This document shows, piece after piece, positions 1-64,000 of a stretch of 64,000 nt of DNA (within the stretch, counting starts at the first letter, position 1; the number at the start of each line of letters is the position of its first letter). Where the stretch lies: NCBI GenBank assembly GCA_025210525.1, contig JAOARP010000010.1, positions 62,001-126,000 on the forward strand, given 5' to 3'. The notes under the pieces were generated by a model. The model had not been told where the DNA came from and ran no database searches. It worked only from the letters and a program-made list of their open reading frames with translations. The position numbers and the translations under genes were made by a program. The DNA is from Marinisporobacter sp. GTDB lineage: Bacteria > Bacillota > Clostridia > Peptostreptococcales > Thermotaleaceae.

Positions 1-497
1 ATAATCATGTATTTTTCATCATTTGTAGATGTTCTTACTATATTATATAAAACTTTATAATGTCTACCTTTAATTGTTACCTCAACCACCATATTTTCTT
101 GATTGTGTAAAATATTACTTACCTTAAATCCTGTAATCAAATCCTCAATATTTTTTTCAAGAAGATCCTTTGTTTCGATCATTTCTGAAAATGTAGCATT
201 ATACCAGCTAATACTTCCATCAAATTCAATAACCGATAGAGGAATGGGCATATCTAATACAGCATATCTTGTAACAGAATCTATATTAGAAGATAAATTT
301 TCAATATACGCAGTCCACATTTCTTCTCGATTGTTTTGAGCTTTCCAATTATAATAGACAAAATATATGAGCATCAAAATCCCCATACTACCTATCAACA
401 TATTATAATAAGCAATAATCCCTACAAATAAAGTCATCATCCATAGATGAATCTTTGTATCAGGTATTAATAATTTAGTAAACCTTCTATTTTTCAT
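1..497 (-). CDS. gdpP: GdpP-type cyclic-di-AMP phosphodiesterase, N-terminal part only
   Basis: The gene runs off the left edge, so only about 165 N-terminal residues are visible. They show two membrane segments (roughly residues 15-55) and then a degenerate PAS-like domain (about 80-165), the N-terminal layout of GdpP/YybT. The GGDEF-like and DHH/DHHA1 catalytic domains would lie outside the window. The family hydrolyses the second messenger c-di-AMP at the membrane. The start is the ATG at 497, with an AGGAG about 8 bases upstream. It follows the DUF2232 gene by 32 bases, the usual clostridial order (rpsR, yybS-like, gdpP, rplI). The identification rests on this topology and neighbourhood, because the catalytic part is not visible. 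Confidence 0.8.
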   Translation of the reverse strand, partial: MKNRRFTKLLIPDTKIHLWMMTLFVGIIAYYNMLIGSMGILMLIYFVYYNWKAQNNREEMWTAYIENLSSNIDSVTRYAVLDMPIPLSVIEFDGSISWYNATFSEMIETKDLLEKNIEDLITGFKVSNILHNQENMVVEVTIKGRHYKVLYNIVRTSTNDEKYMI

Positions 498-529
498 ATC
501 TGGCACTCCTAAATCTTCTCATATTCCCT

Positions 530-1480
530 CTATAATTTTCTTAGATTAAACAATACATCAATAAGCCCCATTACAGCAATCATAAAAACACCACTGCCAC
601 TCAATATAAGTAGCATATAAATAAATATTCTTAATATTTTCTTGATCTTAAAATGATTTAAAAAATAGCTCACAACAGCAAGCCCTTGTACAAAATAAAT
701 AAGCTGGAAAATCAAAATTTCATTAATAACTAATGTTTCGAAATTTACAATACCCATATATTGCGTAATACTTGTAAGTACTGCAATCAATAAGGTTCCC
801 ATAAAAAAGCTTTTGGGTAAACGCACCATTTTTAAAGGAGGTAATCCTTCTATTTCTGTTCCTATCCTTTTTAATATGCGTATTGCTACAACATAATTGA
901 TATGTGCAAAAAATGCTGAGCCTATGATCATACCAGCAGGAATAGTCATGGCCATTGTTTTTATAGAAAGCTCTAATCGTTCTTCTAGTTCTTTCATTTG
1001 TTGAAGATCCATACCCATATTCTTATACATTTTCATTTGCTTCATTTGTAACTCCATAGCCATCCTCATTTGTTCTATTACTTGATTGATTACATCTACT
1101 CCAGAGATTAGCTTTACAAATGTGATAGATAAAACAAGTCCCAAAAGAGCTGCTATCATTCCTCCTGCTAATATCTTAAAAGGAGTATACTTTTTATCCA
1201 TCATATATCCCATAACAATAGCAGATCCACCTATAAATACAACCATAAACATAGTCTGTATAGGTCCTATCAAACTTACTATGACCATCGCCCAAACAAT
1301 CACTGACAATATAGTAAAATGTATTCCTTGTCTTTTCCCTAGTATCATAAAAGGTACAGGGATTAAAAAGATCACAGGCGTAAGTATTGGTATATAAATC
1401 AGCACAATAGTAAAAATACTAACCAAAGTTGCCATCAAGGCAGCTTCAACTAGCGCCCGTGTTTTTTTCTGTTTATCCAA
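530..1480 (-). CDS. DUF2232 (YybS-like) integral membrane protein
   Basis: A 316-residue hydrophobic protein with about eight membrane segments and a charged, Met/Gln-rich stretch near residues 135-170. This is the profile of the DUF2232/YybS family that sits between rpsR and gdpP in many Bacillota. Its biochemical role is not established; it resembles small-molecule transporter membrane subunits, which is inference only. The start appears to be TTG at 1480, preceded by AGGAG at a workable distance. It is probably cotranscribed with the MazG-like gene upstream (12 bases away) and gdpP downstream. Confidence 0.75.
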   Translation of the reverse strand: MDKQKKTRALVEAALMATLVSIFTIVLIYIPILTPVIFLIPVPFMILGKRQGIHFTILSVIVWAMVIVSLIGPIQTMFMVVFIGGSAIVMGYMMDKKYTPFKILAGGMIAALLGLVLSITFVKLISGVDVINQVIEQMRMAMELQMKQMKMYKNMGMDLQQMKELEERLELSIKTMAMTIPAGMIIGSAFFAHINYVVAIRILKRIGTEIEGLPPLKMVRLPKSFFMGTLLIAVLTSITQYMGIVNFETLVINEILIFQLIYFVQGLAVVSYFLNHFKIKKILRIFIYMLLILSGSGVFMIAVMGLIDVLFNLRKL

Positions 1481-1492
1481 ACAATATCACTC

Positions 1493-1819
1493 CTAGCTAC
1501 GATTCTTATCCATATATTGCTTCAAACTTGATAAATCTCCATGCCAATCTTCTATCTTATGTTTCTCCAAAATCCCCAATTTTATCTTATCTTCTATACG
1601 CATATCAATTCTTGTAAACGGAATCCCGAGTCTTTTTCCTAAAATATAAGTTACCATAATAATATTGGCCAAAACATCTATTAATAAATCCTGCGATCCT
1701 TTTACACCTTTTAGCAGTATTTCATAAAGAGATGCAACAGTCATAAGCAATTCACTTTTTAGCCATTCAATGGTTTTTATATTTTTAGCTATATCTATAT
1801 GATGATCCCCTAAATTCAT
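1493..1819 (-). CDS. MazG-like family protein
   Basis: A 108-residue, mostly helical protein. It matches the small MazG-like proteins of spore-forming Firmicutes in length and in its opening (D-I-x-x-N-x-K-x-I-E-W-L-K-S-E-L). The family is related to all-alpha NTP pyrophosphohydrolases. The usual four-acid metal site is not clearly recognisable here, so enzymatic activity is uncertain. It follows the ribosomal operon after a terminator and leads into the DUF2232-gdpP pair. An AG-rich ribosome site (GGGGG) precedes the ATG at 1819. Confidence 0.65.
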   Translation of the reverse strand: MNLGDHHIDIAKNIKTIEWLKSELLMTVASLYEILLKGVKGSQDLLIDVLANIIMVTYILGKRLGIPFTRIDMRIEDKIKLGILEKHKIEDWHGDLSSLKQYMDKNRS

Positions 1820-1937
1820 AGTTCTTATCCCCCTTTATATACATTATAGCAGATTAAACCATGTTGTATAGATATCCCATTTTACAATTTATTCACCATA
1901 CTCTATTATAATCTCTTTTTATATAATAATTCAAATA

Positions 1938-1966
1938 AAAAAAAAGAAGTGATCTCTCACTTCTCT
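1938..1966 (-). terminator. Intrinsic terminator of the rpsF-ssb-rpsR operon
   Basis: On the minus strand, a perfect 8-bp stem (AGAAGTGA/TCACTTCT, loop GAGA) is followed by nine T residues. It lies just after the rpsR stop codon. Confidence 0.9.
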
Positions 1967-1971
1967 TATTC

Positions 1972-2202
1972 TTATTCTGCTGTATATGGTAATAATGCAA
2001 CCGTTCTTGATCTTTTGATCGCTACAGTTAAAGCTCTTTGGTGTGTTGCACAAGTACCACTGATTCTTCTTGGAAGTATTTTACCTCTTTCAGTGATATA
2101 TTTACCAAGCTTCTTAACATCTTTGTAATCTATAGTGCTTGATTTATCTGCACAAAAGCTACATACTCTTTTTTTACGTCCACGTCTTTTTGGTCTAGCC
2201 AT
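1972..2202 (-). CDS. rpsR: 30S ribosomal protein S18
   Basis: A 76-residue basic protein with the S18 core (about residues 25-70: [21 protein letters not shown] and the TGTCA/HQR segment). The N-terminus carries a Cys-x-x-Cys pair (CSFC), indicating a zinc-binding 'C+' paralogue form. S18 binds S6 in the platform of the small subunit. It is third in the rpsF-ssb-rpsR operon, 17 bases after ssb, and ends at a strong terminator. The length and gene order are standard. Confidence 0.97.
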
Positions 2203-2219
2203 TTTTATTTCCCTCCTTT

Positions 2220-2618
2220 TTAGAATGGAATATCGTCATCATCGTCTATGGCTTGAAAGCCATCAGGATCTATTTGAGATGGATTAAATCCACCTTGTTC
2301 GTCTCTACTTCTTTTTGTATCAAGAAATTGTACTCTATCTGCTACTACTTCTGTGCTGTAATGTTTTACGCCGTCTTTTTCATAGTTGTTGTTTTGAAGT
2401 CTTCCTTGTACTGCAACAAGACTTCCTTTTGATAAGTAATTTGCACAATTTTCACCTGATTTTCCCCATACGGTTACTCTAAAAAAATCTGCGGTTTTTT
2501 CTTTGGCAAATGGTCTATCTACTGCTATACTAAAGGTGGCAATTGCTTTTCCACTTCCTGCTGTAAATCTCAGCTCAGGATCTCTTGTTAATCTTCCGAT
2601 TAATATTACTTGATTCAT
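2220..2618 (-). CDS. ssb: Single-stranded DNA-binding protein
   Basis: A 132-residue protein with the OB-fold at residues 1-105 (opening [15 protein letters not shown], then [20 protein letters not shown]). A short acidic tail ends in DDDDIPF, the hallmark C-terminal tip that recruits replication and repair partners. The tail is only about 25 residues long, shorter than in many SSBs. It lies between rpsF and rpsR, the conserved context for the essential chromosomal ssb. Confidence 0.97.
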
Positions 2619-2636
2619 GAAAACACCACCTTAAAT

Positions 2637-2924
2637 TTACTTCTCTTCTAAGCTTACAGTTAAATGTCTCATCACGTCATCAGAAATTCTGAAGTTTCTG
2701 TCTAACTCTTTTGGTACATCAATACCAGCCTTGAAGTTCATTAAAACATAGTAACCTTCGTTTACCTTATTGATTTCGTAAGCTAACTTTTTGTTACCCC
2801 ACTCTTCAAACTTTTCAATCTCACCGTTTGCTTCAACGATTCCTTTGAATTTTTCGATTACTGCATTTCTTTTTTCTTCTTCAAGGTTTGATTTTAATAT
2901 GAACATAGTTTCATATTTTCTCAT
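2637..2924 (-). CDS. rpsF: 30S ribosomal protein S6
   Basis: A 95-residue S6 protein starting MRKYETMFILK, with the family signature WGNKKLAYEINK in the middle and the strand GYYVLMNF. It is the first gene of the rpsF-ssb-rpsR operon. A clear vegetative promoter and a candidate S6:S18-binding leader lie upstream. The ribosome site GGGAGGTGG precedes the ATG at 2924. Confidence 0.97.
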   Translation of the reverse strand: MRKYETMFILKSNLEEEKRNAVIEKFKGIVEANGEIEKFEEWGNKKLAYEINKVNEGYYVLMNFKAGIDVPKELDRNFRISDDVMRHLTVSLEEK

Positions 2925-2930
2925 TCTTTT

Positions 2931-2990
2931 CCACCTCCCTATGGACTAATTCGGTCCTTTTTCCCAGGACAGAGAGTGATATTCTCACAT
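2931..2990 (-). ncRNA. Candidate S6:S18 ribosomal-protein leader
   Basis: Between the promoter and rpsF, the transcript can form a hairpin (GTCC, loop of about 9, GGAC) directly followed by CCGA and then a second GTCC that could compete for pairing. A CCG-containing stem-loop in front of rpsF is the known S6:S18 autoregulatory motif. The fit here was judged by eye only. Confidence 0.5.
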
Positions 2991-2996
2991 CATGGT

Positions 2997-3025
2997 ATTA
3001 TATCAGTTATATAATTGATTTGCAA
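2997..3025 (-). promoter_or_regulatory. Vegetative (sigma-A type) promoter of rpsF operon
   Basis: On the minus strand, TTGCAA (-35), a 17-base spacer and a perfect TATAAT (-10). It is about 70 bases upstream of rpsF. Confidence 0.85.
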
Positions 3026-3054
3026 GGATAAATTGTGAAATTCTTAGCACCTTT

Positions 3055-5094
3055 CTAATATTTAAAAATTGATATGCTTTCCTGCATCTCTTCAGATAGC
3101 TTTGTCAACGCCTCACTAGCATCAGCAATCTCTGCCATAGCTGCTGTTTGTTCTTCAACAGATGCAGCTACCTCCTCTGTTGCTGCTGCATTTTCTTCAG
3201 AAATAGCAGATAGATTTTCTATCATTCCTATAATTTCTTCTTTTTGTTTACCCATATCTACTTCTGCATTATTTAAAGTTTCTATAACACGCTTCATTTT
3301 CTCTACTGCATCAGAAATATTTTCAAATTTAACCTGTGTATCCTTAACCCCTTCTGTTTGTGCTGATACAATCTGACCTGCTTCTTCCATTGCTGCAACA
3401 GCTTCTTCTGTCTTCTTAGAAAGATTTTGAATCACCGTTGTAATTTCATCTGTGAAGTTTGTAGACTGTTCTGCTAGCTTTCTAATCTCATCAGCTACTA
3501 CAGCAAAACCTCTTCCTGCTTCTCCTGCGCGTGCTGCTTCAATAGCTGCATTTAACGCTAGTAAATTGGTCTGATCTGCAATATTTTTGATCATTTGACT
3601 AGCATTTTCTATTTTTTCTGCACTTTTATTGGTATCACTAATAACCTCTCGTACTTCTGTCGTAACTTTAAAAGTTTCTCTTGTCTTTTCTACTAAAAAG
3701 CTTAATGTATTTATTCCTTCATCCTTATATTGATCTACTTCCTTTGTTACTACATTTAATTTTTTCATTAATTTCTTATTTTCAGCCATAATATTTCCTA
3801 ATGTACTTATCTCTCTAGAACCCATTGTTGTTTCTTTTGCCTGATCACTAGCCCCTTCTGCAATTTCCTCTATAGTTCTTGCTACTTCATCAGCTGCAAT
3901 AACTACTTGCTTTGTAGTTGATGTTAATTCCTCTGAAGATGTAGCTACTTGTTCAGAAGAAACTCCTATATTTTTAATTATTTTTTTTATATCATTTTTC
4001 ATTGTATCTAAAGCACGAGACATATCTCCAAATTCATCCGTTTTATTTAATATTTCTGTAGGTATTTCTTCTGTAAAATCTCCTGTAGAAAAGCTGTTTA
4101 ACAACGCTTTCATCTTTCGGATAGTTTTTAATATTTGGTTTGATGTATTATATAAAAATAATGTAAGAATCAAAAAAGTAAATATTCCTGCTAAAGCAAT
4201 CATTCTAATATTTTCATTTATAGCATCATGTACACCTGCCATAGGTAATCCAATATTTAAAGCACCTTTATATTCTTCACCTATTACAATAGGAATAATT
4301 ACATTGTAAACATTTATATTTTCTCCTGGATAAAAATATTCTAAAGCATATTCTTCTCTATTTTTCATAGCTTCTACAATATCTTTATTTTCAACCTTTT
4401 CCCCTATTCTCTCTTGATTATTATGGGCAATAATATTTTGATCCATATCTAAAACAGCTGCATAAACTACACTTTTCCCTTTTGCTAATTCTTCTACTAA
4501 ATTTTGATAACTAAATTTTTTTGTCAATTTTTCAATTTCATCCGCTCTAATTCCTATCTGAACAAAATGTCCATCTACACTTTTTAATGCTCCATATTTA
4601 ACAAGAATACCAAATTCAGCATCAGGTCTAACCGCTTCCATTAATTCCTTTTCATTTCCTAATTTAAAATCATACAGAGGATGTCCCTGCTTTGGTGCCC
4701 AACCTAAATAACCATCTATCGTCGAGTAAACGATTTCCCCTTCTGGAGTAAACCAATACAATTCACTTACACCTAGTGTTTTTAGCATATTTTTTAAATA
4801 ATCACTACTTAACTGATCCCTATTTTTAATAACAATATTTCCTGCTACCCTAATTTTGTCTTCTAGCATTTTATTAACCGTCTCTAAAGAAAGTGTATTA
4901 TCTTCTACCTGTACCAACACATTTTTCGCAAGAGCTAATCCATCTTGTTTCATTTGATTTAATAAGCTTCCTCTAACAAACCAAGAAGACATAAAGCCTA
5001 TAGCTGTAATAGAAAAAAATATCATGATTAACGGAAATACAACTAGCTTTCTCTTTATAGATGTGTTTCTTTTCTTATTTTCTTTCTTTTTCAT
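3055..5094 (-). CDS. Methyl-accepting chemotaxis protein with double-Cache-type sensor
   Basis: A 679-residue transmembrane chemoreceptor. A cytosolic basic tail precedes TM1 (about 17-38). The extracellular sensor, about 250 residues with predicted Cache-like repeats, precedes TM2 (about 297-318). HAMP follows at about 320-375. The C-terminal coiled-coil signalling domain contains the near-invariant hairpin tip, with the motif [19 protein letters not shown] near residues 510-530. Such proteins control the kinase CheA and hence flagellar rotation. The ligand cannot be read from sequence. It is a single-gene unit between the rpsF operon and an aminotransferase gene; no chemotaxis partners are adjacent. 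The ribosome site GGAGGAAG precedes the ATG. Confidence 0.93.
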
Positions 5095-5392
5095 TTTATC
5101 TTCCTCCTCTCAAAATGTAGATGCATGATCCTCCTCTCCTTATTAAAATTATATATAAAGTTACAACATGACAAATGCTTCATCCATTTGAATTAATTGT
5201 TCCATCTTCCTTTATTTTCAGTAGTAAATCTCTATTAGATTAATATAATATTATCCATTATTGTTAAAATGTTTTTAATTATTCATATATTCTACACAAT
5301 TCCTCATTTTTCCTTTTTATTTTTAAAATTCCAATTCTTTAAACGCTATCATTCTTTATTTATATAATTTCTGTAATACCTACATTTTCTAT
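5095..5392. other. AT-rich intergenic region without a recognisable gene
   Basis: About 300 bases of AT-rich sequence upstream of the chemoreceptor. It must hold that gene's promoter (a weak TTAACA...TATTAA candidate lies near 5236-5265 on the minus strand). I see no conserved RNA or ORF with a ribosome site. Confidence 0.5.
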
Positions 5393-5420
5393 AAAAAAAA
5401 AGCCGTAATAATTACGACTT
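5393..5420 (-). terminator. Terminator of the aminotransferase gene
   Basis: On the minus strand, an AGTCGTAAT/ATTACGGCT stem (one G-T pair) is followed by eight or more T residues. It is immediately after the stop codon. Confidence 0.85.
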
Positions 5421-6601
5421 TATTTTGATATTTCTATATTTAAAACTTCTCCAAGCCTTCTAATTCCCTCTACGATTTTTTCATCTGTCATATTAGAATA
5501 ATTTAAACGGAAAGTATTTTCATTTCCCCCATTTGGAAAAAACGAACCACCTGGTACAAAGGCAACCTTCTTCTCTAATGATTTTTTCATTAATTCCTTT
5601 GCATCTATACCTTTAGGTAATTCTACCCAAATAAATAATCCGCCCTCTGGATGAGTATAGTTGATCTCTTTTGGAAATGTTTCTTTTATTGTGTTCAGCA
5701 TCAAGTCTCGACGATTCTTATAAACCTCTTTTAGTTTTTCTACATGATGATCCAAATCATAATTTTCCATAAATGCATTGACTTCCATTTGTGCCATAGT
5801 ACTTGTATGGGCATCTGCTGGTTGCTTGGCAAGGACAAATTTTTCTAATATTTCCTTCGATGCATATACCCATCCTAATCGAAGTCCTGGACAAAATATT
5901 TTTGAAAATGATCCTAAAAATACAACTCTTTCTTCTGTATCTAATGCTTTTAAAGAAGGTAATATTTCTCCATCATATCTTAATTCTCCATAAGGATTGT
6001 CTTCAATGATTGGTAAATCATATTTATTGGCAAGCTCTATTAATTTTTTACGTCTCTTGAGAGACCAAGTTTTCCCTGTTGGATTTTGAAAATCTGGTAT
6101 AACATAAATAAGCCTTACTTCTGGATGAGCTTCTAATTTTTTCTCTAAATCCTCCATGATCATTCCATCATCATCTGTAGCTACTTCTAAAAATTCACAT
6201 TCATAAGATTTAAATGCACTAATAGCTCCTAAATAACTAGGACTTTCACAAATAACTATATTTTTAGGATTCAAAAATACTTTCCCTGCAAAATCTAATC
6301 CTTGCTGAGAACCACTAGTAATTAGAATATCTTCACCCTTTGCATTTATGCCAAATTTTTTCATTCTATCAGCGATCTTTTCTCTTAGTGGTAAAAAACC
6401 TTCTGTTGTACTGTATTGAAGTGCTTTTTGTCCACTTTCTTCTAATACCTTTACTGTAATCTTTTTCATCTCTTCAATAGGAAATAATTCTGGCGCTGGC
6501 ATTCCTCCTGCAAAAGATATAATATCTGGTAATTGTGTAAGCTTTAATATTTCCCTTATTTCAGACGCTTTCATATTTTCCAAACGATTTGCATACTTCA
6601 T
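5420..6601 (-). CDS. PLP-dependent class I aminotransferase (2-aminoadipate/aromatic type)
   Basis: A 393-residue fold-type I aminotransferase. Seen: IPDFQNPTGKTWS (substrate and PLP loop), the DNPYGELRY segment, and GSFSKIFCPGLRLGW with the Schiff-base lysine in SFSK. The C-terminal Arg motif FRLNYSN binds the substrate carboxylate. Proteins of this MocR-like subfamily transaminate 2-aminoadipate, aromatic or branched amino acids; the substrate cannot be fixed here. An upstream TTG at 6619 is in frame, but the ATG at 6601 has the ribosome site GGGGGTG at good spacing, so I use 6601. It is monocistronic with its own terminator. Confidence 0.9.
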   Translation of the reverse strand: MKYANRLENMKASEIREILKLTQLPDIISFAGGMPAPELFPIEEMKKITVKVLEESGQKALQYSTTEGFLPLREKIADRMKKFGINAKGEDILITSGSQQGLDFAGKVFLNPKNIVICESPSYLGAISAFKSYECEFLEVATDDDGMIMEDLEKKLEAHPEVRLIYVIPDFQNPTGKTWSLKRRKKLIELANKYDLPIIEDNPYGELRYDGEILPSLKALDTEERVVFLGSFSKIFCPGLRLGWVYASKEILEKFVLAKQPADAHTSTMAQMEVNAFMENYDLDHHVEKLKEVYKNRRDLMLNTIKETFPKEINYTHPEGGLFIWVELPKGIDAKELMKKSLEKKVAFVPGGSFFPNGGNENTFRLNYSNMTDEKIVEGIRRLGEVLNIEISK

Positions 6602-6703
6602 TGAACAACACCCCCACAAAATTATACGATTATTCCGTCCATTATATCACAAAATTTTGTGATTTTTCTTTATTTTGGATAATTTTGTGAATTTTATATA
6701 TTT

Positions 6704-6898
6704 TTATTGTTCTTTTCGCTCTACAATTTTCTTCACTCTCTTCTCAAGTTTTACCCTTGGAATCCATACTTGTTTATCACATCCAAGACACCTGATTCTA
6801 AAATCCATTCCTGTTCTCATAATTTCAAATTGGTCACTTCCACAGGGATGACTCTTTTTTACTTTTATAATATCTCCTAATTTTAAATCCATAGCCAT
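6704..6898 (-). CDS. DUF951 family protein (probable zinc-binding)
   Basis: A 64-residue protein. It has the DUF951 pattern: a basic beta-rich start (DLKLGDIIKVKKSHPCG), then RCLGCDKQVWIPR and a basic tail. Cysteines 19, 37 and 40 suggest a metal site. The family is widespread beside mscS, parB and rpsF genes in Firmicutes and has no established function; small size and charge suggest nucleic-acid binding (inference). It is last in the mscS-DUF951 direction and separated from mscS by a perfect inverted repeat. Confidence 0.85.
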   Translation of the reverse strand: MAMDLKLGDIIKVKKSHPCGSDQFEIMRTGMDFRIRCLGCDKQVWIPRVKLEKRVKKIVERKEQ

Positions 6899-6923
6899 AA
6901 ATCATGCTCTCCTTTCCTATACA

Positions 6924-6952
6924 ATTACCCGAAACCAAATGTTTCGGGTAAT
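6924..6952. repeat. Perfect 12-bp inverted repeat between mscS and DUF951 gene
   Basis: The arms ATTACCCGAAAC and GTTTCGGGTAAT flank a 5-base loop. Neither strand has a long T tract after it. It could be a weak terminator, an mRNA-processing hairpin or a protein-binding operator. Confidence 0.75.
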
Positions 6953-6966
6953 CTTTATAAAATATT

Positions 6967-7842
6967 TTAACTTTTTTCATCTCTTATGACAACTCTTCTT
7001 GGATAAGGAATTTCTATTCCTTTTTCATCAAATCTTTCTTTGATTTTTTTCCTTAATTCTCTTTCTACTTCCCATTGCTCAAGAGGAACTGTTTTGGCAA
7101 TAACAGATAGTACTACATCCGATTCTCCTAAATTAGTAACACCTAAAACAGTAGGTCCTTCTATAATTTTTTCATTTTCCTTTGCCATTTCTTCACATAA
7201 TTTCTTTAAGACTTGAATAGCATTATCTATATTTTCTTCATAGGCTATTCCTACATCTACCCACGCTCTCATATTTCCTCTACATTTATTGGTTACAATA
7301 TCAATGCTTCCATTCGGAATAATATGCAAATCCCCATTTAAATCTCTAATCGTAGTAACCCTTAGAGCCATATCTTCAATGATTCCCGATTTCGTACCAA
7401 TCTCTACATGATCTCCTACTTGAAATTGATCCTCTAATAAGATAAAAAAACCTGATATCACATCTCGAACTAAATTCTGTGCCCCAAAACCAATTGCCAA
7501 ACCTCCAACTCCAGCAGCTGCAATAAGAGAAGATATATCAATTCCTACAGTTTGAAGAATAGGTGTAAAAGCAACAAAATAAATAGTATATCGAACAATA
7601 CTATTGATAATTCCTTTTATCGTATTGATTCTTTTTTCTTCTCCTCCGATTTTAAATTTTTCTCTATTATCAAAAAATTTATTAATCGCCATATTGGCTA
7701 AACGCACTGCTAAAACCATTGCTATAAATATTAAAACAATTTTAACAAAATCCCCTGTATACGTTCCTAATTGTTCTATATCAGTCCATAAATTAAATTT
7801 TGCCAAAAACTTTTTTAAAAATTTATTTAAAAAGTCCTCCAA
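6967..7842 (-). CDS. Small-conductance mechanosensitive channel (MscS family)
   Basis: A 291-residue MscS protein. Three predicted membrane segments lie near residues 28-48, 70-90 and 96-125. The last is the Gly/Ala-rich pore helix (AAAGVGGLAIGFGAQ) followed by LVRDVISGFFILLEDQF. The soluble beta domain (GDHVEIGTKSGIIEDMALRVT) and the C-terminal vestibule domain follow. It releases solutes on hypo-osmotic shock. The apparent start is TTG at 7842, behind AGGAGG. It is 12 bases from the DUF3343 gene, so probably in one transcript with yedF and DUF3343. Confidence 0.93.
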   Translation of the reverse strand: MEDFLNKFLKKFLAKFNLWTDIEQLGTYTGDFVKIVLIFIAMVLAVRLANMAINKFFDNREKFKIGGEEKRINTIKGIINSIVRYTIYFVAFTPILQTVGIDISSLIAAAGVGGLAIGFGAQNLVRDVISGFFILLEDQFQVGDHVEIGTKSGIIEDMALRVTTIRDLNGDLHIIPNGSIDIVTNKCRGNMRAWVDVGIAYEENIDNAIQVLKKLCEEMAKENEKIIEGPTVLGVTNLGESDVVLSVIAKTVPLEQWEVERELRKKIKERFDEKGIEIPYPRRVVIRDEKS

Positions 7843-7854
7843 CCAATCCTCCTC

Positions 7855-8115
7855 CTATACGATCTTTTTCACAACTTTGTTCTTTCCTCTTTTTTTAATC
7901 TTATATACATCCATTTTTTCCTGATCTTCTCCTAAAGCCTTCATAATCTCTGAAAAAGTTTCTAAAGAAAATTTTATAGAAAGACCACAGCTTGCACTAA
8001 TCTCCCTAGGAGTTGGAATTGTTTCTATAGAAAATTGTTCTTTTAATCGGTTCTCTGTTTGAATAGCATGATGGGTAGATTCAAAAGCTATTACGTAAAA
8101 TTCTTGTTCTAACAT
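7855..8115 (-). CDS. DUF3343 family protein
   Basis: An 86-residue protein with the DUF3343 pattern: an opening strand (YVIAFESTHHAIQTENRLK), TPREISASCGLSIKF with a conserved Cys near residue 43, and a basic end. It lies 12 bases after yedF. YedF and DUF3343 travel together in selenium-using anaerobes, and the thiol could take part in sulfur or selenium handling (inference). The ribosome site GAGGAGA is followed by ATG at 8115. Confidence 0.8.
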   Translation of the reverse strand: MLEQEFYVIAFESTHHAIQTENRLKEQFSIETIPTPREISASCGLSIKFSLETFSEIMKALGEDQEKMDVYKIKKRGKNKVVKKIV

Positions 8116-8127
8116 AAGATTTCTCCT

Positions 8128-8715
8128 CTATAATGTTACTCTATTTTTTGCACCATGCAATGCTTCAACAATGGAATACATATTACTTACACTACCTACA
8201 GCTAGTTTTTCTTTCAAATGGAAATAATCAAGACAAGTTCCACAAACAAGAATTTCTACTCCTTCACTTTCTAATTCCTTTAGATAATCTAAAACTTCCG
8301 ATCCTTCTACCGTTAATCTTACACCACTATTCATGAATAATAAAGTTTTAGGATATGGAGTATATTCTGTCAATGTATAGATATATCCCTTCATCAATAT
8401 TTTTCCTAGCTCTTCTGATCCTTCTCCTAAAGTGTCCTTTCCAAATAAAATCACTAAATCTCTATCCTCTTCACTTTGAACACTAATAATTTCTACGCCT
8501 TCTCCTCTATAGATATGGACATAATAATCGCCCTCTTCTTCTCTTGTATCCACATTATAGTTTAGACTCTTTGCAAGCTTTGATACATTTTGCATAGCCA
8601 CTTCATTATCTACAATAGTAATCATACTACCGCTCTTTAATCCATCTAAAGCTTTCTTTGTCTCTATTACTGGTTTTGGACAACTCATTCCTCTTGCGTC
8701 TACTTGTTGATTCAT
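8128..8715 (-). CDS. yedF: Sulfurtransferase-like selenium-metabolism protein YedF
   Basis: A 195-residue two-domain protein. Residues 1-70 are a TusA-like domain with the signature DARGMSCPKPVIETKKAL and the active cysteine in SCPKP. Residues about 80-195 are a DsrE-like domain with a second cysteine pair (VCGTCLDYF). This architecture defines the selenium-associated YedF family, found mostly in genomes with selD. It probably handles reactive sulfur or selenium. Its partner DUF3343 is directly downstream. Its presence is indirect evidence that the organism uses selenium. Confidence 0.88.
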   Translation of the reverse strand: MNQQVDARGMSCPKPVIETKKALDGLKSGSMITIVDNEVAMQNVSKLAKSLNYNVDTREEEGDYYVHIYRGEGVEIISVQSEEDRDLVILFGKDTLGEGSEELGKILMKGYIYTLTEYTPYPKTLLFMNSGVRLTVEGSEVLDYLKELESEGVEILVCGTCLDYFHLKEKLAVGSVSNMYSIVEALHGAKNRVTL

Positions 8716-8842
8716 TATTATTTCCCCCTAACGATCTATTTCTTTTGTAATTTCATTCTCTTCTAAGTTTATTATAATCTATATTCGGAATACACATCCT
8801 ATAAAATTTTTCTATAGTTAGAGAAGTTTTTATAAAAAAACT

Positions 8843-9544
8843 CTATCCATTTATGACTCCTTGAAGCATTCCAACAATAGGATTATTGTAATACAAAGCT
8901 TTTGCCAAAATAGACTTTTCGAGTCCCTCTATCAAAATACCTGAATGACTCATTGCTGTAAAAGGTGTGATTACAGCAAGAAAAATAAGAACAATCAATA
9001 AACCTTTCGAAAATCCAAAAATAACTCCTCCAAGACAGTTAAATTGCTTAAGTACTGGTAATGTAGCTATGCCATCTAGTATATACCCTATAATAAACAA
9101 TAAAATTCTTATCACAAAAAAAATAATTACAATACTTATAAAATCTATAAACATACGTGCAAGAATATCTGATAAATAAGTATATACACCTTCCATAGCT
9201 TGATTACTATATTCTCTCATTGTTTCGCTTTTCATAAAAAGATTTTCTATTCCTTTTGGAAGCTTTAAGATTTCAAAAATATTTGTATTTCCTGTCATCG
9301 TTGAAGCTGCCACACTATTATTATAAGTTACTTGAACTCTTTGCCCTATTACTTCTTGTACCTTTGCTAATATAGTAGAATTTGCCATTATATATTGTGA
9401 AAGATTTGGATAGTATATTTTTGCTACAATCCCCGCAACAATCAAGCTACTCATTTTAAAAAATGATAAAATCAACCCGTTTTTCCATCCCTTTATCACA
9501 TTAATGACAAGTATAACAAGAATCAAAACATCCATCCAACTCAT
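8843..9544 (-). CDS. CvpA family membrane protein
   Basis: A 233-residue protein with four to five membrane segments. The opening WMDVLILVILVINVIKGWKNG matches CvpA/colicin V production family proteins, and a conserved Gly-rich helix follows (CLGGVIFGFSKGLLIV). The family is tied to envelope homeostasis; the exact role is unknown. GTG at 9553 is in frame, but the ATG at 9544 has GAGGTG at ideal spacing. It lies 11 bases after the DUF5711 gene, so the two are cotranscribed. Confidence 0.82.
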   Translation of the reverse strand: MSWMDVLILVILVINVIKGWKNGLILSFFKMSSLIVAGIVAKIYYPNLSQYIMANSTILAKVQEVIGQRVQVTYNNSVAASTMTGNTNIFEILKLPKGIENLFMKSETMREYSNQAMEGVYTYLSDILARMFIDFISIVIIFFVIRILLFIIGYILDGIATLPVLKQFNCLGGVIFGFSKGLLIVLIFLAVITPFTAMSHSGILIEGLEKSILAKALYYNNPIVGMLQGVING

Positions 9545-9555
9545 ATAAAACACCT

Positions 9556-10692
9556 CTACTGCTCTTTATATTTTATCTTCATGATCTCTATTTTATCTTT
9601 TAACACCAATGCCAATTGCTCCTCTGAGATAATATATACAGACTGTATATCATTATTTATTTTCTTTTCCATAAGCTCTTTACCTTTTTTTAAAATAATA
9701 TATAAAGTTCGATCTGTAAAAGCAACTATATTATCTCCTTTAGTAGTAATTCCTAGCACATCTCCTTTAATAGGAATTGGTTCTACTTCTGTCTTTTCCA
9801 TATCTACAATAGATATATAATTTCTATTTTTCGTATCCAATATAGATTTTTTATTATCTACAAGATACATAATAATAAAGCCCTTTTCATTCCAAGCAAT
9901 TTGATGAATAGAATCAGCTAATTTCTTCTCCCAAACAACTCTATCTTCTTTACTAAAGACCATCAATTGACTATCTCCAACATTCATTAGTCGCTGATCC
10001 TCACTAAAAAACAAATTGCTTACGATTTGCTCCTCTTTATCATATTTATGCCCTCCAAGAAGCTTTCCTCCAGAAGAATAAAGTGCAACATTTGTCTCTA
10101 TTTTGTTCTTATCTATATTCATAACAGATACGGCAATCATTCCATTATCTGATATAGCCATCGCCATAATATTTCCATTATTAATACTCACCTTTCCTGT
10201 TTCTTTTCCTTCTGTATTGAGTATATGTATACTACTTTTATCTTTTTCCTCGCTATAGAAAGCAATCCTTCCTTCTCTATTACATACAAAATCTCTTATG
10301 GGCTTTTCTAAGGAAATATCCCATAAAACAGTTCCTTGAATATTTACAGCTGTAATAGTACCTAGTTCTCTATCCACTAGATAAATTGAATTTTCACTTG
10401 TTTTAACGAGAGGATTTTTCACAGTCTTTTCTAAACTCCATTTTTCAATCCCTTCTAAATTGAAGGTCTTTAATTTATTTTTATTATAGACAATCATCTC
10501 CTTTTTAAAAGGCTGAACAATAATATTTTTATCTTTCTCATACTCAATAGTTGCCATTTTTTGAAAATCTAACACATGGTCTCCAAAGAAATTTTGAACC
10601 AGTTCTATAGCCTTCATTCCTCCTACAACCATAAGACATATAAAAATAAAAACAAATATCTTAAACCGTAGAGGTCTTCTTTTTCTTGCCAT
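9556..10692 (-). CDS. DUF5711 family membrane-anchored beta-propeller protein
   Basis: A 378-residue protein with a basic N-terminus (MARKRRPLRFK), one membrane anchor at about residues 10-28, and an extracytoplasmic region of repeated blades (VNIQGTVLWDISL, LNTEGKETGKVS, LYSSGGKLLGG, FSKEDRVVWEKKL) typical of PQQ-like propellers and DUF5711. No catalytic residues are apparent. It is probably a cell-surface scaffold. It is coupled to cvpA downstream. Confidence 0.78.
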   Translation of the reverse strand: MARKRRPLRFKIFVFIFICLMVVGGMKAIELVQNFFGDHVLDFQKMATIEYEKDKNIIVQPFKKEMIVYNKNKLKTFNLEGIEKWSLEKTVKNPLVKTSENSIYLVDRELGTITAVNIQGTVLWDISLEKPIRDFVCNREGRIAFYSEEKDKSSIHILNTEGKETGKVSINNGNIMAMAISDNGMIAVSVMNIDKNKIETNVALYSSGGKLLGGHKYDKEEQIVSNLFFSEDQRLMNVGDSQLMVFSKEDRVVWEKKLADSIHQIAWNEKGFIIMYLVDNKKSILDTKNRNYISIVDMEKTEVEPIPIKGDVLGITTKGDNIVAFTDRTLYIILKKGKELMEKKINNDIQSVYIISEEQLALVLKDKIEIMKIKYKEQ

Positions 10693-10792
10693 TTATATTC
10701 CTCCTGCGTAAAAATACCCATTCATCAATTTGATCTTTTCATACATTACTTTTCTATATTCTCTTAAACTTCTTCAAATCCTCTAATAATCC

Positions 10793-11827
10793 TTACTTCT
10801 TTCTTTTCTTGAATAACAATAAAAAGATCAGTACAACTCCCATATATCCAAACATTGGATAAAGGGTATGTACAAGCCTTTTGAATCCAAATTGAGCCAA
10901 CGGAATGGTTACAATCAAAAACAAAACACAAGCATATAAATGCTTGATCTTTAATCTTTTTTCCATACTTTGTATAAAAACAAAACCATTTGCAATAGCT
11001 GTTGTAAGCATGGCAAACCACAATAAAACACCATAAAGTTTCCCCATGTTTTCTCCAATGGTTGATGCAATAGCCATCATTGGAATTTCAACATTTTGAA
11101 TATCCTTATATAATATCAAAGTTGACAAAAATAGAAAAAGTAACATAACACCTAATAAAGCTCCTCCAAGACCTCCACCCATAACCGCATCCCTTTTACT
11201 TCTTAATAGAGGATATAAAGAGCTTAGAACCATGACTGCACATATACTATTATAACTCACATAAAGAATACAAGAAGTAATCCAGTTATCTCCTATTGTA
11301 TAAAAATCACCATCTATATTACAAGTAAGCGAGTTATTCTGTGGAATAACAAAAACACCAACAGCTACAATTCCTACAATTAATAAGGGCACTACAATGC
11401 TATTTACAAAACTCAGCCCCTTCATACTAAATATAAAAGTAATAAAAGCAAACCCACTCATCAAAATAATCCCTATCTCCTTTCCATATCCAAACTGTTG
11501 TTCAAATAAAGCTCCACTTCCTGCTAGCATCACACAATAAAATGAAAGCAATAAAAAAGCTAAAAAAAACTCTATTACTTTTCCTAGATAAGGACCAAAA
11601 AATAAAAGCATCCAATCATGATAAGAAGTAATTTTATATTCATGTACCTTTAATAAAATAATACTTCCTATTACTCCAAATAGTATAGCTGTCACAATCA
11701 CTCCATAGAGTCCCTTTATTCCATACCTTGTAAAAAAACGCATGGTTTCTTGTCCTGAAGCAAATCCAGCACCAATGAGTGTTCCTATATAAATACTAGC
11801 AATCTTGAAAGCATTCTTTCTTGCCAT
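10793..11827 (-). CDS. YkvI-family membrane transporter-like protein
   Basis: A 344-residue protein with about ten membrane helices. It begins with the family signature near residues 10-27 (IYIGTLIGAGFASGQETM), characteristic of YkvI-type proteins distantly related to APC/LeuT-fold transporters. The substrate is unknown. It is monocistronic; GGAGGGATAT precedes the ATG at 11827. A 100-base gap separates it from the DUF5711 gene. Confidence 0.82.
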   Translation of the reverse strand: MARKNAFKIASIYIGTLIGAGFASGQETMRFFTRYGIKGLYGVIVTAILFGVIGSIILLKVHEYKITSYHDWMLLFFGPYLGKVIEFFLAFLLLSFYCVMLAGSGALFEQQFGYGKEIGIILMSGFAFITFIFSMKGLSFVNSIVVPLLIVGIVAVGVFVIPQNNSLTCNIDGDFYTIGDNWITSCILYVSYNSICAVMVLSSLYPLLRSKRDAVMGGGLGGALLGVMLLFLFLSTLILYKDIQNVEIPMMAIASTIGENMGKLYGVLLWFAMLTTAIANGFVFIQSMEKRLKIKHLYACVLFLIVTIPLAQFGFKRLVHTLYPMFGYMGVVLIFLLLFKKRKK

Positions 11828-12148
11828 AATATCCCTCCTTTATGCTAATACATTTTATGTTCACAAAAAGTTGTCTCATGATATACGAATTAGTTAGTTA
11901 ATTATTTAACACCAAAACAGATATAAATTGTAAATAAATACGTTTTTATCAATCTATCCTTTTTTCCGACATAAACTGAATTTTTTAGACAATTGTTTGT
12001 ATTAGTAAGGGTGAATACGTTTTCCATATTTTATTATTTTTTTAACAAAGTAGTTTATTTTTGAAAGAAAGTATGGTATGATAATTGTATACCAAGTTAA
12101 TTTTTTAACAAGCCGTACCAAAATATTTGAGGAAAGAAGATGATATAG
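11828..12148. other. Divergent AT-rich intergenic region
   Basis: About 320 bases between the minus-strand YkvI-type gene and the plus-strand small ORF. It should hold both promoters. A TATGAT/GATAAT -10-like stretch at about 12073-12084 faces the small ORF, with only a weak -35. I see no RNA motif. Confidence 0.4.
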
Positions 12149-12262
12149 ATGTTGTTAAAGTTAATAACCCTGACAGCAGTTGTATTATTTGTAAGATACG
12201 TATCTACAATAAACAAAATGGAAAAAGACAGACAACACAAGAAAAGATTTAATTTATATTAA
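12149..12262 (+). CDS. Possible 37-residue small membrane protein
   Basis: ATG at 12149, with GAGGAAAG about 12 bases upstream (a rather long spacing). It opens a frame of 37 codons: a hydrophobic helix (LLKLITLTAVVLFVRYV, residues 2-18) followed by a basic tail rich in Lys/Arg. A good intrinsic terminator starts 7 bases after the stop, which argues for a real short transcript. I do not recognise the protein. It could instead be the coding-like part of a small RNA. Confidence 0.4.
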   Translation: MLLKLITLTAVVLFVRYVSTINKMEKDRQHKKRFNLY

Positions 12263-12268
12263 AATGTT

Positions 12269-12300
12269 AACGCTTCTGATTTTTTCAGAAGTGTTTTTTT
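12269..12300 (+). terminator. Intrinsic terminator after the small ORF
   Basis: The stem AACGCTTCTGA/TCAGAAGTGTT has a loop of about 5 T and is followed by seven or more T residues. Confidence 0.88.
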
Positions 12301-12479
12301 GTGATTTTCAAGAACGTAATCGAATTATATATATAATCTACACCTTATAAAATAAAAATAATATCTTTCCTTCTATAAACATAATTTATATAGATTGCCT
12401 ATCCTTATCTTTTGTTGTACAATTTTAATATATTTATTGTTTTTGAAATTTTTATGTTGATCTAAAGGGAGAGAAATTT

Positions 12480-13427
12480 ATGATAAAAAACAATCTTCAC
12501 AATACACATAAAGGATATGTGGCTGGTTTATTATCAGCTATTTTTTTTGGCTGTTCTGGTTTATTCGTAAAAAATGCACAAAGTAGTGGGTTAGACTCTA
12601 TTAGTATCTTAGTCCTTCAATATATTATTATGATTCCAACCTTATGGAGTATATCATTTTTTAAATATAGAAATTATATAAAAATAGATAAAAAGGATCT
12701 TTTGAAGCTATTTTTAATAGGTATGTTTCTTCAAAGCTCTGTAAGCCGATGCTATTATGAATCCTTTAAGTATTTGGATATATCTATTGCAACCATTTTA
12801 TTGTTTACATATCCTATTATTGTTACCATCCTTTCACCTATTTTAGGGAAATCAAAATTAAATAAAATCATCATATTATCTGTCGCCATTGCTTTTATTG
12901 GGTGTATTCTTATTTTAGATTTATTTCACACAGATGCATCTTTTCCTTTGAAAGGAGTCTTATTAGGTCTTGGAGGTGCTTTATTTCTTGCCCTTTCAAA
13001 TATGTGCCTTGAAACCTTTGAAAGTAGAATCCCACCCTTTGTTTTATTAAGTTATACCTCCACAGCTATATTCTTAAACTTTTTGATTTTTAGTTTTCCA
13101 TCAAATCTATTGCATCAAAGCATCAGTAGCTCTCAATGGATCAATATAGCATTGCTTGCTTTTATATGCCAGATTCCACCAACTACCTTGATGCTCACAG
13201 CCATTCAATATATTGGTGCTATCAAAACAGCGATCATTGGAAATGCTGAAATTCCTGCTGCAGCAATTCTTGGATATGTTTTTTATGGAGAAACCTTAAA
13301 CCTTCTACAAATTATAGGTGTTTTCTTCGTTATTGGAGGAATTCTATTAATGCAAAACAGTGAATATGTCCAAAGTAAATTAGCAGCAATAAAGCTTAAA
13401 CCTAGTCATCAAAAACATTCAACCTAA
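12480..13427 (+). CDS. EamA/DMT-family transporter
   Basis: A 315-residue protein with ten predicted membrane helices arranged as two EamA repeats (about residues 12-148 and 160-298). Markers are the start GYVAGLLSAIFFGCSGLFVK, the mid-protein PIIVTILSPILG, and AAILGYVFYGETLNLLQIIG near the end. This superfamily exports metabolites such as amino acids; the substrate is not inferable. AAAGGGAG precedes the ATG. It is monocistronic, with the terminator overlapping the stop codon. Confidence 0.88.
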   Translation: MIKNNLHNTHKGYVAGLLSAIFFGCSGLFVKNAQSSGLDSISILVLQYIIMIPTLWSISFFKYRNYIKIDKKDLLKLFLIGMFLQSSVSRCYYESFKYLDISIATILLFTYPIIVTILSPILGKSKLNKIIILSVAIAFIGCILILDLFHTDASFPLKGVLLGLGGALFLALSNMCLETFESRIPPFVLLSYTSTAIFLNFLIFSFPSNLLHQSISSSQWINIALLAFICQIPPTTLMLTAIQYIGAIKTAIIGNAEIPAAAILGYVFYGETLNLLQIIGVFFVIGGILLMQNSEYVQSKLAAIKLKPSHQKHST

Positions 13428-13448
13428 TCTAATCAGATTAGGTTTTTC
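13423..13448 (+). terminator. Terminator overlapping the EamA gene stop codon
   Basis: The stem CCTAATCT/AGATTAGG (loop AATC) is followed by five T residues. The stop TAA lies inside the left arm. Confidence 0.85.
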
Positions 13449-13539
13449 TAATATTTTCAAATTTTTTTTTATTTCCTTGTAAATAGGTGTATATATATGA
13501 TATATTGAGAAAAATATGTTTAATGAAGGAGGATGTTTC

Positions 13540-13776
13540 ATGAAAGCAAAATTTTCCAAAATTCAAGATGTAAATAAGTTTGTAGACTTCGTTTCTACAT
13601 TAAAAGGAAAGGTTTATTTGAAGTCTGGAGAGATTAAAGTAAACGCAAAATCTATTATTGGAGCAATGTATATTTTACAAGAGCATCCTGATGATATTAT
13701 TGTAGAAGTGGAAGATGTTGAAGAACAAAAGCTAGTTTTAAACTTCTTAATGCAAGGAACTCATTTAGGCGAATAG
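13540..13776 (+). CDS. HPr/Crh-like protein lacking the phosphocarrier histidine
   Basis: A 78-residue protein whose C-terminal two thirds follow HPr: a strand (GKVYLKSGEIKVNAKSIIGAM) containing the equivalent of the regulatory serine region (KSIIGAM), then an acidic strand (DIIVEVED) and a closing helix. The N-terminal part (KFSKIQDVNKFVDFVS) has no GxHARP segment, so the PTS-active His-15 is missing. That leaves a regulatory role like Crh as the best inference, not sugar phosphorelay. The ATG at 13540 has AAGGAGG at ideal spacing; a longer in-frame start at 13516 does not. Confidence 0.72.
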   Translation: MKAKFSKIQDVNKFVDFVSTLKGKVYLKSGEIKVNAKSIIGAMYILQEHPDDIIVEVEDVEEQKLVLNFLMQGTHLGE

Positions 13777-13800
13777 TACATATGATTTTTTACGTTATAA

Positions 13801-13836
13801 AAATCTCTTTAGGAAAAACTAAAGAGATTTTTATTT
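13801..13836 (+). terminator. Terminator of the HPr-like gene
   Basis: A perfect 12-bp stem (AAATCTCTTTAG/CTAAAGAGATTT, loop GAAAAA) followed by a T-rich run. Confidence 0.9.
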
Positions 13837-13892
13837 TTCTATAATTTCTCATTTTATGGTATGATATAAAAGATGAAAGGAAGTGACTTTAA

Positions 13893-14609
13893 ATGTTTCG
13901 AACCATATATATCATTTTCTATTTTATTGTCGATCAAATATTTTTAATTCCTAAAGCATTAAAAGTTGAAAGACTAGCCAAGCAAGGTAAAATCAAAGAA
14001 ATGAACGATTCCTTACACACCATTGCCTATACTTGGGGTAAACGCATTGTCAATGCAAGTGGATCAAAAGTAAAGCTATCAGGACTTGAAAAAATCCCTG
14101 AAGGACCTGTTGTATTTATCAGTAATCATCAAGGGAATTTTGATATTCCTATACTATTAGGTTTTATTGATAAGCCTAAAGCCTTTATTGCAAAAGTAGA
14201 ACTCTCTAAGATACCTGTATTTGGTAAATGGATTGCAAGACAAAAATGTATCTTCATTGATAGAAATGATCCTAGACAGTCTTTACGTGCTATTAATAAT
14301 GGAGTAAAAACCTTAAAGGAAGGACATTCCATGATCATTTTCCCTGAGGGCACAAGAAGTAAAGGTCCTAAAATAGCAGAATTCAAAAAAGGAAGTTTAC
14401 GCCTTGCTACAAAAGCAAAGGTTCCTATTGTTCCTATCACCATTGATGGTACTTATAAAATCATGGAAGCTAACGGAAAGTTAAATATTAAACCAACAGA
14501 GGTGAAACTAACTATTTCTGACCCTATTTATACAGATAACCTTACAAAGGAAGAAGAAAGTGGTTTGAGTGATCAAGTTTATGAGATTATTAAAAGTCAT
14601 TTAAGCTAA
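13893..14609 (+). CDS. plsC: 1-acyl-sn-glycerol-3-phosphate acyltransferase
   Basis: A 238-residue acyltransferase. It has an N-terminal membrane segment (about 1-20), the catalytic HX4D box NHQGNFD (near 77-83), the block KCIFIDRNDPRQ, and the substrate motif FPEGTRSKG (near 151-159), then VPIVPITIDGTY. It makes phosphatidic acid from lysophosphatidic acid at the membrane. Its order of motifs is complete and the length is normal. GGAAGTGAC lies upstream of the ATG. It is the last intact core gene before the mobile island. Confidence 0.92.
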   Translation: MFRTIYIIFYFIVDQIFLIPKALKVERLAKQGKIKEMNDSLHTIAYTWGKRIVNASGSKVKLSGLEKIPEGPVVFISNHQGNFDIPILLGFIDKPKAFIAKVELSKIPVFGKWIARQKCIFIDRNDPRQSLRAINNGVKTLKEGHSMIIFPEGTRSKGPKIAEFKKGSLRLATKAKVPIVPITIDGTYKIMEANGKLNIKPTEVKLTISDPIYTDNLTKEEESGLSDQVYEIIKSHLS

Positions 14610-14613
14610 AATA

Positions 14614-14653
14614 AAAAGACAACTCTCTTATTTTTAATGAGTTGTCTTTTTCA
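14614..14653 (+). terminator. Terminator of plsC
   Basis: A perfect 11-bp stem (AAAAGACAACT/AGTTGTCTTTT) with a long loop and a T tract. Confidence 0.88.
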
Positions 14654-14975
14654 TTCTATATTTACCTGCGAATCATTCATGTTTTGGTGGACTCACCCCT
14701 TTAATCTAAATTGTTCTATCTTTCCTCAATCTTTTAAATTCTAGTTTAAATCATCTCCTCTCTTTTGTTATTTTATATATACCCATACTATTTTTAGTAA
14801 AACATTTTTATCTAGTTAATTTTGAATTTTCTTAAAATACCTCTACTAAAGTTTGAAAACTATAGCCTTTGTTGTTATTTCTCATGGAGATTTTAGCTTG
14901 CAACGTATTATCAATAATTAAAAATATAGTAGAATCCTTTGATGTTTTAGATAAATTAGTTAACCTTGAATTATT
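14654..14975. other. Degenerate region at the left edge of the island
   Basis: About 320 bases with no intact gene. On the minus strand a roughly 54-codon open piece (about 14836-14996) ends in a stop and reads like the C-terminus of a lost protein (...IIDNTLQAKISMRNN...). It has no start or ribosome site and I do not recognise it. Probably decay at the island boundary. Confidence 0.4.
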
Positions 14976-15062
14976 CGTAACCTCATGATTTAGGAATAAT
15001 TTGTTTTAAATTTTACGTATTCAACTAAAATAAACAAAATGAAAGCAAAAAATTATGAGTTG
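14976..15062 (+). repeat. Left copy of imperfect direct repeat flanking the island
   Basis: This stretch (sharing TTTAGGAATAA, TTTTAAATTTTA, ACGTATT and AATGAAAGCAA blocks in order) recurs at 25481-25578 in the same orientation with scattered changes and one small insertion. The two copies bracket the IS/RiPP island. Confidence 0.75.
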
Positions 15063-15232
15063 ATTTTATAATCAAGTATGTACTAGTATATATAACGGTG
15101 TTTGTCAATGGAGTTGTCGTATAAAATTTGATCTTCTTGTTATGGTCGATTTTTAAGAAATACATATCTTGAATATTTTACCATTTATTTTTCAAAAACA
15201 GTCACTTATTAAAATATCCATTCTTTGAAAAA

Positions 15233-16225
15233 TTATATTACATCATTTTCAAGCAAATCTTTAATCTCATCTGTTGGATTTAAAGCAACAGCTTTAGGAA
15301 CTTCCCACTTTCTTATTCCTTTATTAAATCTCTGCGGATTAAGCCTACGTACTGATTCATATAGTTCCTTTCTTCTTCTCATGATTTCTTCATCTTGTCT
15401 ATTATGTCTGCTATTTGGGGTTAAAAAATTTATTCCGCTATGATAGTGTTTGTTGTTGTACCAATTAACAAAAGCACAAACCCATTCTCTTGCATCATCA
15501 ATAGTCTTAAACCCATCTTGTGGATATCCGGGTCTATACTTTAAAGTCCTAAAACCAGCTTCTGAATAGGGATTGTCATTACTTACTCTAGGTCTTGAAT
15601 AAGAGGATAATACTTCAAGTAATTCAAGTCTTTCTTTTAGAGTATGCGATTTCATGGGAGCTCCATTATCAGAATGTATTACTAATGGTTTACCTTTGAT
15701 TTTTTCAGCTAAGATGGCTCTTTCAACAAGTTCTGAAGCTAATTCTCCAGTTTCTTCTGGCCATACTTCCCATCCTACAATTTTTCTACTATAAATATCT
15801 ATAATCATATATAGTTTAAAGTAAATACATCGAGTGTAAGTGTTTAGCCATGTGATCTCCCAAGTCCAGACTTGATTTGGTCTAGTGGCTATATGTGTAG
15901 TTGGGAATTTACTTTTCTCTGGGGGTTTACTATTTCCACGATGGTGTTGTAAATTTTCCATTCTAAGAATTCTGTAAAATGTAGATTCAGAAGCAATATA
16001 GCTGCCCCTATCTGCTAGGGCAGGTACAATCTGAGACGGTGGTAAATCTGCATATTCAGGCTTGTTTACTATGTTTAACACACATTGGTATTCTTCCTTG
16101 CTAAGCTTATTCTTAGGTTCTGGTCTTATAGCAGTCTTTCTCTTATCTTCTTTAACTTCTCCACCTTGACACCAACGTTCATATGTTCTCTTGCTAATGC
16201 CTGCCGTTTCACATGCTGGAATCAA
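15233..16225 (-). CDS. IS3-family transposase OrfB (DDE integrase core)
   Basis: A 330-residue rve-type transposase. It has an N-terminal HTH_21-like region (about 40-95), then the catalytic core. The first acidic site reads VWTWEITWL where the family has W-D-I-T, so the first catalytic Asp is Glu. The second site is HSDNGAPM, and the third is the Glu in NPYSEAGFRTLKY. The open frame continues upstream of its TTG to the frameshift site in orfA, so the native product is probably an OrfAB fusion. Asp-to-Glu changes usually cripple DDE enzymes, so this copy may be inactive. Confidence 0.87.
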   Translation of the reverse strand: MIPACETAGISKRTYERWCQGGEVKEDKRKTAIRPEPKNKLSKEEYQCVLNIVNKPEYADLPPSQIVPALADRGSYIASESTFYRILRMENLQHHRGNSKPPEKSKFPTTHIATRPNQVWTWEITWLNTYTRCIYFKLYMIIDIYSRKIVGWEVWPEETGELASELVERAILAEKIKGKPLVIHSDNGAPMKSHTLKERLELLEVLSSYSRPRVSNDNPYSEAGFRTLKYRPGYPQDGFKTIDDAREWVCAFVNWYNNKHYHSGINFLTPNSRHNRQDEEIMRRRKELYESVRRLNPQRFNKGIRKWEVPKAVALNPTDEIKDLLENDVI

Positions 16226-16290
16226 TCTAGCACCATTAGCATTTGCTTCTCTTATTAAATCAACTATTAGTTTGCGATTTTCGATGATGA

Positions 16291-16797
16291 TTAATCTTCC
16301 TCGAAAATCGCATCTAACTTTTTTCTTAGCACCAGCAATGCTACTGTTTCAGCTAATGCCTTATCCTTTGGTCTTAATTCTTTTAATAATTCTTTAGATT
16401 TCATTTTCTCTTCAACTAGCTCTGTTTTGAGGTTTATAGAATTAACATGATCTGATTTCTGACCATTATTTGCATCCATACAGCTAATACGCCAATTTCT
16501 AACATTTTCAACATATAAGCCATGCTCTCTGCAATATTTAGAAAGTTCTATTTCTGATAATGTATAGGTTTCCATGACTATCATGAATTTTTCACGAGAT
16601 GAAAGTATATTTTTAGGTCGCCCACACTCTCTAGTGGGCTGACCTTTTAGAGCTTTTGATTTCCATGTTGATAATGTAAATTTATGTATACCTGTTTCAT
16701 TTGAAAGTTTGGTTACTGAACAATTTTCTGGTGGTAGCATTCTTTTTATTAATTTCTGTTTTTCTTCTATTGAATATCTTTTATTATTTTTTGCCAT
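16291..16797 (-). CDS. IS3-family transposase OrfA (helix-turn-helix protein)
   Basis: A 168-residue protein. The N-terminal helix-turn-helix (KRYSIEEKQKLIKRM..., about 7-50) binds the IS ends, and a coiled-coil (about 120-165) with VEEKMKSKELLKELR follows. Near its end the minus strand reads A-AAA-AAG (16318-16324), the classic -1 slippery heptamer of IS3 elements. A -1 shift there leads directly into the open frame of OrfB without meeting a stop. The ribosome site AAGGAGATTAAACCT precedes the ATG at 16797. Confidence 0.85.
   Translation of the reverse strand: MAKNNKRYSIEEKQKLIKRMLPPENCSVTKLSNETGIHKFTLSTWKSKALKGQPTRECGRPKNILSSREKFMIVMETYTLSEIELSKYCREHGLYVENVRNWRISCMDANNGQKSDHVNSINLKTELVEEKMKSKELLKELRPKDKALAETVALLVLRKKLDAIFEED
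16318..16324 (-). promoter_or_regulatory. Programmed -1 frameshift site (A6G) of the IS3 element
   Basis: Read as AGA-AAA-AAG in the orfA frame. After a -1 slip the frame stays open through the orfB start, so a fusion transposase would be made. Confidence 0.75.
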
Positions 16798-17026
16798 AGG
16801 TTTAATCTCCTTCTTTATTTTTATTCGAAAATATCATTAATTATCTCCTACGACAACGATCTTACCACGGGGGAATAACGTGAAAATAATTTAACATTGG
16901 TTTAATTTTCAAGTAAAATATTTATCCTACTAATAATATTATGTAAACATATATTATCAGTGGAGGTATAGTGATACATAATAAAAAGTTTGATGACAAT
17001 GAAAATACAAAAATTTTTAAAAATTA

Positions 17027-18022
17027 TTGCGAACTACTGATAATAAGCGAATGCATATGAGATATCATGTTATTATTCTTCATTATAAAGGATACACCAA
17101 TATTCACATAGCAAAGATAATGGATTTAAATGAGCATACTGTAGGTACTTATATAAGAAAATATAAAGAAAAAGGAATTGATGGTTTAGAAATGAAGAAA
17201 TCTACTGGCTGCCCATCCTATCTTTCTAAAGAACAACAAGAAAAATTATACGAAGTTATTACTACAAAAACACCTGATGAAGTGGGTTTTGAATACCGAA
17301 AAAATTGGACCGCAAACATTGCAAAACAGTGGGTTAGTGATAATTTTGGAGTAAACTACAGCGCTAGAGGAATGTTAGATGTCTTACACAGATTAAATTT
17401 AAGTTATACAAGACCTACTATACTTTTAAAAAAACAGATCAAGAGAGACAAAAAGCCTTTAACGAACACTTTGAGGTTTTAAAAAAAATTGATTAACGGA
17501 AAAATTGACCATATTCTTTTTGAAGATGAATCCATGATAAGAGATTATCAAGCAATAAAAAAAACATGGTTTGCTAAAGGGAAACAAAGAATAATACCAA
17601 CATGCGGAAAACATGAAGGAGGAAAACTTCTTGGGATTCTTAATTATGAACCAGGACAAATATACTGTGAAGACAAAAATAAATATGATGCACAAGTATT
17701 TTTAAGTTTTCTTAAAAATGTACTTAAAAAGTATTCAACAGGCAAAATTGTTATGATCTTAGATAATTCAAGAATTCATCATGCCAAATTATTAGAAGAC
17801 TTTTTACTACAAAATCAAGATAGGTTAACACTGTTCTTTTTACCACCTTATAGTCCACAACTTAACTTAATTGAGGGATTATGGGGGTGGTTGAAATATA
17901 CAGCCATTAATAATGCTTTCTTTTCAAATGTAAAAGAAATTAGAAATGCTGTACAATGGTTTATTAATCACATTAATGATACACCTGAAATCACAATAGA
18001 CAGGCTATGTGTTCAGGTGTAA
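17027..18022 (+). pseudogene. IS630-family transposase, interrupted
   Basis: The N-terminal helix-turn-helix half (17027-17482) and the DDE half (17489-18022) lie in the same frame but are separated by TAA. The catalytic residues are visible in FEDES, LDNSRIHH and NLIEGLW. Comparing the intervening reading shows the cause. An A7 run at 17428-17434 appears one A short, and an A8 run at 17481-17488 one A long. Between the two runs the true protein continues in another frame (...DQERQKAFNEHFEVLKK). So the gene has two compensating homopolymer indels. No clear terminal repeats were found. Confidence 0.82.
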
Positions 18023-18194
18023 TTTCATTAATGCGTTATATATAGAATTTTCTTTGAAAAATTTTATTCGAAAAGATATCATCCTACTAGCTTTGTATGC
18101 TTTTGGTAAAATAGTCCGTTTTATGATGTTAATGATACTATAAGCTAATCATTTAATCAGACATTTGATGTATTTGGTCATAAACAACGAATGA

Positions 18195-19085
18195 CTAAGT
18201 GTATTCATACCCAAGTCCAATAGTTTTTTTGATGAAGTTTTCCTTGTTACCACGTTTATTATATGTTTTAACAACCATTTTCGGTTCAGTATCAAGTGAA
18301 GTTACAATGAACGTTGCTCTTGGAAAGAATTCACCTTTCGCACGTTCAACTCTACAAATGACTCTTCATGCATTGAGTCGTATCACAAACTTACAGTTGT
18401 ATTCTTCACAAAGTTCATAGAAATCAGGTGTAGCAAAGGCACTATCAGCTCTAATTAGTATAAATATATTAGGATGTTCTTCTTCAAGCCACTTGAGAAC
18501 AGACTCAAGAAAAACTTTTACATTATTAGATGTATAAGCACTTCCTTTGCAAAGTTCTACTTTTATAAGATCACCATTCAAGCCATTATAAAGCATTAAA
18601 AAATGATATCTCATAGATGAATAGTGAAAGTTATAGACACTATTCTCCTATTTGCCAAAGATTTCAACATGTGTAGAATCAATATTCAACACAATGTGTT
18701 TCATTTTTTTAGGATGATTACTTTTTTTACACACATATCTAAATATTTCATTGAAATAATCAATGTGATATTTCTTTAATCTATTGATGCATCTAGAAAT
18801 CGTTGGTTGTAATGCTAAAGTATCTTTATCTAAGATATCAGTAAATATGGGATCATGTTGCAAATTATTTGATGCATTATCTGCATGATAGCCAGCAATG
18901 TTTGTATAAAACAATTGTTCAATAATTAGAGGCATAAGTATTTTTCCTAGAAATAGCATTATTAAATGATGTTTCTAAAAACTGTCTAATGCCTAGTTTT
19001 TCAAAGAATAAACGGATGATCAACAGACCAACATTACAAGAAAGATTACCACTACCGAAATCATGTAAGTATGATATCTGAAACT
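18195..19085 (-). pseudogene. IS1380-family transposase remnant
   Basis: Pieces in several frames together reproduce an IS1380 transposase on the minus strand. The N-terminal piece is GSGNLSCNVGLLIIRLFFEKLG. The first catalytic segment is LNIDSTHVEIFGK (about 18648-18700). YHFLMLYNGLNGDLIK and ADSAFATPDFYELCEE follow at about 18400-18614, and a late block TYNKRGNKENFIK sits near 18230. Frameshifts and stops near 18366, 18640 and 18950 separate them. It is clearly inactive. Confidence 0.82.
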
Positions 19086-19185
19086 ACTTGATTTCTAAAG
19101 GCTTTTAGGTATTTTTATTAGTTTTTATGAATCACGCAGATTTAATTGTATTTTTTTACTTTTTTTACAAAAACAAAAAAAAATG

Positions 19186-19214
19186 TAGACAAATTCAATA
19201 TATTGTATTAAAAT
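19186..19214 (+). promoter_or_regulatory. Candidate promoter of the RiPP precursor gene
   Basis: TAGACA, a 17-base spacer and TAAAAT lie about 60 bases before the precursor ATG. Between this and the ribosome site are several ATTACAT/ATGTAAT half-sites (19224-19256) that could be an operator. Confidence 0.5.
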
Positions 19215-19276
19215 GTAAATGAAATTACATAATTAATCATTAATGTAATATTATGTAAACGAAAGGAGGTTATAAT

Positions 19277-19426
19277 ATGAGAGAAGTATCAGCACGTTCA
19301 GTAGAAAATCCATGCATGTCTACGTGTTTGTCCATGTGTACAAGTATGTGTATTGTTCACCCAAATCCAATGGCAGCTAACTTGAATCTTGCAAATGATG
19401 GAGATATGTTTATGGAGTATAATTAA
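19277..19426 (+). CDS. Cysteine-repeat RiPP precursor peptide
   Basis: A 49-residue peptide behind an excellent ribosome site (AAAGGAGGT, 7 bases before ATG). Cysteines 13, 17, 21 and 25 are spaced exactly every four residues (CMST-CLSM-CTSM-C), with Ser at the middle of each spacer. A short charged N-terminus (12 residues) precedes this, and a Cys-free 24-residue acidic tail (NPMAANLNLANDGDMF...) follows. It lies about 1.1 kb before two radical SAM/SPASM genes and an exporter, on the same strand. A regularly spaced Cys-X3 array is a typical thioether-forming substrate of such enzymes. I do not recognise a named family. Which part is leader and which is core is not settled. Confidence 0.72.
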   Translation: MREVSARSVENPCMSTCLSMCTSMCIVHPNPMAANLNLANDGDMFMEYN

Positions 19427-19440
19427 ACATTTAAAATTAT

Positions 19441-19481
19441 TTACAAAATAGAGGTGGGGAAATCCACCTTTATTTTGTAAT
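19441..19481 (+). terminator. Long hairpin after the precursor gene
   Basis: Arms of 17 bp (TTACAAAATAGAGGTGG, one mismatch) enclose a 6-base loop. The 3' side is T-rich but lacks a clean T tract. It could terminate the transcript or stabilise the precursor mRNA. Confidence 0.65.
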
Positions 19482-19776
19482 AATTTAAAAATGATTTATA
19501 AAATTATAGTGAAATCAAATATTTGTTAAGATAACAAATTCCATAATTTTTAAGCATAGATTTTACTAACTTTTCAATTCTCAAATGCATCAAAAATACA
19601 AAATGGATTTCACCTCACAATATGGAATATATTAAGTGACCAAATGTAATACCCTAAAAGATCGCAACCACTTAATGTAACCTGTTGTGCTAGTAAAATT
19701 TGCACATAGACCCCCCAGCAAATTATATTAACCTATCATTAATAACCGGAAAGTAATTAAGATGGGAGGATAACAT
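19482..19776. other. Non-coding stretch with a possible IS end
   Basis: No gene is seen in about 295 bases. Near 19637-19725 two similar blocks (GACCAAATGTAAT and AACCACTTAATGTAAC) precede a CCCCCCA; on the minus strand this begins TGGGGGGTCTAT. This looks like a decayed insertion-sequence terminus of IS21 type, which is a weak call. Confidence 0.35.
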
Positions 19777-20280
19777 ATGCTAGAATTTACTAAGAAATAA
19801 TCTTTGAAAAAAATCTGTGATTTAAAAGATTTTATTACTGTCACCTATATACTAATTAACGATATTTACTAATAAATCACTCCAACACATATTACTGAAC
19901 GTAGAAATGTCAACAATTCTATTCTAAGTGATAGTGAAATAATTACTATTAGTATTGTCGGTCAACTGTTTACCATTGATTCAAAAAAGGCTTGGTTAGA
20001 ATTCTGTAGAAAAAATTTAAATGATTTATTTCCAAGCCTTTATGATAGAACTCGTTTTAACAGAAGCCGTATGGAACTACATTCAATAATTGATTAAATC
20101 CACAAAGAACTTTCATCTATACTAAGATATAGAACTCAATCAATTAGGATTATAGATTATATTCCTATCCTTGTATACAAATTGAAAAAATTCAAACTAT
20201 AAAAGATTAAGCGAGATTTTAAAATTAAAGTCAAAACATTTGGTAATCAACACTATATGAATCTTACTAAGTAAGCTACA
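19777..20280 (+). pseudogene. IS982-family transposase remnant
   Basis: An ATG with GGGAGGAT upstream opens a frame that stops after seven codons. Reading on in the same strand gives the IS982 pattern LSDSEIITISIVGQLFTID, AWLEFCRKNLNDLFP, RTRFNRSRMELH and IRIIDYIPILVYKLKK, interrupted by several stops. It lies between the precursor and the modifying enzymes, so it probably inserted into an older contiguous RiPP operon. Confidence 0.8.
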
Positions 20281-20515
20281 GTTTATATTTTTCAATTTAA
20301 ATAACTAACTATGTTAAAACTTCAACGAAAGTATCTTTTATATAAAAATATAAAGTATTTAGTGATATTCATATAGTGAGAAAATATATATAAATTTATA
20401 TTGCTGTCATTAAATAACTAGAATAAAGATATATTCTTCCAAAAAAAAAAATTAAAATTACTGAATTACAGTGTTTAATAATCTACTATTATGGTTTACG
20501 AAAGGAGTAATAAAT

Positions 20516-21958
20516 TTGTTAAGTAGTTTAAGTTATTTTGTGTTTTCAACAAAAAAAGGAAATTATTATGTGTATGATAATGAGACTGGTATAGTATATC
20601 CTATTACAGAAATACAAAAAGAAATATTAGAATTATATCGACATCAATATAGTATTGAATATATAAAAAATATACTAGAAAAAAAATATATTCCAAAAGA
20701 GATAGATAAAGAAATAGATAATATTAAGCTTATTAGTTCTAAATATAAACTATTTGTTCCTCAATCAGCACCTGAAATTCATTGTAATATTGAAGAAGTA
20801 AATAAAAAAAAGGGAATCCGACAGTTAATACTTGTTGTAACTGAAAATTGTAATTTAAGATGCAAATATTGTATATATTCAGGTCACTACGAGATGCACC
20901 GTACCCATAGTAAAAATTATATGCCTATTGAAATAGCTAAAAAATCAGTTGATTTCTATTTTAATTATAATAGTGAATATATTGAAACAAATCCTCAAAA
21001 TCAATTATGTATTGGTTTTTATGGTGGAGAACCATTGCTTAACTTTGAATTGATCAAGAATATAGTTCATTACGTTAATGCCAAATATAATCAAAATGAT
21101 ATACTTTATACTATTACTACAAATGGTACTTTATTAAATGATGAAAAAATAAGATTTTTGGTTGATAATAATTTTTCAATAAATATTAGCTTAGATGGTT
21201 CACAAATTGAACATGATCGTAATAGAGTTTATGCAAATAATTTGGGAACTCATGGAGATGTTCTTGAAAATATCAAAAAATTATATAAAATAGAAAAAGA
21301 ATCAAAAAAACCGAATAAAAATGAATTTAAAATAATGACCTGTTTTGATCACAAAAGTAACCTTTTGGAAGTTTCAGATTTTTTCGACAATAATGTTTAT
21401 TTAAAGAATCGCCATGCACGTATCATGAAAATAATTCCAGATAAAACTACATACTGTAGCAGCGATGATAAAAATCCCTTTATTAAAAAGTTACATACCC
21501 AATTTCAACAATCTTATGAAAAGAATAAACAGTCGTTTATTTCAACGTTTTTTGGACCTCAGTATACTCTATTATTTTCGAGAGACTTTTATAAAGTAAA
21601 TCCTACACGAGGAAATTGCATTCCAGGTAGTAAACTTGTTGTTGATTATCAAGGTAATTTTCATATGTGTGATAAGATGAGTAATAATTATCCTATTGGC
21701 AATATTCATACAGGATTCAATTATAAAATAATGAAACAATTCATGAATAGTTTTTATGAAAATATATCTAACCATTGTAAAGACTGTAATGTGAGTCGAT
21801 TGTGTATGTTATGTTTCGCCAATTGTGAAGATAAATCAGGCGAATTTAAAGTTGATAAAACAATATGTGAAAGAAATAAATCATCACTTCCTATGAATCT
21901 TTCAAATTTATATAGTTTGCTTGAAGAAAATCCTAATTTATTTAACGATGCAATATAG
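20516..21958 (+). CDS. Radical SAM/SPASM peptide maturase 1
   Basis: A protein of 480 residues from the TTG at 20516, chosen because AAAGGAG lies 8 bases upstream; the longer GTG at 20471 has no ribosome site. An N-terminal domain of about 95 residues could be a peptide-recognition (PqqD-like) domain. The radical SAM core then starts VVTENCNLRCKYC (Cys 112, 116, 119), followed by GFYGGEPLLNFE and ITTNGTLL. The C-terminal SPASM region is cysteine-rich (GNCIPGSKLVVD, FHMCDKM, HCKDCNVSRLCMLCFANC, TICERN) and fits two auxiliary Fe-S clusters. It resembles clostridial Cys-rich-peptide maturases, expected to install Cys-derived thioethers. Extremely AT-rich codons set it apart from core genes. It is 18 bases from the second maturase. 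Confidence 0.85.
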   Translation: MLSSLSYFVFSTKKGNYYVYDNETGIVYPITEIQKEILELYRHQYSIEYIKNILEKKYIPKEIDKEIDNIKLISSKYKLFVPQSAPEIHCNIEEVNKKKGIRQLILVVTENCNLRCKYCIYSGHYEMHRTHSKNYMPIEIAKKSVDFYFNYNSEYIETNPQNQLCIGFYGGEPLLNFELIKNIVHYVNAKYNQNDILYTITTNGTLLNDEKIRFLVDNNFSINISLDGSQIEHDRNRVYANNLGTHGDVLENIKKLYKIEKESKKPNKNEFKIMTCFDHKSNLLEVSDFFDNNVYLKNRHARIMKIIPDKTTYCSSDDKNPFIKKLHTQFQQSYEKNKQSFISTFFGPQYTLLFSRDFYKVNPTRGNCIPGSKLVVDYQGNFHMCDKMSNNYPIGNIHTGFNYKIMKQFMNSFYENISNHCKDCNVSRLCMLCFANCEDKSGEFKVDKTICERNKSSLPMNLSNLYSLLEENPNLFNDAI

Positions 21959-21976
21959 AAGGGAGAATGTATTTAT

Positions 21977-23221
21977 ATGTACTATAAATTATATCCTGAA
22001 AACACTATAGTTTATGGAAAGAAAGGATTTTGTATACATAGCATTATTAATTCTAAAATGTATCACTTTGAATCAAAATATATTCCCATTATAAAGGATA
22101 TTGAAAGAAATAAGCCACTAGAAGATATTTATAATAAATATGATGAAAAAACAGTAAAAGATTTAACACAATTCTTAAACGAGAAAGTACTTGGAAAATT
22201 TCATAAAAAAAATATATTTATTGAAAGATTAAGAACTTACACAAAGAATAATTATCTTTTAGAAAAATATTATAATGATTTTGAAATTTCAAGTGTTTGG
22301 ATAGAGTTAAATGGAAACTGCAATTATAATTGTAGTTTTTGCAATGAAGAAAACCATGTTTTAAAATCGTGTGGATGTAAAAAATGGCCAGATCAGAGAA
22401 ACTTAACACTGAATGATTATTATAAGTTAATAGATAAATTAATTGATTGGAAATGTAAAGAATATGTCTTTATGGGAGGCGAACCATTACTTAATATTGA
22501 AACATTAGAAGGAATATTAAATTATTTCAATAAAAAAAATTATAGTCCAAATATTACTATTTATACGAATGCGTTATTGCTAACAGACGAATTAATAAAT
22601 AATTTCAAACATTTTAATATTAAATATGTAATTACACTTTTCTCTCATAATGAGAAGACTTATGATTTAATCACTAAGATTAATGGTAGTTATAGAAAAG
22701 TAGTGAATACTATAACTAAACTGAAACAGCAAAAAATAGCATATACGCTTCAAGGATTAATAAGCCCGTATAATCAACACGAATTACCCGATTTTATAGA
22801 ATATTTAAAAAATCATAATTATACTTTAAATTATATATATGATACTGTAAATAACTATGATTATTATGAGGAAATAAATAAAATAGAAAATAAATTGATT
22901 TCAAGTGATTATTTAGATGAAGCAAAGCATTATAATTTTTGTTTCTATAAAAAAATAGCAATATCAAATACGGGTGATATTTTCCCTTGCCCAATGATAA
23001 GATATTCATCTTTAGGTAATATCAAGAAACAAAGTTTGGTTGATATAATAAAAGAGAAAAAGATTTTTGAATTCTGGGAACTTACAAAAGACAAAATTGA
23101 AGATTGTAAAAATTGTGAATATAGGTATGCTTGTTTAGATTGTAGAGCATTAGAATATGCACAAAGTGGTAGCTTGTATAAAACTAATTTTTGTGAATAT
23201 GCTGGAGAGAATAATAAATAG
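21977..23221 (+). CDS. Radical SAM/SPASM peptide maturase 2
   Basis: A 414-residue radical SAM protein. An N-terminal domain of about 100 residues (peptide-binding domain candidate) precedes the cluster motif NGNCNYNCSFC (Cys 115, 119, 122), then VFMGGEPLLN and ITIYTNALLL. The C-terminal region (NFCFYKKIAISNTGDIFPCP, DCKNCEYRYACLDCRA, NFCEY) is SPASM-like. It differs from maturase 1 in all but these motifs, so the two probably carry out different steps or act on different residues. The ATG has AAGGGAG upstream, 18 bases after maturase 1; they are translationally linked. No homologous third enzyme or protease is present. Confidence 0.85.
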   Translation: MYYKLYPENTIVYGKKGFCIHSIINSKMYHFESKYIPIIKDIERNKPLEDIYNKYDEKTVKDLTQFLNEKVLGKFHKKNIFIERLRTYTKNNYLLEKYYNDFEISSVWIELNGNCNYNCSFCNEENHVLKSCGCKKWPDQRNLTLNDYYKLIDKLIDWKCKEYVFMGGEPLLNIETLEGILNYFNKKNYSPNITIYTNALLLTDELINNFKHFNIKYVITLFSHNEKTYDLITKINGSYRKVVNTITKLKQQKIAYTLQGLISPYNQHELPDFIEYLKNHNYTLNYIYDTVNNYDYYEEINKIENKLISSDYLDEAKHYNFCFYKKIAISNTGDIFPCPMIRYSSLGNIKKQSLVDIIKEKKIFEFWELTKDKIEDCKNCEYRYACLDCRALEYAQSGSLYKTNFCEYAGENNK

Positions 23222-23752
23222 AAAAAGTATCAAATGCTTTGTAAATCAACTAGTTATCTAGAAAAGAAAATAAAAAAAATTTTTAAAATATAATATAAAG
23301 TATGAATGTACATCTTTAGAATATTTCATAGCCACATAGTAGAAAGTAGATATTAATGAAATTTAAATTAGGTAATTTAAAAAAGTAATAAATCGTAATC
23401 TGCATTAAAATTTTAAAACTTGTAGGCGTGCAATCATCAAAATGCAGGAATTATACTCTAATATAATTTTGCCTTATATTAAGATATCAGTAAAATTAAA
23501 GATCTTAATCTTACAGCTTTAAGTAGACTTAATCCTAAAAAGTGACCTTCAGTCACAGATATTTATATCTAAATCCACCTACTTTGAGTAGGTGGTCGTT
23601 TAATCACAAAATAATACTTTCAAAAAATATATTTTTCAGATAATAACTGTTAATTTTTATACATTTATCAAGAGATTCATCATAAAAAACAGAGTAGTTA
23701 GGATATTATATGAGTTTTTATGGGTGCTTAATTAGATTATGGTGGTGATAAA
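23222..23752. other. Gap between maturases and exporter, with hairpins
   Basis: About 530 bases with no gene. It contains GTGAC-CTTCA-GTCAC (about 23543-23557) and a perfect 9-bp hairpin, CCACCTACT-TTG-AGTAGGTGG (23577-23597), followed by TCGTTTAATC. The pair resembles the end hairpins of IS200/IS605 elements. A relic of such an end, or a terminator, are both possible. Confidence 0.4.
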
Positions 23753-25465
23753 ATGAAATCTATGATTAAAGAGTTTAAAAACATATACAATGTAATGAAT
23801 ATTCATAAGAATAAAAAATTATACAGTGAAATAACTATAAAAGATTTTAAAGATATCTTTTATTTTATTAAAGGTTATGAACATAGATTTGTCGTTGCTA
23901 GTATTATGCTTATTATAACATCACTTATAGTATTACCAATACCATGGTTAACGAAGATTGCAATTGATGACTTAGTATATAATAATGGAACTGATCGATT
24001 TTTCACAATATTAATTGTAATTTCTGGTATTTATCTTTTAAAATTGATGTTAAGCTTTATCACAAAATATTTATTTATTCACCTTAATAATAGAATTTTA
24101 GCTAATTTACAAAGGTCTATATTTAAAAAGATATTGAAATTTCCATTATCATATTTTGATGAAAATCCATCTGGTTATATATTAGGCAGAATACAAGAAA
24201 CAAAAAATTTAAGTGCCCTTTTTTCTCCTTCTTTAACAAATCAATTTATAATGATAGGAGAGTTTTTTTTCTCATTGTTTATTTTATGGCATATAAACTG
24301 GCAATTAACATTAATAACTATAATGATTTTACCTGTATATTTTTATATAATAAAGTTTTCTCTTAGTGGCATTAAAATTGTAACCAAAAAAATGCTTGAG
24401 CACAATGTTCTTTTATTAGAAAAAACACAAGAAATATTTTCAGGAATAAGAACAATAAAGTTATTTGCAAGCGAAAAAAAAGAAACTGATAAATTTAATA
24501 ATAGCTTAACAGCTTATGTTGATAGCAATATTAAACAAAACTTACTTTTAAGTGTATTAACTGAACTTCTTATATTTTTAGGTTCTGTTTTGAGTGTAAT
24601 TATGTTATGGCAAAGTGGTATTAGAATAATTGCAAAAACACTTACCATAGGTAGCTACATAGCCTTTATAAGTTATAGTAGTAAATTAGTAGGTGCTATT
24701 CAATCATTAGCATCCTTTAATTTAACTTTACAATCAATTGTAGTTTCTCTTAAAAGAATAAAACAAATTATGGAATATGTTGAAGAAGATAATAGAGGAG
24801 AAAAAAAAATAAGACTGGAAGGTAATATATCTTTTAATAATGTAGATTTTTCTTATAATAATTCTCGTCAAATTTTTAGAAACTTTTCTTTTAGTATTAA
24901 CTCACAAGAACGAATAGGAGTATTTGGTTCTAATGGTTCAGGAAAAACAACATTAATAAAACTTTTATTAGGTTTATATGCTCCTCAAAAAGGACAAATA
25001 CTGATTGATAATATAAACCTTACGGACATAGATTTATCTAATTTAAGAGAACAAATAGGAATAGTTTCACAAGATATTTTCTTATTTAATGATTCAGTTA
25101 TCAATAACATAAAGTATTGTCAGCCTGATTTGATTGATAGCGAAATATTAAAAATCATACTAGATTTGGGATTAAATCATATTTTTGATAATATGCCTAA
25201 AAAATTAACTAGTACTATAGGGGAATGTGGTTGCAAATTATCTGGAGGTCAAAAACAAATTATTGCTCTATTAAGAGTATTTATAAAAAAACCTAAATTC
25301 TTGATAATAGATGAAGGAACTTCAAATTTAGATGTAAAAACAGAAGTCAAAATAAAAGAAATCATTATGAATTATTTTAAAAATATTACGACTATAATAA
25401 TAACTCATAATTCGATGTATGATGAAATAATAGATAAAAAAATTAATCTAGATAAAATACAATAA
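23753..25465 (+). CDS. ABC exporter, fused permease-ATPase (putative peptide export)
   Basis: A 570-residue half-transporter. Six membrane helices (about residues 45-320) precede the ATPase domain. The ATPase shows Walker A GSNGSGKTT, Q-loop GIVSQDIFLF, signature LSGGQK, Walker B FLIIDEGTSNLD with catalytic Glu, and the H-loop THNS. All are intact, so it should be active as a homodimer. There is no N-terminal C39 peptidase domain, so leader removal, if any, needs another protease. It shares strand and base composition with the maturases and most likely exports their product. Confidence 0.87.
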   Translation: MKSMIKEFKNIYNVMNIHKNKKLYSEITIKDFKDIFYFIKGYEHRFVVASIMLIITSLIVLPIPWLTKIAIDDLVYNNGTDRFFTILIVISGIYLLKLMLSFITKYLFIHLNNRILANLQRSIFKKILKFPLSYFDENPSGYILGRIQETKNLSALFSPSLTNQFIMIGEFFFSLFILWHINWQLTLITIMILPVYFYIIKFSLSGIKIVTKKMLEHNVLLLEKTQEIFSGIRTIKLFASEKKETDKFNNSLTAYVDSNIKQNLLLSVLTELLIFLGSVLSVIMLWQSGIRIIAKTLTIGSYIAFISYSSKLVGAIQSLASFNLTLQSIVVSLKRIKQIMEYVEEDNRGEKKIRLEGNISFNNVDFSYNNSRQIFRNFSFSINSQERIGVFGSNGSGKTTLIKLLLGLYAPQKGQILIDNINLTDIDLSNLREQIGIVSQDIFLFNDSVINNIKYCQPDLIDSEILKIILDLGLNHIFDNMPKKLTSTIGECGCKLSGGQKQIIALLRVFIKKPKFLIIDEGTSNLDVKTEVKIKEIIMNYFKNITTIIITHNSMYDEIIDKKINLDKIQ

Positions 25466-25480
25466 GCTAAGTTTTTATAT

Positions 25481-25578
25481 TCATAACCTTATAATTTAGG
25501 AATAAATTTATTTTAAATTTTAATTTTTACGTATTTCAGCTAAAGTCAACAGAATGAAAGCAAGACAATGAGTTTGTG
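25481..25578 (+). repeat. Right copy of imperfect direct repeat flanking the island
   Basis: Matches 14976-15062 in the same orientation (blocks TTTAGGAATAA, TTTTAAATTTTA, ACGTATTTCA, AATGAAAGCAA). It runs into the IS3 remnant. Confidence 0.75.
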
Positions 25579-25950
25579 CCTTTGTTTATTAGTATAATAA
25601 CAAACACTATCATAGTGGAATAAATTTTTTAACACAGAATAGCAGATATCATGGACAAGATAAAGCAATAAGGAGAAAAAAAGGAACTATATGAGACAGC
25701 ACGTAGACTTAATCCTCAAAGGTTTAATAGCTGGATAAGAAAGTGGAAAGTTCCTAAAGCTGTGGCTTTAAATTCAACAGATGAAATCAAAGAGTCACTT
25801 GAAAATGATGTAATATAATTTTTTAATGGATAGATACTTTCAGGAGAATTTCTTTTTAATAAATAGTAAAATATTCAATTTTGATATTTCTTAGAAATCA
25901 ACCATAATAAGAAAATTAAATTTTATGCAACAACTATATTAACAAACACT
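25555..25950 (+). pseudogene. Truncated IS3-family element (OrfB C-terminus and IS end)
   Basis: In shifting frames it reads the last 85 or so residues of the same transposase as at 15233-16225: NNKHYHSGINFL, RRLNPQRFN, KWKVPKAVALN and ENDVI before the stop at 25816-25818. The following 125 bases match the outside of that element, including the terminal repeat near 25924-25944. The orientation is opposite to the intact copy. The 5' three quarters are gone. Confidence 0.82.
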
Positions 25951-25953
25951 GCT

Positions 25954-26076
25954 ATGAAGAAAATACATACACAAACAACATCTACTGGTAAATATAAATA
26001 TTATGACTTCAATAAAGAAGTTACTTTCCCTTTAATCAATGCTGAAGATCTTCAAAATATGAATCAATTACAATAA
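25954..26076 (+). CDS. 40-codon orphan frame, probable remnant
   Basis: An open frame (…TGKYKYYDFNKEVTFPLINAEDLQNM…) ends 9 bases before a very strong plus-strand terminator. It has an ATG but no ribosome site and starts at the IS3 border. I read it as the preserved 3' end of a gene whose front was lost when the island formed. The function is not recognisable. Confidence 0.35.
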   Translation: MKKIHTQTTSTGKYKYYDFNKEVTFPLINAEDLQNMNQLQ

Positions 26077-26085
26077 ATTGATTTA

Positions 26086-26124
26086 GTGAGTAGAGAAAAT
26101 TCATTTTCTCTACTCACGTTTTTA
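26086..26124 (+). terminator. Strong terminator at the right island border
   Basis: A perfect 14-bp stem (GTGAGTAGAGAAAA and its complement, loop TTCA) followed by G and five T residues. No intact plus-strand gene precedes it. Confidence 0.88.
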
Positions 26125-26155
26125 TTTTCTTCAAAAATACATGTTTAAAGTTCTG

Positions 26156-26644
26156 TCATTTATTCAACTGCCAGATAGAAAAATTCAAAATAGCTGCAAA
26201 GGCTACCCATAATATATATGGAATCATTAAATATCCTGCTGTCTTATCTAGTCTATAGAATTTCATAGTGGTTATAATAATAAGCACGAAGAGTACCAAT
26301 AATTCAATAAATGCTAATCCCCTTAGTCCAACCCCAAAGAATAGAATGGACCAAAAGAAATTAAATACAAGCTGTAGCCCATAGTAAAATAGAGCATTTT
26401 TCACCTCTTTTTTTTCTCCTCCAAGCATCCAAATTCTATAGCTAGCAATCCCCATTAATAAATAAAGAATAACCCATACTATAGGAAAAACCCATCCCGG
26501 AGGAGCAAAACTAGGTTGTATCAAATTTTGATACGCATCAGAAGAACCTCTTGTTAAAAATCCACTAAGAATTCCTACAAGCTGAGGTATGAATATAAAA
26601 ACAATTAAAGCAAATAAATTTCTCTTTCCTTTCACTTTGAACAT
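26156..26644 (-). CDS. tspO: TspO/MBR-family tryptophan-rich sensory protein
   Basis: A 162-residue membrane protein with five helices and the family core PSFAPPGWVFPIVWVILYLLMG near residues 44-65, plus FYYGLQLVFNFFWSILFFG. TspO proteins bind tetrapyrroles and affect their turnover and stress adaptation. It is monocistronic on the minus strand beside the island; it shares no link with the RiPP genes. GGAGGGATTAT precedes the ATG. Confidence 0.9.
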   Translation of the reverse strand: MFKVKGKRNLFALIVFIFIPQLVGILSGFLTRGSSDAYQNLIQPSFAPPGWVFPIVWVILYLLMGIASYRIWMLGGEKKEVKNALFYYGLQLVFNFFWSILFFGVGLRGLAFIELLVLFVLIIITTMKFYRLDKTAGYLMIPYILWVAFAAILNFSIWQLNK

Positions 26645-26864
26645 ATAATCCCTCCATTTTATGTGATACTTTGATATGAGTTTATGTCTATATATAAATA
26701 TTATGCTTATCTTTTTTCTAAAATTTCCAGGGAAATGAAAAAACTTATTCTCTCCCGTAAAAAATGTGCTTATTCTTTTTATACAAAATCTACTTTAAAT
26801 GAATTTTATAGCCACGTTTGGGACAAACTTTTATTATACTATAATAAGGAGGGATTACCATTTT

Positions 26865-27461
26865 ATGAATACTCAAATTTCCTCGGTAAATCATTCAATT
26901 GATATAAATTCACCTAGAGCTGTTTTTGATTTTAATAAAAACTTTACAGAATATCTCACCAATTATTATACAGATCAATATGAAGACTTAGTTATTATGT
27001 GTATTGGCACCGACCGATCAACAGGTGATTCTTTAGGACCCTTGATTGGTTATAAATTAGAAAAACGCTTAAAAAGCTACGACCATATTTTTGTCCATGG
27101 AACTTTAGAAAATCCTGTCCATGCGAAAAATCTTAAGGATTCTATTAACTTAATTTACAAAACTTATAATAATCCTTTTGTTATTGCGATCGATGCATGT
27201 TTAGGAAAATTTGATAGAGTAGGATATATCACAATAGGTAATGGTCCTCTAAAGCCAGGTGCTGGTGTAAATAAAGATCTTCCTCCTGTTGGAAATATGC
27301 ATATTACAGGAATTGTAAACTTGGGCGGTTTTATGGAATATATGATCTTACAAAATACAAGATTAAATCTTGTGATGAAAATGGCTGATACTATAGCAGA
27401 TGGAATCCCCTATAGTATATGGAATTTTTTTAAAAACACACAAAAGAGCAGTATGAACTAA
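26865..27461 (+). CDS. yyaC: YyaC-type spore protein (GPR-like fold)
   Basis: A 198-residue protein. Motifs are VIMCIGTDRSTGDSLGPLIG, VHGTLENPVHAKNL, VIAIDACLGK and ITIGNGPLKPGAGVNKDLPPVG. This is the signature of YyaC, a sporulation protein related in fold to the spore protease GPR. An earlier in-frame ATG (26799) lacks a ribosome site, whereas the ATG at 26865 has AAGGAGG, so I use the latter. It supports a spore-forming host. The end overlaps a hairpin shared with the convergent ykuS-like gene. Confidence 0.87.
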   Translation: MNTQISSVNHSIDINSPRAVFDFNKNFTEYLTNYYTDQYEDLVIMCIGTDRSTGDSLGPLIGYKLEKRLKSYDHIFVHGTLENPVHAKNLKDSINLIYKTYNNPFVIAIDACLGKFDRVGYITIGNGPLKPGAGVNKDLPPVGNMHITGIVNLGGFMEYMILQNTRLNLVMKMADTIADGIPYSIWNFFKNTQKSSMN

Positions 27462-27480
27462 ATCTATTCATAACTGCTCT
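27445..27480 (-). terminator. Hairpin between convergent yyaC and ykuS-like genes
   Basis: AGAGCAGT and ACTGCTCT arms with further pairing inside (TTCA/TGAA). The minus strand has TTTT after the stem, so it mainly serves the ykuS-like gene. Confidence 0.65.
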
Positions 27481-27487
27481 AAGTTAT

Positions 27488-27754
27488 TTAAAATAAAGAT
27501 TCATATGCTCTTTTTTCTATAGCATATATGATTTCCTTGATACTTTTATTTTTTATATTGACTACTATAGCTCCTCTATCCATATCAATAACATTATCAA
27601 AATTCCCTAGATAACTTAATTTGCCATAATCACTATTATAAACAATGGCATCTACATAACCCTCATAGTTTTCATGCACAACTTCGTAGCCTCTTGCTTC
27701 TAACTCTTTTCCTATATTCTTTAAGCCATCCTGTATAGCTATTACTTTTGGCAT
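27488..27754 (-). CDS. YkuS-family (UPF0180) protein
   Basis: An 88-residue protein opening MPKVIAIQDGLKNIGKELEARGYEVV, followed by DAIVYNS and VVNIKNKSIKEI. This is the UPF0180/YkuS family pattern. The function is unknown; in bacilli it belongs to sporulating species. Its Shine-Dalgarno sequence AGGAGGT is entirely inside the 3' arm of a perfect inverted repeat (27762-27790), so translation may be controlled by RNA folding. Confidence 0.78.
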   Translation of the reverse strand: MPKVIAIQDGLKNIGKELEARGYEVVHENYEGYVDAIVYNSDYGKLSYLGNFDNVIDMDRGAIVVNIKNKSIKEIIYAIEKRAYESLF

Positions 27755-27761
27755 ATAAACA

Positions 27762-27790
27762 CCTCCTAGTTGTATTATAACTAGGAGGTA
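27762..27790 (-). promoter_or_regulatory. Inverted repeat covering the ykuS-like ribosome site
   Basis: On the minus strand, ACCTCCTAGTT, then TATAATACA-like loop sequence, then AACTAGGAGGT. The right arm is the ribosome site. The loop contains TATAAT, so it may alternatively be a -10 box within an operator, though no good -35 lies upstream. Confidence 0.6.
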
Positions 27791-27816
27791 TTCTTTTTAT
27801 ACCATTTATGGTAAAT

Positions 27817-28707
27817 TTATATAGTTTGATCCTGCGGTACAAGAACTTTTAATCCTTTTGGCACCATTTCAAAATGAATATTAAAGCTTTTTCCTATAAT
27901 ATCTCCATCTAAATTAATAGATAGTAATTCATCACTTTTTATTTTTATTTGCTTTCCTGTATGCATGTCCACTTCTTCATAATCCACATGCTCTCCTGAA
28001 AATATTTTTGGAAATACTCTCATGAGTTTTAATTTTGAAATTTCGTCTACTACACAAACTTGAAAATCACCATCTTTTATATCTGCCATAGGAGCAATTT
28101 TCATTCCTCCCCCATAGTATTTTCCATTAGCTACTGCTACTAAAGTAATATTTTTTTTGTCCTTCTTCTCATCAATATCCATATGAACTTTCTTATTTTT
28201 ATAAGAAAAAAGGGTTTTCAATAATCCACCCATATAAGCCCATGAACCTGAGAGGTATTTCTTGACATCTTGTGTTTCTTTTACAATCTCTGCATCAAGT
28301 CCTACACTTGCAACATTTACAAAATATCGATCATTAGCCTTTCCACAATCAATATTTACTGCTTTTCCATAGGCTATTACTTTTAGAGCTTGGTCTAAGT
28401 CATTTGGAATACCTACCGTTCTAACAAAATCATTCCCTGTACCAGATGGTATTACTCCAAGAGAAGTATTTGAACCAATTATTCCATTGACCACTTCATA
28501 AATTGTTCCATCTCCACCAACTGCTACAATTTTTTCATATCCTTTCATCACTGCATTTCTTGCTATTTCTTCTGCTTCGTTCTTTCTAGTTGTTAATTTA
28601 ATCTTATAAGGTATATGAAAAGAATCCATCTTTTCCTTGATTTTTTCTATAACAAAATCGCAATTTCCTTTTCCTGCTATTGGATTTACAATAAATAATA
28701 TGTTCAT
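27817..28707 (-). CDS. Diacylglycerol/lipid kinase (DagK/YegS family)
   Basis: A 296-residue lipid kinase. The ATP site VAVGGDGTIYEVVNGI (near 61-76) and the motif GVIPSGTGNDFVRT (about 85-98) are intact. The second domain contains NVASVGLDAEIV and GGMKIAPMADIKDG. The enzyme phosphorylates diacylglycerol, recycling lipid from envelope synthesis. It is 10 bases after the DUF4446 gene and shares a transcript with it. Confidence 0.9.
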   Translation of the reverse strand: MNILFIVNPIAGKGNCDFVIEKIKEKMDSFHIPYKIKLTTRKNEAEEIARNAVMKGYEKIVAVGGDGTIYEVVNGIIGSNTSLGVIPSGTGNDFVRTVGIPNDLDQALKVIAYGKAVNIDCGKANDRYFVNVASVGLDAEIVKETQDVKKYLSGSWAYMGGLLKTLFSYKNKKVHMDIDEKKDKKNITLVAVANGKYYGGGMKIAPMADIKDGDFQVCVVDEISKLKLMRVFPKIFSGEHVDYEEVDMHTGKQIKIKSDELLSINLDGDIIGKSFNIHFEMVPKGLKVLVPQDQTI

Positions 28708-28717
28708 TTACATCCCT

Positions 28718-29245
28718 CTACAATGCTATTTTTGTATATTCATCTAAAGATCTATTTTTTGCTCTATCTAATGCTTGCATTTCTTCTGCTGAAAGAGTAT
28801 GTGCTGATTTTCCTTTTTTAATAGGTTTTCCATAAAGGGCACTACTATTTCTGCTATATATGCTGGTAATAATAAACCCGTTATTTTGTTCATCTAACAA
28901 TGCAATAGAAAAACTTAAACTTCCACCCACATCATCAAAGGCATTGTATTGTACTAATCCTACCTTTTGAATACTATAAAGAAGTTTTTGTTGTATTGTT
29001 TCTACAAGGGCGTCCATTTGATTCATTCTAATATCTAAGTGATCTATTTTTTGATAATATTCATGAATAACTTCTTCTATATTTTTTCCTTCCCTATTGC
29101 TAGATAAAATCTCATATTTTTTCTTTAACTTTGACAGCTTAGCTCCCTGCATGCATATAATCATTAATAATAATATGCTGATGATAGCACTATAAAAAAT
29201 AATAAGTTCTAAATTTTCTCTAATGATATTAAAGATTGGCTCCAC
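28718..29245 (-). CDS. DUF4446 family membrane-anchored protein
   Basis: A 175-residue protein with one N-terminal membrane anchor (about 13-33), a coiled-coil (about 55-90) and the conserved block VGLVQYNAFDDVGGSLSFSIALLD, typical of DUF4446 near parA/parB and yyaC in Firmicutes. The function is unknown; topology puts the conserved part in the cytoplasm or outside without certainty. It leads the lipid-kinase gene. Confidence 0.82.
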   Translation of the reverse strand: MEPIFNIIRENLELIIFYSAIISILLLMIICMQGAKLSKLKKKYEILSSNREGKNIEEVIHEYYQKIDHLDIRMNQMDALVETIQQKLLYSIQKVGLVQYNAFDDVGGSLSFSIALLDEQNNGFIITSIYSRNSSALYGKPIKKGKSAHTLSAEEMQALDRAKNRSLDEYTKIAL

Positions 29246-29299
29246 TAATTTTTCCCCCTTTTCTAATACCTTCCCAATATATTATCTCATGGAAATAAA

Positions 29300-29340
29300 A
29301 AAAAATAAATAGTATGTCTGATTTTCACACATACTATTTT
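29300..29340 (-). terminator. Terminator of the cysteine desulfurase gene
   Basis: On the minus strand, an AAATAGTATGT/ACATACTATTT stem followed by a long T-rich run. Confidence 0.85.
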
Positions 29341-29359
29341 TTTCTATTTTTATTATAAT

Positions 29360-30511
29360 CTATTGATTTTCTAACTCATCACAAATTTTCTTTAAAGCTT
29401 CTACTGCTTTTTTCACTTCTTCCCTTGTATTAAAATATCCTAAACTAAACCTTACTGTCCCTTGCTCAAAGGTTCCCATTGTTTTATGGGCCATAGGTGC
29501 ACAATGAAGCCCTGATCGAACAGCTATATTAAATACTTTATCTAATAGATAACTTACTTCTGATGAATCTTCATCCCCTATATTGATAGATATTACAGCT
29601 GCTTGTTTTTTAGCATTCATAGGACCATATATATTAATTCTATCAATTTTTTGTAGTTCTAAAAGCATATATTCTGTTAACACTTCTTCATGATTTCGAA
29701 TTTTTTCTATTCCCTCTTTTAAAATAAATTCAATCCCTGCTCCTAATCCTACAATCCCAGGAGTATTTGGTGTTCCACTTTCATATCTATCTGGTATGAT
29801 TTCTGGTTGAGTAAGTAGCTCCGATTTACTTCCTGTTCCGCCTTCTTTCATTTGTTGAAGAACGACACCTTCTCTTATATAAAGAAATCCTGTTCCTTGA
29901 GGTCCTAAAAGTCCTTTGTGCCCTGGAACTGCAAGTAAATCTATATGGATCTTATCTACATCTATATTATATACTCCTGCTGTTTGAGCAGCATCTACTA
30001 AATATAAGAGCTTATTTTTCTTTGCAATCTTACCAATTTCCTCTATTGGCATGAGTGTCCCGGCTACATTAGATGCATGAGTTGTAGCAATTAATTTTGT
30101 ATTTTCTTTTATTTCCTTTTCTATGAGCTTTGGATCAATATTTCCTTTTTGATCACATGGAATGACCGTATGCTCTACACCTAATTTTTCAAGAGTCACA
30201 ATTGGTCTTATCATAGAGTTATGCTCCATACTAGTTGTAATTACATGATCTCCTGATTTCAATATCCCCTTTAAAGCCAAGTTCAATGAATCAGTAGCAT
30301 TGCATGTAAAAATAATTTGCATAGGATTATCAATATTAAATAGTTTACAAATCAATTCCCTTGTCTTATAAATTGCTCTACCTGCTTCTAAAGCTAATTT
30401 ATGTCCAGATCTTCCAGGATTTGCTCCATATTCCCTCATACACTTATCCAAAGCTACATATACACTTTCTGGCTTAGGGTAAGTGGTTGCCGCATTATCT
30501 AAATAAATCAC
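29360..30511 (-). CDS. Cysteine desulfurase family protein (class V aminotransferase fold)
   Basis: A 383-residue PLP enzyme. Seen: IYLDNAATTYPKP, TCNATDSLNLALKG, ATTHASNVAGTLMPI, VDAAQTAGVYNID and the PLP lysine in AVPGHKGLLGPQG. The active Cys loop is RSGLHCAPMAHKTMGT. It belongs to the subgroup that may supply sulfur, or selenium, to accessory pathways; no iscU is adjacent. GTG at 30511 has GGGGGTG at proper spacing; GTG at 30526 is the alternative. A parS-like site lies upstream at 30557. Confidence 0.88.
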   Translation of the reverse strand: MIYLDNAATTYPKPESVYVALDKCMREYGANPGRSGHKLALEAGRAIYKTRELICKLFNIDNPMQIIFTCNATDSLNLALKGILKSGDHVITTSMEHNSMIRPIVTLEKLGVEHTVIPCDQKGNIDPKLIEKEIKENTKLIATTHASNVAGTLMPIEEIGKIAKKNKLLYLVDAAQTAGVYNIDVDKIHIDLLAVPGHKGLLGPQGTGFLYIREGVVLQQMKEGGTGSKSELLTQPEIIPDRYESGTPNTPGIVGLGAGIEFILKEGIEKIRNHEEVLTEYMLLELQKIDRINIYGPMNAKKQAAVISINIGDEDSSEVSYLLDKVFNIAVRSGLHCAPMAHKTMGTFEQGTVRFSLGYFNTREEVKKAVEALKKICDELENQ

Positions 30512-30556
30512 TCTAAACACCCCCACTCTATTCTCATTATTATTATATGCACTACT

Positions 30557-30572
30557 TGTTTCACATGAAACA
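30557..30572. promoter_or_regulatory. parS-like site
   Basis: TGTTTCACATGAAACA differs from the ParB consensus TGTTTCACGTGAAACA at one central base. It lies between the desulfurase gene and a small unknown gene, outside coding sequence. Confidence 0.75.
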
Positions 30573-30573
30573 A

Positions 30574-30888
30574 CTATATGGCTTGAGCTACAATAATAAT
30601 ATTTGTTACATTAAATATTTCTTTTAATAAATTAAAGTACTCTCTCATAATAATCGATCTATGACTTTCTTTAGGCGTAATGATCATCATATCCTTTTCA
30701 TGCTTTTTTATTTTTATTAAAACATTAAAATATTTTTCAAAATCTTTATCCCCAATTTTCTCTTTTAATACTTTAAAACCTTCTTCTATATCTGTTCCTT
30801 TTACTCTTTCCTCCATAGGCGTAAACTTCTCCATATATACTTCCTTTGGAATATCTAATATAGATTTCATGTATTGTTCTTCGTTCAT
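30574..30888 (-). CDS. Unknown 104-residue protein, DnaA-domain-I-like pattern
   Basis: The protein is small and charged. The second half (YFNVLIKIKKHEKDMMIITPKESHRSIIMREYFNLLKEIF) alternates strand and helix in the order of DnaA domain I, where strands precede a helix carrying a hydrophobic face. The match is by eye only. GGGAGGACAAAA precedes the ATG. It lies between a parS-like site and a small unknown gene, not in an obvious operon. I would otherwise call it hypothetical. Confidence 0.65.
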   Translation of the reverse strand: MNEEQYMKSILDIPKEVYMEKFTPMEERVKGTDIEEGFKVLKEKIGDKDFEKYFNVLIKIKKHEKDMMIITPKESHRSIIMREYFNLLKEIFNVTNIIIVAQAI

Positions 30889-31040
30889 TTTTGTCCTCCC
30901 TTTATCTTTGTTTATATTGATTTTTCTTTAAAAATATCAATTACTCACGTGTTTCACTTTTTTTTAATATTACCGATTTCATTCATTTATATTATATCAA
31001 ATGTAGCTAAGCAGTATTATAGATTTTTTCTATAGTACAT

Positions 31041-31078
31041 AAAAAAAATGTACAGCAATTACTAAGAATCACTGTACA
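31041..31078 (-). terminator. Terminator of the lipB-lipA-small ORF transcript
   Basis: On the minus strand, TGTACAG...CTGTACA arms are followed by eight T residues. Confidence 0.8.
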
Positions 31079-31102
31079 ATTTGTCACTATTTTACTCAAC
31101 TA

Positions 31103-31288
31103 TTACTTCTTGATCTCTACCTTATAATCTAATTTTTGAACCTTCATAACAATATCTCTAGCAGTTTTCAATCCTTCTCGATACCAATATGAACTATCCT
31201 TCAGCTCTTTTCCTTTGTTTTCTTTTTCATTTATTCTTCCTATAGAAAAATTCAATTCGTCTAATATTATTTTTATTTCTCTACTCAT
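31103..31288 (-). CDS. Unknown 61-residue protein
   Basis: Starting at 31288 (AGGAGG six bases before ATG), it encodes MSREIKIILDELNF..., a charged helix and a C-terminal YWYREGLKTARDIVMKVQKLDY segment. No family recognised. It lies 68 bases after lipA and before the terminator, so it is probably the last cistron of that transcript. Confidence 0.65.
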   Translation of the reverse strand: MSREIKIILDELNFSIGRINEKENKGKELKDSSYWYREGLKTARDIVMKVQKLDYKVEIKK

Positions 31289-31356
31289 TTTTTCCTCCTG
31301 AAAACAGTTTATTTTTATTTTGGGGTAATATTGATGATATGAAAACACAAAAATTT

Positions 31357-32223
31357 TTATTTAATTTTATGACTACTCATTGCCTCAGCAGCATTATAGG
31401 AACTTCTTACAAAAGGTCCTGATGCTACAAATTTAAATCCTATCTTTAGTGCTTTTTCTTTATATTTTTCAAAGGTCTCTGGCAAAACATACTCTATAAC
31501 AGGATAATGTTTTTTACTAGGTGCTAAATACTGTCCAATCGTTAAGAAATCACATCCTGCTTCTCTTAAATCCTCTATAACCTTCATAACTTCTGTTTCC
31601 TTCTCTCCAAGTCCCACCATAATTCCAGATTTTGTGAATATTTCCTTGTTCATTTTTTTTACATGTCTCAGAACTTCTAAAGAACGTTCATATACTGCCA
31701 TAGAACGAACCTGTCCATATAGTCTCTTAACGGTTTCCATATTATGATTAATAATCTGAGGCTTTGCTTGTATAACTTTATTAAGTGCACCTTGATCTCC
31801 TTGAAAATCAGGAATTAAAACTTCAACAATTATTTTTTTATTTTTCTTTTTTATAGCATTTATCACATTAACAAAATGGCCTGCTCCTCCATCTGGTAAA
31901 TCATCTCTTGTTACAGAAGTAATCACAACATGCTCTAATCCTAGCTCTAACGTTGCATTTGCAATATTTTCAGGTTCATTCAAGTCCACTTCCTCTAGTT
32001 TTTCATGTGAAACATTACAAAATTTGCAGTTGCGAGAACATTCCTTTCCTAAAATCATGAAAGTTGCTGTCTTTTTACTAAAGCATTCCATTCTATTAGG
32101 ACAATTTGCTGCTTCACATACGGTATTTAAAGAATACTTATTCAGTAAATCTTTTACATAATCTAAGCTTCGTCCTTGATTTAATTTTATTCTAAGCCAC
32201 TTTGGTTTTCTTTGAATTTTCAT
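31357..32223 (-). CDS. lipA: Lipoyl synthase
   Basis: A 288-residue radical SAM enzyme with both clusters: the auxiliary motif [12 protein letters not shown] and the SAM motif CSRNCKFC, then [11 protein letters not shown] and the conserved end [13 protein letters not shown]. It inserts two sulfurs into octanoyl groups on proteins. In this window the obvious target is GcvH, encoded 6 kb upstream on the same strand. It follows lipB by about 60 bases, so the two are coupled. Confidence 0.96.
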
Positions 32224-32282
32224 CTATTATCCCTCTATTCTATACACCTACATGATTAGCATCCTATTTTTCTTTATATTTA

Positions 32283-32942
32283 TTATAATTTTATTTCCAT
32301 AAATCCTTCATAATTAAAAACCTTACAAAAATGATTTATTACATGCTTACATGCATCTTGAAAATTAATTTCTTCTCCAATAATATTTTGAACAGAAGTA
32401 ACCCCTCTATCAGCTATACCACAAGGTATAATCCACCTAAAATGTTCTAGGTTTGTATTTACATTAAAAGCAAAACCATGCATGGTAACACCTCTTTTTA
32501 CGGCTAAACCAATGGCAACAATCTTTTTATCTCCTATCCATACTCCCGTATGCTCTTGATCTCTTTCTGCTTGAATATGGTATTCTTTCTCTAAAAGATT
32601 AATAAACATCTCCTCAAGATTTCTAACAAAAATCCTTATTCCTATATGAAAATTTCTTAAATCAAATATTGGATACCCTACAATTTGACCATCTCCATGA
32701 TAGGTAACATCTCCCCCTCTATTAATTTCAAATACTTTTATACCTTGAGCATTTAAAAGCTTTTCACTTCCCAAAATATGTGCCTTTTCAGCCCTTCTTC
32801 CTAAAGTAATAACCGGTGGATGCTCTACTAAAATTAATGTATCTTCTATCTCCTGATTTTGTCTCTTCTTTAAAAGGTCATATTGAATTTCTAAAGCTTT
32901 TTCGTATTCGCATCTACCAAGAAATAGAATATTTATTTTCAC
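32283..32942 (-). CDS. lipB: Octanoyl-[ACP]:protein transferase
   Basis: A 219-residue LipB protein. It contains RGGDVTYHGDGQIVGYPI, AIGLAVKRGVTMHGFAFNVN (with the catalytic Lys) and IIPCGIADRGVTS (catalytic Cys). It transfers octanoate from acyl carrier protein to GcvH, which LipA then sulfurates. It is 85 bases downstream of the UGA-containing gene and upstream of lipA. Confidence 0.96.
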   Translation of the reverse strand: MKINILFLGRCEYEKALEIQYDLLKKRQNQEIEDTLILVEHPPVITLGRRAEKAHILGSEKLLNAQGIKVFEINRGGDVTYHGDGQIVGYPIFDLRNFHIGIRIFVRNLEEMFINLLEKEYHIQAERDQEHTGVWIGDKKIVAIGLAVKRGVTMHGFAFNVNTNLEHFRWIIPCGIADRGVTSVQNIIGEEINFQDACKHVINHFCKVFNYEGFMEIKL

Positions 32943-33027
32943 TTCATCATCTCCTTTTATATGGAAAGGATCATAATATATAATACTTATATACCTCCCA
33001 CAAAATAACGGGAGGTATATATCTTTC

Positions 33028-33327
33028 TTAATCTAATTGATATCTATATATTAGTGTATATTTTCCTTTTCTTTCTTTAACCCCAGCTTTGAGTATATTT
33101 ACAACCATCCCTGAATCTAATGTAATTTTAGTTCCTTCTATATTTTCTAAGTAGTTTATAACTGTATCTGCTTGTGTTGGTTCTACCATTTCCTTCACTC
33201 CCCACGGAAGCGCCATAGCTTTTTCACGATCTCATGTTTCACACATATTTCCTTCTCTTTCCCTTATTGACTCTTCTATACTATTTTTTAATGCAAAGGC
33301 TACATTCCCATCCTGAGCAAATAACAT
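33028..33327 (-). CDS. Candidate selenoprotein: 99-codon frame with in-frame UGA (CETU)
   Basis: From the ATG at 33327 (ribosome site AAAGGAG, 8-9 bases upstream) the frame reads 31 residues to C-E-T. A TGA at 33232-33234 follows, then the same frame continues for 67 more residues (DREKAMALPWGVKEMVEP...) to the stop at 33028. If UGA is read as selenocysteine, the protein is 99 residues with a CxxU redox motif. Downstream of the UGA the RNA can form a small hairpin, as bacterial SECIS elements do. The conservative alternative is a separate ORF starting at ATG 33189 (GGGGAGTG upstream). It lies between fhs and lipB. I do not recognise the family. Confidence 0.55.
33196..33234 (-). promoter_or_regulatory. 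In-frame UGA and possible bacterial SECIS hairpin
   Basis: The UGA is at 33232-33234. A 6-bp stem CUAUGG/CCGUGG (two or three wobble pairs) with loop CGCUU is centred about 22 bases after it, within the known bacterial SECIS distance, and the second loop base is G. The hairpin is modest in stability. Confidence 0.4.
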
Positions 33328-33369
33328 TATTTTCTCTCCTTTTCAATCAATTATTAACAATATCTATCC

Positions 33370-35040
33370 TTAAAACAATCCTACAATTTCTCCACTCTCC
33401 AAAATATCCATCTTATTTGCTGCCGGTACCTTTGGAAGTCCAGGCATAGTCATAACATCCCCAGTAAGCGCTACTAAAAATCCTGCACCTGCTGATGCTC
33501 TCACCGCACTTACTGTGATCTTAAAGTTTTTAGGTCTTCCAAGCAGTTTGGGATTATCTGATAATGAGTATTGGGTTTTTGCCATACATATAGGCAATTG
33601 TCCTAATCCAATTTTTTCATATTTTTCTATCTCTTTCAAAGCCTTGATGCTAAATTCTACCCCATCAGCACCATAAATTTTTTTTGCTATGGTTTCAATT
33701 TTTTCTTTTGTAGACATTTCTAATGAATATAAAGGACTAAAAGCTGATTTTCCTTCTTCAGCTAATTCAACAACTCGCTTCGCAAGTTCTGTTCCTCCTT
33801 CTCCACCTTTTTCCCATACTCGTGATAATACCACATCTACACCTTGTTCTTTGCATCGCTCTTCTACAAATTTTAATTCCTCTTTCGTATCTGTTGGAAA
33901 TACATTTAATGCGACAACTGCTGGAACCCCAAACTTATTCACATTTTCTATTTGCTTTTCTAAATTTTCAAAGCCATGGGCTAAAGCTTTCATATTCACT
34001 TGTGATAATTCAGTTTTTCCTACTCCTCCATGATTCTTTAATGCTCTTATTGTTGCAACAATCACTACTGCACTTGGGTTTAGTCCAGCATATCTACATT
34101 TAATATTAAAAAACTTCTCAGCTCCTAAATCTGCTCCAAAACCTGCTTCGGTTACTACATACTCCGCTATCTTTAGTGCTGTTTTTGTAGCCATAACCGA
34201 ATTACATCCATGAGCAATATTTGCAAAAGGTCCTCCATGAATAATAGCAGGTGTATTTTCTAATGTCTGTACTAAATTGGGTTTAATAGCATCCTTTAAT
34301 AATAAAGCTAAAGCACCTGTAGCTTCTAATTCTCCTGCTGTCACAGGAATATTTTCATAAGTATATCCTACAATCATTCTAGATAATCTTTCTTTCAAAT
34401 CCTTCATACTTGTGGCTAAACACAAGATTGCCATGATCTCAGATGCAACAGATATATCAAAACCATCTTGTCTTGGAACTCCATTTCCTCTACCACCTAA
34501 AGCGATTACAATATCCCTTAAAGATCGATCATTCATATCGATTGCCCTTCTCCAAGTAATCCTTCTTGGATCAATATTCGCTTTATTTCCTTGCTGAATG
34601 TGATTATCAATAAGAGCTGCCAATAAATTGTTTGCAGTAGTAATTGCATGAATATCCCCTGTAAAATGAAGATTTATATCATCCATAGGAACTACTTGAG
34701 CATATCCTCCACCAGCAGCACCACCCTTTACTCCAAAACAAGGACCTAAAGATGGTTCTCTTAATGTTGTAATTGCTTTTTTTCCTATCTTATTCAATCC
34801 CATGCTTAAACCTACATTTGTAGTAGTTTTTCCTTCACCTGCTGCTGTTGGATTAATTGCTGTTACTAATATTAATTTTCCATCTTCTTTTTCTTTTAAT
34901 CGATTATATAGATCTAGTGAAATTTTTGCTTTATATTTACCATACAGCTCTAAATCTTCTTCTTTTAATCCTAACTTTTCACCAATCTCTATTATAGGTA
35001 ACATTTTTGCTTCTTGAGCTATTTGAACATCTGTTTTCAT
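33370..35040 (-). CDS. fhs: Formate-tetrahydrofolate ligase
   Basis: About 556 residues. Seen: P-loop [10 protein letters not shown], the core [24 protein letters not shown] (near 90-113), [29 protein letters not shown] and the C-terminal [21 protein letters not shown]. It makes 10-formyl-THF from formate and ATP, or the reverse to conserve energy. With the glycine cleavage genes it completes glycine-to-formate one-carbon flow. AAGGAGG precedes three consecutive ATGs; I take the third (35040), the second being equally possible. Confidence 0.96.
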
Positions 35041-35146
35041 CATCATCTTCCTCCTTATAAAATACTCAATCAAATCTAACATAAAAAGAAGTTTTGACTA
35101 ATTCCCACAAAAATATTATTTATTAGAACTAATTTTTTTATATCTT

Positions 35147-36601
35147 TTATTTTTCCCATTTAACAATTAGCTGCCTTGCTGCTCTTGCTTCATCTATTCT
35201 CTTAACAGGTGTATGATGGGGAGCACTCTTCAAAATTTGAGGATTTTCCTCTGCTTCTTTTGAAATTTTTATCATGGTCTCAATAAATGCATCCATCGTC
35301 TCAAGACTTTCTGTTTCCGTCGGTTCAATCATCAATGCTTCATGTACTATTAATGGAAAATATATAGTAGGTGGATGATATCCATAATCTAATAATCGCT
35401 TAGCTATATCCAAAGTAGAAACTACTGAAAGTTCTTTTCCTAATCCTCCTAAAACAAATTCATGCTTGCAAATCTGATCAATTGGCAAATAATAATGTTC
35501 TTTTAGTCTGTTCATCATATAATTTGCATTTAGTACTGCTATCTCACTTACTTCCTTAATCCCTTCTGCTCCCATTGCAAGAATATAAGCGTATGCACGA
35601 AGCATAATTCCATAATTTCCATAAAACCCTTTGATTTTACCAATTGTATAGGGTCGATCATAATTTAATAAATATTGATCATCTTTTTTATCAATCACAG
35701 GTACAGGTAAGAACTTAGCAAGGTGCTCCTTTACACCTACAGGTCCACTTCCAGGTCCACCTCCACCATGTGGTGTTGAAAAAGTTTTATGCAAATTGTA
35801 ATGCATTACATCAAACCCCATATCTCCAGGTCTTACTTTTCCCATGATAGCATTCATATTTGCTCCATCATAATATAAAAGACCACCTACTTCATGTACA
35901 AGATCTGCAATTAATTTTATATTTTTTTCAAAAAGACCTAATGTACTTGGATTTGTTAACATTAACCCTGCTATTTCATCATTTAAAACATCTTTTAATG
36001 CATCTATATCTACTGCGCCTTCTTTATCTGATTGAATTTCAATAATTTCAAATCCAACAATAGCTGCTGTTGCTGGGTTTGTACCATGAGCAGAATCAGG
36101 TACAATAATTTTATTTCTTTTTATATCATTTCTACTCTCATGATAGGCTTTTATAAGCATAAGCCCTGTGAGTTCTCCATGTGCTCCTGCTGCAGGCTGT
36201 AGTGTTGTTTGATCCATTCCAGATATTTCTGATAACATATTCCCTAATGTATACATCATTTCAAGAGAGCCTTGTACAGTTTCTTCAGGTTGATATGGAT
36301 GTATATCCTTAAGACCTTTAATAGCTGCTACATCCTCATTGATTTTAGGATTGTACTTCATTGTACAAGAACCTAAAGGATAAAAACCTGTATCTACACC
36401 ATAATTTAAATTAGATAAATTCGTAAAATGTCTAATAACATCAACTTCACTTACCTCAGGTAAGTCTACTTCTTTTTCCCTTAAAAACTCACTAGAAATC
36501 CATTTATCAATTTTCTCATTACATAGATCACATTTTGGAAGAGAATACGCCGTTCTTCCTTCTTTGGAAATTTCAAAAATTAATTGATCATAATTTTTCA
36601 T
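35147..36601 (-). CDS. gcvPB: Glycine dehydrogenase (decarboxylating), subunit 2
   Basis: A 484-residue P-protein beta chain. It includes [35 protein letters not shown] and the PLP lysine in [23 protein letters not shown]. With subunit 1 it decarboxylates glycine and loads the aminomethyl group onto GcvH. Its start overlaps the gcvPA stop by 4 bases (ATGA), a sign of tight translational coupling. Confidence 0.97.
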
Positions 36602-37941
36602 TCAATCACCTCCAAAATACTTGAAAGTTTGTGTATTTCATCCTTCGTTCTTTTCTCTGTTACAGCAAATAATAAACCATTATTAAATTCTAGATAGTCC
36701 CTACTAATTTCATATCCTCCAATAATTCCATGATCTAATAGCTGCTTATTCACCTTATTACTATTTATATCACTGGTTACTGCAAATTCTTTAAAAAACG
36801 GTTGATTAAACATCAGTTTAAATTTCCCATTTTTTGTTATTTGCTCTAATGCATAATGAGATTTCTGAACACATCTCTTAGCTACTTCTTGCAGTCCTTT
36901 TTTACCCATTGATGCTAAATAAATAGTTGCCATAAGAGCATTTAATCCTTGATTCGAACAAATATTAGAAGTTGCTTTAAACCTTCTAATGTGTTGTTCT
37001 CTTGCTTGTAGTGTTAATACAAAAGCTCTTTTTCCATCTTGATCAATAGATTGTCCTACAATTCTTCCGGGCATTTTTCTTGCTAGTTTGGATTTTGTCG
37101 CCATAAATCCTAAATAAGGTCCTCCAAAATTTAATCCATTTCCTAAAGATTGTCCTTCTCCTACAGCTATATCTGCTCCTAAATCTCCTGGACTTTTTAA
37201 TATTCCTAAAGAAATAGGATCTACATAGGTAATCAATATTCCTTTATTAGCATGAATTATTTTTTCTACTTCTGTTAATTCTTCTATAATTCCAAAGAAA
37301 TTAGGAGTTTGAATGATCACACCTGCTGTATTTTTATCTACCTGATCTTTTAATTTTTCTATATCCGTTACCCCATCATTCATATCTATTTCCACTACTT
37401 CAATACCTCTAAATTTCATATAGGTTTGTATGACTTTTCTAATTTCTGGATGAACCGTCTTCGAAATCACAATAGACTTTCTTCTTGTACTTGTACAAGC
37501 CATCATTCCTGCTTCTACACAAGCTGTTGGTCCATCATACATAGAAGCATTAGATACATCCATTCCCGTAAGATTGGCTATCATAGTTTGATATTCAAAT
37601 ATAGCACGAAGTGTTCCTTGACTAATTTCAGGTTGATACGGTGTATATGATGTGAAAAATTCAGATCGACCAGCAAGATGCTTAACAATAGAAGGAATAT
37701 AATGATCATAAGCACCTGCTCCTAAGAAAGTAACTAGTTCATCTGTATTTTTATTTTTATTTGCAAGTCTATTCATGTAATCTATAACTTCATATTCTGA
37801 TAAACCTTCATCTAAATTAAGCTCTCTATTTAAACGAAGTTCTTTGGGTATATCTTTAAATAACTCCTCCATAGACTCAACTCCCATGCTATGGAGCATC
37901 CATTTTTTATCTGCTTCTGTATTGGGTATATATCTATGCAT
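36598..37941 (-). CDS. gcvPA: Glycine dehydrogenase (decarboxylating), subunit 1
   Basis: A 447-residue P-protein alpha chain, with [47 protein letters not shown] and [13 protein letters not shown]. The split P-protein is the form found in Firmicutes. Two ATGs (37947, 37941) lie beside AAGGAGG; the second has correct spacing. It is in the order gcvT-gcvH-gcvPA-gcvPB. Confidence 0.97.
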
Positions 37942-37976
37942 ATTCATCCTCCTTACTTTACAAATTTCTTCTTTCC

Positions 37977-38363
37977 TTAATGACTTTCACTTTTACAAAA
38001 ATCTTCATATTCCTTATCATTCATCAAATCTTCAATTTCAGATATATTCCCTATCTCTATTGCTAAAATCCAATTTTCATAAGGATTTTCATTAAGAAGT
38101 TGAGGAGAACTATCTAATTCTTCATTAATTTCTATCACTTTTCCAGAAACAGGCATATACGAGTCAGAAGCAGCTTTAACAGATTCTATTACACCAAAAG
38201 CATCCCCTATACTTAATTCATCCTCTACCTCTGGCATCTCTACATAAACAATTTCCCCTAACGCATGTTGTGCATAATCTGTAATCCCAATATAAGCTTT
38301 ATTTCCTTCTACCTTTATCCACTCATGATCCTTTGAATAATACAAACCTTGTACAATTTTCAC
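37977..38363 (-). CDS. gcvH: Glycine cleavage H protein
   Basis: A 128-residue lipoyl-carrier protein with [15 protein letters not shown] at the start and the lipoylation site [19 protein letters not shown] (Lys). It shuttles the aminomethyl group between P and T proteins. GTG at 38363 has AGGAGG eight bases upstream. The longer frame to 38393 lacks a ribosome site. lipB and lipA downstream supply its cofactor. Confidence 0.95.
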
Positions 38364-38465
38364 TCTTAATTCCTCCTCTTTTCTATTAATCATATTTTAA
38401 GTTTTATTGACATATTTCATTCACATAAATACTTGTAATATCTAAAAAGCCTAATTTCTTTTTGC

Positions 38466-39572
38466 CTATTTTTTATAATTTTTATTATAAAATTTTTTGC
38501 TGATCACTTTTGCCTTTGCAATTTTCTTTCTTATTTTTATCTCAATAGGTGTATCTAATTTAGAATAATCTATATCTACCATTGCTAATCCAATATTTTT
38601 CTTTACCGTTGGTGATGCATATCCAGTAGTTACAAAACCAATTTTTTTACCTGCTGCTAATACATCATATCCATGTCTTGGAATTCCTTTTTCTATCATT
38701 TCAAATCCAACAATCTTTCTTTTTAATCCTTCAGATTTTTGCTTAGACAAAGCTTCTTTCCCAATAAAATTTGATTTATTTAATTTTACAAAGAAACCTA
38801 AACCCGCTTCTAATGGTGTAATATCTTTAGAAAGTTCATTTCCATAAAGAGGGAGTGCTGCCTCAAATCTCAAAGTATCTCTAGCCCCTAATCCAGCAGG
38901 TTTTAGCCCTTCTTCTTTTCCAGCTTCCATCAATGCATCCCAAACTTTTTTAGCATTTTCATGAGATAAATAAATTTCAAATCCATCTTCTCCTGTATAC
39001 CCTGTTCTTGATACTAAACTACTAACTCCAGCCACTAGAACATCTCTTTTACAATAAAAGAATTTAAGCTCTGAAAGATCTGTATCTATTATTTTTTGTA
39101 ATATTTTCTGTGCATTCGGTCCTTGAATAGCCATTTCAGATACACTATCTGAAATATTATTTAATTGGACATCCAAGGTTCCAATATTTTCTTTCATCCA
39201 TTGAAAATCCTTTTCTATATTACTCGCATTAATCACAAGGTAAAAATGGTCTTTGTTAAATTTATAAACTAACAAGTCATCTACAATGCCTCCATGAGGA
39301 TAACACATGAAAGTATATAAAATTTGCCCATCTTCAAGAACAGAAACATCATTCGTAACTAAATTTTGTACAAAATCAAAAGCTTCATTTCCTATAATAT
39401 CTACTTCTCCCATATGAGATACATCAAACAATCCTGCAAAATTTCTTACAGCTTCATGTTCTGCTATAATACCTTCATACTGCACAGGCAATGCCCATCC
39501 TGCAAAATCAATAATTTTCCCACCTTCTTTTTCATGTCTTTCAAATAAAGATGTTTTTTTGATTTGATTCAT
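38466..39572 (-). CDS. gcvT: Aminomethyltransferase (glycine cleavage T protein)
   Basis: A 368-residue T protein, with FAGWALPVQYEGI, GLFDVSHMGEVDI, LVTNDVSVL, SRTGYTGEDGFEIYL and GARDTLRFEAALPLYGNEL. It transfers the one-carbon unit to THF and releases ammonia. It is first in the cluster, behind a tandem glycine riboswitch; AAAGGAGGAG precedes the ATG. No lipoamide dehydrogenase (L protein) gene is present in the cluster, so it must be elsewhere. Confidence 0.97.
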   Translation of the reverse strand: MNQIKKTSLFERHEKEGGKIIDFAGWALPVQYEGIIAEHEAVRNFAGLFDVSHMGEVDIIGNEAFDFVQNLVTNDVSVLEDGQILYTFMCYPHGGIVDDLLVYKFNKDHFYLVINASNIEKDFQWMKENIGTLDVQLNNISDSVSEMAIQGPNAQKILQKIIDTDLSELKFFYCKRDVLVAGVSSLVSRTGYTGEDGFEIYLSHENAKKVWDALMEAGKEEGLKPAGLGARDTLRFEAALPLYGNELSKDITPLEAGLGFFVKLNKSNFIGKEALSKQKSEGLKRKIVGFEMIEKGIPRHGYDVLAAGKKIGFVTTGYASPTVKKNIGLAMVDIDYSKLDTPIEIKIRKKIAKAKVISKKFYNKNYKK

Positions 39573-39694
39573 GCCTTTCTCCTCCTTTACATTTTTTAAT
39601 TCTAAAATATTATTATTTTCCTAAAAAAAACATTTCATTCTTCAGCTTGCATAAATAAAAGGAATATAATAGCATCACAAATAAAAGTGCTATC

Positions 39695-39885
39695 ATACTC
39701 CTCTGTTCTTTAACCTGAGAGCTTCTACATAAAAAATATGTATTTCCCCTTCGGTGCCGATTTTCGGACTCTTCAGAGTTCCATCCAATAACGATCCTTT
39801 TGCCTGAAAGTTTCTATAAAAAGTTAGCGCTTTTTATATTGCTTCTTCGGCTATCTTATCTAAGATATCTCTCGTTACTATCATT
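39695..39885 (-). ncRNA. Tandem glycine riboswitch (gcvT element)
   Basis: On the minus strand two aptamers are visible. The first has ACGAGAG, then GCCGAAGAAGC, CTTTCAGGCAAAAGGATCG. The linker GGATGGAACTCTGAAGAG leads to the second with CACCGAAGGGG, CTCTCAGGTTAAAGAACAGAGG. A stem (GATAGCAC with GTGATGCTAT, two-base bulge) follows at about 39670-39694 as the expression platform. Glycine binding usually turns the gcv operon on. Confidence 0.95.
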
Positions 39886-40035
39886 TGGTTACATTTTTCA
39901 TTTTTATTTCAGCTTTTTTTCTATTCTACGACTTTATAATAATATAATTTTCTGAATATTTCAACATTAGATATTTTTTTAACATTTTTCCATGTGATTT
40001 TTTTCAAACTATTCTTTATGATCCTTTAAAAAAAA

Positions 40036-40112
40036 ATACATATGACATAAATTCTTAGTTTTTTAAAGTAAAAATCACTTTATAAAAAACATTAGAATTA
40101 TGTCATATGTAT
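40036..40112. repeat. Long imperfect inverted repeat (about 35-bp arms)
   Basis: ATACATATGACATAA at one end and its complement at the other; the arms stay nearly complementary almost to a loop of about 7. On the minus strand the stem is followed by a run of T residues. It may serve as an oversized terminator for the MFS gene, or be a small mobile palindrome. Confidence 0.8.
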
Positions 40113-40193
40113 TTATTGATTAGTTGCAAATTAAATCCGTTTTTATAACAATTTCAAAATAACTTTATATGCGCCCTAATTATATATGCCCAT

Positions 40194-41375
40194 TTAATCT
40201 TTTAAATATATCCTTTCTCTTACTTTGTTTTTTCTAAAATACATAGATATCATAAAAAAAAGTGTTACTGCCATACTAAGATATATACCTATATTATACA
40301 TATTCACAAGTCCGAAATGTTCTATAGCCCATCCGCCACCATAATTTCCAACAATTCCACTTCCTCCTATAAATACAGCTGATCCAAAGGTTTGAGCTGT
40401 AGACTTCAATTCTTCTGGTGCTAAAGAATAAATATAGTATACTGATCCTGTTAAAAATAATGCAAAAGAAAGTCCTTGAAGAGCTTGAATCAATATAACA
40501 TGAATAGGTGAAGATGCTATAGCAAAAAGAAATTGCCTCAAAATGAAAAATATAGCTGAAAATAATATAATATATATAGGTTTTATTTTATCAATCAATC
40601 GATTTGAAAGAATAAATAATGGCACTTCACTAAGAGCCATAACAGATAAAGCAATCCCTAAATGTGCTTTATTTCCTCCAACCGCATCCATTAATCTTGG
40701 TAAAAATGTATAGGCAGCTTTATATGGAATAAAGATTCCTACAGCAAATATTAAAAAAACAATATAATCATAATTTTTTAACAGCTTGCTAATCTTTAAT
40801 TTTTTTACTTTGTTACCATGAATAGAAGAATTTTCACCAACCCTTGTACATAAAAATATTGTAATAATTCCAAATAACGCATAACAAATAAATAAAATTC
40901 CTATACCATTCATTTCTATTAGTTGACCAAAAATATAGACCATTACTGCATATCCTACAGAACCCCATAAGCGAATATTTCCATAAGATGTATTTTTTTC
41001 TTTTTGAATACTCATGATTACCCAACTATCTAAAAGAGGTGCCAACGCACTTTCAAAAAAAGTAATAATCCCAAATACAATCCCTAATAAAAGAGCCCCT
41101 TCATAAAAAGAAAGCGAACTAATTAAAATCACTGCTACACATAAAAGAATCATGAAAACCTTTTTTATAGATTGAGTTTTATCACTAACCATGCCCCAAA
41201 AAGGTTGTCCAAAAACAGATATAAATGAATTAATTGCTAATATCATTCCTATTTGTATATTATCAAGTCCTTTACTATCAAGGAAAACTGTTAAATATGG
41301 ATAATAAGCCGCAAAAGTCCCCCAAAAAAAGAATTCTACTATGGAAAATCTTATAGTTTTTGAATTAGTCTTCAT
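40194..41375 (-). CDS. MFS transporter (LacY/nucleoside-permease-like subgroup)
   Basis: A 393-residue protein with 12 predicted helices and the MFS loop GQPFWGMVSDKTQSIKK between helices 2 and 3. The N-terminal EFFFWGTFAAYYPYLTVFLDSKG matches the MFS_1-like/HcaT-type group. The substrate cannot be inferred. It is monocistronic, with no enzyme gene adjacent. Confidence 0.85.
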   Translation of the reverse strand: MKTNSKTIRFSIVEFFFWGTFAAYYPYLTVFLDSKGLDNIQIGMILAINSFISVFGQPFWGMVSDKTQSIKKVFMILLCVAVILISSLSFYEGALLLGIVFGIITFFESALAPLLDSWVIMSIQKEKNTSYGNIRLWGSVGYAVMVYIFGQLIEMNGIGILFICYALFGIITIFLCTRVGENSSIHGNKVKKLKISKLLKNYDYIVFLIFAVGIFIPYKAAYTFLPRLMDAVGGNKAHLGIALSVMALSEVPLFILSNRLIDKIKPIYIILFSAIFFILRQFLFAIASSPIHVILIQALQGLSFALFLTGSVYYIYSLAPEELKSTAQTFGSAVFIGGSGIVGNYGGGWAIEHFGLVNMYNIGIYLSMAVTLFFMISMYFRKNKVRERIYLKD

Positions 41376-41460
41376 ATTTTTCTCCTATTTTACAAGATAT
41401 TTACTTAGCCATTATATATTTTGCAAAGTATTTATGCAATATTTATTTTTTCATATATTT

Positions 41461-42219
41461 CTAATCATATGAATAAAATATACGAAAAAATAAAGAAACA
41501 ACTAAAATTCCTATTATTCCACTATTAATCAAAGTAACAATATAAATTCCAATAAATTCAAAATATAATCCTCCTAATATCCAAAACGTTCTATATATAT
41601 TTATGCCTATTGTTATACAAAAAATAGATAAATAGTAAATCAATTTTGTTCTTGCTGGAATATGATAAACTTTTCTTTTATATGGATCTCTATTCTTATA
41701 AAGGTATATGAATATAATCACAAATCCGATCAACGTACTTCCGTGCTGAAAAAATTTATAAACAGGTATTTGATAACCTATAAAATGAATATATTTTGTT
41801 AATAAAGGTATTCTTTTAACAAATATTCCTCCATTATGGGTAAAACCATCCCACAATACATGAGAAAACATCCCTATGATTGCTGAATACACAAAAACAA
41901 AAAAATCTCTTATAGATTTTATAGCCCATCTACAAGTAGTCATATGGTAAAACCAACTATCTATAGGTTTTGGCATATTTAAAAGAAAAGGCTTCTTTAC
42001 AATATAATGAAATAAATAAGCAATAACTAGGCATAAGGGGAGATTTAAGTAAAAAAATCCTCCTATCGTATGACCTATCGTTCCCATAGGCTTAAATCTT
42101 AAAAAATATTCAAAATCTGGTGCCATACTTCCAAGAATCAAAGCTGTAAAGTCAACATATTTATCAAACTCTTTTTTTATAGGAATAACGATTGCTGGAT
42201 GTGCGAATGTAAAAGGCAT
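41461..42219 (-). CDS. DUF4184 family membrane protein
   Basis: A 252-residue protein, opening MPFTFAHPAIVIPI and then LGSMAPDFEYFLRF. The conserved His/Asp residues (HP, PDFE, later HVLWDGFTHNGG) recall metal-dependent membrane hydrolases of the phospholipase-C-like group. It has about five membrane segments. The function is unknown. AAGGAAG precedes the ATG. Confidence 0.82.
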   Translation of the reverse strand: MPFTFAHPAIVIPIKKEFDKYVDFTALILGSMAPDFEYFLRFKPMGTIGHTIGGFFYLNLPLCLVIAYLFHYIVKKPFLLNMPKPIDSWFYHMTTCRWAIKSIRDFFVFVYSAIIGMFSHVLWDGFTHNGGIFVKRIPLLTKYIHFIGYQIPVYKFFQHGSTLIGFVIIFIYLYKNRDPYKRKVYHIPARTKLIYYLSIFCITIGINIYRTFWILGGLYFEFIGIYIVTLINSGIIGILVVSLFFRIFYSYD

Positions 42220-42248
42220 TCTATCTAACTTCCTTTCATTTTATATAT

Positions 42249-42275
42249 ATAAAAACCGCTGATTTCCAGCGGTTC
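42249..42275 (-). terminator. Terminator of the parA-parB operon
   Basis: On the minus strand, AACCGCTGG-AAAT-CAGCGGTT-like stem followed by T residues. It lies 34 bases downstream of the parB stop codon. Confidence 0.85.
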
Positions 42276-42292
42276 TTTCATATCTTTTTTAA

Positions 42293-42308
42293 AGTTTCAC
42301 GTGAAACT
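42293..42308. promoter_or_regulatory. parS centromere site
   Basis: AGTTTCACGTGAAACT, a perfect palindrome matching the parS core GTTTCACGTGAAAC. It extends symmetrically to 42291-42310. It sits at the end of parB. Confidence 0.93.
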
Positions 42309-43178
42309 TTAATTTCCTTGCAATAATTCTACTAATCTTTCTAACTCTTCATCACTATAGTACTCTATCTCTATTTTACCTTTTTTCTTGCCTTTTACAA
42401 TATTTACTTTTGTTCCTAACCTCGTTTTTAAAGTATCTTCTATAAATATTAATGTATGATCTTTTTCTTTATTTCTTTTTTGTTTTTCTTCTTTATTTTC
42501 TATAATTTTTGCAACTAAGCCTTCTGTTTCTCTAACAGATAGATTATTTTCAATGATTTTTTCACCTATTTGTTTTTGAGTTTTTGGGTCTTCAATTCTT
42601 AACAAAGCTCTAGCATGTCCATTTGATAATAAATTTTTTATAACCATATCTCTAACTTCTTCTGTAAGGTTAAGAAGTCTTACTATATTAGCAATATAAG
42701 GTCTGCTTTTTCCAATACTTGATGATATTTGTTCTTGTGTTAGTTTATAAGCTTCTATTAAAGTTTTATATGCTAAAGCTTCCTCTATAGGATTTAAATC
42801 TTCTCTTTGTAAATTTTCAATGAGTGCAATTTCCATACGCCCTTTTTCATCTATATCTTTTATGATACATGGTATTTCCTTAAGTCCGGCTTGTCTACAA
42901 GCTTTCCATCTTCTTTCTCCCGCTATAATCTCATATCCTTCTTCAATAGTTCTCACTACAATAGGCTGCAAAACACCATGATTTTTAATAGACTCTGCTA
43001 ATGTATCTAGCTTATCTTGATTAAAATTTTTTCTTGGCTGATTTCTATTTGGTTTAATTTGATTGATATTAACTTTATCAATCTCTCCTTTAGGTGCTTT
43101 CTTTTTTTCTGTATCTGTATTTCTTTCAGGAATAAGAGCACTAAGACCTTTTCCCAAACCACTTCGTTTTTTTACCAA
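42309..43178 (-). CDS. parB: Chromosome-partitioning protein ParB (Spo0J)
   Basis: A 289-residue protein. It shows the N-terminal ParA-stimulating tail (RSGLGKGLSALIP), the CTPase motifs (GERRWKACRQAG and ENLQREDLNPIEEA), the parS-reading helix-turn-helix (LTQEQISSSIGKSRPYIANIVRLL) and a dimerisation end. It loads at parS as a CTP-dependent clamp. TTG at 43178 follows the parA stop directly. Confidence 0.96.
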   Translation of the reverse strand: MVKKRSGLGKGLSALIPERNTDTEKKKAPKGEIDKVNINQIKPNRNQPRKNFNQDKLDTLAESIKNHGVLQPIVVRTIEEGYEIIAGERRWKACRQAGLKEIPCIIKDIDEKGRMEIALIENLQREDLNPIEEALAYKTLIEAYKLTQEQISSSIGKSRPYIANIVRLLNLTEEVRDMVIKNLLSNGHARALLRIEDPKTQKQIGEKIIENNLSVRETEGLVAKIIENKEEKQKRNKEKDHTLIFIEDTLKTRLGTKVNIVKGKKKGKIEIEYYSDEELERLVELLQGN

Positions 43179-43964
43179 TTATATCACATCCTCATCTATA
43201 TCTTCTTCTAGGTATAAAAATTCATCTGCAAATTCAGAATATGCTTCTGCTCCTTTAGATTTTGGGTCATATTCAATAATAGATAAACCATAACTAGGAG
43301 CTTCTGCTAATCGAACATTTCTAGGTATTAGTGTCGTATATACTTTTCCTCTAAAATATTTTTTTACTTCATCAACTACTTGTATAGAAAGATTCGTTCT
43401 TCCATCGAACATACTAAGAACTACTCCTTGAACCTCTAAATTTGGATTTAAACTTTCTCGTACAAGCTTAATGGTATTCATCAATTGACTTACCCCTTCT
43501 AATGCATAATATTCACATTGAATAGGAATCATCACACTATCTACAGCAGTTAATGAATTAATTGTTAAAAGTCCTAATGATGGGGGACAATCTATAAAAA
43601 CATAATCATATTCATTTTTCACTTGCTCTATTGCTTTTTTTAATCTTTTTTCTCTATCTTCCATTCCTGTCATCTCAATTTCAGCACCTGCTAACTGCAT
43701 GCTTGAAGGGATAATAGAAAGATTATCTCGATTTCCATGAATAATACATTCATGAACATCCATATTATCTATGAGGAGGTCATACATGGTACATGATACA
43801 CTATCTTTATCTATTCCAAAACCGCTAGTGGTATTTCCCTGTGGATCAATATCAACAACCAATATTTTCTTTCCTTTTGCAGCTAAACAAGCACTTAAAT
43901 TCACATTCGTAGTTGTCTTGCCTACACCACCTTTTTGATTAAAAATGGCAATTACCTTTCCCAC
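43179..43964 (-). CDS. parA: Chromosome-partitioning ATPase ParA (Soj)
   Basis: About 261 residues. It has the deviant Walker A KGGVGKTTTNVNLSA, DIDPQGNTTSGFG, the Walker B segment FIDCPPSLGLLT and EYYALEGVSQL. It forms the DNA-bound gradient that segregates ParB-parS and tunes DnaA. GTG at 43964 opens GKVIAIFNQKGG at the true family start; the 32 codons before it belong to no known domain. parB follows immediately. Confidence 0.95.
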   Translation of the reverse strand: MGKVIAIFNQKGGVGKTTTNVNLSACLAAKGKKILVVDIDPQGNTTSGFGIDKDSVSCTMYDLLIDNMDVHECIIHGNRDNLSIIPSSMQLAGAEIEMTGMEDREKRLKKAIEQVKNEYDYVFIDCPPSLGLLTINSLTAVDSVMIPIQCEYYALEGVSQLMNTIKLVRESLNPNLEVQGVVLSMFDGRTNLSIQVVDEVKKYFRGKVYTTLIPRNVRLAEAPSYGLSIIEYDPKSKGAEAYSEFADEFLYLEEDIDEDVI

Positions 43965-44170
43965 CCGAATCACCTCACAAGTTTTATAATATCTATAGAT
44001 TTCGTTATACAAGTTATGATTCCTTCTCAAAATACTTATATTACAAAAATAATATATCAAAACACAAAAAAATTTCCTTTTATAAGAGACTATGTTTATA
44101 GGTTATAAATAGAAACAACCTTACATATAATTTATTATCATATACCCGTTTTATAGGAGGTCAAAATTGC

Positions 44171-44440
44171 ATGTTAAGAATTATTATTACTTCCTTCTGG
44201 ATTGTATTTATTGCTGAATTAGGAGATAAAACACAACTTCAAACAATGCTATTAGCTACTCAGTCTAAATCCATATTAGGTGTTTTTATTGGTGCAGCTT
44301 GTGCTTTAGTATTAAGTTGTTTACTAGGTGTGTTGGTTGGATCATACATCACTAAGTTGATCCCCCCTAATTATTTACGAATCGTTGCAGGTTTTGTTTT
44401 TATTATCTTTGGCATATTAACCGTATTTGGCAAAATATGA
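44171..44440 (+). CDS. Single-repeat TMEM165/GDT1-family cation transporter
   Basis: An 89-residue membrane protein carrying one copy of the family signature (ELGDKTQLQTMLLAT) with three helices. Two-repeat proteins of about 190 residues are usual. A one-repeat protein should act as a dimer. The family transports Mn2+/Ca2+. AGGAGGTCAAAA precedes ATG. It is a plus-strand orphan between parA and noc. Confidence 0.87.
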   Translation: MLRIIITSFWIVFIAELGDKTQLQTMLLATQSKSILGVFIGAACALVLSCLLGVLVGSYITKLIPPNYLRIVAGFVFIIFGILTVFGKI

Positions 44441-44572
44441 AAAATTCACATTATACTATTCGCTATGCTCATATTGCAAACGAATTTGATCTGGCCCAAA
44501 GTAATCTATCATTTGACTCTTTGGTCAAAAGTTATACACAAATTCAATTAGTTTATAGCTGCGTATAAACTG

Positions 44573-44606
44573 AAAAAGTCGTAGGACTGGTGCCCTGCGA
44601 CTTTTA
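44573..44606 (-). terminator. Terminator at the noc gene end
   Basis: AAAAGTCGYAGG arms around a seven-base loop; the stem overlaps the noc stop codon. It is T-rich on both strands, so it may act bidirectionally. Confidence 0.8.
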
Positions 44607-45413
44607 TTGTTGATCTTTAGGAATTTTTACGACGACTTCTATATATTCACCTTTATCTGACTGTTTGTATTCAGCATTTAATCCAGTTTCTTTAATAGCA
44701 TTATATGCATTTTTTAATGTGTTTAAATAAATTTTAAAATTAAAAGCACTTTTTATCCTTTTTTTTGTATTTTCTTCATCTGGTTTAGTCAGTTCATCTA
44801 ATATTTCATTAATTCTTTTTTCCGTCTTCTTTACATTTAAATCTTTACTAATAATTTCTTTTAAAACCATCATTTGTAACTTTTCATCATGTAACTTTAA
44901 TAAAGCTCTTCCATGTCTTTCCGTTAGCCCATTTTCTATTAATAAATCTTTTACTTCTTCAGGTAATTTTAAAATTCTCAATTTATTTGCAATAGTAGAT
45001 TGATTTTTCCCAACTTTCTGGGCAATTTCCTGCTGTGTAAAATCATGATCTTGCATTAAATGAAGGTATCCTTGTGCTTCCTCTATAAAGTTCAAATCTT
45101 CTCTTTGTAAATTTTCAATAAGTGCAAGAACTGCCGAATCCTGATCTGTCATTTCCGTTACAATTGCAGGTATATTTTGAAACTTAGCAAGCTTTGCAGC
45201 TCTTAATCTTCTCTCACCAGCTACTAGCTCATAACGATTTTCTCCAATTTTTCTAACACTTATAGGCTGTAATACACCATATACTTTTATAGATTCACTT
45301 AATTCTTCTAAGTTTCCTTTTTTGAAAACTTTTCTTGGCTGATATGGATTCGGTAAAATAGAATCCACAGGAATCTGTAAAACTGCTGTACCTAGGTCTT
45401 TTATCATCATCAC
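44604..45413 (-). CDS. noc: Nucleoid occlusion protein Noc / second ParB-like protein
   Basis: A 269-residue ParB-family protein. It contains LPNPYQPRKVF, VAGERRLRAAKLA, ENLQREDLNFIEEAQGY and a KVGKNQSTIANKLRILKLPEEV helix-turn-helix. Compared with parB in this window it has a different N-terminus without the ParA-stimulating tail. Position just downstream of rsmG matches Noc, which binds its own NBS sites and blocks division over DNA; no NBS site was mapped. I cannot exclude an unrelated ParB paralogue. Confidence 0.88.
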   Translation of the reverse strand: MMMIKDLGTAVLQIPVDSILPNPYQPRKVFKKGNLEELSESIKVYGVLQPISVRKIGENRYELVAGERRLRAAKLAKFQNIPAIVTEMTDQDSAVLALIENLQREDLNFIEEAQGYLHLMQDHDFTQQEIAQKVGKNQSTIANKLRILKLPEEVKDLLIENGLTERHGRALLKLHDEKLQMMVLKEIISKDLNVKKTEKRINEILDELTKPDEENTKKRIKSAFNFKIYLNTLKNAYNAIKETGLNAEYKQSDKGEYIEVVVKIPKDQQ

Positions 45414-45527
45414 TCTTCCCCTTATACATATAACTCTTCTAAGTAACTATTCGTCAAAAAATTTTAACTTCCTTCCTTATCAAAAAATTTTCTAAAACTT
45501 TCGTTTTACAAAATATTTATATACCCT

Positions 45528-46247
45528 TTATATTAGCGGCTTTTTAGTCGGAGTTCCTGCCTTCCTAGGATATTTTGTCGGAGTTTTTTTTATTTTCTCT
45601 ATTACAACAATATTGTGAGTAATATCAGAAAATGGTAATTTTATATCTTTCTTTTCAACAAATCTACCACCTAAAACTTCTATTGCTTTTTTTGATGTTT
45701 TCATTTCCTCATCAATATTCGGACCTTTTTGACAAACAAAATACCCTCCAACCTTTACAAAAGGTAAACAATACTCACATAATACATTTAACGGGGCTAC
45801 AGCTCTAGCAACAGCAACGTCATATTTTTCTCGGAAGTTTTTATTTTGTCCAAAATCTTCTGCACGTCCATGCTGAAAATCTACAGATTTTAATCCTACA
45901 TTTTCACAAACCTCTTGAAGAAACTTAATCCTCTTATTTAATGAATCTAATAAAGTTAATTCTACATTAGGATAATAAATATTTATAGGAATCCCTGGAA
46001 AACCTGCTCCTGTTCCTACATCAATCACTTTATCATTTTCCTTTATAAAAGGAAGAGTCATACAGCATAAAGAATCTAGAAAATGTTTGATCATTACTTC
46101 TTTTTCATCTGTAATAGCTGTAAGATTGATTTTTTCATTCCACTCAATTAATAAATCCTTATACTTTAAAAATTGATCCATCTGATCCTCATTTAAAGTT
46201 AATCCTAATTCTTCTGATCCTTTTTGAAGAATTTCTATGCTATTCAT
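45528..46247 (-). CDS. rsmG: 16S rRNA (guanine-N7)-methyltransferase RsmG
   Basis: A 239-residue Rossmann methyltransferase. Seen: [37 protein letters not shown] (SAM motif), [15 protein letters not shown] and [11 protein letters not shown]. It methylates G527 of 16S rRNA. The ATG at 46247 has AGAGGTGAG upstream; GTG at 46256 is in frame but poorly placed. It overlaps the mnmG stop by 8 bases. A Pro/Lys-rich C-terminal tail ([15 protein letters not shown]) extends past the family domain. Confidence 0.95.
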
Positions 46248-48135
46248 TTCTCTCACCTCTTTTTCTTCTCTGTTGCTCTAGATAAATTAAAAGCACAGAA
46301 ATATCAGCAGGTGATACTCCAGAGATTCTTGATGCTTGTCCTACAGACAGTGGTTTTATACTATTTAGCTTTTGTCTTGCTTCAATCCTTAATCCATCAA
46401 TATAACTATACTCAATGTTTGGATCTAGCTTTTTCATTTCAAGCTTTTTAAACTGCTCAATCTGCTTTAATTGTTTTCCAATATATCCTTCATATTTTAT
46501 CTGTACTTCACATTGTTCAATTACTTGCAGTGGATGATCTGGTCTTTCTTCATCTAGCTCTTTTAAATCTTCATAAGTAATTTCAGGACGTTTTAATAGA
46601 TTATATAAAGATATACCACTCTTTAAAGTAGCTGTATTTTTTCTTTCTAAAAATTCATTAGCTATACTAGGAGTTACAGTTGTTTCTTTTAATCTATCCA
46701 TTTCTTTTTCCATTAATTGTTTCTTGTTTAAGAATCTATCATATCTTTCCTTTGTTACTAATCCTATTTGGTATCCTTTTTCTGTAAGTCTTAAGTCTGC
46801 ATTATCTTGTCTTAATACTAAGCGATATTCTGCACGAGATGTCATCATTCTATAAGGTTCATTGGTTCCTTTTGTTACTAAATCATCAATAAGAACTCCT
46901 ATGTACGCCTCTGAACGGTCTAATGTAAATCCTTCTTTTCCTTGAATTTTAAGGGCTGCATTGATCCCTGCAATAAGTCCCTGTGCTGCTGCTTCTTCAT
47001 ATCCAGAGCTTCCATTAAATTGACCTGCCGAAAATAGATAAGGAATGTCTTTACATTCTAAAGTTAACTTTAACTGTAACGGGTCAATACAATCATATTC
47101 AATGGCATAAGCTGGTCGCATAATTTTTACATTTTCCATACCTGATATACTTTGATAGAATTTTACTTGAACATCTTCTGGAAGACTCGTAGACATTCCT
47201 TGCACATACATCTCATTCGTATTTAATCCTTCTGGTTCAATAAACAATTGATGTCTTTTCTTATCTGAAAATCTTGTAATCTTATCTTCAATAGAAGGAC
47301 AATATCTTGGTCCTGTTCCTTCTATTTCACCACCATACATAGCTGAACGATGAATATCTTTTCTAATAATCTCATGAGTATTTTCATTGGTATAAGTTAA
47401 CCAACAAGGAACTTGCTCTTTTTCTAAATGTTCATTCATAAACGAAAAAGGAACAATTTTTTCATCCCCTGGCTGCTCTTCCATTTTTGAAAAATCTAAA
47501 GTAGATTGGTCTACCCTTGCAGGTGTACCTGTTTTAAATCTTGCCATCTTTAGACCTATTTCTTTCAGACTTCCTGTTAACTGCTTAGAAGAAGCTAATC
47601 CATTTGGTCCACTTTCATAGCTTGTACGACCAATAAATATTTTTCCTCCTAAATAAGTTCCTGTAGCTAATATGACAGCTTTTCCTATATATATAGATCC
47701 TGTGCTCAAAACAACACCTTTTACATGATTATCTTCTACAAGAATTTCAATAACTTCGCCTTGCTTTACATCCAAATTTTCTTGATTTTCTAATACCTTT
47801 TTCATTTCCATATGATAAAGATTTTTATCCGCTTGGGCTCTTAATGAATGAACTGCTGGACCTTTTGCTGTATTCAGCATACGACTTTGTATGAAGGTTT
47901 TATCTATATTTAGTCCCATTTCTCCACCTAATGCATCTATTTCTCTTACCAGATGTCCTTTTCCAGTTCCTCCTATAGAAGGATTACAAGGCATCATAGC
48001 AATAGAATCTAAGTTAATAGATAAAAGTAATGTACTATGTCCCATACGTGCTGGGGCTAATGCTGCTTCAGATCCAGCATGACCTGCTCCAAAAACAATT
48101 ACATCATAATTTCCTCCTTCAAATTTCTCTAGCAT
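46240..48135 (-). CDS. mnmG: tRNA uridine-5-carboxymethylaminomethyl modification enzyme MnmG
   Basis: A 631-residue FAD enzyme starting with [21 protein letters not shown], then [48 protein letters not shown] and [18 protein letters not shown]. With MnmE it modifies wobble U34 of several tRNAs. The length and motifs are complete. It is 11 bases after mnmE. Confidence 0.97.
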
Positions 48136-48146
48136 CCATATCCCTC

Positions 48147-49526
48147 CTATTTTCCTAAACAGAAGTTAGCAAATATTTGATCGATTACATTTTCTCCTAC
48201 TGTATCCCCTGTAATTTCTCCTAAATATTCCCAACAATTTTTCACATCTACTTCTACAAAATCTAATGGTAAACCTTTTTGAATAGCATTAATGGCATCT
48301 AGTATACTCGTCTTAGCTCTTTCTAATGCATCCTTATGCCTTACATTCGTAACAAAGGAAGCTTCTCCTTGCTTAACAACTCCTCCATACACCATCTCAC
48401 CAATTGTCTCTTCCAATTGGTTTAATCCAATTCCTTCTGTCATAGATACTTTAATGATTTTTTTATCTGGAAGAAGGTTTTTAATTTCTTCTTCATCTAA
48501 GGCAATAGGTAAATCTGTTTTATTCATTAAAATAATCGTTTGTCTATTTTTAAGGAGTTCTATAATTTCACGGTCTTCGTCTGTTAATGCTTCTGAAGCA
48601 TTTAATACAAAAATAACTAAATCTCCTTTATTGAAAAAAGCTTTACTTCTTTCCACACCAATTTTTTCAACAAGGTCTTCTGTTTCTCTAATCCCTGCTG
48701 TATCAACAATTTTTAAAGGAATCCCTCTAATACTTACAAACTCCTCTATAATATCTCTTGTTGTTCCTGGTATTTCTGTAACAATAGCTCTTGATTCTTT
48801 AAGGAGTGCATTCATCAAAGAAGATTTTCCAACATTAGGTTTTCCAATAATCACTGTATGTAATCCCTCTTTAATAATTTTTCCTGTATCTGAACTATCA
48901 AGAAGGGTTTTAATATCTTTTTGAATTTTATTTGAACTCTCTAAAAGCTCAGTATATGTAATTTCTTCAATATCTTCATCTGGAAAATCAATATTCACTG
49001 TAATATGTGCCATTATTTCTAAAAGATCATGACGAATTGCTTTTACCTCATTCGATAAAGATCCTTCTAATTGTCCAAAAGCTACATCAAAGCTCTTCTC
49101 TGTCTTTGCACTAATTAAGTCCATAACCGCTTCTGCTTGTGATAAATCAATTCTTCCGTTTAAAAAAGCTCTTTTCGTAAATTCTCCTCGTTCTGCCATT
49201 CTTGCACCATTTTTAAGCACCAATCCTAAAATTTTTCGTACAGGTACAATTCCACCATGACAGTTTATCTCTACCACTTCTTCAGCTGTATATGTAAAGG
49301 GAGCTTTCATATATGTCACTAATACTTCATCAATTATTTTTTCCGTATGAGGATCTATGATTTTCCCATGAGTAAGTCTTCTTGATTTATATTCCTTAAT
49401 ACTATTTCCTTTTGTAGGAACAAAAATTTTATCAAGTATTTCTAAAGATAAATTTCCACTTAATCTTACAATCCCAATGCCTGCTTCTCCAGGTGCTGTT
49501 GCAATAGCTGCAATTGTATCGCTCAT
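48147..49526 (-). CDS. mnmE: tRNA modification GTPase MnmE
   Basis: A 459-residue protein. It has the folate-binding N-domain ([14 protein letters not shown]), helical domain and an inserted G domain ([27 protein letters not shown]). It ends in the invariant FCLGK with the essential Cys. It pairs with MnmG, the next gene. GAGGTGAG precedes the ATG. Confidence 0.97.
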
Positions 49527-49596
49527 TTTCTCACCTCTTCAATTAAATCACTTCTTTATTCTATCATTAGTATACCAAAATATGAATAAACAATAA

Positions 49597-49626
49597 CAAA
49601 ACCCAGTAATCGCTACTGGGTTTTCG
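49597..49626 (-). terminator. Terminator after jag
   Basis: On the minus strand, AAACCCAGTA/TACTGGGTTT stem with a short loop and following T residues. It separates jag from mnmE. Confidence 0.88.
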
Positions 49627-49630
49627 TAAA

Positions 49631-50248
49631 TTATTTTGCTGCAATTACAACTTTTCTAAAAGGCTCTTCTCCTTGACTTCTTGTTTGAACATATGGATGA
49701 TTTTGTAGTGTAGAGTGAATGATTCTTCTCTCATAAGGATTCATAGGTTCAAGGACGATATCTTGTCTTTTTATTTTTACTTGATTTGCTAACTTATTTG
49801 CAAGTCTTATTAGTGTCTGTTCTCTTTTTCTTCTATAATTTTCTGTATCTACTACAACTCTTAAGTAGTTTTCGCGGCTCTTATTGACAACTAAACTTAC
49901 AAGATATTGTATAGCATCTAATGTTTGTCCTCTTCTTCCTATTAGTACGCCCATATCTTCACCAAAAACTTCTACATATAAGCTATTTTCCTTTAGTTTT
50001 GTCTTGCACTGGGCTTCAACCTTCATATCCTTAAATACACTTTTTAAAAATTCCACAGCTTCTTCTTCTGGATTATCAATCACTGTAACTTTAATTTTTG
50101 CTAATTTCGTACCAATAAATCCTAGAAAACCTTTGCTTGGTTCTTCTATTACCTCAACATCTACTTTGTCTCTTGTAACTTTTAATTCTTCAAGAGCACT
50201 TTTCACAGCTTCTTCTACAGTTTTTCCTGTCTTTTCTGTGAATCTCAT
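49631..50248 (-). CDS. jag: RNA-binding protein Jag (KhpB)
   Basis: A 205-residue protein with the Jag-N domain (FTEKTGKTVEEAVKSALEELKV), a linker, a KH domain (GVLIGRRGQTLDAIQYLVSLVVNK) and the R3H domain (EPMNPYERRIIHSTLQNHPYVQTRSQGEEPFRK). Jag/KhpB binds many RNAs and influences cell elongation and sporulation. It follows yidC closely, as usual. Confidence 0.95.
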   Translation of the reverse strand: MRFTEKTGKTVEEAVKSALEELKVTRDKVDVEVIEEPSKGFLGFIGTKLAKIKVTVIDNPEEEAVEFLKSVFKDMKVEAQCKTKLKENSLYVEVFGEDMGVLIGRRGQTLDAIQYLVSLVVNKSRENYLRVVVDTENYRRKREQTLIRLANKLANQVKIKRQDIVLEPMNPYERRIIHSTLQNHPYVQTRSQGEEPFRKVVIAAK

Positions 50249-50249
50249 A

Positions 50250-50909
50250 TTAACTTAACTCCTCCTTAGACGCTGTACCTTTTGGCATAAAATATTGCTG
50301 AGCCATTTGGAATCCATTACTTACAACCCAATATAATGTCAGTCCTGCAGGAAAGCTTCTTCCCCACCAAAGAATCATAATAGGCATCATCATGTTCATT
50401 GTTTTCATGGTTTGGTTTTGACTAGCTGCTCCAGTATTTGCAGTGCTCATTGAAAAATATGTTGTAATGGCTGCTAATATAGGAAGTATCCATGGATCTG
50501 GATTGCTTAAATTTGGTACCCATAAAAAGGATTCACTGATGGCTGTAAGAAAAGTTGGATCTGAAATATATTGTGCTGGCGTTCTTAATACGGAAAATAA
50601 TCCAAATATTATTGGGATTTGAATAAGTAATGGTAAACATCCACCCATAGGATTAATTTTATGTTCTTTATACAGCTCCATTGTTTTAATGTTAAGCTTT
50701 TCTTTATCATTTTTATATTTTTCCTGAAGCTCTTTGAGCTTTGGTTGTATTTTTGTCATTTCTCTTGTACTTTTTAATTGCTTCATCGTAAGTGGTAATA
50801 GAAACAATTTTACAACTACTGTAAATACGATAATGGATATACCATAATTACCTATTAAATTATATAGATATAATAATAGATATCCCATTGGTTTAGCTAA
50901 AAAACGCAT
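50250..50909 (-). CDS. yidC: Membrane protein insertase YidC/Oxa1
   Basis: A 219-residue protein with five membrane segments. The conserved Arg-containing region is VVVKLFLLPLTMKQLKSTREMTKIQPKLKELQEKYKND, then LPLLIQIPIIFGLFSVLR and LYWVVSNGFQMAQQY. It inserts small membrane proteins. No lipoprotein signal is seen; this matches the short Gram-positive form. Confidence 0.95.
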   Translation of the reverse strand: MRFLAKPMGYLLLYLYNLIGNYGISIIVFTVVVKLFLLPLTMKQLKSTREMTKIQPKLKELQEKYKNDKEKLNIKTMELYKEHKINPMGGCLPLLIQIPIIFGLFSVLRTPAQYISDPTFLTAISESFLWVPNLSNPDPWILPILAAITTYFSMSTANTGAASQNQTMKTMNMMMPIMILWWGRSFPAGLTLYWVVSNGFQMAQQYFMPKGTASKEELS

Positions 50910-50932
50910 TAAAATTATTACCCCCTATTCTG

Positions 50933-51151
50933 TTATTTTAAAGGGTCATATCCTCCTGTGTGAAAGGGATGACATTTTAAAATCCTTTTTATACTTATCA
51001 TAGTACCTCTAATCGCACCATATTTTTCTAAAGCTTGTAATGCATATTGGGAACAGGTTGGATAAAATCTACAAGTTTGAGGTTTTAAAGGTGAAATGTA
51101 TTTCCTATATAGTTTCACCATTCCTATCAATAGTTCCTTCAAGATTTTCAC
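50933..51151 (-). CDS. yidD: Membrane protein insertion efficiency factor YidD
   Basis: A 72-residue YidD with [35 protein letters not shown] and a GGYDPL end, the family's three Cys intact. It assists YidC. GTG at 51151 follows the rnpA stop directly with no clear ribosome site, so it depends on translational coupling. Confidence 0.94.
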
Positions 51152-51487
51152 CTATTTCAATAATTTTGATTTTTTTAGAATGTGCACCATGGCCTTTTCT
51201 ACATCTTTATACGCTGCATCTTTTATATTGGCTCTCGCAATAAAAATAAGATCATATCCACTTTGAATATTTGAACTATATAAACGGAAAGCTTCCTTCA
51301 TCAATCTTCTTGATCTATTTCTAATTACACTATTGCCAACTTTTTTACTGGCAATAAATCCTACTCGATTACATTCCTGATTTTTCTTTAGATAAAATAG
51401 CACTACGTATCGATTCGCCAATGACTTTCCTCTAGCATAGATCTTTTTAAAAGCAGCATCTTCTCTTAATCGCAATGGTTGCTTCAT
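51152..51487 (-). CDS. rnpA: Ribonuclease P protein component
   Basis: A 111-residue basic protein. The start LRLREDAAFKKIYARGKS, FIASKKVGNSVIRNRSRRLMKEAFRL (RNR motif) and DLIFIARANIKD are typical. It supports the RNase P RNA in tRNA 5' processing. ATG at 51487 has GAAGGA upstream; the TTG at 51505 is a longer alternative. Confidence 0.95.
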   Translation of the reverse strand: MKQPLRLREDAAFKKIYARGKSLANRYVVLFYLKKNQECNRVGFIASKKVGNSVIRNRSRRLMKEAFRLYSSNIQSGYDLIFIARANIKDAAYKDVEKAMVHILKKSKLLK

Positions 51488-51555
51488 ATTTTTTCCTTCT
51501 TTCAAAATGCAAAAATCACCCTGTCTCTTTATTGTTATAAAGTAAGCCCTTATAG

Positions 51556-51580
51556 AAAAAGGCCACTTTATGCGGCCTCT
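51556..51580 (-). terminator. Hairpin after rpmH
   Basis: AGGCC and GGCCT arms with a nine-base loop and a T tract on the minus strand. It probably attenuates reading into rnpA. Confidence 0.7.
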
Positions 51581-51714
51581 TATGCAGTCAAACTTTTTCT
51601 GCCTTTTAATCTACGTCTCTTTAAAACATTTCTTCCTGCTTTTGTACTCATTCTTTTTCTGAATCCATGCTCTTTCTTTCTTTGTCTTTTCTTTGGCTGA
51701 TAAGTTCTTTTCAC
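51580..51714 (-). CDS. rpmH: 50S ribosomal protein L34
   Basis: A 44-residue highly basic protein from GTG at 51714 (GGAGGTG six bases upstream). It reads [20 protein letters not shown] and ends GRKSLTA, the L34 signature. It lies next to rnpA, the universal order to the left of oriC. Confidence 0.97.
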
Positions 51715-52327
51715 TCCGAACACCTCCTTCAAAATCTATCATATATATTAAAATGATCATATTTCTATCTAAAATGAGCATTTACTAAATAATTATAACT
51801 TTGCTCAGAAAATATGTCAAGAATATTATTAAAATGGCTTTTTGTGGATAAATTAATCACCAAATATTTTTATTGTGGATAATTTTTGACATATCATTGA
51901 AATCCTTTTTTTTATTTGATATTATTAAATAAACTTGTTGATATGTGGAGAAATTATTAAAACTATTCACTTTTATACACAAGGTGTGGATAATTTTGTG
52001 TATAACTTATATTTTTTATATGTTTTTTCTTTTTTTCTATACTTTTTTCCTTGTGCATATTTTTTTTTGGATTTTTATAAATTTGTGTATAAATATTTTC
52101 TGTTGTCATCATATTCATTTTATTAATATATTATCCACAGGATTATTAATTTCCTAGTTTATAAAATTTATACAAGAAAAAATTAAACTTGTCATAATTC
52201 ATCCACAATTTCTGTGGATATTTTGTGGATATTTGTTTTTTTACCTCAAAAAAATTTTTTCTTCCATTATAAAAACGTTCATTTTTTATATATAGTTTTA
52301 AATTTGATTTCGTAAGGAGGTCGTCTT
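51715..52327. other. Replication origin oriC
   Basis: About 610 AT-rich bases between rpmH and dnaA. Perfect DnaA boxes (TTATCCACA or complement) start at 51843, 51874, 51985 and 52131. One-mismatch boxes start at 52199, 52213 and 52224. Two paired boxes and a very T-rich strand (52015-52130) form the probable unwinding region. The divergent promoters of dnaA and rpmH must also be here. Confidence 0.9.
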
Positions 52328-53668
52328 ATGAGTACCCAACTGTCTCAAATATGGCAACAAACACTCAATTTAATCAAAACAGAACTCACAGAAGTTAGCT
52401 ACAATACTTGGCTTAAACCCATAGAACCCCTAACTATAAACGGAAAAAATATCGTTTTGGCTGTAGCAAATGATTTTTCAAAAGGGATCCTCGAAGCAAG
52501 ATATGCAACACTGATTATCAACGCATTAAAACAAATTACTTCTGAAGAATACCATTTAGTATTTACCGTTCCAGGTAGTGAAACTTATTTAAAAGCATCT
52601 CAAGCTGGACCAACTACTCAAAATACTAAAGATTCCTTTGAAACCCTTAACCTGAACCCAAAGTATGTTTTTGATACCTTTGTTATTGGTAATAGTAATC
52701 GTTTCGCCCATGCAGCATCTCTTGCTGTTGCAGAAGCACCAGCAAAAGCATATAATCCTTTATTTATATATGGAGGAGTAGGTCTTGGAAAAACTCACTT
52801 AATGCATGCAATTGGTCATTTTATACTAGGTCAAAATCCAAATGCAAAGGTTGTTTATGTTTCATCAGAAAAATTTACAAATGAATTAATTAACTCTATT
52901 CGAGATGATAAAAATGAAGAATTTCGTAATAAATATCGACACGTTGATATTTTACTAGTAGATGATATTCAATTCATCGCCGGTAAAGAAAGAACCCAGG
53001 AAGAATTCTTCCATACCTTTAATGCTCTTCATGAAGCAAATAAGCAAATTATCATCTCTAGTGATCGACCACCAAAAGAGATTCCAACCCTAGAAGATCG
53101 ATTACGCTCAAGATTTGAGTGGGGGCTAATTACAGATATTCAAGCACCTGATCTTGAAACGAGAATTGCCATTCTTCGCAAAAAAGCTGATGTGGAAGGC
53201 ATTGATGTTCCTAATGAAGTCATGCACTATATTGCAAAGAAAATTCAATCAAATATTCGAGAATTAGAAGGAGCTTTAATAAGAATTGTAGCCTATTCAT
53301 CTCTTACAAATAAAGAAGTCACAATAGAGCTTGCAAGTGAAGCACTAAAAGACATTATTACATCTAGCAAACCTAAGCAAATCACTGTTCCTCTTATTAA
53401 GGATGTGATCGCTGAAAATTTTAATATTAAATTAGATGATTTTAATTCAAAAAGAAGAACTAGATCTATCGCATATCCAAGACAAGTTGCTATGTATTTG
53501 TCTAGGGAATTAACCGATTTATCTCTTCCTAAAATTGGAGATGAATTTGGAGGAAGAGATCATACGACTGTTATTCATGCTCACGAAAAGATTTCAAAAG
53601 ATATTGAATCTAATCCTGATTTTAAAATAAAAATTGATGCAATTATTAAAGAAATAAAGGGAAAATAA
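52328..53668 (+). CDS. dnaA: Chromosomal replication initiator DnaA
   Basis: A 446-residue initiator. Domain I is about residues 1-85 and domain II is short. The AAA+ domain III has [17 protein letters not shown] and [18 protein letters not shown]. Domain IV contains [16 protein letters not shown], which reads DnaA boxes. AAGGAGGTCGTCTT precedes the ATG. It is preceded and followed by boxes, as expected for autoregulation. Confidence 0.98.
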
Positions 53669-53903
53669 TTCACAGTAGGCTGTGATTATGATCTTAATAA
53701 AATGTTTATAAATTTAATCCTATAAATAATCCTATGCATATGTGGATAAATATATGCTAGATATTCACATTTTATTATTTCTCCTAAGTGTTGAATTTTT
53801 AATCCATATGACACTTATCCACAAATTCACAGCGCCTACTACTATTACTACTATAAATTTATATTATTTATCTATGTTTTTATAAAAAGGAGGTTATCCA
53901 CAA
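53669..53903 (+). promoter_or_regulatory. dnaA-dnaN intergenic region with DnaA boxes
   Basis: Perfect DnaA boxes start at 53741, 53815 and 53894. The last one abuts the dnaN start codon and overlaps its ribosome site AGGAGG, so bound DnaA could block both transcription and translation initiation. The region may be part of a bipartite origin. Confidence 0.85.
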
Positions 53904-55007
53904 ATGAAGATCATTTGTAACCAACGAAAGTTATCCTCAAGTATTAATACGGTTCAAAAAGCTGTATCATCAAAGACACCTATGCCTATATTAAAAGGTA
54001 TATTACTAGAAACTTGTGGAGAACAATTAAAACTAGTTGGTACGGATTTAGAAATAGGAATAGAAAATTATATAGAGGCAGAAATCATATCTTCAGGAGC
54101 AGTTGTTTTATCTGCCAAAATATTAGGGGATATTATTAGAAAATTACCAGATGCAGATATTGAAATAGAAGTAGATGAAAATAATAATACAATTATTCGA
54201 TGTGAAAATTCAGAGTTTACGCTTATAGGACAAGCAGCTGTTGAATATCCAGAATTACCAGTGGTTGAAGAAGAGGACGTCTATAAATTACCACAAGATC
54301 TTTTAAAAAATATGATTAAGCAGACAGTTTTTGCTACTTCATTAGATGAAACCCGTCCAATTCTGTCAGGTGTTCTAATGGAACTTCACCAAGATGCTAT
54401 TAATATGGTTGCTTTAGATGGTTATCGATTAGCTTTAAGAAAAGCAAATGCAAAAAATACATTGAATCAAAAATCTGTTATTCCATCAAAAACATTGAAT
54501 GAAATTAATAGAATATTATCAGAAGAAGAAAATACAGATGTGGAAATTTTCTTTACGGATAAGCATGTTTTATTTAATATGAATCAAACACGAGTAATTT
54601 CAAGATTGTTAGAAGGAGAATTTATAAATTATCATCAAATTATTCCAAAAGAATACAAATCGAGAGCAAAAGTAAAAACAAAACATCTACTAGATAGTAT
54701 AGAACGTGCTTCACTACTAGCGAAAGAAGGAAAAAATAATTTAGTAAAATTTTCAGTAAGTGATGAATGTATGAATATTACTTCTAATGCAGAAATAGGA
54801 AAAGTATTTGAATCTGTTTCAATAGAATTAGAAGGAGATGATATTGATATTGGATTCAACTCAAAATATTTTTTAGATGCTTTAAAAATTATAGACAGTG
54901 AAGAAGTCTATTTAGAGTTTACAACAAGTGTTAGTCCATGTATTGTAAAACCAGTAGATCATAATAATTATACTTATCTAATTTTACCTGTTAGATTAGT
55001 AGGATAA
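53904..55007 (+). CDS. dnaN: DNA polymerase III beta clamp
   Basis: A 367-residue sliding clamp with three clamp folds; it starts MKIICNQRKLSSSINTVQKAVS and has the conserved YPELP and LILPVRL end. It tethers the polymerase to DNA. The start and ribosome site overlap a DnaA box. Confidence 0.97.
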   Translation: MKIICNQRKLSSSINTVQKAVSSKTPMPILKGILLETCGEQLKLVGTDLEIGIENYIEAEIISSGAVVLSAKILGDIIRKLPDADIEIEVDENNNTIIRCENSEFTLIGQAAVEYPELPVVEEEDVYKLPQDLLKNMIKQTVFATSLDETRPILSGVLMELHQDAINMVALDGYRLALRKANAKNTLNQKSVIPSKTLNEINRILSEEENTDVEIFFTDKHVLFNMNQTRVISRLLEGEFINYHQIIPKEYKSRAKVKTKHLLDSIERASLLAKEGKNNLVKFSVSDECMNITSNAEIGKVFESVSIELEGDDIDIGFNSKYFLDALKIIDSEEVYLEFTTSVSPCIVKPVDHNNYTYLILPVRLVG

Positions 55008-55011
55008 GGGG

Positions 55012-55045
55012 AAGGAGTTCTCAAAGTTTTGGAGAACTCCTTTTA
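55012..55045 (+). terminator. Terminator after dnaN
   Basis: A perfect 11-bp stem (AAGGAGTTCTC/GAGAACTCCTT) followed by TTTTA. Confidence 0.85.
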
Positions 55046-55090
55046 TAGATTTTAGCTCGAAAAGGATAAAATAAAAGGAGTGAATGGATT

Positions 55091-55300
55091 ATGGTAGAAT
55101 TAAAAATAGACGGTGAGTATATACAGTTAGATAAGGCTCTAAAGCTTGCAGAGTTAGCTCAAACAGGTGGACATGCTAAAATGGTTATACAAGATGGTTT
55201 GGTAACGGTAAATGGCGTTGTAGAAACTAGAAGAGGAAAGAAATTAAGAGATGGTGATGTGGTAGAATTAGAAGGTGAAAAGTTTATCATAAAAAACTAG
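55091..55300 (+). CDS. yaaA: S4-domain RNA-binding protein YaaA (RlbA)
   Basis: A 69-residue protein made of one S4 domain: LDKALKLAELAQTGGHAKMVIQDGLVTVNGVVETRRGKKLRDGDVVEL. It is conserved between dnaN and recF and implicated in 50S ribosome assembly. AAAAGGAG lies upstream of the ATG. Confidence 0.92.
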   Translation: MVELKIDGEYIQLDKALKLAELAQTGGHAKMVIQDGLVTVNGVVETRRGKKLRDGDVVELEGEKFIIKN

Positions 55301-55348
55301 AAAACTGCTTTTTAATGAATTAAGTTAAAAGGGCAAGGGGTGCAACGA

Positions 55349-56461
55349 GTGTATTTAGAAAGTTTAAAATTAATAAACTTTAGAAATTATAATCAGCTTA
55401 CATTAAAATTTCATCCAAAGATTAATGTATTTGTAGGAGCAAATGCTCAAGGAAAAACAAATATATTAGAAGCTATTTATTTAACAAGTACGGCAAAATC
55501 TTTTCGAACGAGCAAAGATCGAGAACTCATTAAATTTGATAAAGAACGAGCTTATGTTAAGGTTGAAGGAAAAAAAAGATATACAGATACTATGATAGAG
55601 TTAAAGTTAGAAGAGGGAAAAAAGAAACAAATTAAATTAAATGGAATCACTTTAAGTAAAAATTCGGAGATTTTGAATAATGTTTATGTCGTTGTTTTTT
55701 CACCAGAAGATCTAAAGTTAATCAAAGAAGGACCTAATGAAAGAAGAAAGTTTATAAATAATGAAATATCTCAAATGAAGCCTAGCTATTTCCATCATTT
55801 AAATGGATATCAAAAGGTTTTAATGCAACGAAATAATTTAATAAAAAAAATTTATCATAATAAAAAATATATAGATACTCTTGATATATGGGATGAAAAA
55901 CTGATAGAATTAGGGACTAAGTTGATGATCGAAAGGTCAAAATTCGTTACGAGAATAAGTCCATTAAGTAGGTTGATTCACAGAAAGATTACAGAAAATA
56001 AAGAAAACCTAGAAGTAAAATATATGAGTAGTATTGGACTTAAAAATACTTTTCAAGAGACAGTTGAAAATTTTAGAAAGATTTTAAAAGAATCTTTAGA
56101 GGGTGATTTAAAAAGAGGAACCACAACTGTTGGACCTCATAGAGATGATTTAGGTGTTTTTGTTAATGGAATTGATATAAGAAACTTTGGGTCACAAGGA
56201 CAGCAAAGAACTGCTGCATTATCCTTAAAGCTTGCAGAAATTGAACTAATCAAAGGTGAAACTTCTGAGTATCCTATTTTACTATTAGATGATGTTATGT
56301 CTGAATTAGATATTAATAGACAGAAGTTTTTAATAAAAGCTTTAAAGGATGTTCAAATATTTATTACAACAACAGAAATTAATTGTTTGAATGAGCTTAG
56401 TGTAGACAATGAGTATATTTTTCATGTAAACAATGCTGTCGTTTACAATGAATCAATATAA
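55349..56461 (+). CDS. recF: DNA repair protein RecF
   Basis: A 370-residue SMC-like ATPase. It has Walker A GANAQGKTNILEAIY, the signature region FGSQGQQRTAALSLKLAE and Walker B PILLLDDVMSELD. It loads RecA at gaps. GTG at 55349 lies eight bases after AAGGGG; GTG at 55340 is the alternative start. Confidence 0.95.
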   Translation: MYLESLKLINFRNYNQLTLKFHPKINVFVGANAQGKTNILEAIYLTSTAKSFRTSKDRELIKFDKERAYVKVEGKKRYTDTMIELKLEEGKKKQIKLNGITLSKNSEILNNVYVVVFSPEDLKLIKEGPNERRKFINNEISQMKPSYFHHLNGYQKVLMQRNNLIKKIYHNKKYIDTLDIWDEKLIELGTKLMIERSKFVTRISPLSRLIHRKITENKENLEVKYMSSIGLKNTFQETVENFRKILKESLEGDLKRGTTTVGPHRDDLGVFVNGIDIRNFGSQGQQRTAALSLKLAEIELIKGETSEYPILLLDDVMSELDINRQKFLIKALKDVQIFITTTEINCLNELSVDNEYIFHVNNAVVYNESI

Positions 56462-56528
56462 ATTTTCTTTTATATCTTTCCATAAAAGGTTATAATATAA
56501 TGTGGAGTAATTTTAAGGAGAGATTGAT

Positions 56529-56846
56529 ATGTTTCTGCATTTAGGTAAGGATGTGGTTATACCTATAAAAAATATAATAGGTATTATAGATATTGGTTCT
56601 ATTGAAAAATCGGAGGATAGTAAAGCTTTTTTTAAAATTTCAGAAGAAGAAGGTTTTGTGCAAAAGATTTCTGATGAAAAAGTAAAGTCTTGTATTATTA
56701 CTGAAGAAATTCAAAAAAAGAATAAAGGTGCACAAAAAGTTGTTAAGACGGTGATTTATTATTCACCTATATCGTCTACAACCCTTCAAAAAAGAGCCAA
56801 CTTTCTAGAGGAGATTCATAATTCGGATGAAATTTATGTAAAATAG
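56529..56846 (+). CDS. remB: Extracellular matrix regulator RemB-like (DUF370)
   Basis: A 105-residue protein whose N-terminus MFLHLGKDVVIPIKNIIGIID and tail YYSPISSTTLQKRANF follow the RemA/RemB (DUF370) family. It always lies between recF and gyrB. RemA-type proteins bind DNA as rings and activate matrix genes. Its target in this organism is unknown. AAGGAGAG precedes the ATG. Confidence 0.9.
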   Translation: MFLHLGKDVVIPIKNIIGIIDIGSIEKSEDSKAFFKISEEEGFVQKISDEKVKSCIITEEIQKKNKGAQKVVKTVIYYSPISSTTLQKRANFLEEIHNSDEIYVK

Positions 56847-56876
56847 GTAAAATACCTATTAGATATAGATGTAGCA

Positions 56877-58876
<2,000 letters not shown>

Positions 58877-58891
58877 TGAGGGGGGAATTCA

Positions 58892-61330
58892 ATGCTAGAG
58901 GAGAATAAGAAAATTATTCAAGTTGACATAGAAGAAAAAATGAAGAATTCTTACATTGATTATGCTATGAGTGTAATCGTGGGTCGTGCATTACCGGATG
59001 TAAGGGATGGACTTAAACCTGTTCATAGAAGAATACTATATGCAATGAACGAGTTAGGTTTAACACCTGAAAAACCTCATAGAAAGTCTGCACGTATCGT
59101 TGGGGATGTTTTAGGTAAGTACCATCCTCATGGAGATAGTTCTGTTTATGATGCTATGGTTAGAATGGCACAGGACTTTTCTACGAGATATTTATTAGTT
59201 AATGGACATGGAAACTTTGGCTCTATCGACGGAGATAGTGCAGCTGCCATGCGTTATACAGAAGCAAAACTTACAAAATTATCTGTAGAGATGTTACGAG
59301 ATATTGGAAAAGAAACAGTTGATTTTTCACCAAACTTTGATGAAACATTAAAAGAACCAACTGTACTTCCAAGTAGATTTCCAAATTTACTTGTAAATGG
59401 TTCAAATGGTATTGCTGTAGGGATGGCTACATCTATTCCTCCTCATAATTTAGGAGAAGTTATTGATGCAACCGTGAAATTGATTGATGACGGAGAGGCA
59501 ACTATAGAAGATCTTATAAAAATTGTAAAGGGGCCAGATTTTCCTACAGGTGCAACCATTATGGGAAAAGAAGCCATCAAAGAAGCGTATAGAACAGGTC
59601 AAGGAAGAGTAGTTGTTAGAGCAAAGGCCGAAATAGAACAAACAGCAAAGGGTAGAAATCAAATCATCGTAACGGAGATTCCATATCAAGTAAATAAAGC
59701 AAGATTAATTGAAAAAATAGCTGATTTAGTAAGAGATAAGAAAATTGAGGGAATCTCAGATCTTAGAGATGAAAGTGATAGAAAGGGTATGCGCATCGTT
59801 ATCGAGTTAAAAAGAGATGCCAATCCTAATGTAGTACTTAATAAGCTGTATAAGCATACACAGCTTCAAGATACCTTTAGTATTATTATGATTGCTCTTG
59901 TAAATGGACAGCCTAAAATACTAAATCTATATGATATGATTTATTATTACTTAGAGCATCAAAAGGATGTTGTTACAAGAAGAACAAAATATGATTTAAG
60001 AAAAGCTGAAGATCGTGCCCATATATTAGAAGGGTTAAAAATAGCACTTGATCACATTGATGAAGTAATCAAGTTAATTAGAGGATCGAAGAATGTAGCA
60101 GAGGCAAAGCAAGGATTAATAGAAACTTTTAGTTTATCAGAAAGACAAGCTCAGGCAATCCTTGATATGAGACTTCAAAAGCTTACAGGCCTTGAAAGAG
60201 ATAAGATTGAACAAGAATATGAGGAATTGATTAAGCTTATCAATCATTATAAAGAAGTATTAGCTAATGAAAGGCTTCTTTTAAGTATCATCAAGGAAGA
60301 AATATTAGAAGTAAAAGAGTCGTACAATGATGATAGAAGAACAGCTATTGAAGCTGCTGCAGATGAGATTGATATAGAAGACTTAATAGATGAGGAAGAG
60401 ATTGCAATTACTCTAACTCACTTAGGCTATATCAAAAGACTTCCTGCAGATACATATAAAAGCCAAAAAAGAGGTGGAAAAGGTATAGCTGGACTCACTA
60501 CAAGGGATTCAGACTTTGTGGAACATTTATTTATTACATCAACTCACAACTATATTCTTTTCTTTACAAATAGAGGTAGAGTTTATCGTTTAAAAGCATA
60601 TGAGATTCCAGAAGCTAGAAGACAGGCAAAAGGAACTGCTATTGTAAATTTACTTCAGTTACTTCCGAATGAAAAAGTAACAGCTGTTATTCCTGTTAAA
60701 GAATTTGAACCAAGTAACTATTTAGTTGCAGCTACCCAAAAGGGAATTATCAAGAAAACAGATTTATCACAATTTGATACTTCAAGAAAATCAGGTTTAA
60801 TTGCCATTAATTTAAGAGAAGATGATGAACTAATTAGCGTAAAGCTTACAGACGGAGATAAAGAGGTTATCATCGTAACAAAAGAAGGAAAATCTATCAG
60901 ATTTAAAGAAACAGATGTAAGAGATATGGGTAGAGCAGCAATGGGTGTAAAAGCAATTAATCTAGATGATGGTGATGATGTAGTTGCTATGGAATTAGTA
61001 GAGGAAGATGCTGACTTATTAGTTGTTAGTGAATTTGGATTTGGAAAAAGAACTTCTCTTGAAAATTATAATCTCCAATCAAGAGGTGGAAAAGGGTTAA
61101 TCACTTATAGTACAAAAGAAAAAACAGGTAAATTAGTAGGAGCTAAGGTTGTAAAGGATCATGATGAAGTGATGCTGATTAATATAAACGGTGTTATCAT
61201 AAGATTAGAGGTAAAGGGAATATCTAGAATGGGTAGAAATACACAAGGGGTAACACTTATGAGAGTAGATCATGATAGCAATATTGTTTCTATTGCTAAG
61301 GTTGTTCAAGATGTAGAGGAAGAAGAATAA
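58892..61330 (+). CDS. gyrA: DNA gyrase subunit A
   Basis: An 812-residue protein with the QRDR region [20 protein letters not shown], catalytic Tyr in [10 protein letters not shown], and six beta-pinwheel repeats in the C-terminal domain including the GyrA box SQKRGGKG. It introduces negative supercoils with GyrB, which lies 15 bases upstream. Confidence 0.98.
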
Positions 61331-61335
61331 AATAA

Positions 61336-61372
61336 AAATACGCAAAGGTAAATTTACTTTTGCGTATTTTTT
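61336..61372 (+). terminator. Terminator after gyrA
   Basis: AAATACGCAAA/TTTGCGTATTT stem with a T tract. Confidence 0.88.
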
Positions 61373-61378
61373 AAAATT

Positions 61379-61403
61379 GTTTAAATGGAAAAATAAAGGG
61401 TAA
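61379..61403 (+). promoter_or_regulatory. Sigma-B type promoter of the rsbV-rsbW-sigB operon
   Basis: GTTTAA (61379-61384), 13 bases, GGGTAA (61398-61403). This matches the B. subtilis sigma-B consensus GTTTAA-N12-15-GGGTAT except for the last base. It lies 37 bases before rsbV, where B. subtilis also has an autoregulatory sigma-B promoter. Confidence 0.75.
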
Positions 61404-61439
61404 CATTAAATTAGGAAATAAGGAGAAAGGGGTTTTTTT

Positions 61440-61760
61440 GTGTCTATTCGAATTAATAAAAAGTATCATGAACAAGAAAAAGTATGGATTTTAGGTGTTA
61501 TAGGAGAAATTGATATCTATACAGCAAGTGAATTAAAAGAAACACTCATGGTAATGTTAGATGAACACAAGGAAAATATAAAAATAGATTGTGCAGAGTT
61601 AAGTTATATAGATAGTACAGGTTTAGGTGTTTTGATAGGAGTATTGAAAAGACTAAAAAAATATGATAGAAATATTATTATTGTCAATCCTAAAGCCAAT
61701 GTTTCAAAATTATTTAGAATTACAGGGTTAAATAAAATATTTATCATAGAGGGTGAGTAA
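61440..61760 (+). CDS. rsbV: Anti-sigma factor antagonist (RsbV-like)
   Basis: A 106-residue STAS-domain protein with GEIDIYTASELKE and the phosphoacceptor loop YIDSTGLGVLIGVLKR (Ser in DSTGLG). Unphosphorylated, it captures the anti-sigma kinase RsbW. GTG at 61440 follows AAGGAGAAAGGGG. The operon order equals rsbV-rsbW-sigB; the STAS domain alone would also fit SpoIIAA. Confidence 0.87.
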   Translation: MSIRINKKYHEQEKVWILGVIGEIDIYTASELKETLMVMLDEHKENIKIDCAELSYIDSTGLGVLIGVLKRLKKYDRNIIIVNPKANVSKLFRITGLNKIFIIEGE

Positions 61761-61804
61761 AAATAATGATTACAATGAATAATTTAGAAAAGGTGGAGGA
61801 AAAA

Positions 61805-62218
61805 ATGAGTGATCATTTTTCAATATCAGTGCCAAGTAAGCCAGAATATGTGAATGTTGTACGTCTAACGGCATCGGCAATTGCGAGTAGAATGGGTTTT
61901 GATATAGAGCAGATTGAAGATATAAAGGTTGCTATAGCAGAAGCTTGTACCAATGCAATTGAACATGGTTTATGTTATAATAATAATAACTTTCAGATAA
62001 ATTTTTTAGTAGATCATGAAAAGTTGTCCATTGAGGTAATGGATCAAGGTAATGGTTTTAAGAGTAGTGAGATTCAAGAACCAGATCTAGCAAATCCAAA
62101 AGAAGGAGGACTAGGGATATTTATCATTAAGTCGTTAATGGATGAAGTAGAAATCATATCAGATTTAGGAAAAGGCACAACAATGAAAATGATAAAATAT
62201 CTAGGGGATGATATTTGA
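61805..62218 (+). CDS. rsbW: Anti-sigma factor / serine kinase (RsbW-like)
   Basis: A 137-residue GHKL ATPase with the N-box region AIAEACTNAIEHGL, G1 box VMDQGNGF and GGLGIFIIKSLMDEV. It binds and holds its sigma factor and phosphorylates RsbV. ATG at 61805 has GGAGG seven bases upstream; ATG at 61766 is a less likely earlier start. Its stop overlaps the sigma gene. Confidence 0.87.
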   Translation: MSDHFSISVPSKPEYVNVVRLTASAIASRMGFDIEQIEDIKVAIAEACTNAIEHGLCYNNNNFQINFLVDHEKLSIEVMDQGNGFKSSEIQEPDLANPKEGGLGIFIIKSLMDEVEIISDLGKGTTMKMIKYLGDDI

Positions 62219-63006
62219 TGGAAAACGTAAAACATATTACAATGAATACCGATACCAATTCCCTAAGCCAATTAAGCGGAAAAGAATTATTTAAATTATA
62301 CAAAGAAACAAATGATAAAGAAATTCGAAACGAGTTGGCCAATCGATATTTATATATAGCTGAAATTTTATCTAAAAAATTTGTAAACAAGGGAATTGAC
62401 TACGAAGATATTTATCAGATTGCATCCCTTGGACTTATTTTTGCTATTGAACGATTTGATTTAAGTAAAGGATTTGAATTCTCAAGTTTTGCAACACCTA
62501 CGATTATAGGTGAAATAAAAAAGTATTTCAGGGATAAAGGCTGGAGCATAAGAGTGCCTAGAAGGATACAGGAGTTATCTAAAAAGGTAAATAATGCAAA
62601 AGTTGTATTAACACAGAACTTACAAAGAACCCCTAAGGTAATAGATATTGCAAATTATTTAGGATGTACAGAAGAACAAGTTTTAGAGGCAATGGAGGCA
62701 AGTCAAGTATATACTCCCAAGTCTCTAGATCTAAGCTATGACTCTAGTGGGGATGATAAAGATGTTCAGCTTAAGGATTTAATTGGAGAAGAAGATAAGT
62801 CTTTTGATGAAATAGAAAATAATGATTTTTTAAGAGAAAATATGAAAAAATTAAATGAGGCAGAAACAAAGATTATTCATCTTCGATTTTTTGAAAATAA
62901 AACACAAGCACAGGTGGCTAAATTATTGAATGTATCTCAAATGACTATATCTAGAATGGAGAAAAAAGTTCTTAGCAAGTTTAGAAAAGAATTGAAAAAG
63001 ATATAA
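62218..63006 (+). CDS. sigB: RNA polymerase sigma factor SigB-type
   Basis: A 262-residue group 3 sigma factor. Region 2 reads IDYEDIYQIASLGLIFAIERFD and SFATPTIIGEIKKYFRDK. It then has WSIRVPRRIQELSKKV, typical of SigB rather than sporulation SigF. Region 4 has TQAQVAKLLNVSQMTISRMEKKVL. ATG at 62218 overlaps the rsbW TGA by one base. It is the likely reader of the GTTTAA-N13-GGGTAA promoter in front of rsbV. Confidence 0.88.
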   Translation: MENVKHITMNTDTNSLSQLSGKELFKLYKETNDKEIRNELANRYLYIAEILSKKFVNKGIDYEDIYQIASLGLIFAIERFDLSKGFEFSSFATPTIIGEIKKYFRDKGWSIRVPRRIQELSKKVNNAKVVLTQNLQRTPKVIDIANYLGCTEEQVLEAMEASQVYTPKSLDLSYDSSGDDKDVQLKDLIGEEDKSFDEIENNDFLRENMKKLNEAETKIIHLRFFENKTQAQVAKLLNVSQMTISRMEKKVLSKFRKELKKI

Positions 63007-63028
63007 TCATTAATAGGAGGGACAAAAG

Positions 63029-63442
63029 GTGTTTACATGGAAAAGTGATTATAGAGTGCACATAGATGAAATAGATCAGCAACATAAAAGACTTTTGGAG
63101 ATAGGTGGAAAGCTTGTTGATTTATTAAAGTTAAAGGATGATATTGATCATTACGATGAGATTATTGATATTTTAAGAGAATTAAGAGAATATACAGAGT
63201 ATCATTTTGAACATGAAGAAAAATTATTGGAAAAACATGGATATAAAGAACTTAGAGCACATAAAAGACAGCATAAATCCTTTGTAAATAAAATCATACA
63301 ATTGGAGAATCAAGATATTGATGAAAAGCAGACAGGAATAACGTTTCATATGATAGAATTTATTGCAGATTGGATAGAAAAGCATATATTAGTAACGGAT
63401 CATGGATATGAAGATTTTCTTCATAAAAAGGGCGTCTATTAA
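63029..63442 (+). CDS. Bacteriohemerythrin
   Basis: A 137-residue four-helix protein with the di-iron signature: IDEIDQQHKRLLEIG (His/Glu-like), YHFEHEEKLLEKHGY, HKRQHKSFV and HILVTDHGYEDFL, giving the expected His and acidic ligands. It binds O2 or NO and is used by anaerobes in oxygen sensing or protection. GTG at 63029 has AGGAGG upstream, 22 bases after sigB, so it is probably in the stress operon. Confidence 0.9.
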   Translation: MFTWKSDYRVHIDEIDQQHKRLLEIGGKLVDLLKLKDDIDHYDEIIDILRELREYTEYHFEHEEKLLEKHGYKELRAHKRQHKSFVNKIIQLENQDIDEKQTGITFHMIEFIADWIEKHILVTDHGYEDFLHKKGVY

Positions 63443-63487
63443 AAAATAGCTTTTATCTAATATTTTAGATAAGGGCTATTTTTTTAC
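63443..63487 (+). terminator. Terminator after bacteriohemerythrin
   Basis: AAAATAGC...TTATCTAA / TTAGATAA...GCTATTTT stem with a T-rich tail. Confidence 0.85.
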
Positions 63488-63515
63488 AAAAATTCACAAA
63501 ATTCTACACAATTCG

Positions 63516-63544
63516 TTGACATTCCCATATAAATAATTTACAAT
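63516..63544 (+). promoter_or_regulatory. Vegetative promoter upstream of the response regulator
   Basis: TTGACA, a 17-base spacer and TACAAT. It is 218 bases before the start codon, leaving a long leader. Confidence 0.8.
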
Positions 63545-63761
63545 TTAATTAGAACAAAAAATAAAATGAACTTAAAAAATGGAATGACTCCTTTATAAAA
63601 AACAAATAATAAAAATCAAGTGAAGATAGTTATTTGATATGAGTATGGGCTGGTCTACAATAAAAGATAGTTATATTTTTATGTTTATCTTATATTGTAA
63701 ACCAGTTTTATTTTTCATGAAAAGTATCTTAAATTTAAACACTTGTTTGGAGGTGGCATTG
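63545..63761 (+). other. Long leader with a hairpin, no recognised RNA family
   Basis: The transcript can fold a stem at 63649-63708 (CTGGT, TACAATA, AAGAT with their complements) followed by TTTTATTTTT, like an intrinsic terminator upstream of the gene. I checked for c-di-GMP and similar motifs and saw none. It may be an attenuator. Confidence 0.45.
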
Positions 63762-64000
63762 TGGAAAAAATAAAAATTGTGATTGTAGATGATTCGCCCT
63801 TTTCCATAAGTATACTAAAAGATATATTAGAGGAAAGAGGATTTGAAGTAATAGGACAAGCTGGTTCTTTACAAGAAACTATAGAGGTTGTACAAGAAAA
63901 AAAGCCGGATTTAGTGACTATGGATATGACTATTCCTGGAACAGATGGTTTAGAATGTACAAGAGCTATTCATAAAATAGATAAGAATATAAAAGTAGTC
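63762..64000 (+). CDS. Response regulator receiver-domain protein, truncated by the window end
   Basis: GTG at 63762 (GGAGGTG upstream) opens MEKIKIVIVDDSPFSISILKD, an acidic DD pair near residue 10, and later DLVTMDMTIPGTDGL with the phosphoacceptor Asp. Only the first 79 codons are in the window, so whether an output domain follows is unknown. It is CheY-like in sequence. Confidence 0.88.

Follow-up and report, generated by a model that had tools for sequence, protein, structure and literature searches.

What would a short peptide with a cysteine at every fourth position, two radical SAM enzymes and an ABC exporter make together, and are these genes still a working set? This question is raised by a locus in the window, i.e., the whole stretch of 64,000 nucleotides from Marinisporobacter sp. 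that was analysed. Judged from sequence, it very likely belongs to the sactipeptide-type loci with two maturases, as known from thuricin CD and thuricin Z; its paired maturases would crosslink the exported 49-mer, and it was probably acquired horizontally. The respective features are:

14869..25883, unstranded: IS-rich segment that holds the cluster (the insert; limits approximate, taken from alignment edges)
19277..19426, plus strand: precursor ORF, 49 aa, CX3CX3CX3C
19440..19482, plus strand: strong hairpin (-23.7 kcal/mol, z -7.9), possible terminator or attenuator
19876..20199, plus strand: decayed relic of an IS982-family transposase, between precursor and maturases
20516..21958, plus strand: rSAM1, TrnC-like radical SAM/SPASM maturase with an RRE-like region at its N-terminus, 480 aa (start TTG 20516)
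21977..23221, plus strand: rSAM2, second radical SAM/SPASM protein in the TrnD position, 414 aa
23753..25465, plus strand: fused permease/ATPase ABC exporter, 570 aa, PF00664 and PF00005

The initial annotation had described the CX3-spaced 49-mer, the radical SAM pair 18 bases apart and the fused exporter, all on one strand and of low GC, and each of these observations was confirmed. Precursor, rSAM1, rSAM2 and exporter are encoded on the plus strand, rSAM1 ends at 21958 just ahead of the rSAM2 start at 21977, and the GC content is 0.243/0.234/0.240 across 20-26 kb compared to about 0.30 in the surroundings. The layout is nevertheless not one compact operon, since a gap of about 1.1 kb holding the IS982 relic separates precursor and rSAM1, and rSAM2 is followed by about 530 bases before the exporter begins. 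A consensus scan of the hairpin region found a terminator-like site on the minus strand only. The exporter has no peptidase domain match. The insert, including the cluster, holds no recognisable leader protease and no recognisable dedicated immunity gene.

The precursor's Cys residues are at positions 13, 17, 21 and 25, with 12 residues ahead of the first and 24 past the last. Among the 429 window ORFs of 25-120 aa, the precursor alone shows the CX3CX3CX3C pattern. It is very improbable that the 49-aa frame is a chance ORF with the true precursor elsewhere or lost: the strict pattern is expected only 0.025 times per shuffled window (40 dinucleotide shuffles), an AGGAGG immediately 5' of the start provides a good ribosome-binding site, and the ORF precedes the maturases, which is also the order in nine relatives. 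What speaks for a chance ORF is its distance from rSAM1 (1.1 kb vs. about 300 bases or less in the relatives) and that no similarity past the Cys pattern survives a shuffle test. That is, a profile of ten relatives ranks the window precursor first among the 429 ORFs (E=0.085), and 350/1000 Cys-keeping shuffles score at least as high; in this profile, as in the NF037972 scan, the composition and the acceptor counts, the G608a sequence began one codon too far downstream, with its Met missing or M in place of its second residue (positions counted from the last Cys are unaffected), and for some relatives a GTG start was accepted, which may make these frames too long. The precursor's kinship with the relatives past Cys spacing and position thus appears weak.

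Earlier, the precursor could not be placed in a named family. This stands as far as family models are concerned: Pfam, NCBIfam and PHROG searches with the 49-aa sequence gave no match, and the huazacin model NF037972 (curated cut-off 35 bits) listed none up to an E-value of 10. Likewise, CMSTCLSMC does not occur in the literature searched, a scope that stops short of the subscription papers on thuricin Z/huazacin. Cys spacing, place and maturases, on the other hand, assign the precursor to the type of thuricin CD and thuricin Z, such that a sequence named by no family model is now tied to the thuricin type.

Both maturase frames are open throughout and divergent from each other. They carry the CX3CX2C motif (CNLRCKYC in rSAM1, CNYNCSFC in rSAM2) and seven-Cys SPASM tails, as read from the sequence and from three-way alignments. 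For rSAM1, the TTG start at 20516, which is preceded by GAAAGGAG, is more likely than the alternative GTG at 20471 (495 aa).

Which linkage the pair would install is less directly read from such motifs, as the acceptor carbon is not fixed by sequence. The maturases might make a ranthipeptide (beta or gamma carbon crosslinks) or another radical linkage instead of sactionines, which we regard as quite unlikely. In its favour, CcpM (TIGR04068) is the top-scoring NCBIfam model for rSAM1 (248 bits) and the ranthipeptide PapB model NF047865 scores as well (rSAM1 145 bits, rSAM2 47.5 bits). Furthermore, the best solved structure for the rSAM1 profile is 5wgg, which we take to be the ranthipeptide enzyme CteB; this match (E=1.5e-41) spans positions 16-471 and thus covers the N-terminal region, too. 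However, the scores are far below the respective cut-offs of 500 (CcpM) and 340 bits (PapB), as is the 98-bit score for the CXXX-repeat target maturase model TIGR04115 (cut-off 350). In the rSAM1 tree, from which the G795 enzyme is absent, the window falls within a nine-row set of enzymes from two-maturase loci (support 99/100), apart from all six CcpM rows, which lie in another set (support 100/99). The characterised enzymes of paired layout, as far as described, make alpha-carbon bridges (PMC8172795, PMC12093266). The seven-Cys SPASM spacing of rSAM1 is of the type published for TrnC (PMC12093266), where TrnC-likeness is judged from this spacing, the structure match and the tree.

The sactipeptide-type reading is also supported by related loci. 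In nine other loci, an rSAM1/rSAM2 pair has a CX3C-spaced precursor directly upstream (G325, R. albus pRUMAL03, G608, G585, G567, G591, G420, G504 and G795). The initial annotation held that a precursor missing beside homologous maturases would count against it; this objection fails, because all nine loci have a CX3C-spaced precursor beside a homologous maturase pair. Its broader claim of a RiPP locus with a thioether-crosslinked, exported product is supported as probable. In 8/9 loci, 3-6 precursor Cys follow one another at exactly every fourth residue; R. albus has two CX3C pairs. Six-Cys ladders occur in four loci, and the two such relatives that were scanned are both under the huazacin cut-off. 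The window rSAM2 is 32-34% identical to those of G608 and G325 and 19-26% to those of R. albus, G585, G567, G591, G420 and G504; the G795 partner, for which tblastn gave no specific match, was assigned by place and motifs. The window exporter is 31% identical to the one behind the G325 rSAM2. The G608 precursors contain CLIACVGGC and CWLGCGSFC. Murphy et al. give CLIACVGGC and CWIGCGSFC as motifs of a TrnC/TrnD-type locus in Caldicellulosiruptor kristjanssonii (PMC3132745), i.e., the former is shared while the latter differs in one residue. These related loci, four with six-Cys ladders, are useful for asking what sets rung number and register.

Two maturases for one short peptide had been called unusual. 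This is contradicted by thuricin CD (TrnC and TrnD) and thuricin Z (ThzC and ThzD), which are described with two maturases each (PMC12093266, PMC8172795). Both enzymes act in thuricin Z; in thuricin CD, one is mainly a partner, and RRE-RRE contacts are reported for TrnC/TrnD. Traits of this type found in the window are the CX3C precursor, a TrnC-like rSAM1 with an RRE-like N-terminus and a seven-Cys SPASM tail, and a second divergent rSAM directly downstream. With thuricin Z / huazacin (thz/hua, Bacillus thuringiensis serovar huazhongensis), the window shares two distant rSAM maturases, the CX3CX3CX3C donors implied by the published Cys4/8/12/16 bridges, and ABC transport; the published list of seven thz genes names no protease either (PMC8172795). 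It differs in that there is one precursor gene instead of two, the cluster is split by an IS relic and NF037972 does not match. By published description, TrnC of thuricin CD resembles rSAM1 in SPASM Cys spacing and N-terminal RRE-like region, and the second rSAM follows directly downstream, as in the window (PMC12093266, PMC3132745). In contrast, thuricin CD consists of two peptides with three Cys (window: a single peptide with four), TrnD is described with a three-Cys TWITCH domain while rSAM2 keeps seven SPASM Cys, and no protease was recognised in the window. The huazacin-family locus of R. albus 7 (pRUMAL03) shows precursor(s), rSAM1, rSAM2 and ABC genes in the window's order with 33% (rSAM1) and 26% (rSAM2) identity; its precursor passes NF037972 (50.1 bits) and has the pattern CX3C-X7-CX3C, neither of which holds for the window.

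The published thuricin Z bridges link Cys4/8/12/16 to residues 38/34/30/26, i.e., acceptors follow every 4 residues from position +10 past the last Cys (PMC8172795). They fit the Cys spacing of the window and predict the bridges C25-N35, C21-A39, C17-D43 and C13-E47, a precise and falsifiable map. Of 12 related precursors, 9 have Asp at +10 and 9 have Ala at +14; the window has Asn and Ala at these positions. The combination of D/N at +10 and A at +14, which was noticed after the fact, also turns up in 3.8% of shuffled tails. As the P-x-P of the window lies one residue earlier than in the relatives, the true register may be off by one; loops shorter by one or two residues would have A34/L38/G42/M46 or A33/N37/D41/F45 as acceptors.

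Following this scheme, the precursor would begin with a short leader, carry the four Cys in its N-terminal half and provide the acceptors in its C-terminal half. The two maturases, probably forming a complex, would bind it via RRE-type regions at their N-termini and link the sulfur of each Cys to an alpha carbon in the C-terminal half. The outcome would be a nested four-rung hairpin (total loss of 8 Da), with the bridges listed above if the thuricin Z register applies, to be secreted by the fused ABC exporter. The product would probably be a small exported peptide held by four sulfur bridges and, as such, a new, chemically unusual relative of the antibacterials thuricin CD and thuricin Z, and the locus a divergent natural test of two radical SAM enzymes sharing one short peptide.

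The product may have antimicrobial activity, as suggested initially; the peptide is unusually polar for the thuricin-type group. Its GRAVY is 0.03 (relatives: 0.63 to 1.70) and its Gly+Ala content 10% (relatives: 23-55%); its core is Met-rich and far more polar than in the relatives found here. One may consider a hydrophilic Met-/Asn-rich four-rung sactipeptide with a role other than membrane killing, the thioether ladder being a scaffold, e.g., in signalling or, via Met, His and acidic side chains, in binding metals. We consider this unlikely overall; that both maturases would be catalytically competent draws on rSAM2 having a complete rSAM motif along with its seven SPASM Cys.

Three other genomes of the genus lack the insert (14869..25883) at the corresponding site, and only the host among 16 genomes of its family has an rSAM2 match at E<=1e-20. 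The cluster was probably acquired by horizontal transfer. IS630, IS1380 and IS3 elements lie to its left; an apparent IS3 scrap on its right was seen by eye and has no NCBIfam match at E 0.01. The first piece of the IS982 relic (19876-20094) matches NF033520 (E=1e-9, 38.4 bits, cut-off 130), the second (20098-20199) has no match, and the frame is broken by stops. Activity is uncertain because the insert is littered with IS elements and the relic splits precursor from maturases. A decaying remnant, i.e., open genes that are no longer expressed as a unit or make nothing, is unlikely. It is suggested by the relic and hairpin between precursor and rSAM1, by the IS sequences on both sides and by further ABC genes, possibly for immunity, that adjoin the G325 and G795 loci and were not found in the window. 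Against decay, precursor, maturases and exporter still have open frames with the metal-binding Cys one would expect, even though stops interrupt the IS982 gene in their midst.

A phage origin was rejected, as only general radical SAM PHROGs match. Viral contigs hold 37 rSAM1 relatives (best-segment identity 26-44% or less) and no rSAM2 relative. A scan of genome contigs with the rSAM2 alignment gave at least 26 generic radical SAM loci, none with the paired layout among the matches listed (tblastn, 1e-12); rSAM1-like matches at L014, L026, L034 and L035 are generic. Cys-rich ORFs by rSAM2 homologues in L004, L005 and L012 are of other kinds with no adjoining rSAM1 match. Among plasmid loci, L008 (P. 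sordellii) carries three radical SAM genes, its precursor content being judged from the annotation. L101-L103 each have one rSAM1-like SPASM-tailed gene (in pieces in L101) with other Cys-rich precursors, and in L103 a further radical SAM gene is annotated where the locus is cut off.

Every feature of the initial annotation was found in place when the sequence was re-read. The cluster consists of:

19277-19426 (+), precursor ORF of 49 aa, Cys at 13, 17, 21 and 25, AGGAGG immediately 5' of the ATG
20516-21958 (+), rSAM1, TrnC-like
21977-23221 (+), rSAM2, in the TrnD position
23753-25465 (+), exporter gene

CX3CX3CX3C occurs in just 1 of the window's 429 ORFs of 25-120 aa, i.e., in the precursor, and the chance expectation is 0.025 such ORFs per shuffled window (40 dinucleotide shuffles). 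For rSAM1, the TTG start at 20516 (behind GAAAGGAG) is better than GTG at 20471; its end is separated from rSAM2 by 18 bases, and both enzymes carry CX3CX2C as well as seven SPASM Cys. The exporter is a permease-ATPase fusion, for which a domain-family search gave no match to a peptidase domain. GC content is 23-24% within 20-26 kb of the window versus ~30% in the surroundings. Three features had been missed before: a decayed IS982 transposase within the ~1.1 kb separating precursor and rSAM1, a very stable hairpin 3' of the precursor, and a gap of ~530 bases between rSAM2 and the exporter start. The first of the two IS982 pieces matches NF033520 (E=1e-9); the second is without match in the family search.

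We searched for maturase relatives at several taxonomic levels. With rSAM2, the host stands alone among 16 genomes of its family (E<=1e-20), and 5/391 genomes of the class (host counted in) match at E<=1e-25. With rSAM1, 2/391 class genomes match at E<=1e-55, namely the host and the relative G325. A three-row rSAM1 profile found 2/22 genomes of G325's family (E<=1e-70) and, at E<=1e-60 with the host counted in, 9/398 genomes of the phylum and 14/393 of the order. A plasmid search led to R. albus pRUMAL03. Neighbourhoods were read in all 8 non-host genomes of the phylum search (10 places) and in 11/13 of the order search (left out: G978, G952 and a second place in G983).

Nine loci, window excluded, show paired maturases with CX3C-spaced precursor ORFs immediately upstream. 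They stem from 6/8 phylum-search genomes read (G608, G585, G567, G591, G420, G504), 1/11 order-search genomes (G795), G325 and pRUMAL03. Their precursors hold strict CX3 runs of 3-6 Cys, R. albus instead having two CX3C pairs. A contig break interrupts the G325 pair, so its rSAM1-rSAM2 link consists only of best matches in one genome and contig-end positions. In G795, window rSAM2 gave a single short match, falling inside the rSAM1 gene; the second enzyme was therefore assigned by place, CX3CX2C and SPASM tail. This locus, from the host's own order (L142), has two different CX3CX3C precursors (5533-5837), then paired rSAMs and ABC genes, and is possibly two-component and thuricin CD-like.

Ahead of their paired rSAMs, four genomes of one family carry six-Cys CX3 ladders that read CGAVCGGGCSAGCGGGCVGGC...DGPIPxGD or nearly so:

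L091, 6026-6313
L092, 5451-5738
L093, 5730-6080
L094, 3200-3490

These peptides are possible six-bridge sactipeptides; the two scored with huazacin NF037972, L091 (9.9 bits) and L093 (16.8), fall below its cut-off of 35. In L091, L093 and L094, rSAM2 keeps CX3CX2C, and the usual GGE motif was not found in it, which may mean weakened SAM chemistry.

Elsewhere, G562, G431 (two places), the second G420 locus and G069 each show one rSAM1-like enzyme, a second radical SAM/SPASM gene being absent from the fetched stretches. The same holds for 10/11 order-search genomes read; several single-maturase stretches end at contig ends. In G871 (L149, 1245-2039), a 264-aa SPASM protein lacking the radical SAM CX3CX2C directly follows the rSAM1-like gene; it has retained the tail of rSAM2, with 40% identity across 118 aa.

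A maximum-likelihood tree was built from 24 rows of rSAM1-like enzymes (G795 left out). In it, nine paired-locus enzymes including window rSAM1 form one set (support 99/100), and all six rows of CcpM, a Cys-rich peptide maturase family, form a separate set with three other rows (100/99). The neighbours of window rSAM1 are G325 and G608 (93/85), in a tree with long end branches, four near-copies of one family and one doubtful outgroup join. The SPASM spacing of rSAM1, Cx11Gx4Cx35Cx2Cx5Cx2Cx17C, fits the published pattern of thuricin CD's TrnC, Cx11Gx4Cx36Cx2Cx5Cx2Cx14C (PMC12093266). TrnD is described in the same paper as having a TWITCH domain with three Cys (PMC12093266), whereas window rSAM2 has all seven, as do its G325, R. 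albus, G608, G585 and G591 counterparts. The two G608 precursors contain CLIACVGGC and CWLGCGSFC. For Caldicellulosiruptor kristjanssonii, Murphy et al. give CLIACVGGC and CWIGCGSFC, adjoining enzymes that match TrnC (5e-77) and TrnD (7e-61) (PMC3132745). At L089 (5221-5574), two CX3CX3C precursors resemble the published C. kristjanssonii ones, with paired rSAM genes downstream.

The window contains a genuine RiPP locus that belongs to the two-maturase type of thuricin CD and thuricin Z, with TrnC, TrnD, ThzC and ThzD taken from published descriptions. The type is already known; the locus is a further, new member.

The precursor matched no family in Pfam, NCBIfam or PHROG. Huazacin NF037972 (cut-off 35 bits) accepts the R. 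albus peptide (50.1 bits) and narrowly misses G585b (34.4); lower scores were obtained for G325 (26.1), G420 (16.8), G567 (9.9) and G585a (9.5), and neither the window precursor nor either G608 peptide matches. A ten-relative profile ranks the precursor first of 429 window ORFs, yet with E=0.085; its score is equalled by 350/1000 Cys-keeping shuffles and 0/1000 full shuffles. Given the missing family match and these Cys-keeping shuffles, what assigns it to the type is the spacing of its Cys, its position and the enzymes beside it. Its core stands apart from the relatives' cores and is unusually polar for the type: GRAVY is 0.03 (relatives 0.63-1.70), Met count six (0-2) and Gly+Ala 10% (23-55%).

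Three same-genus genomes match the window at 10.75-14.7 kb and at 25.9-28.8 kb (~77-92% identity), while ~14.87-25.88 kb gave no alignment of >=60 bases at E<=1e-8. Window 14610-25950 is a variable site, each of the three genomes having other DNA between the same flanks. Inspection by eye showed what looks like an IS3 scrap at ~25.6-25.8 kb, for which NCBIfam gave no match at E 0.01. Apart from this scrap and the IS982 relic, the insert holds:

15233-18959, stacked transposase genes: IS3 in two frames, IS630 in two pieces, IS1380 fragments
17027-17482 and 17489-18022, the IS630 transposase pieces

Since the same-genus genomes differ at this site and the insert carries IS elements, the cluster is probably a horizontally acquired passenger.
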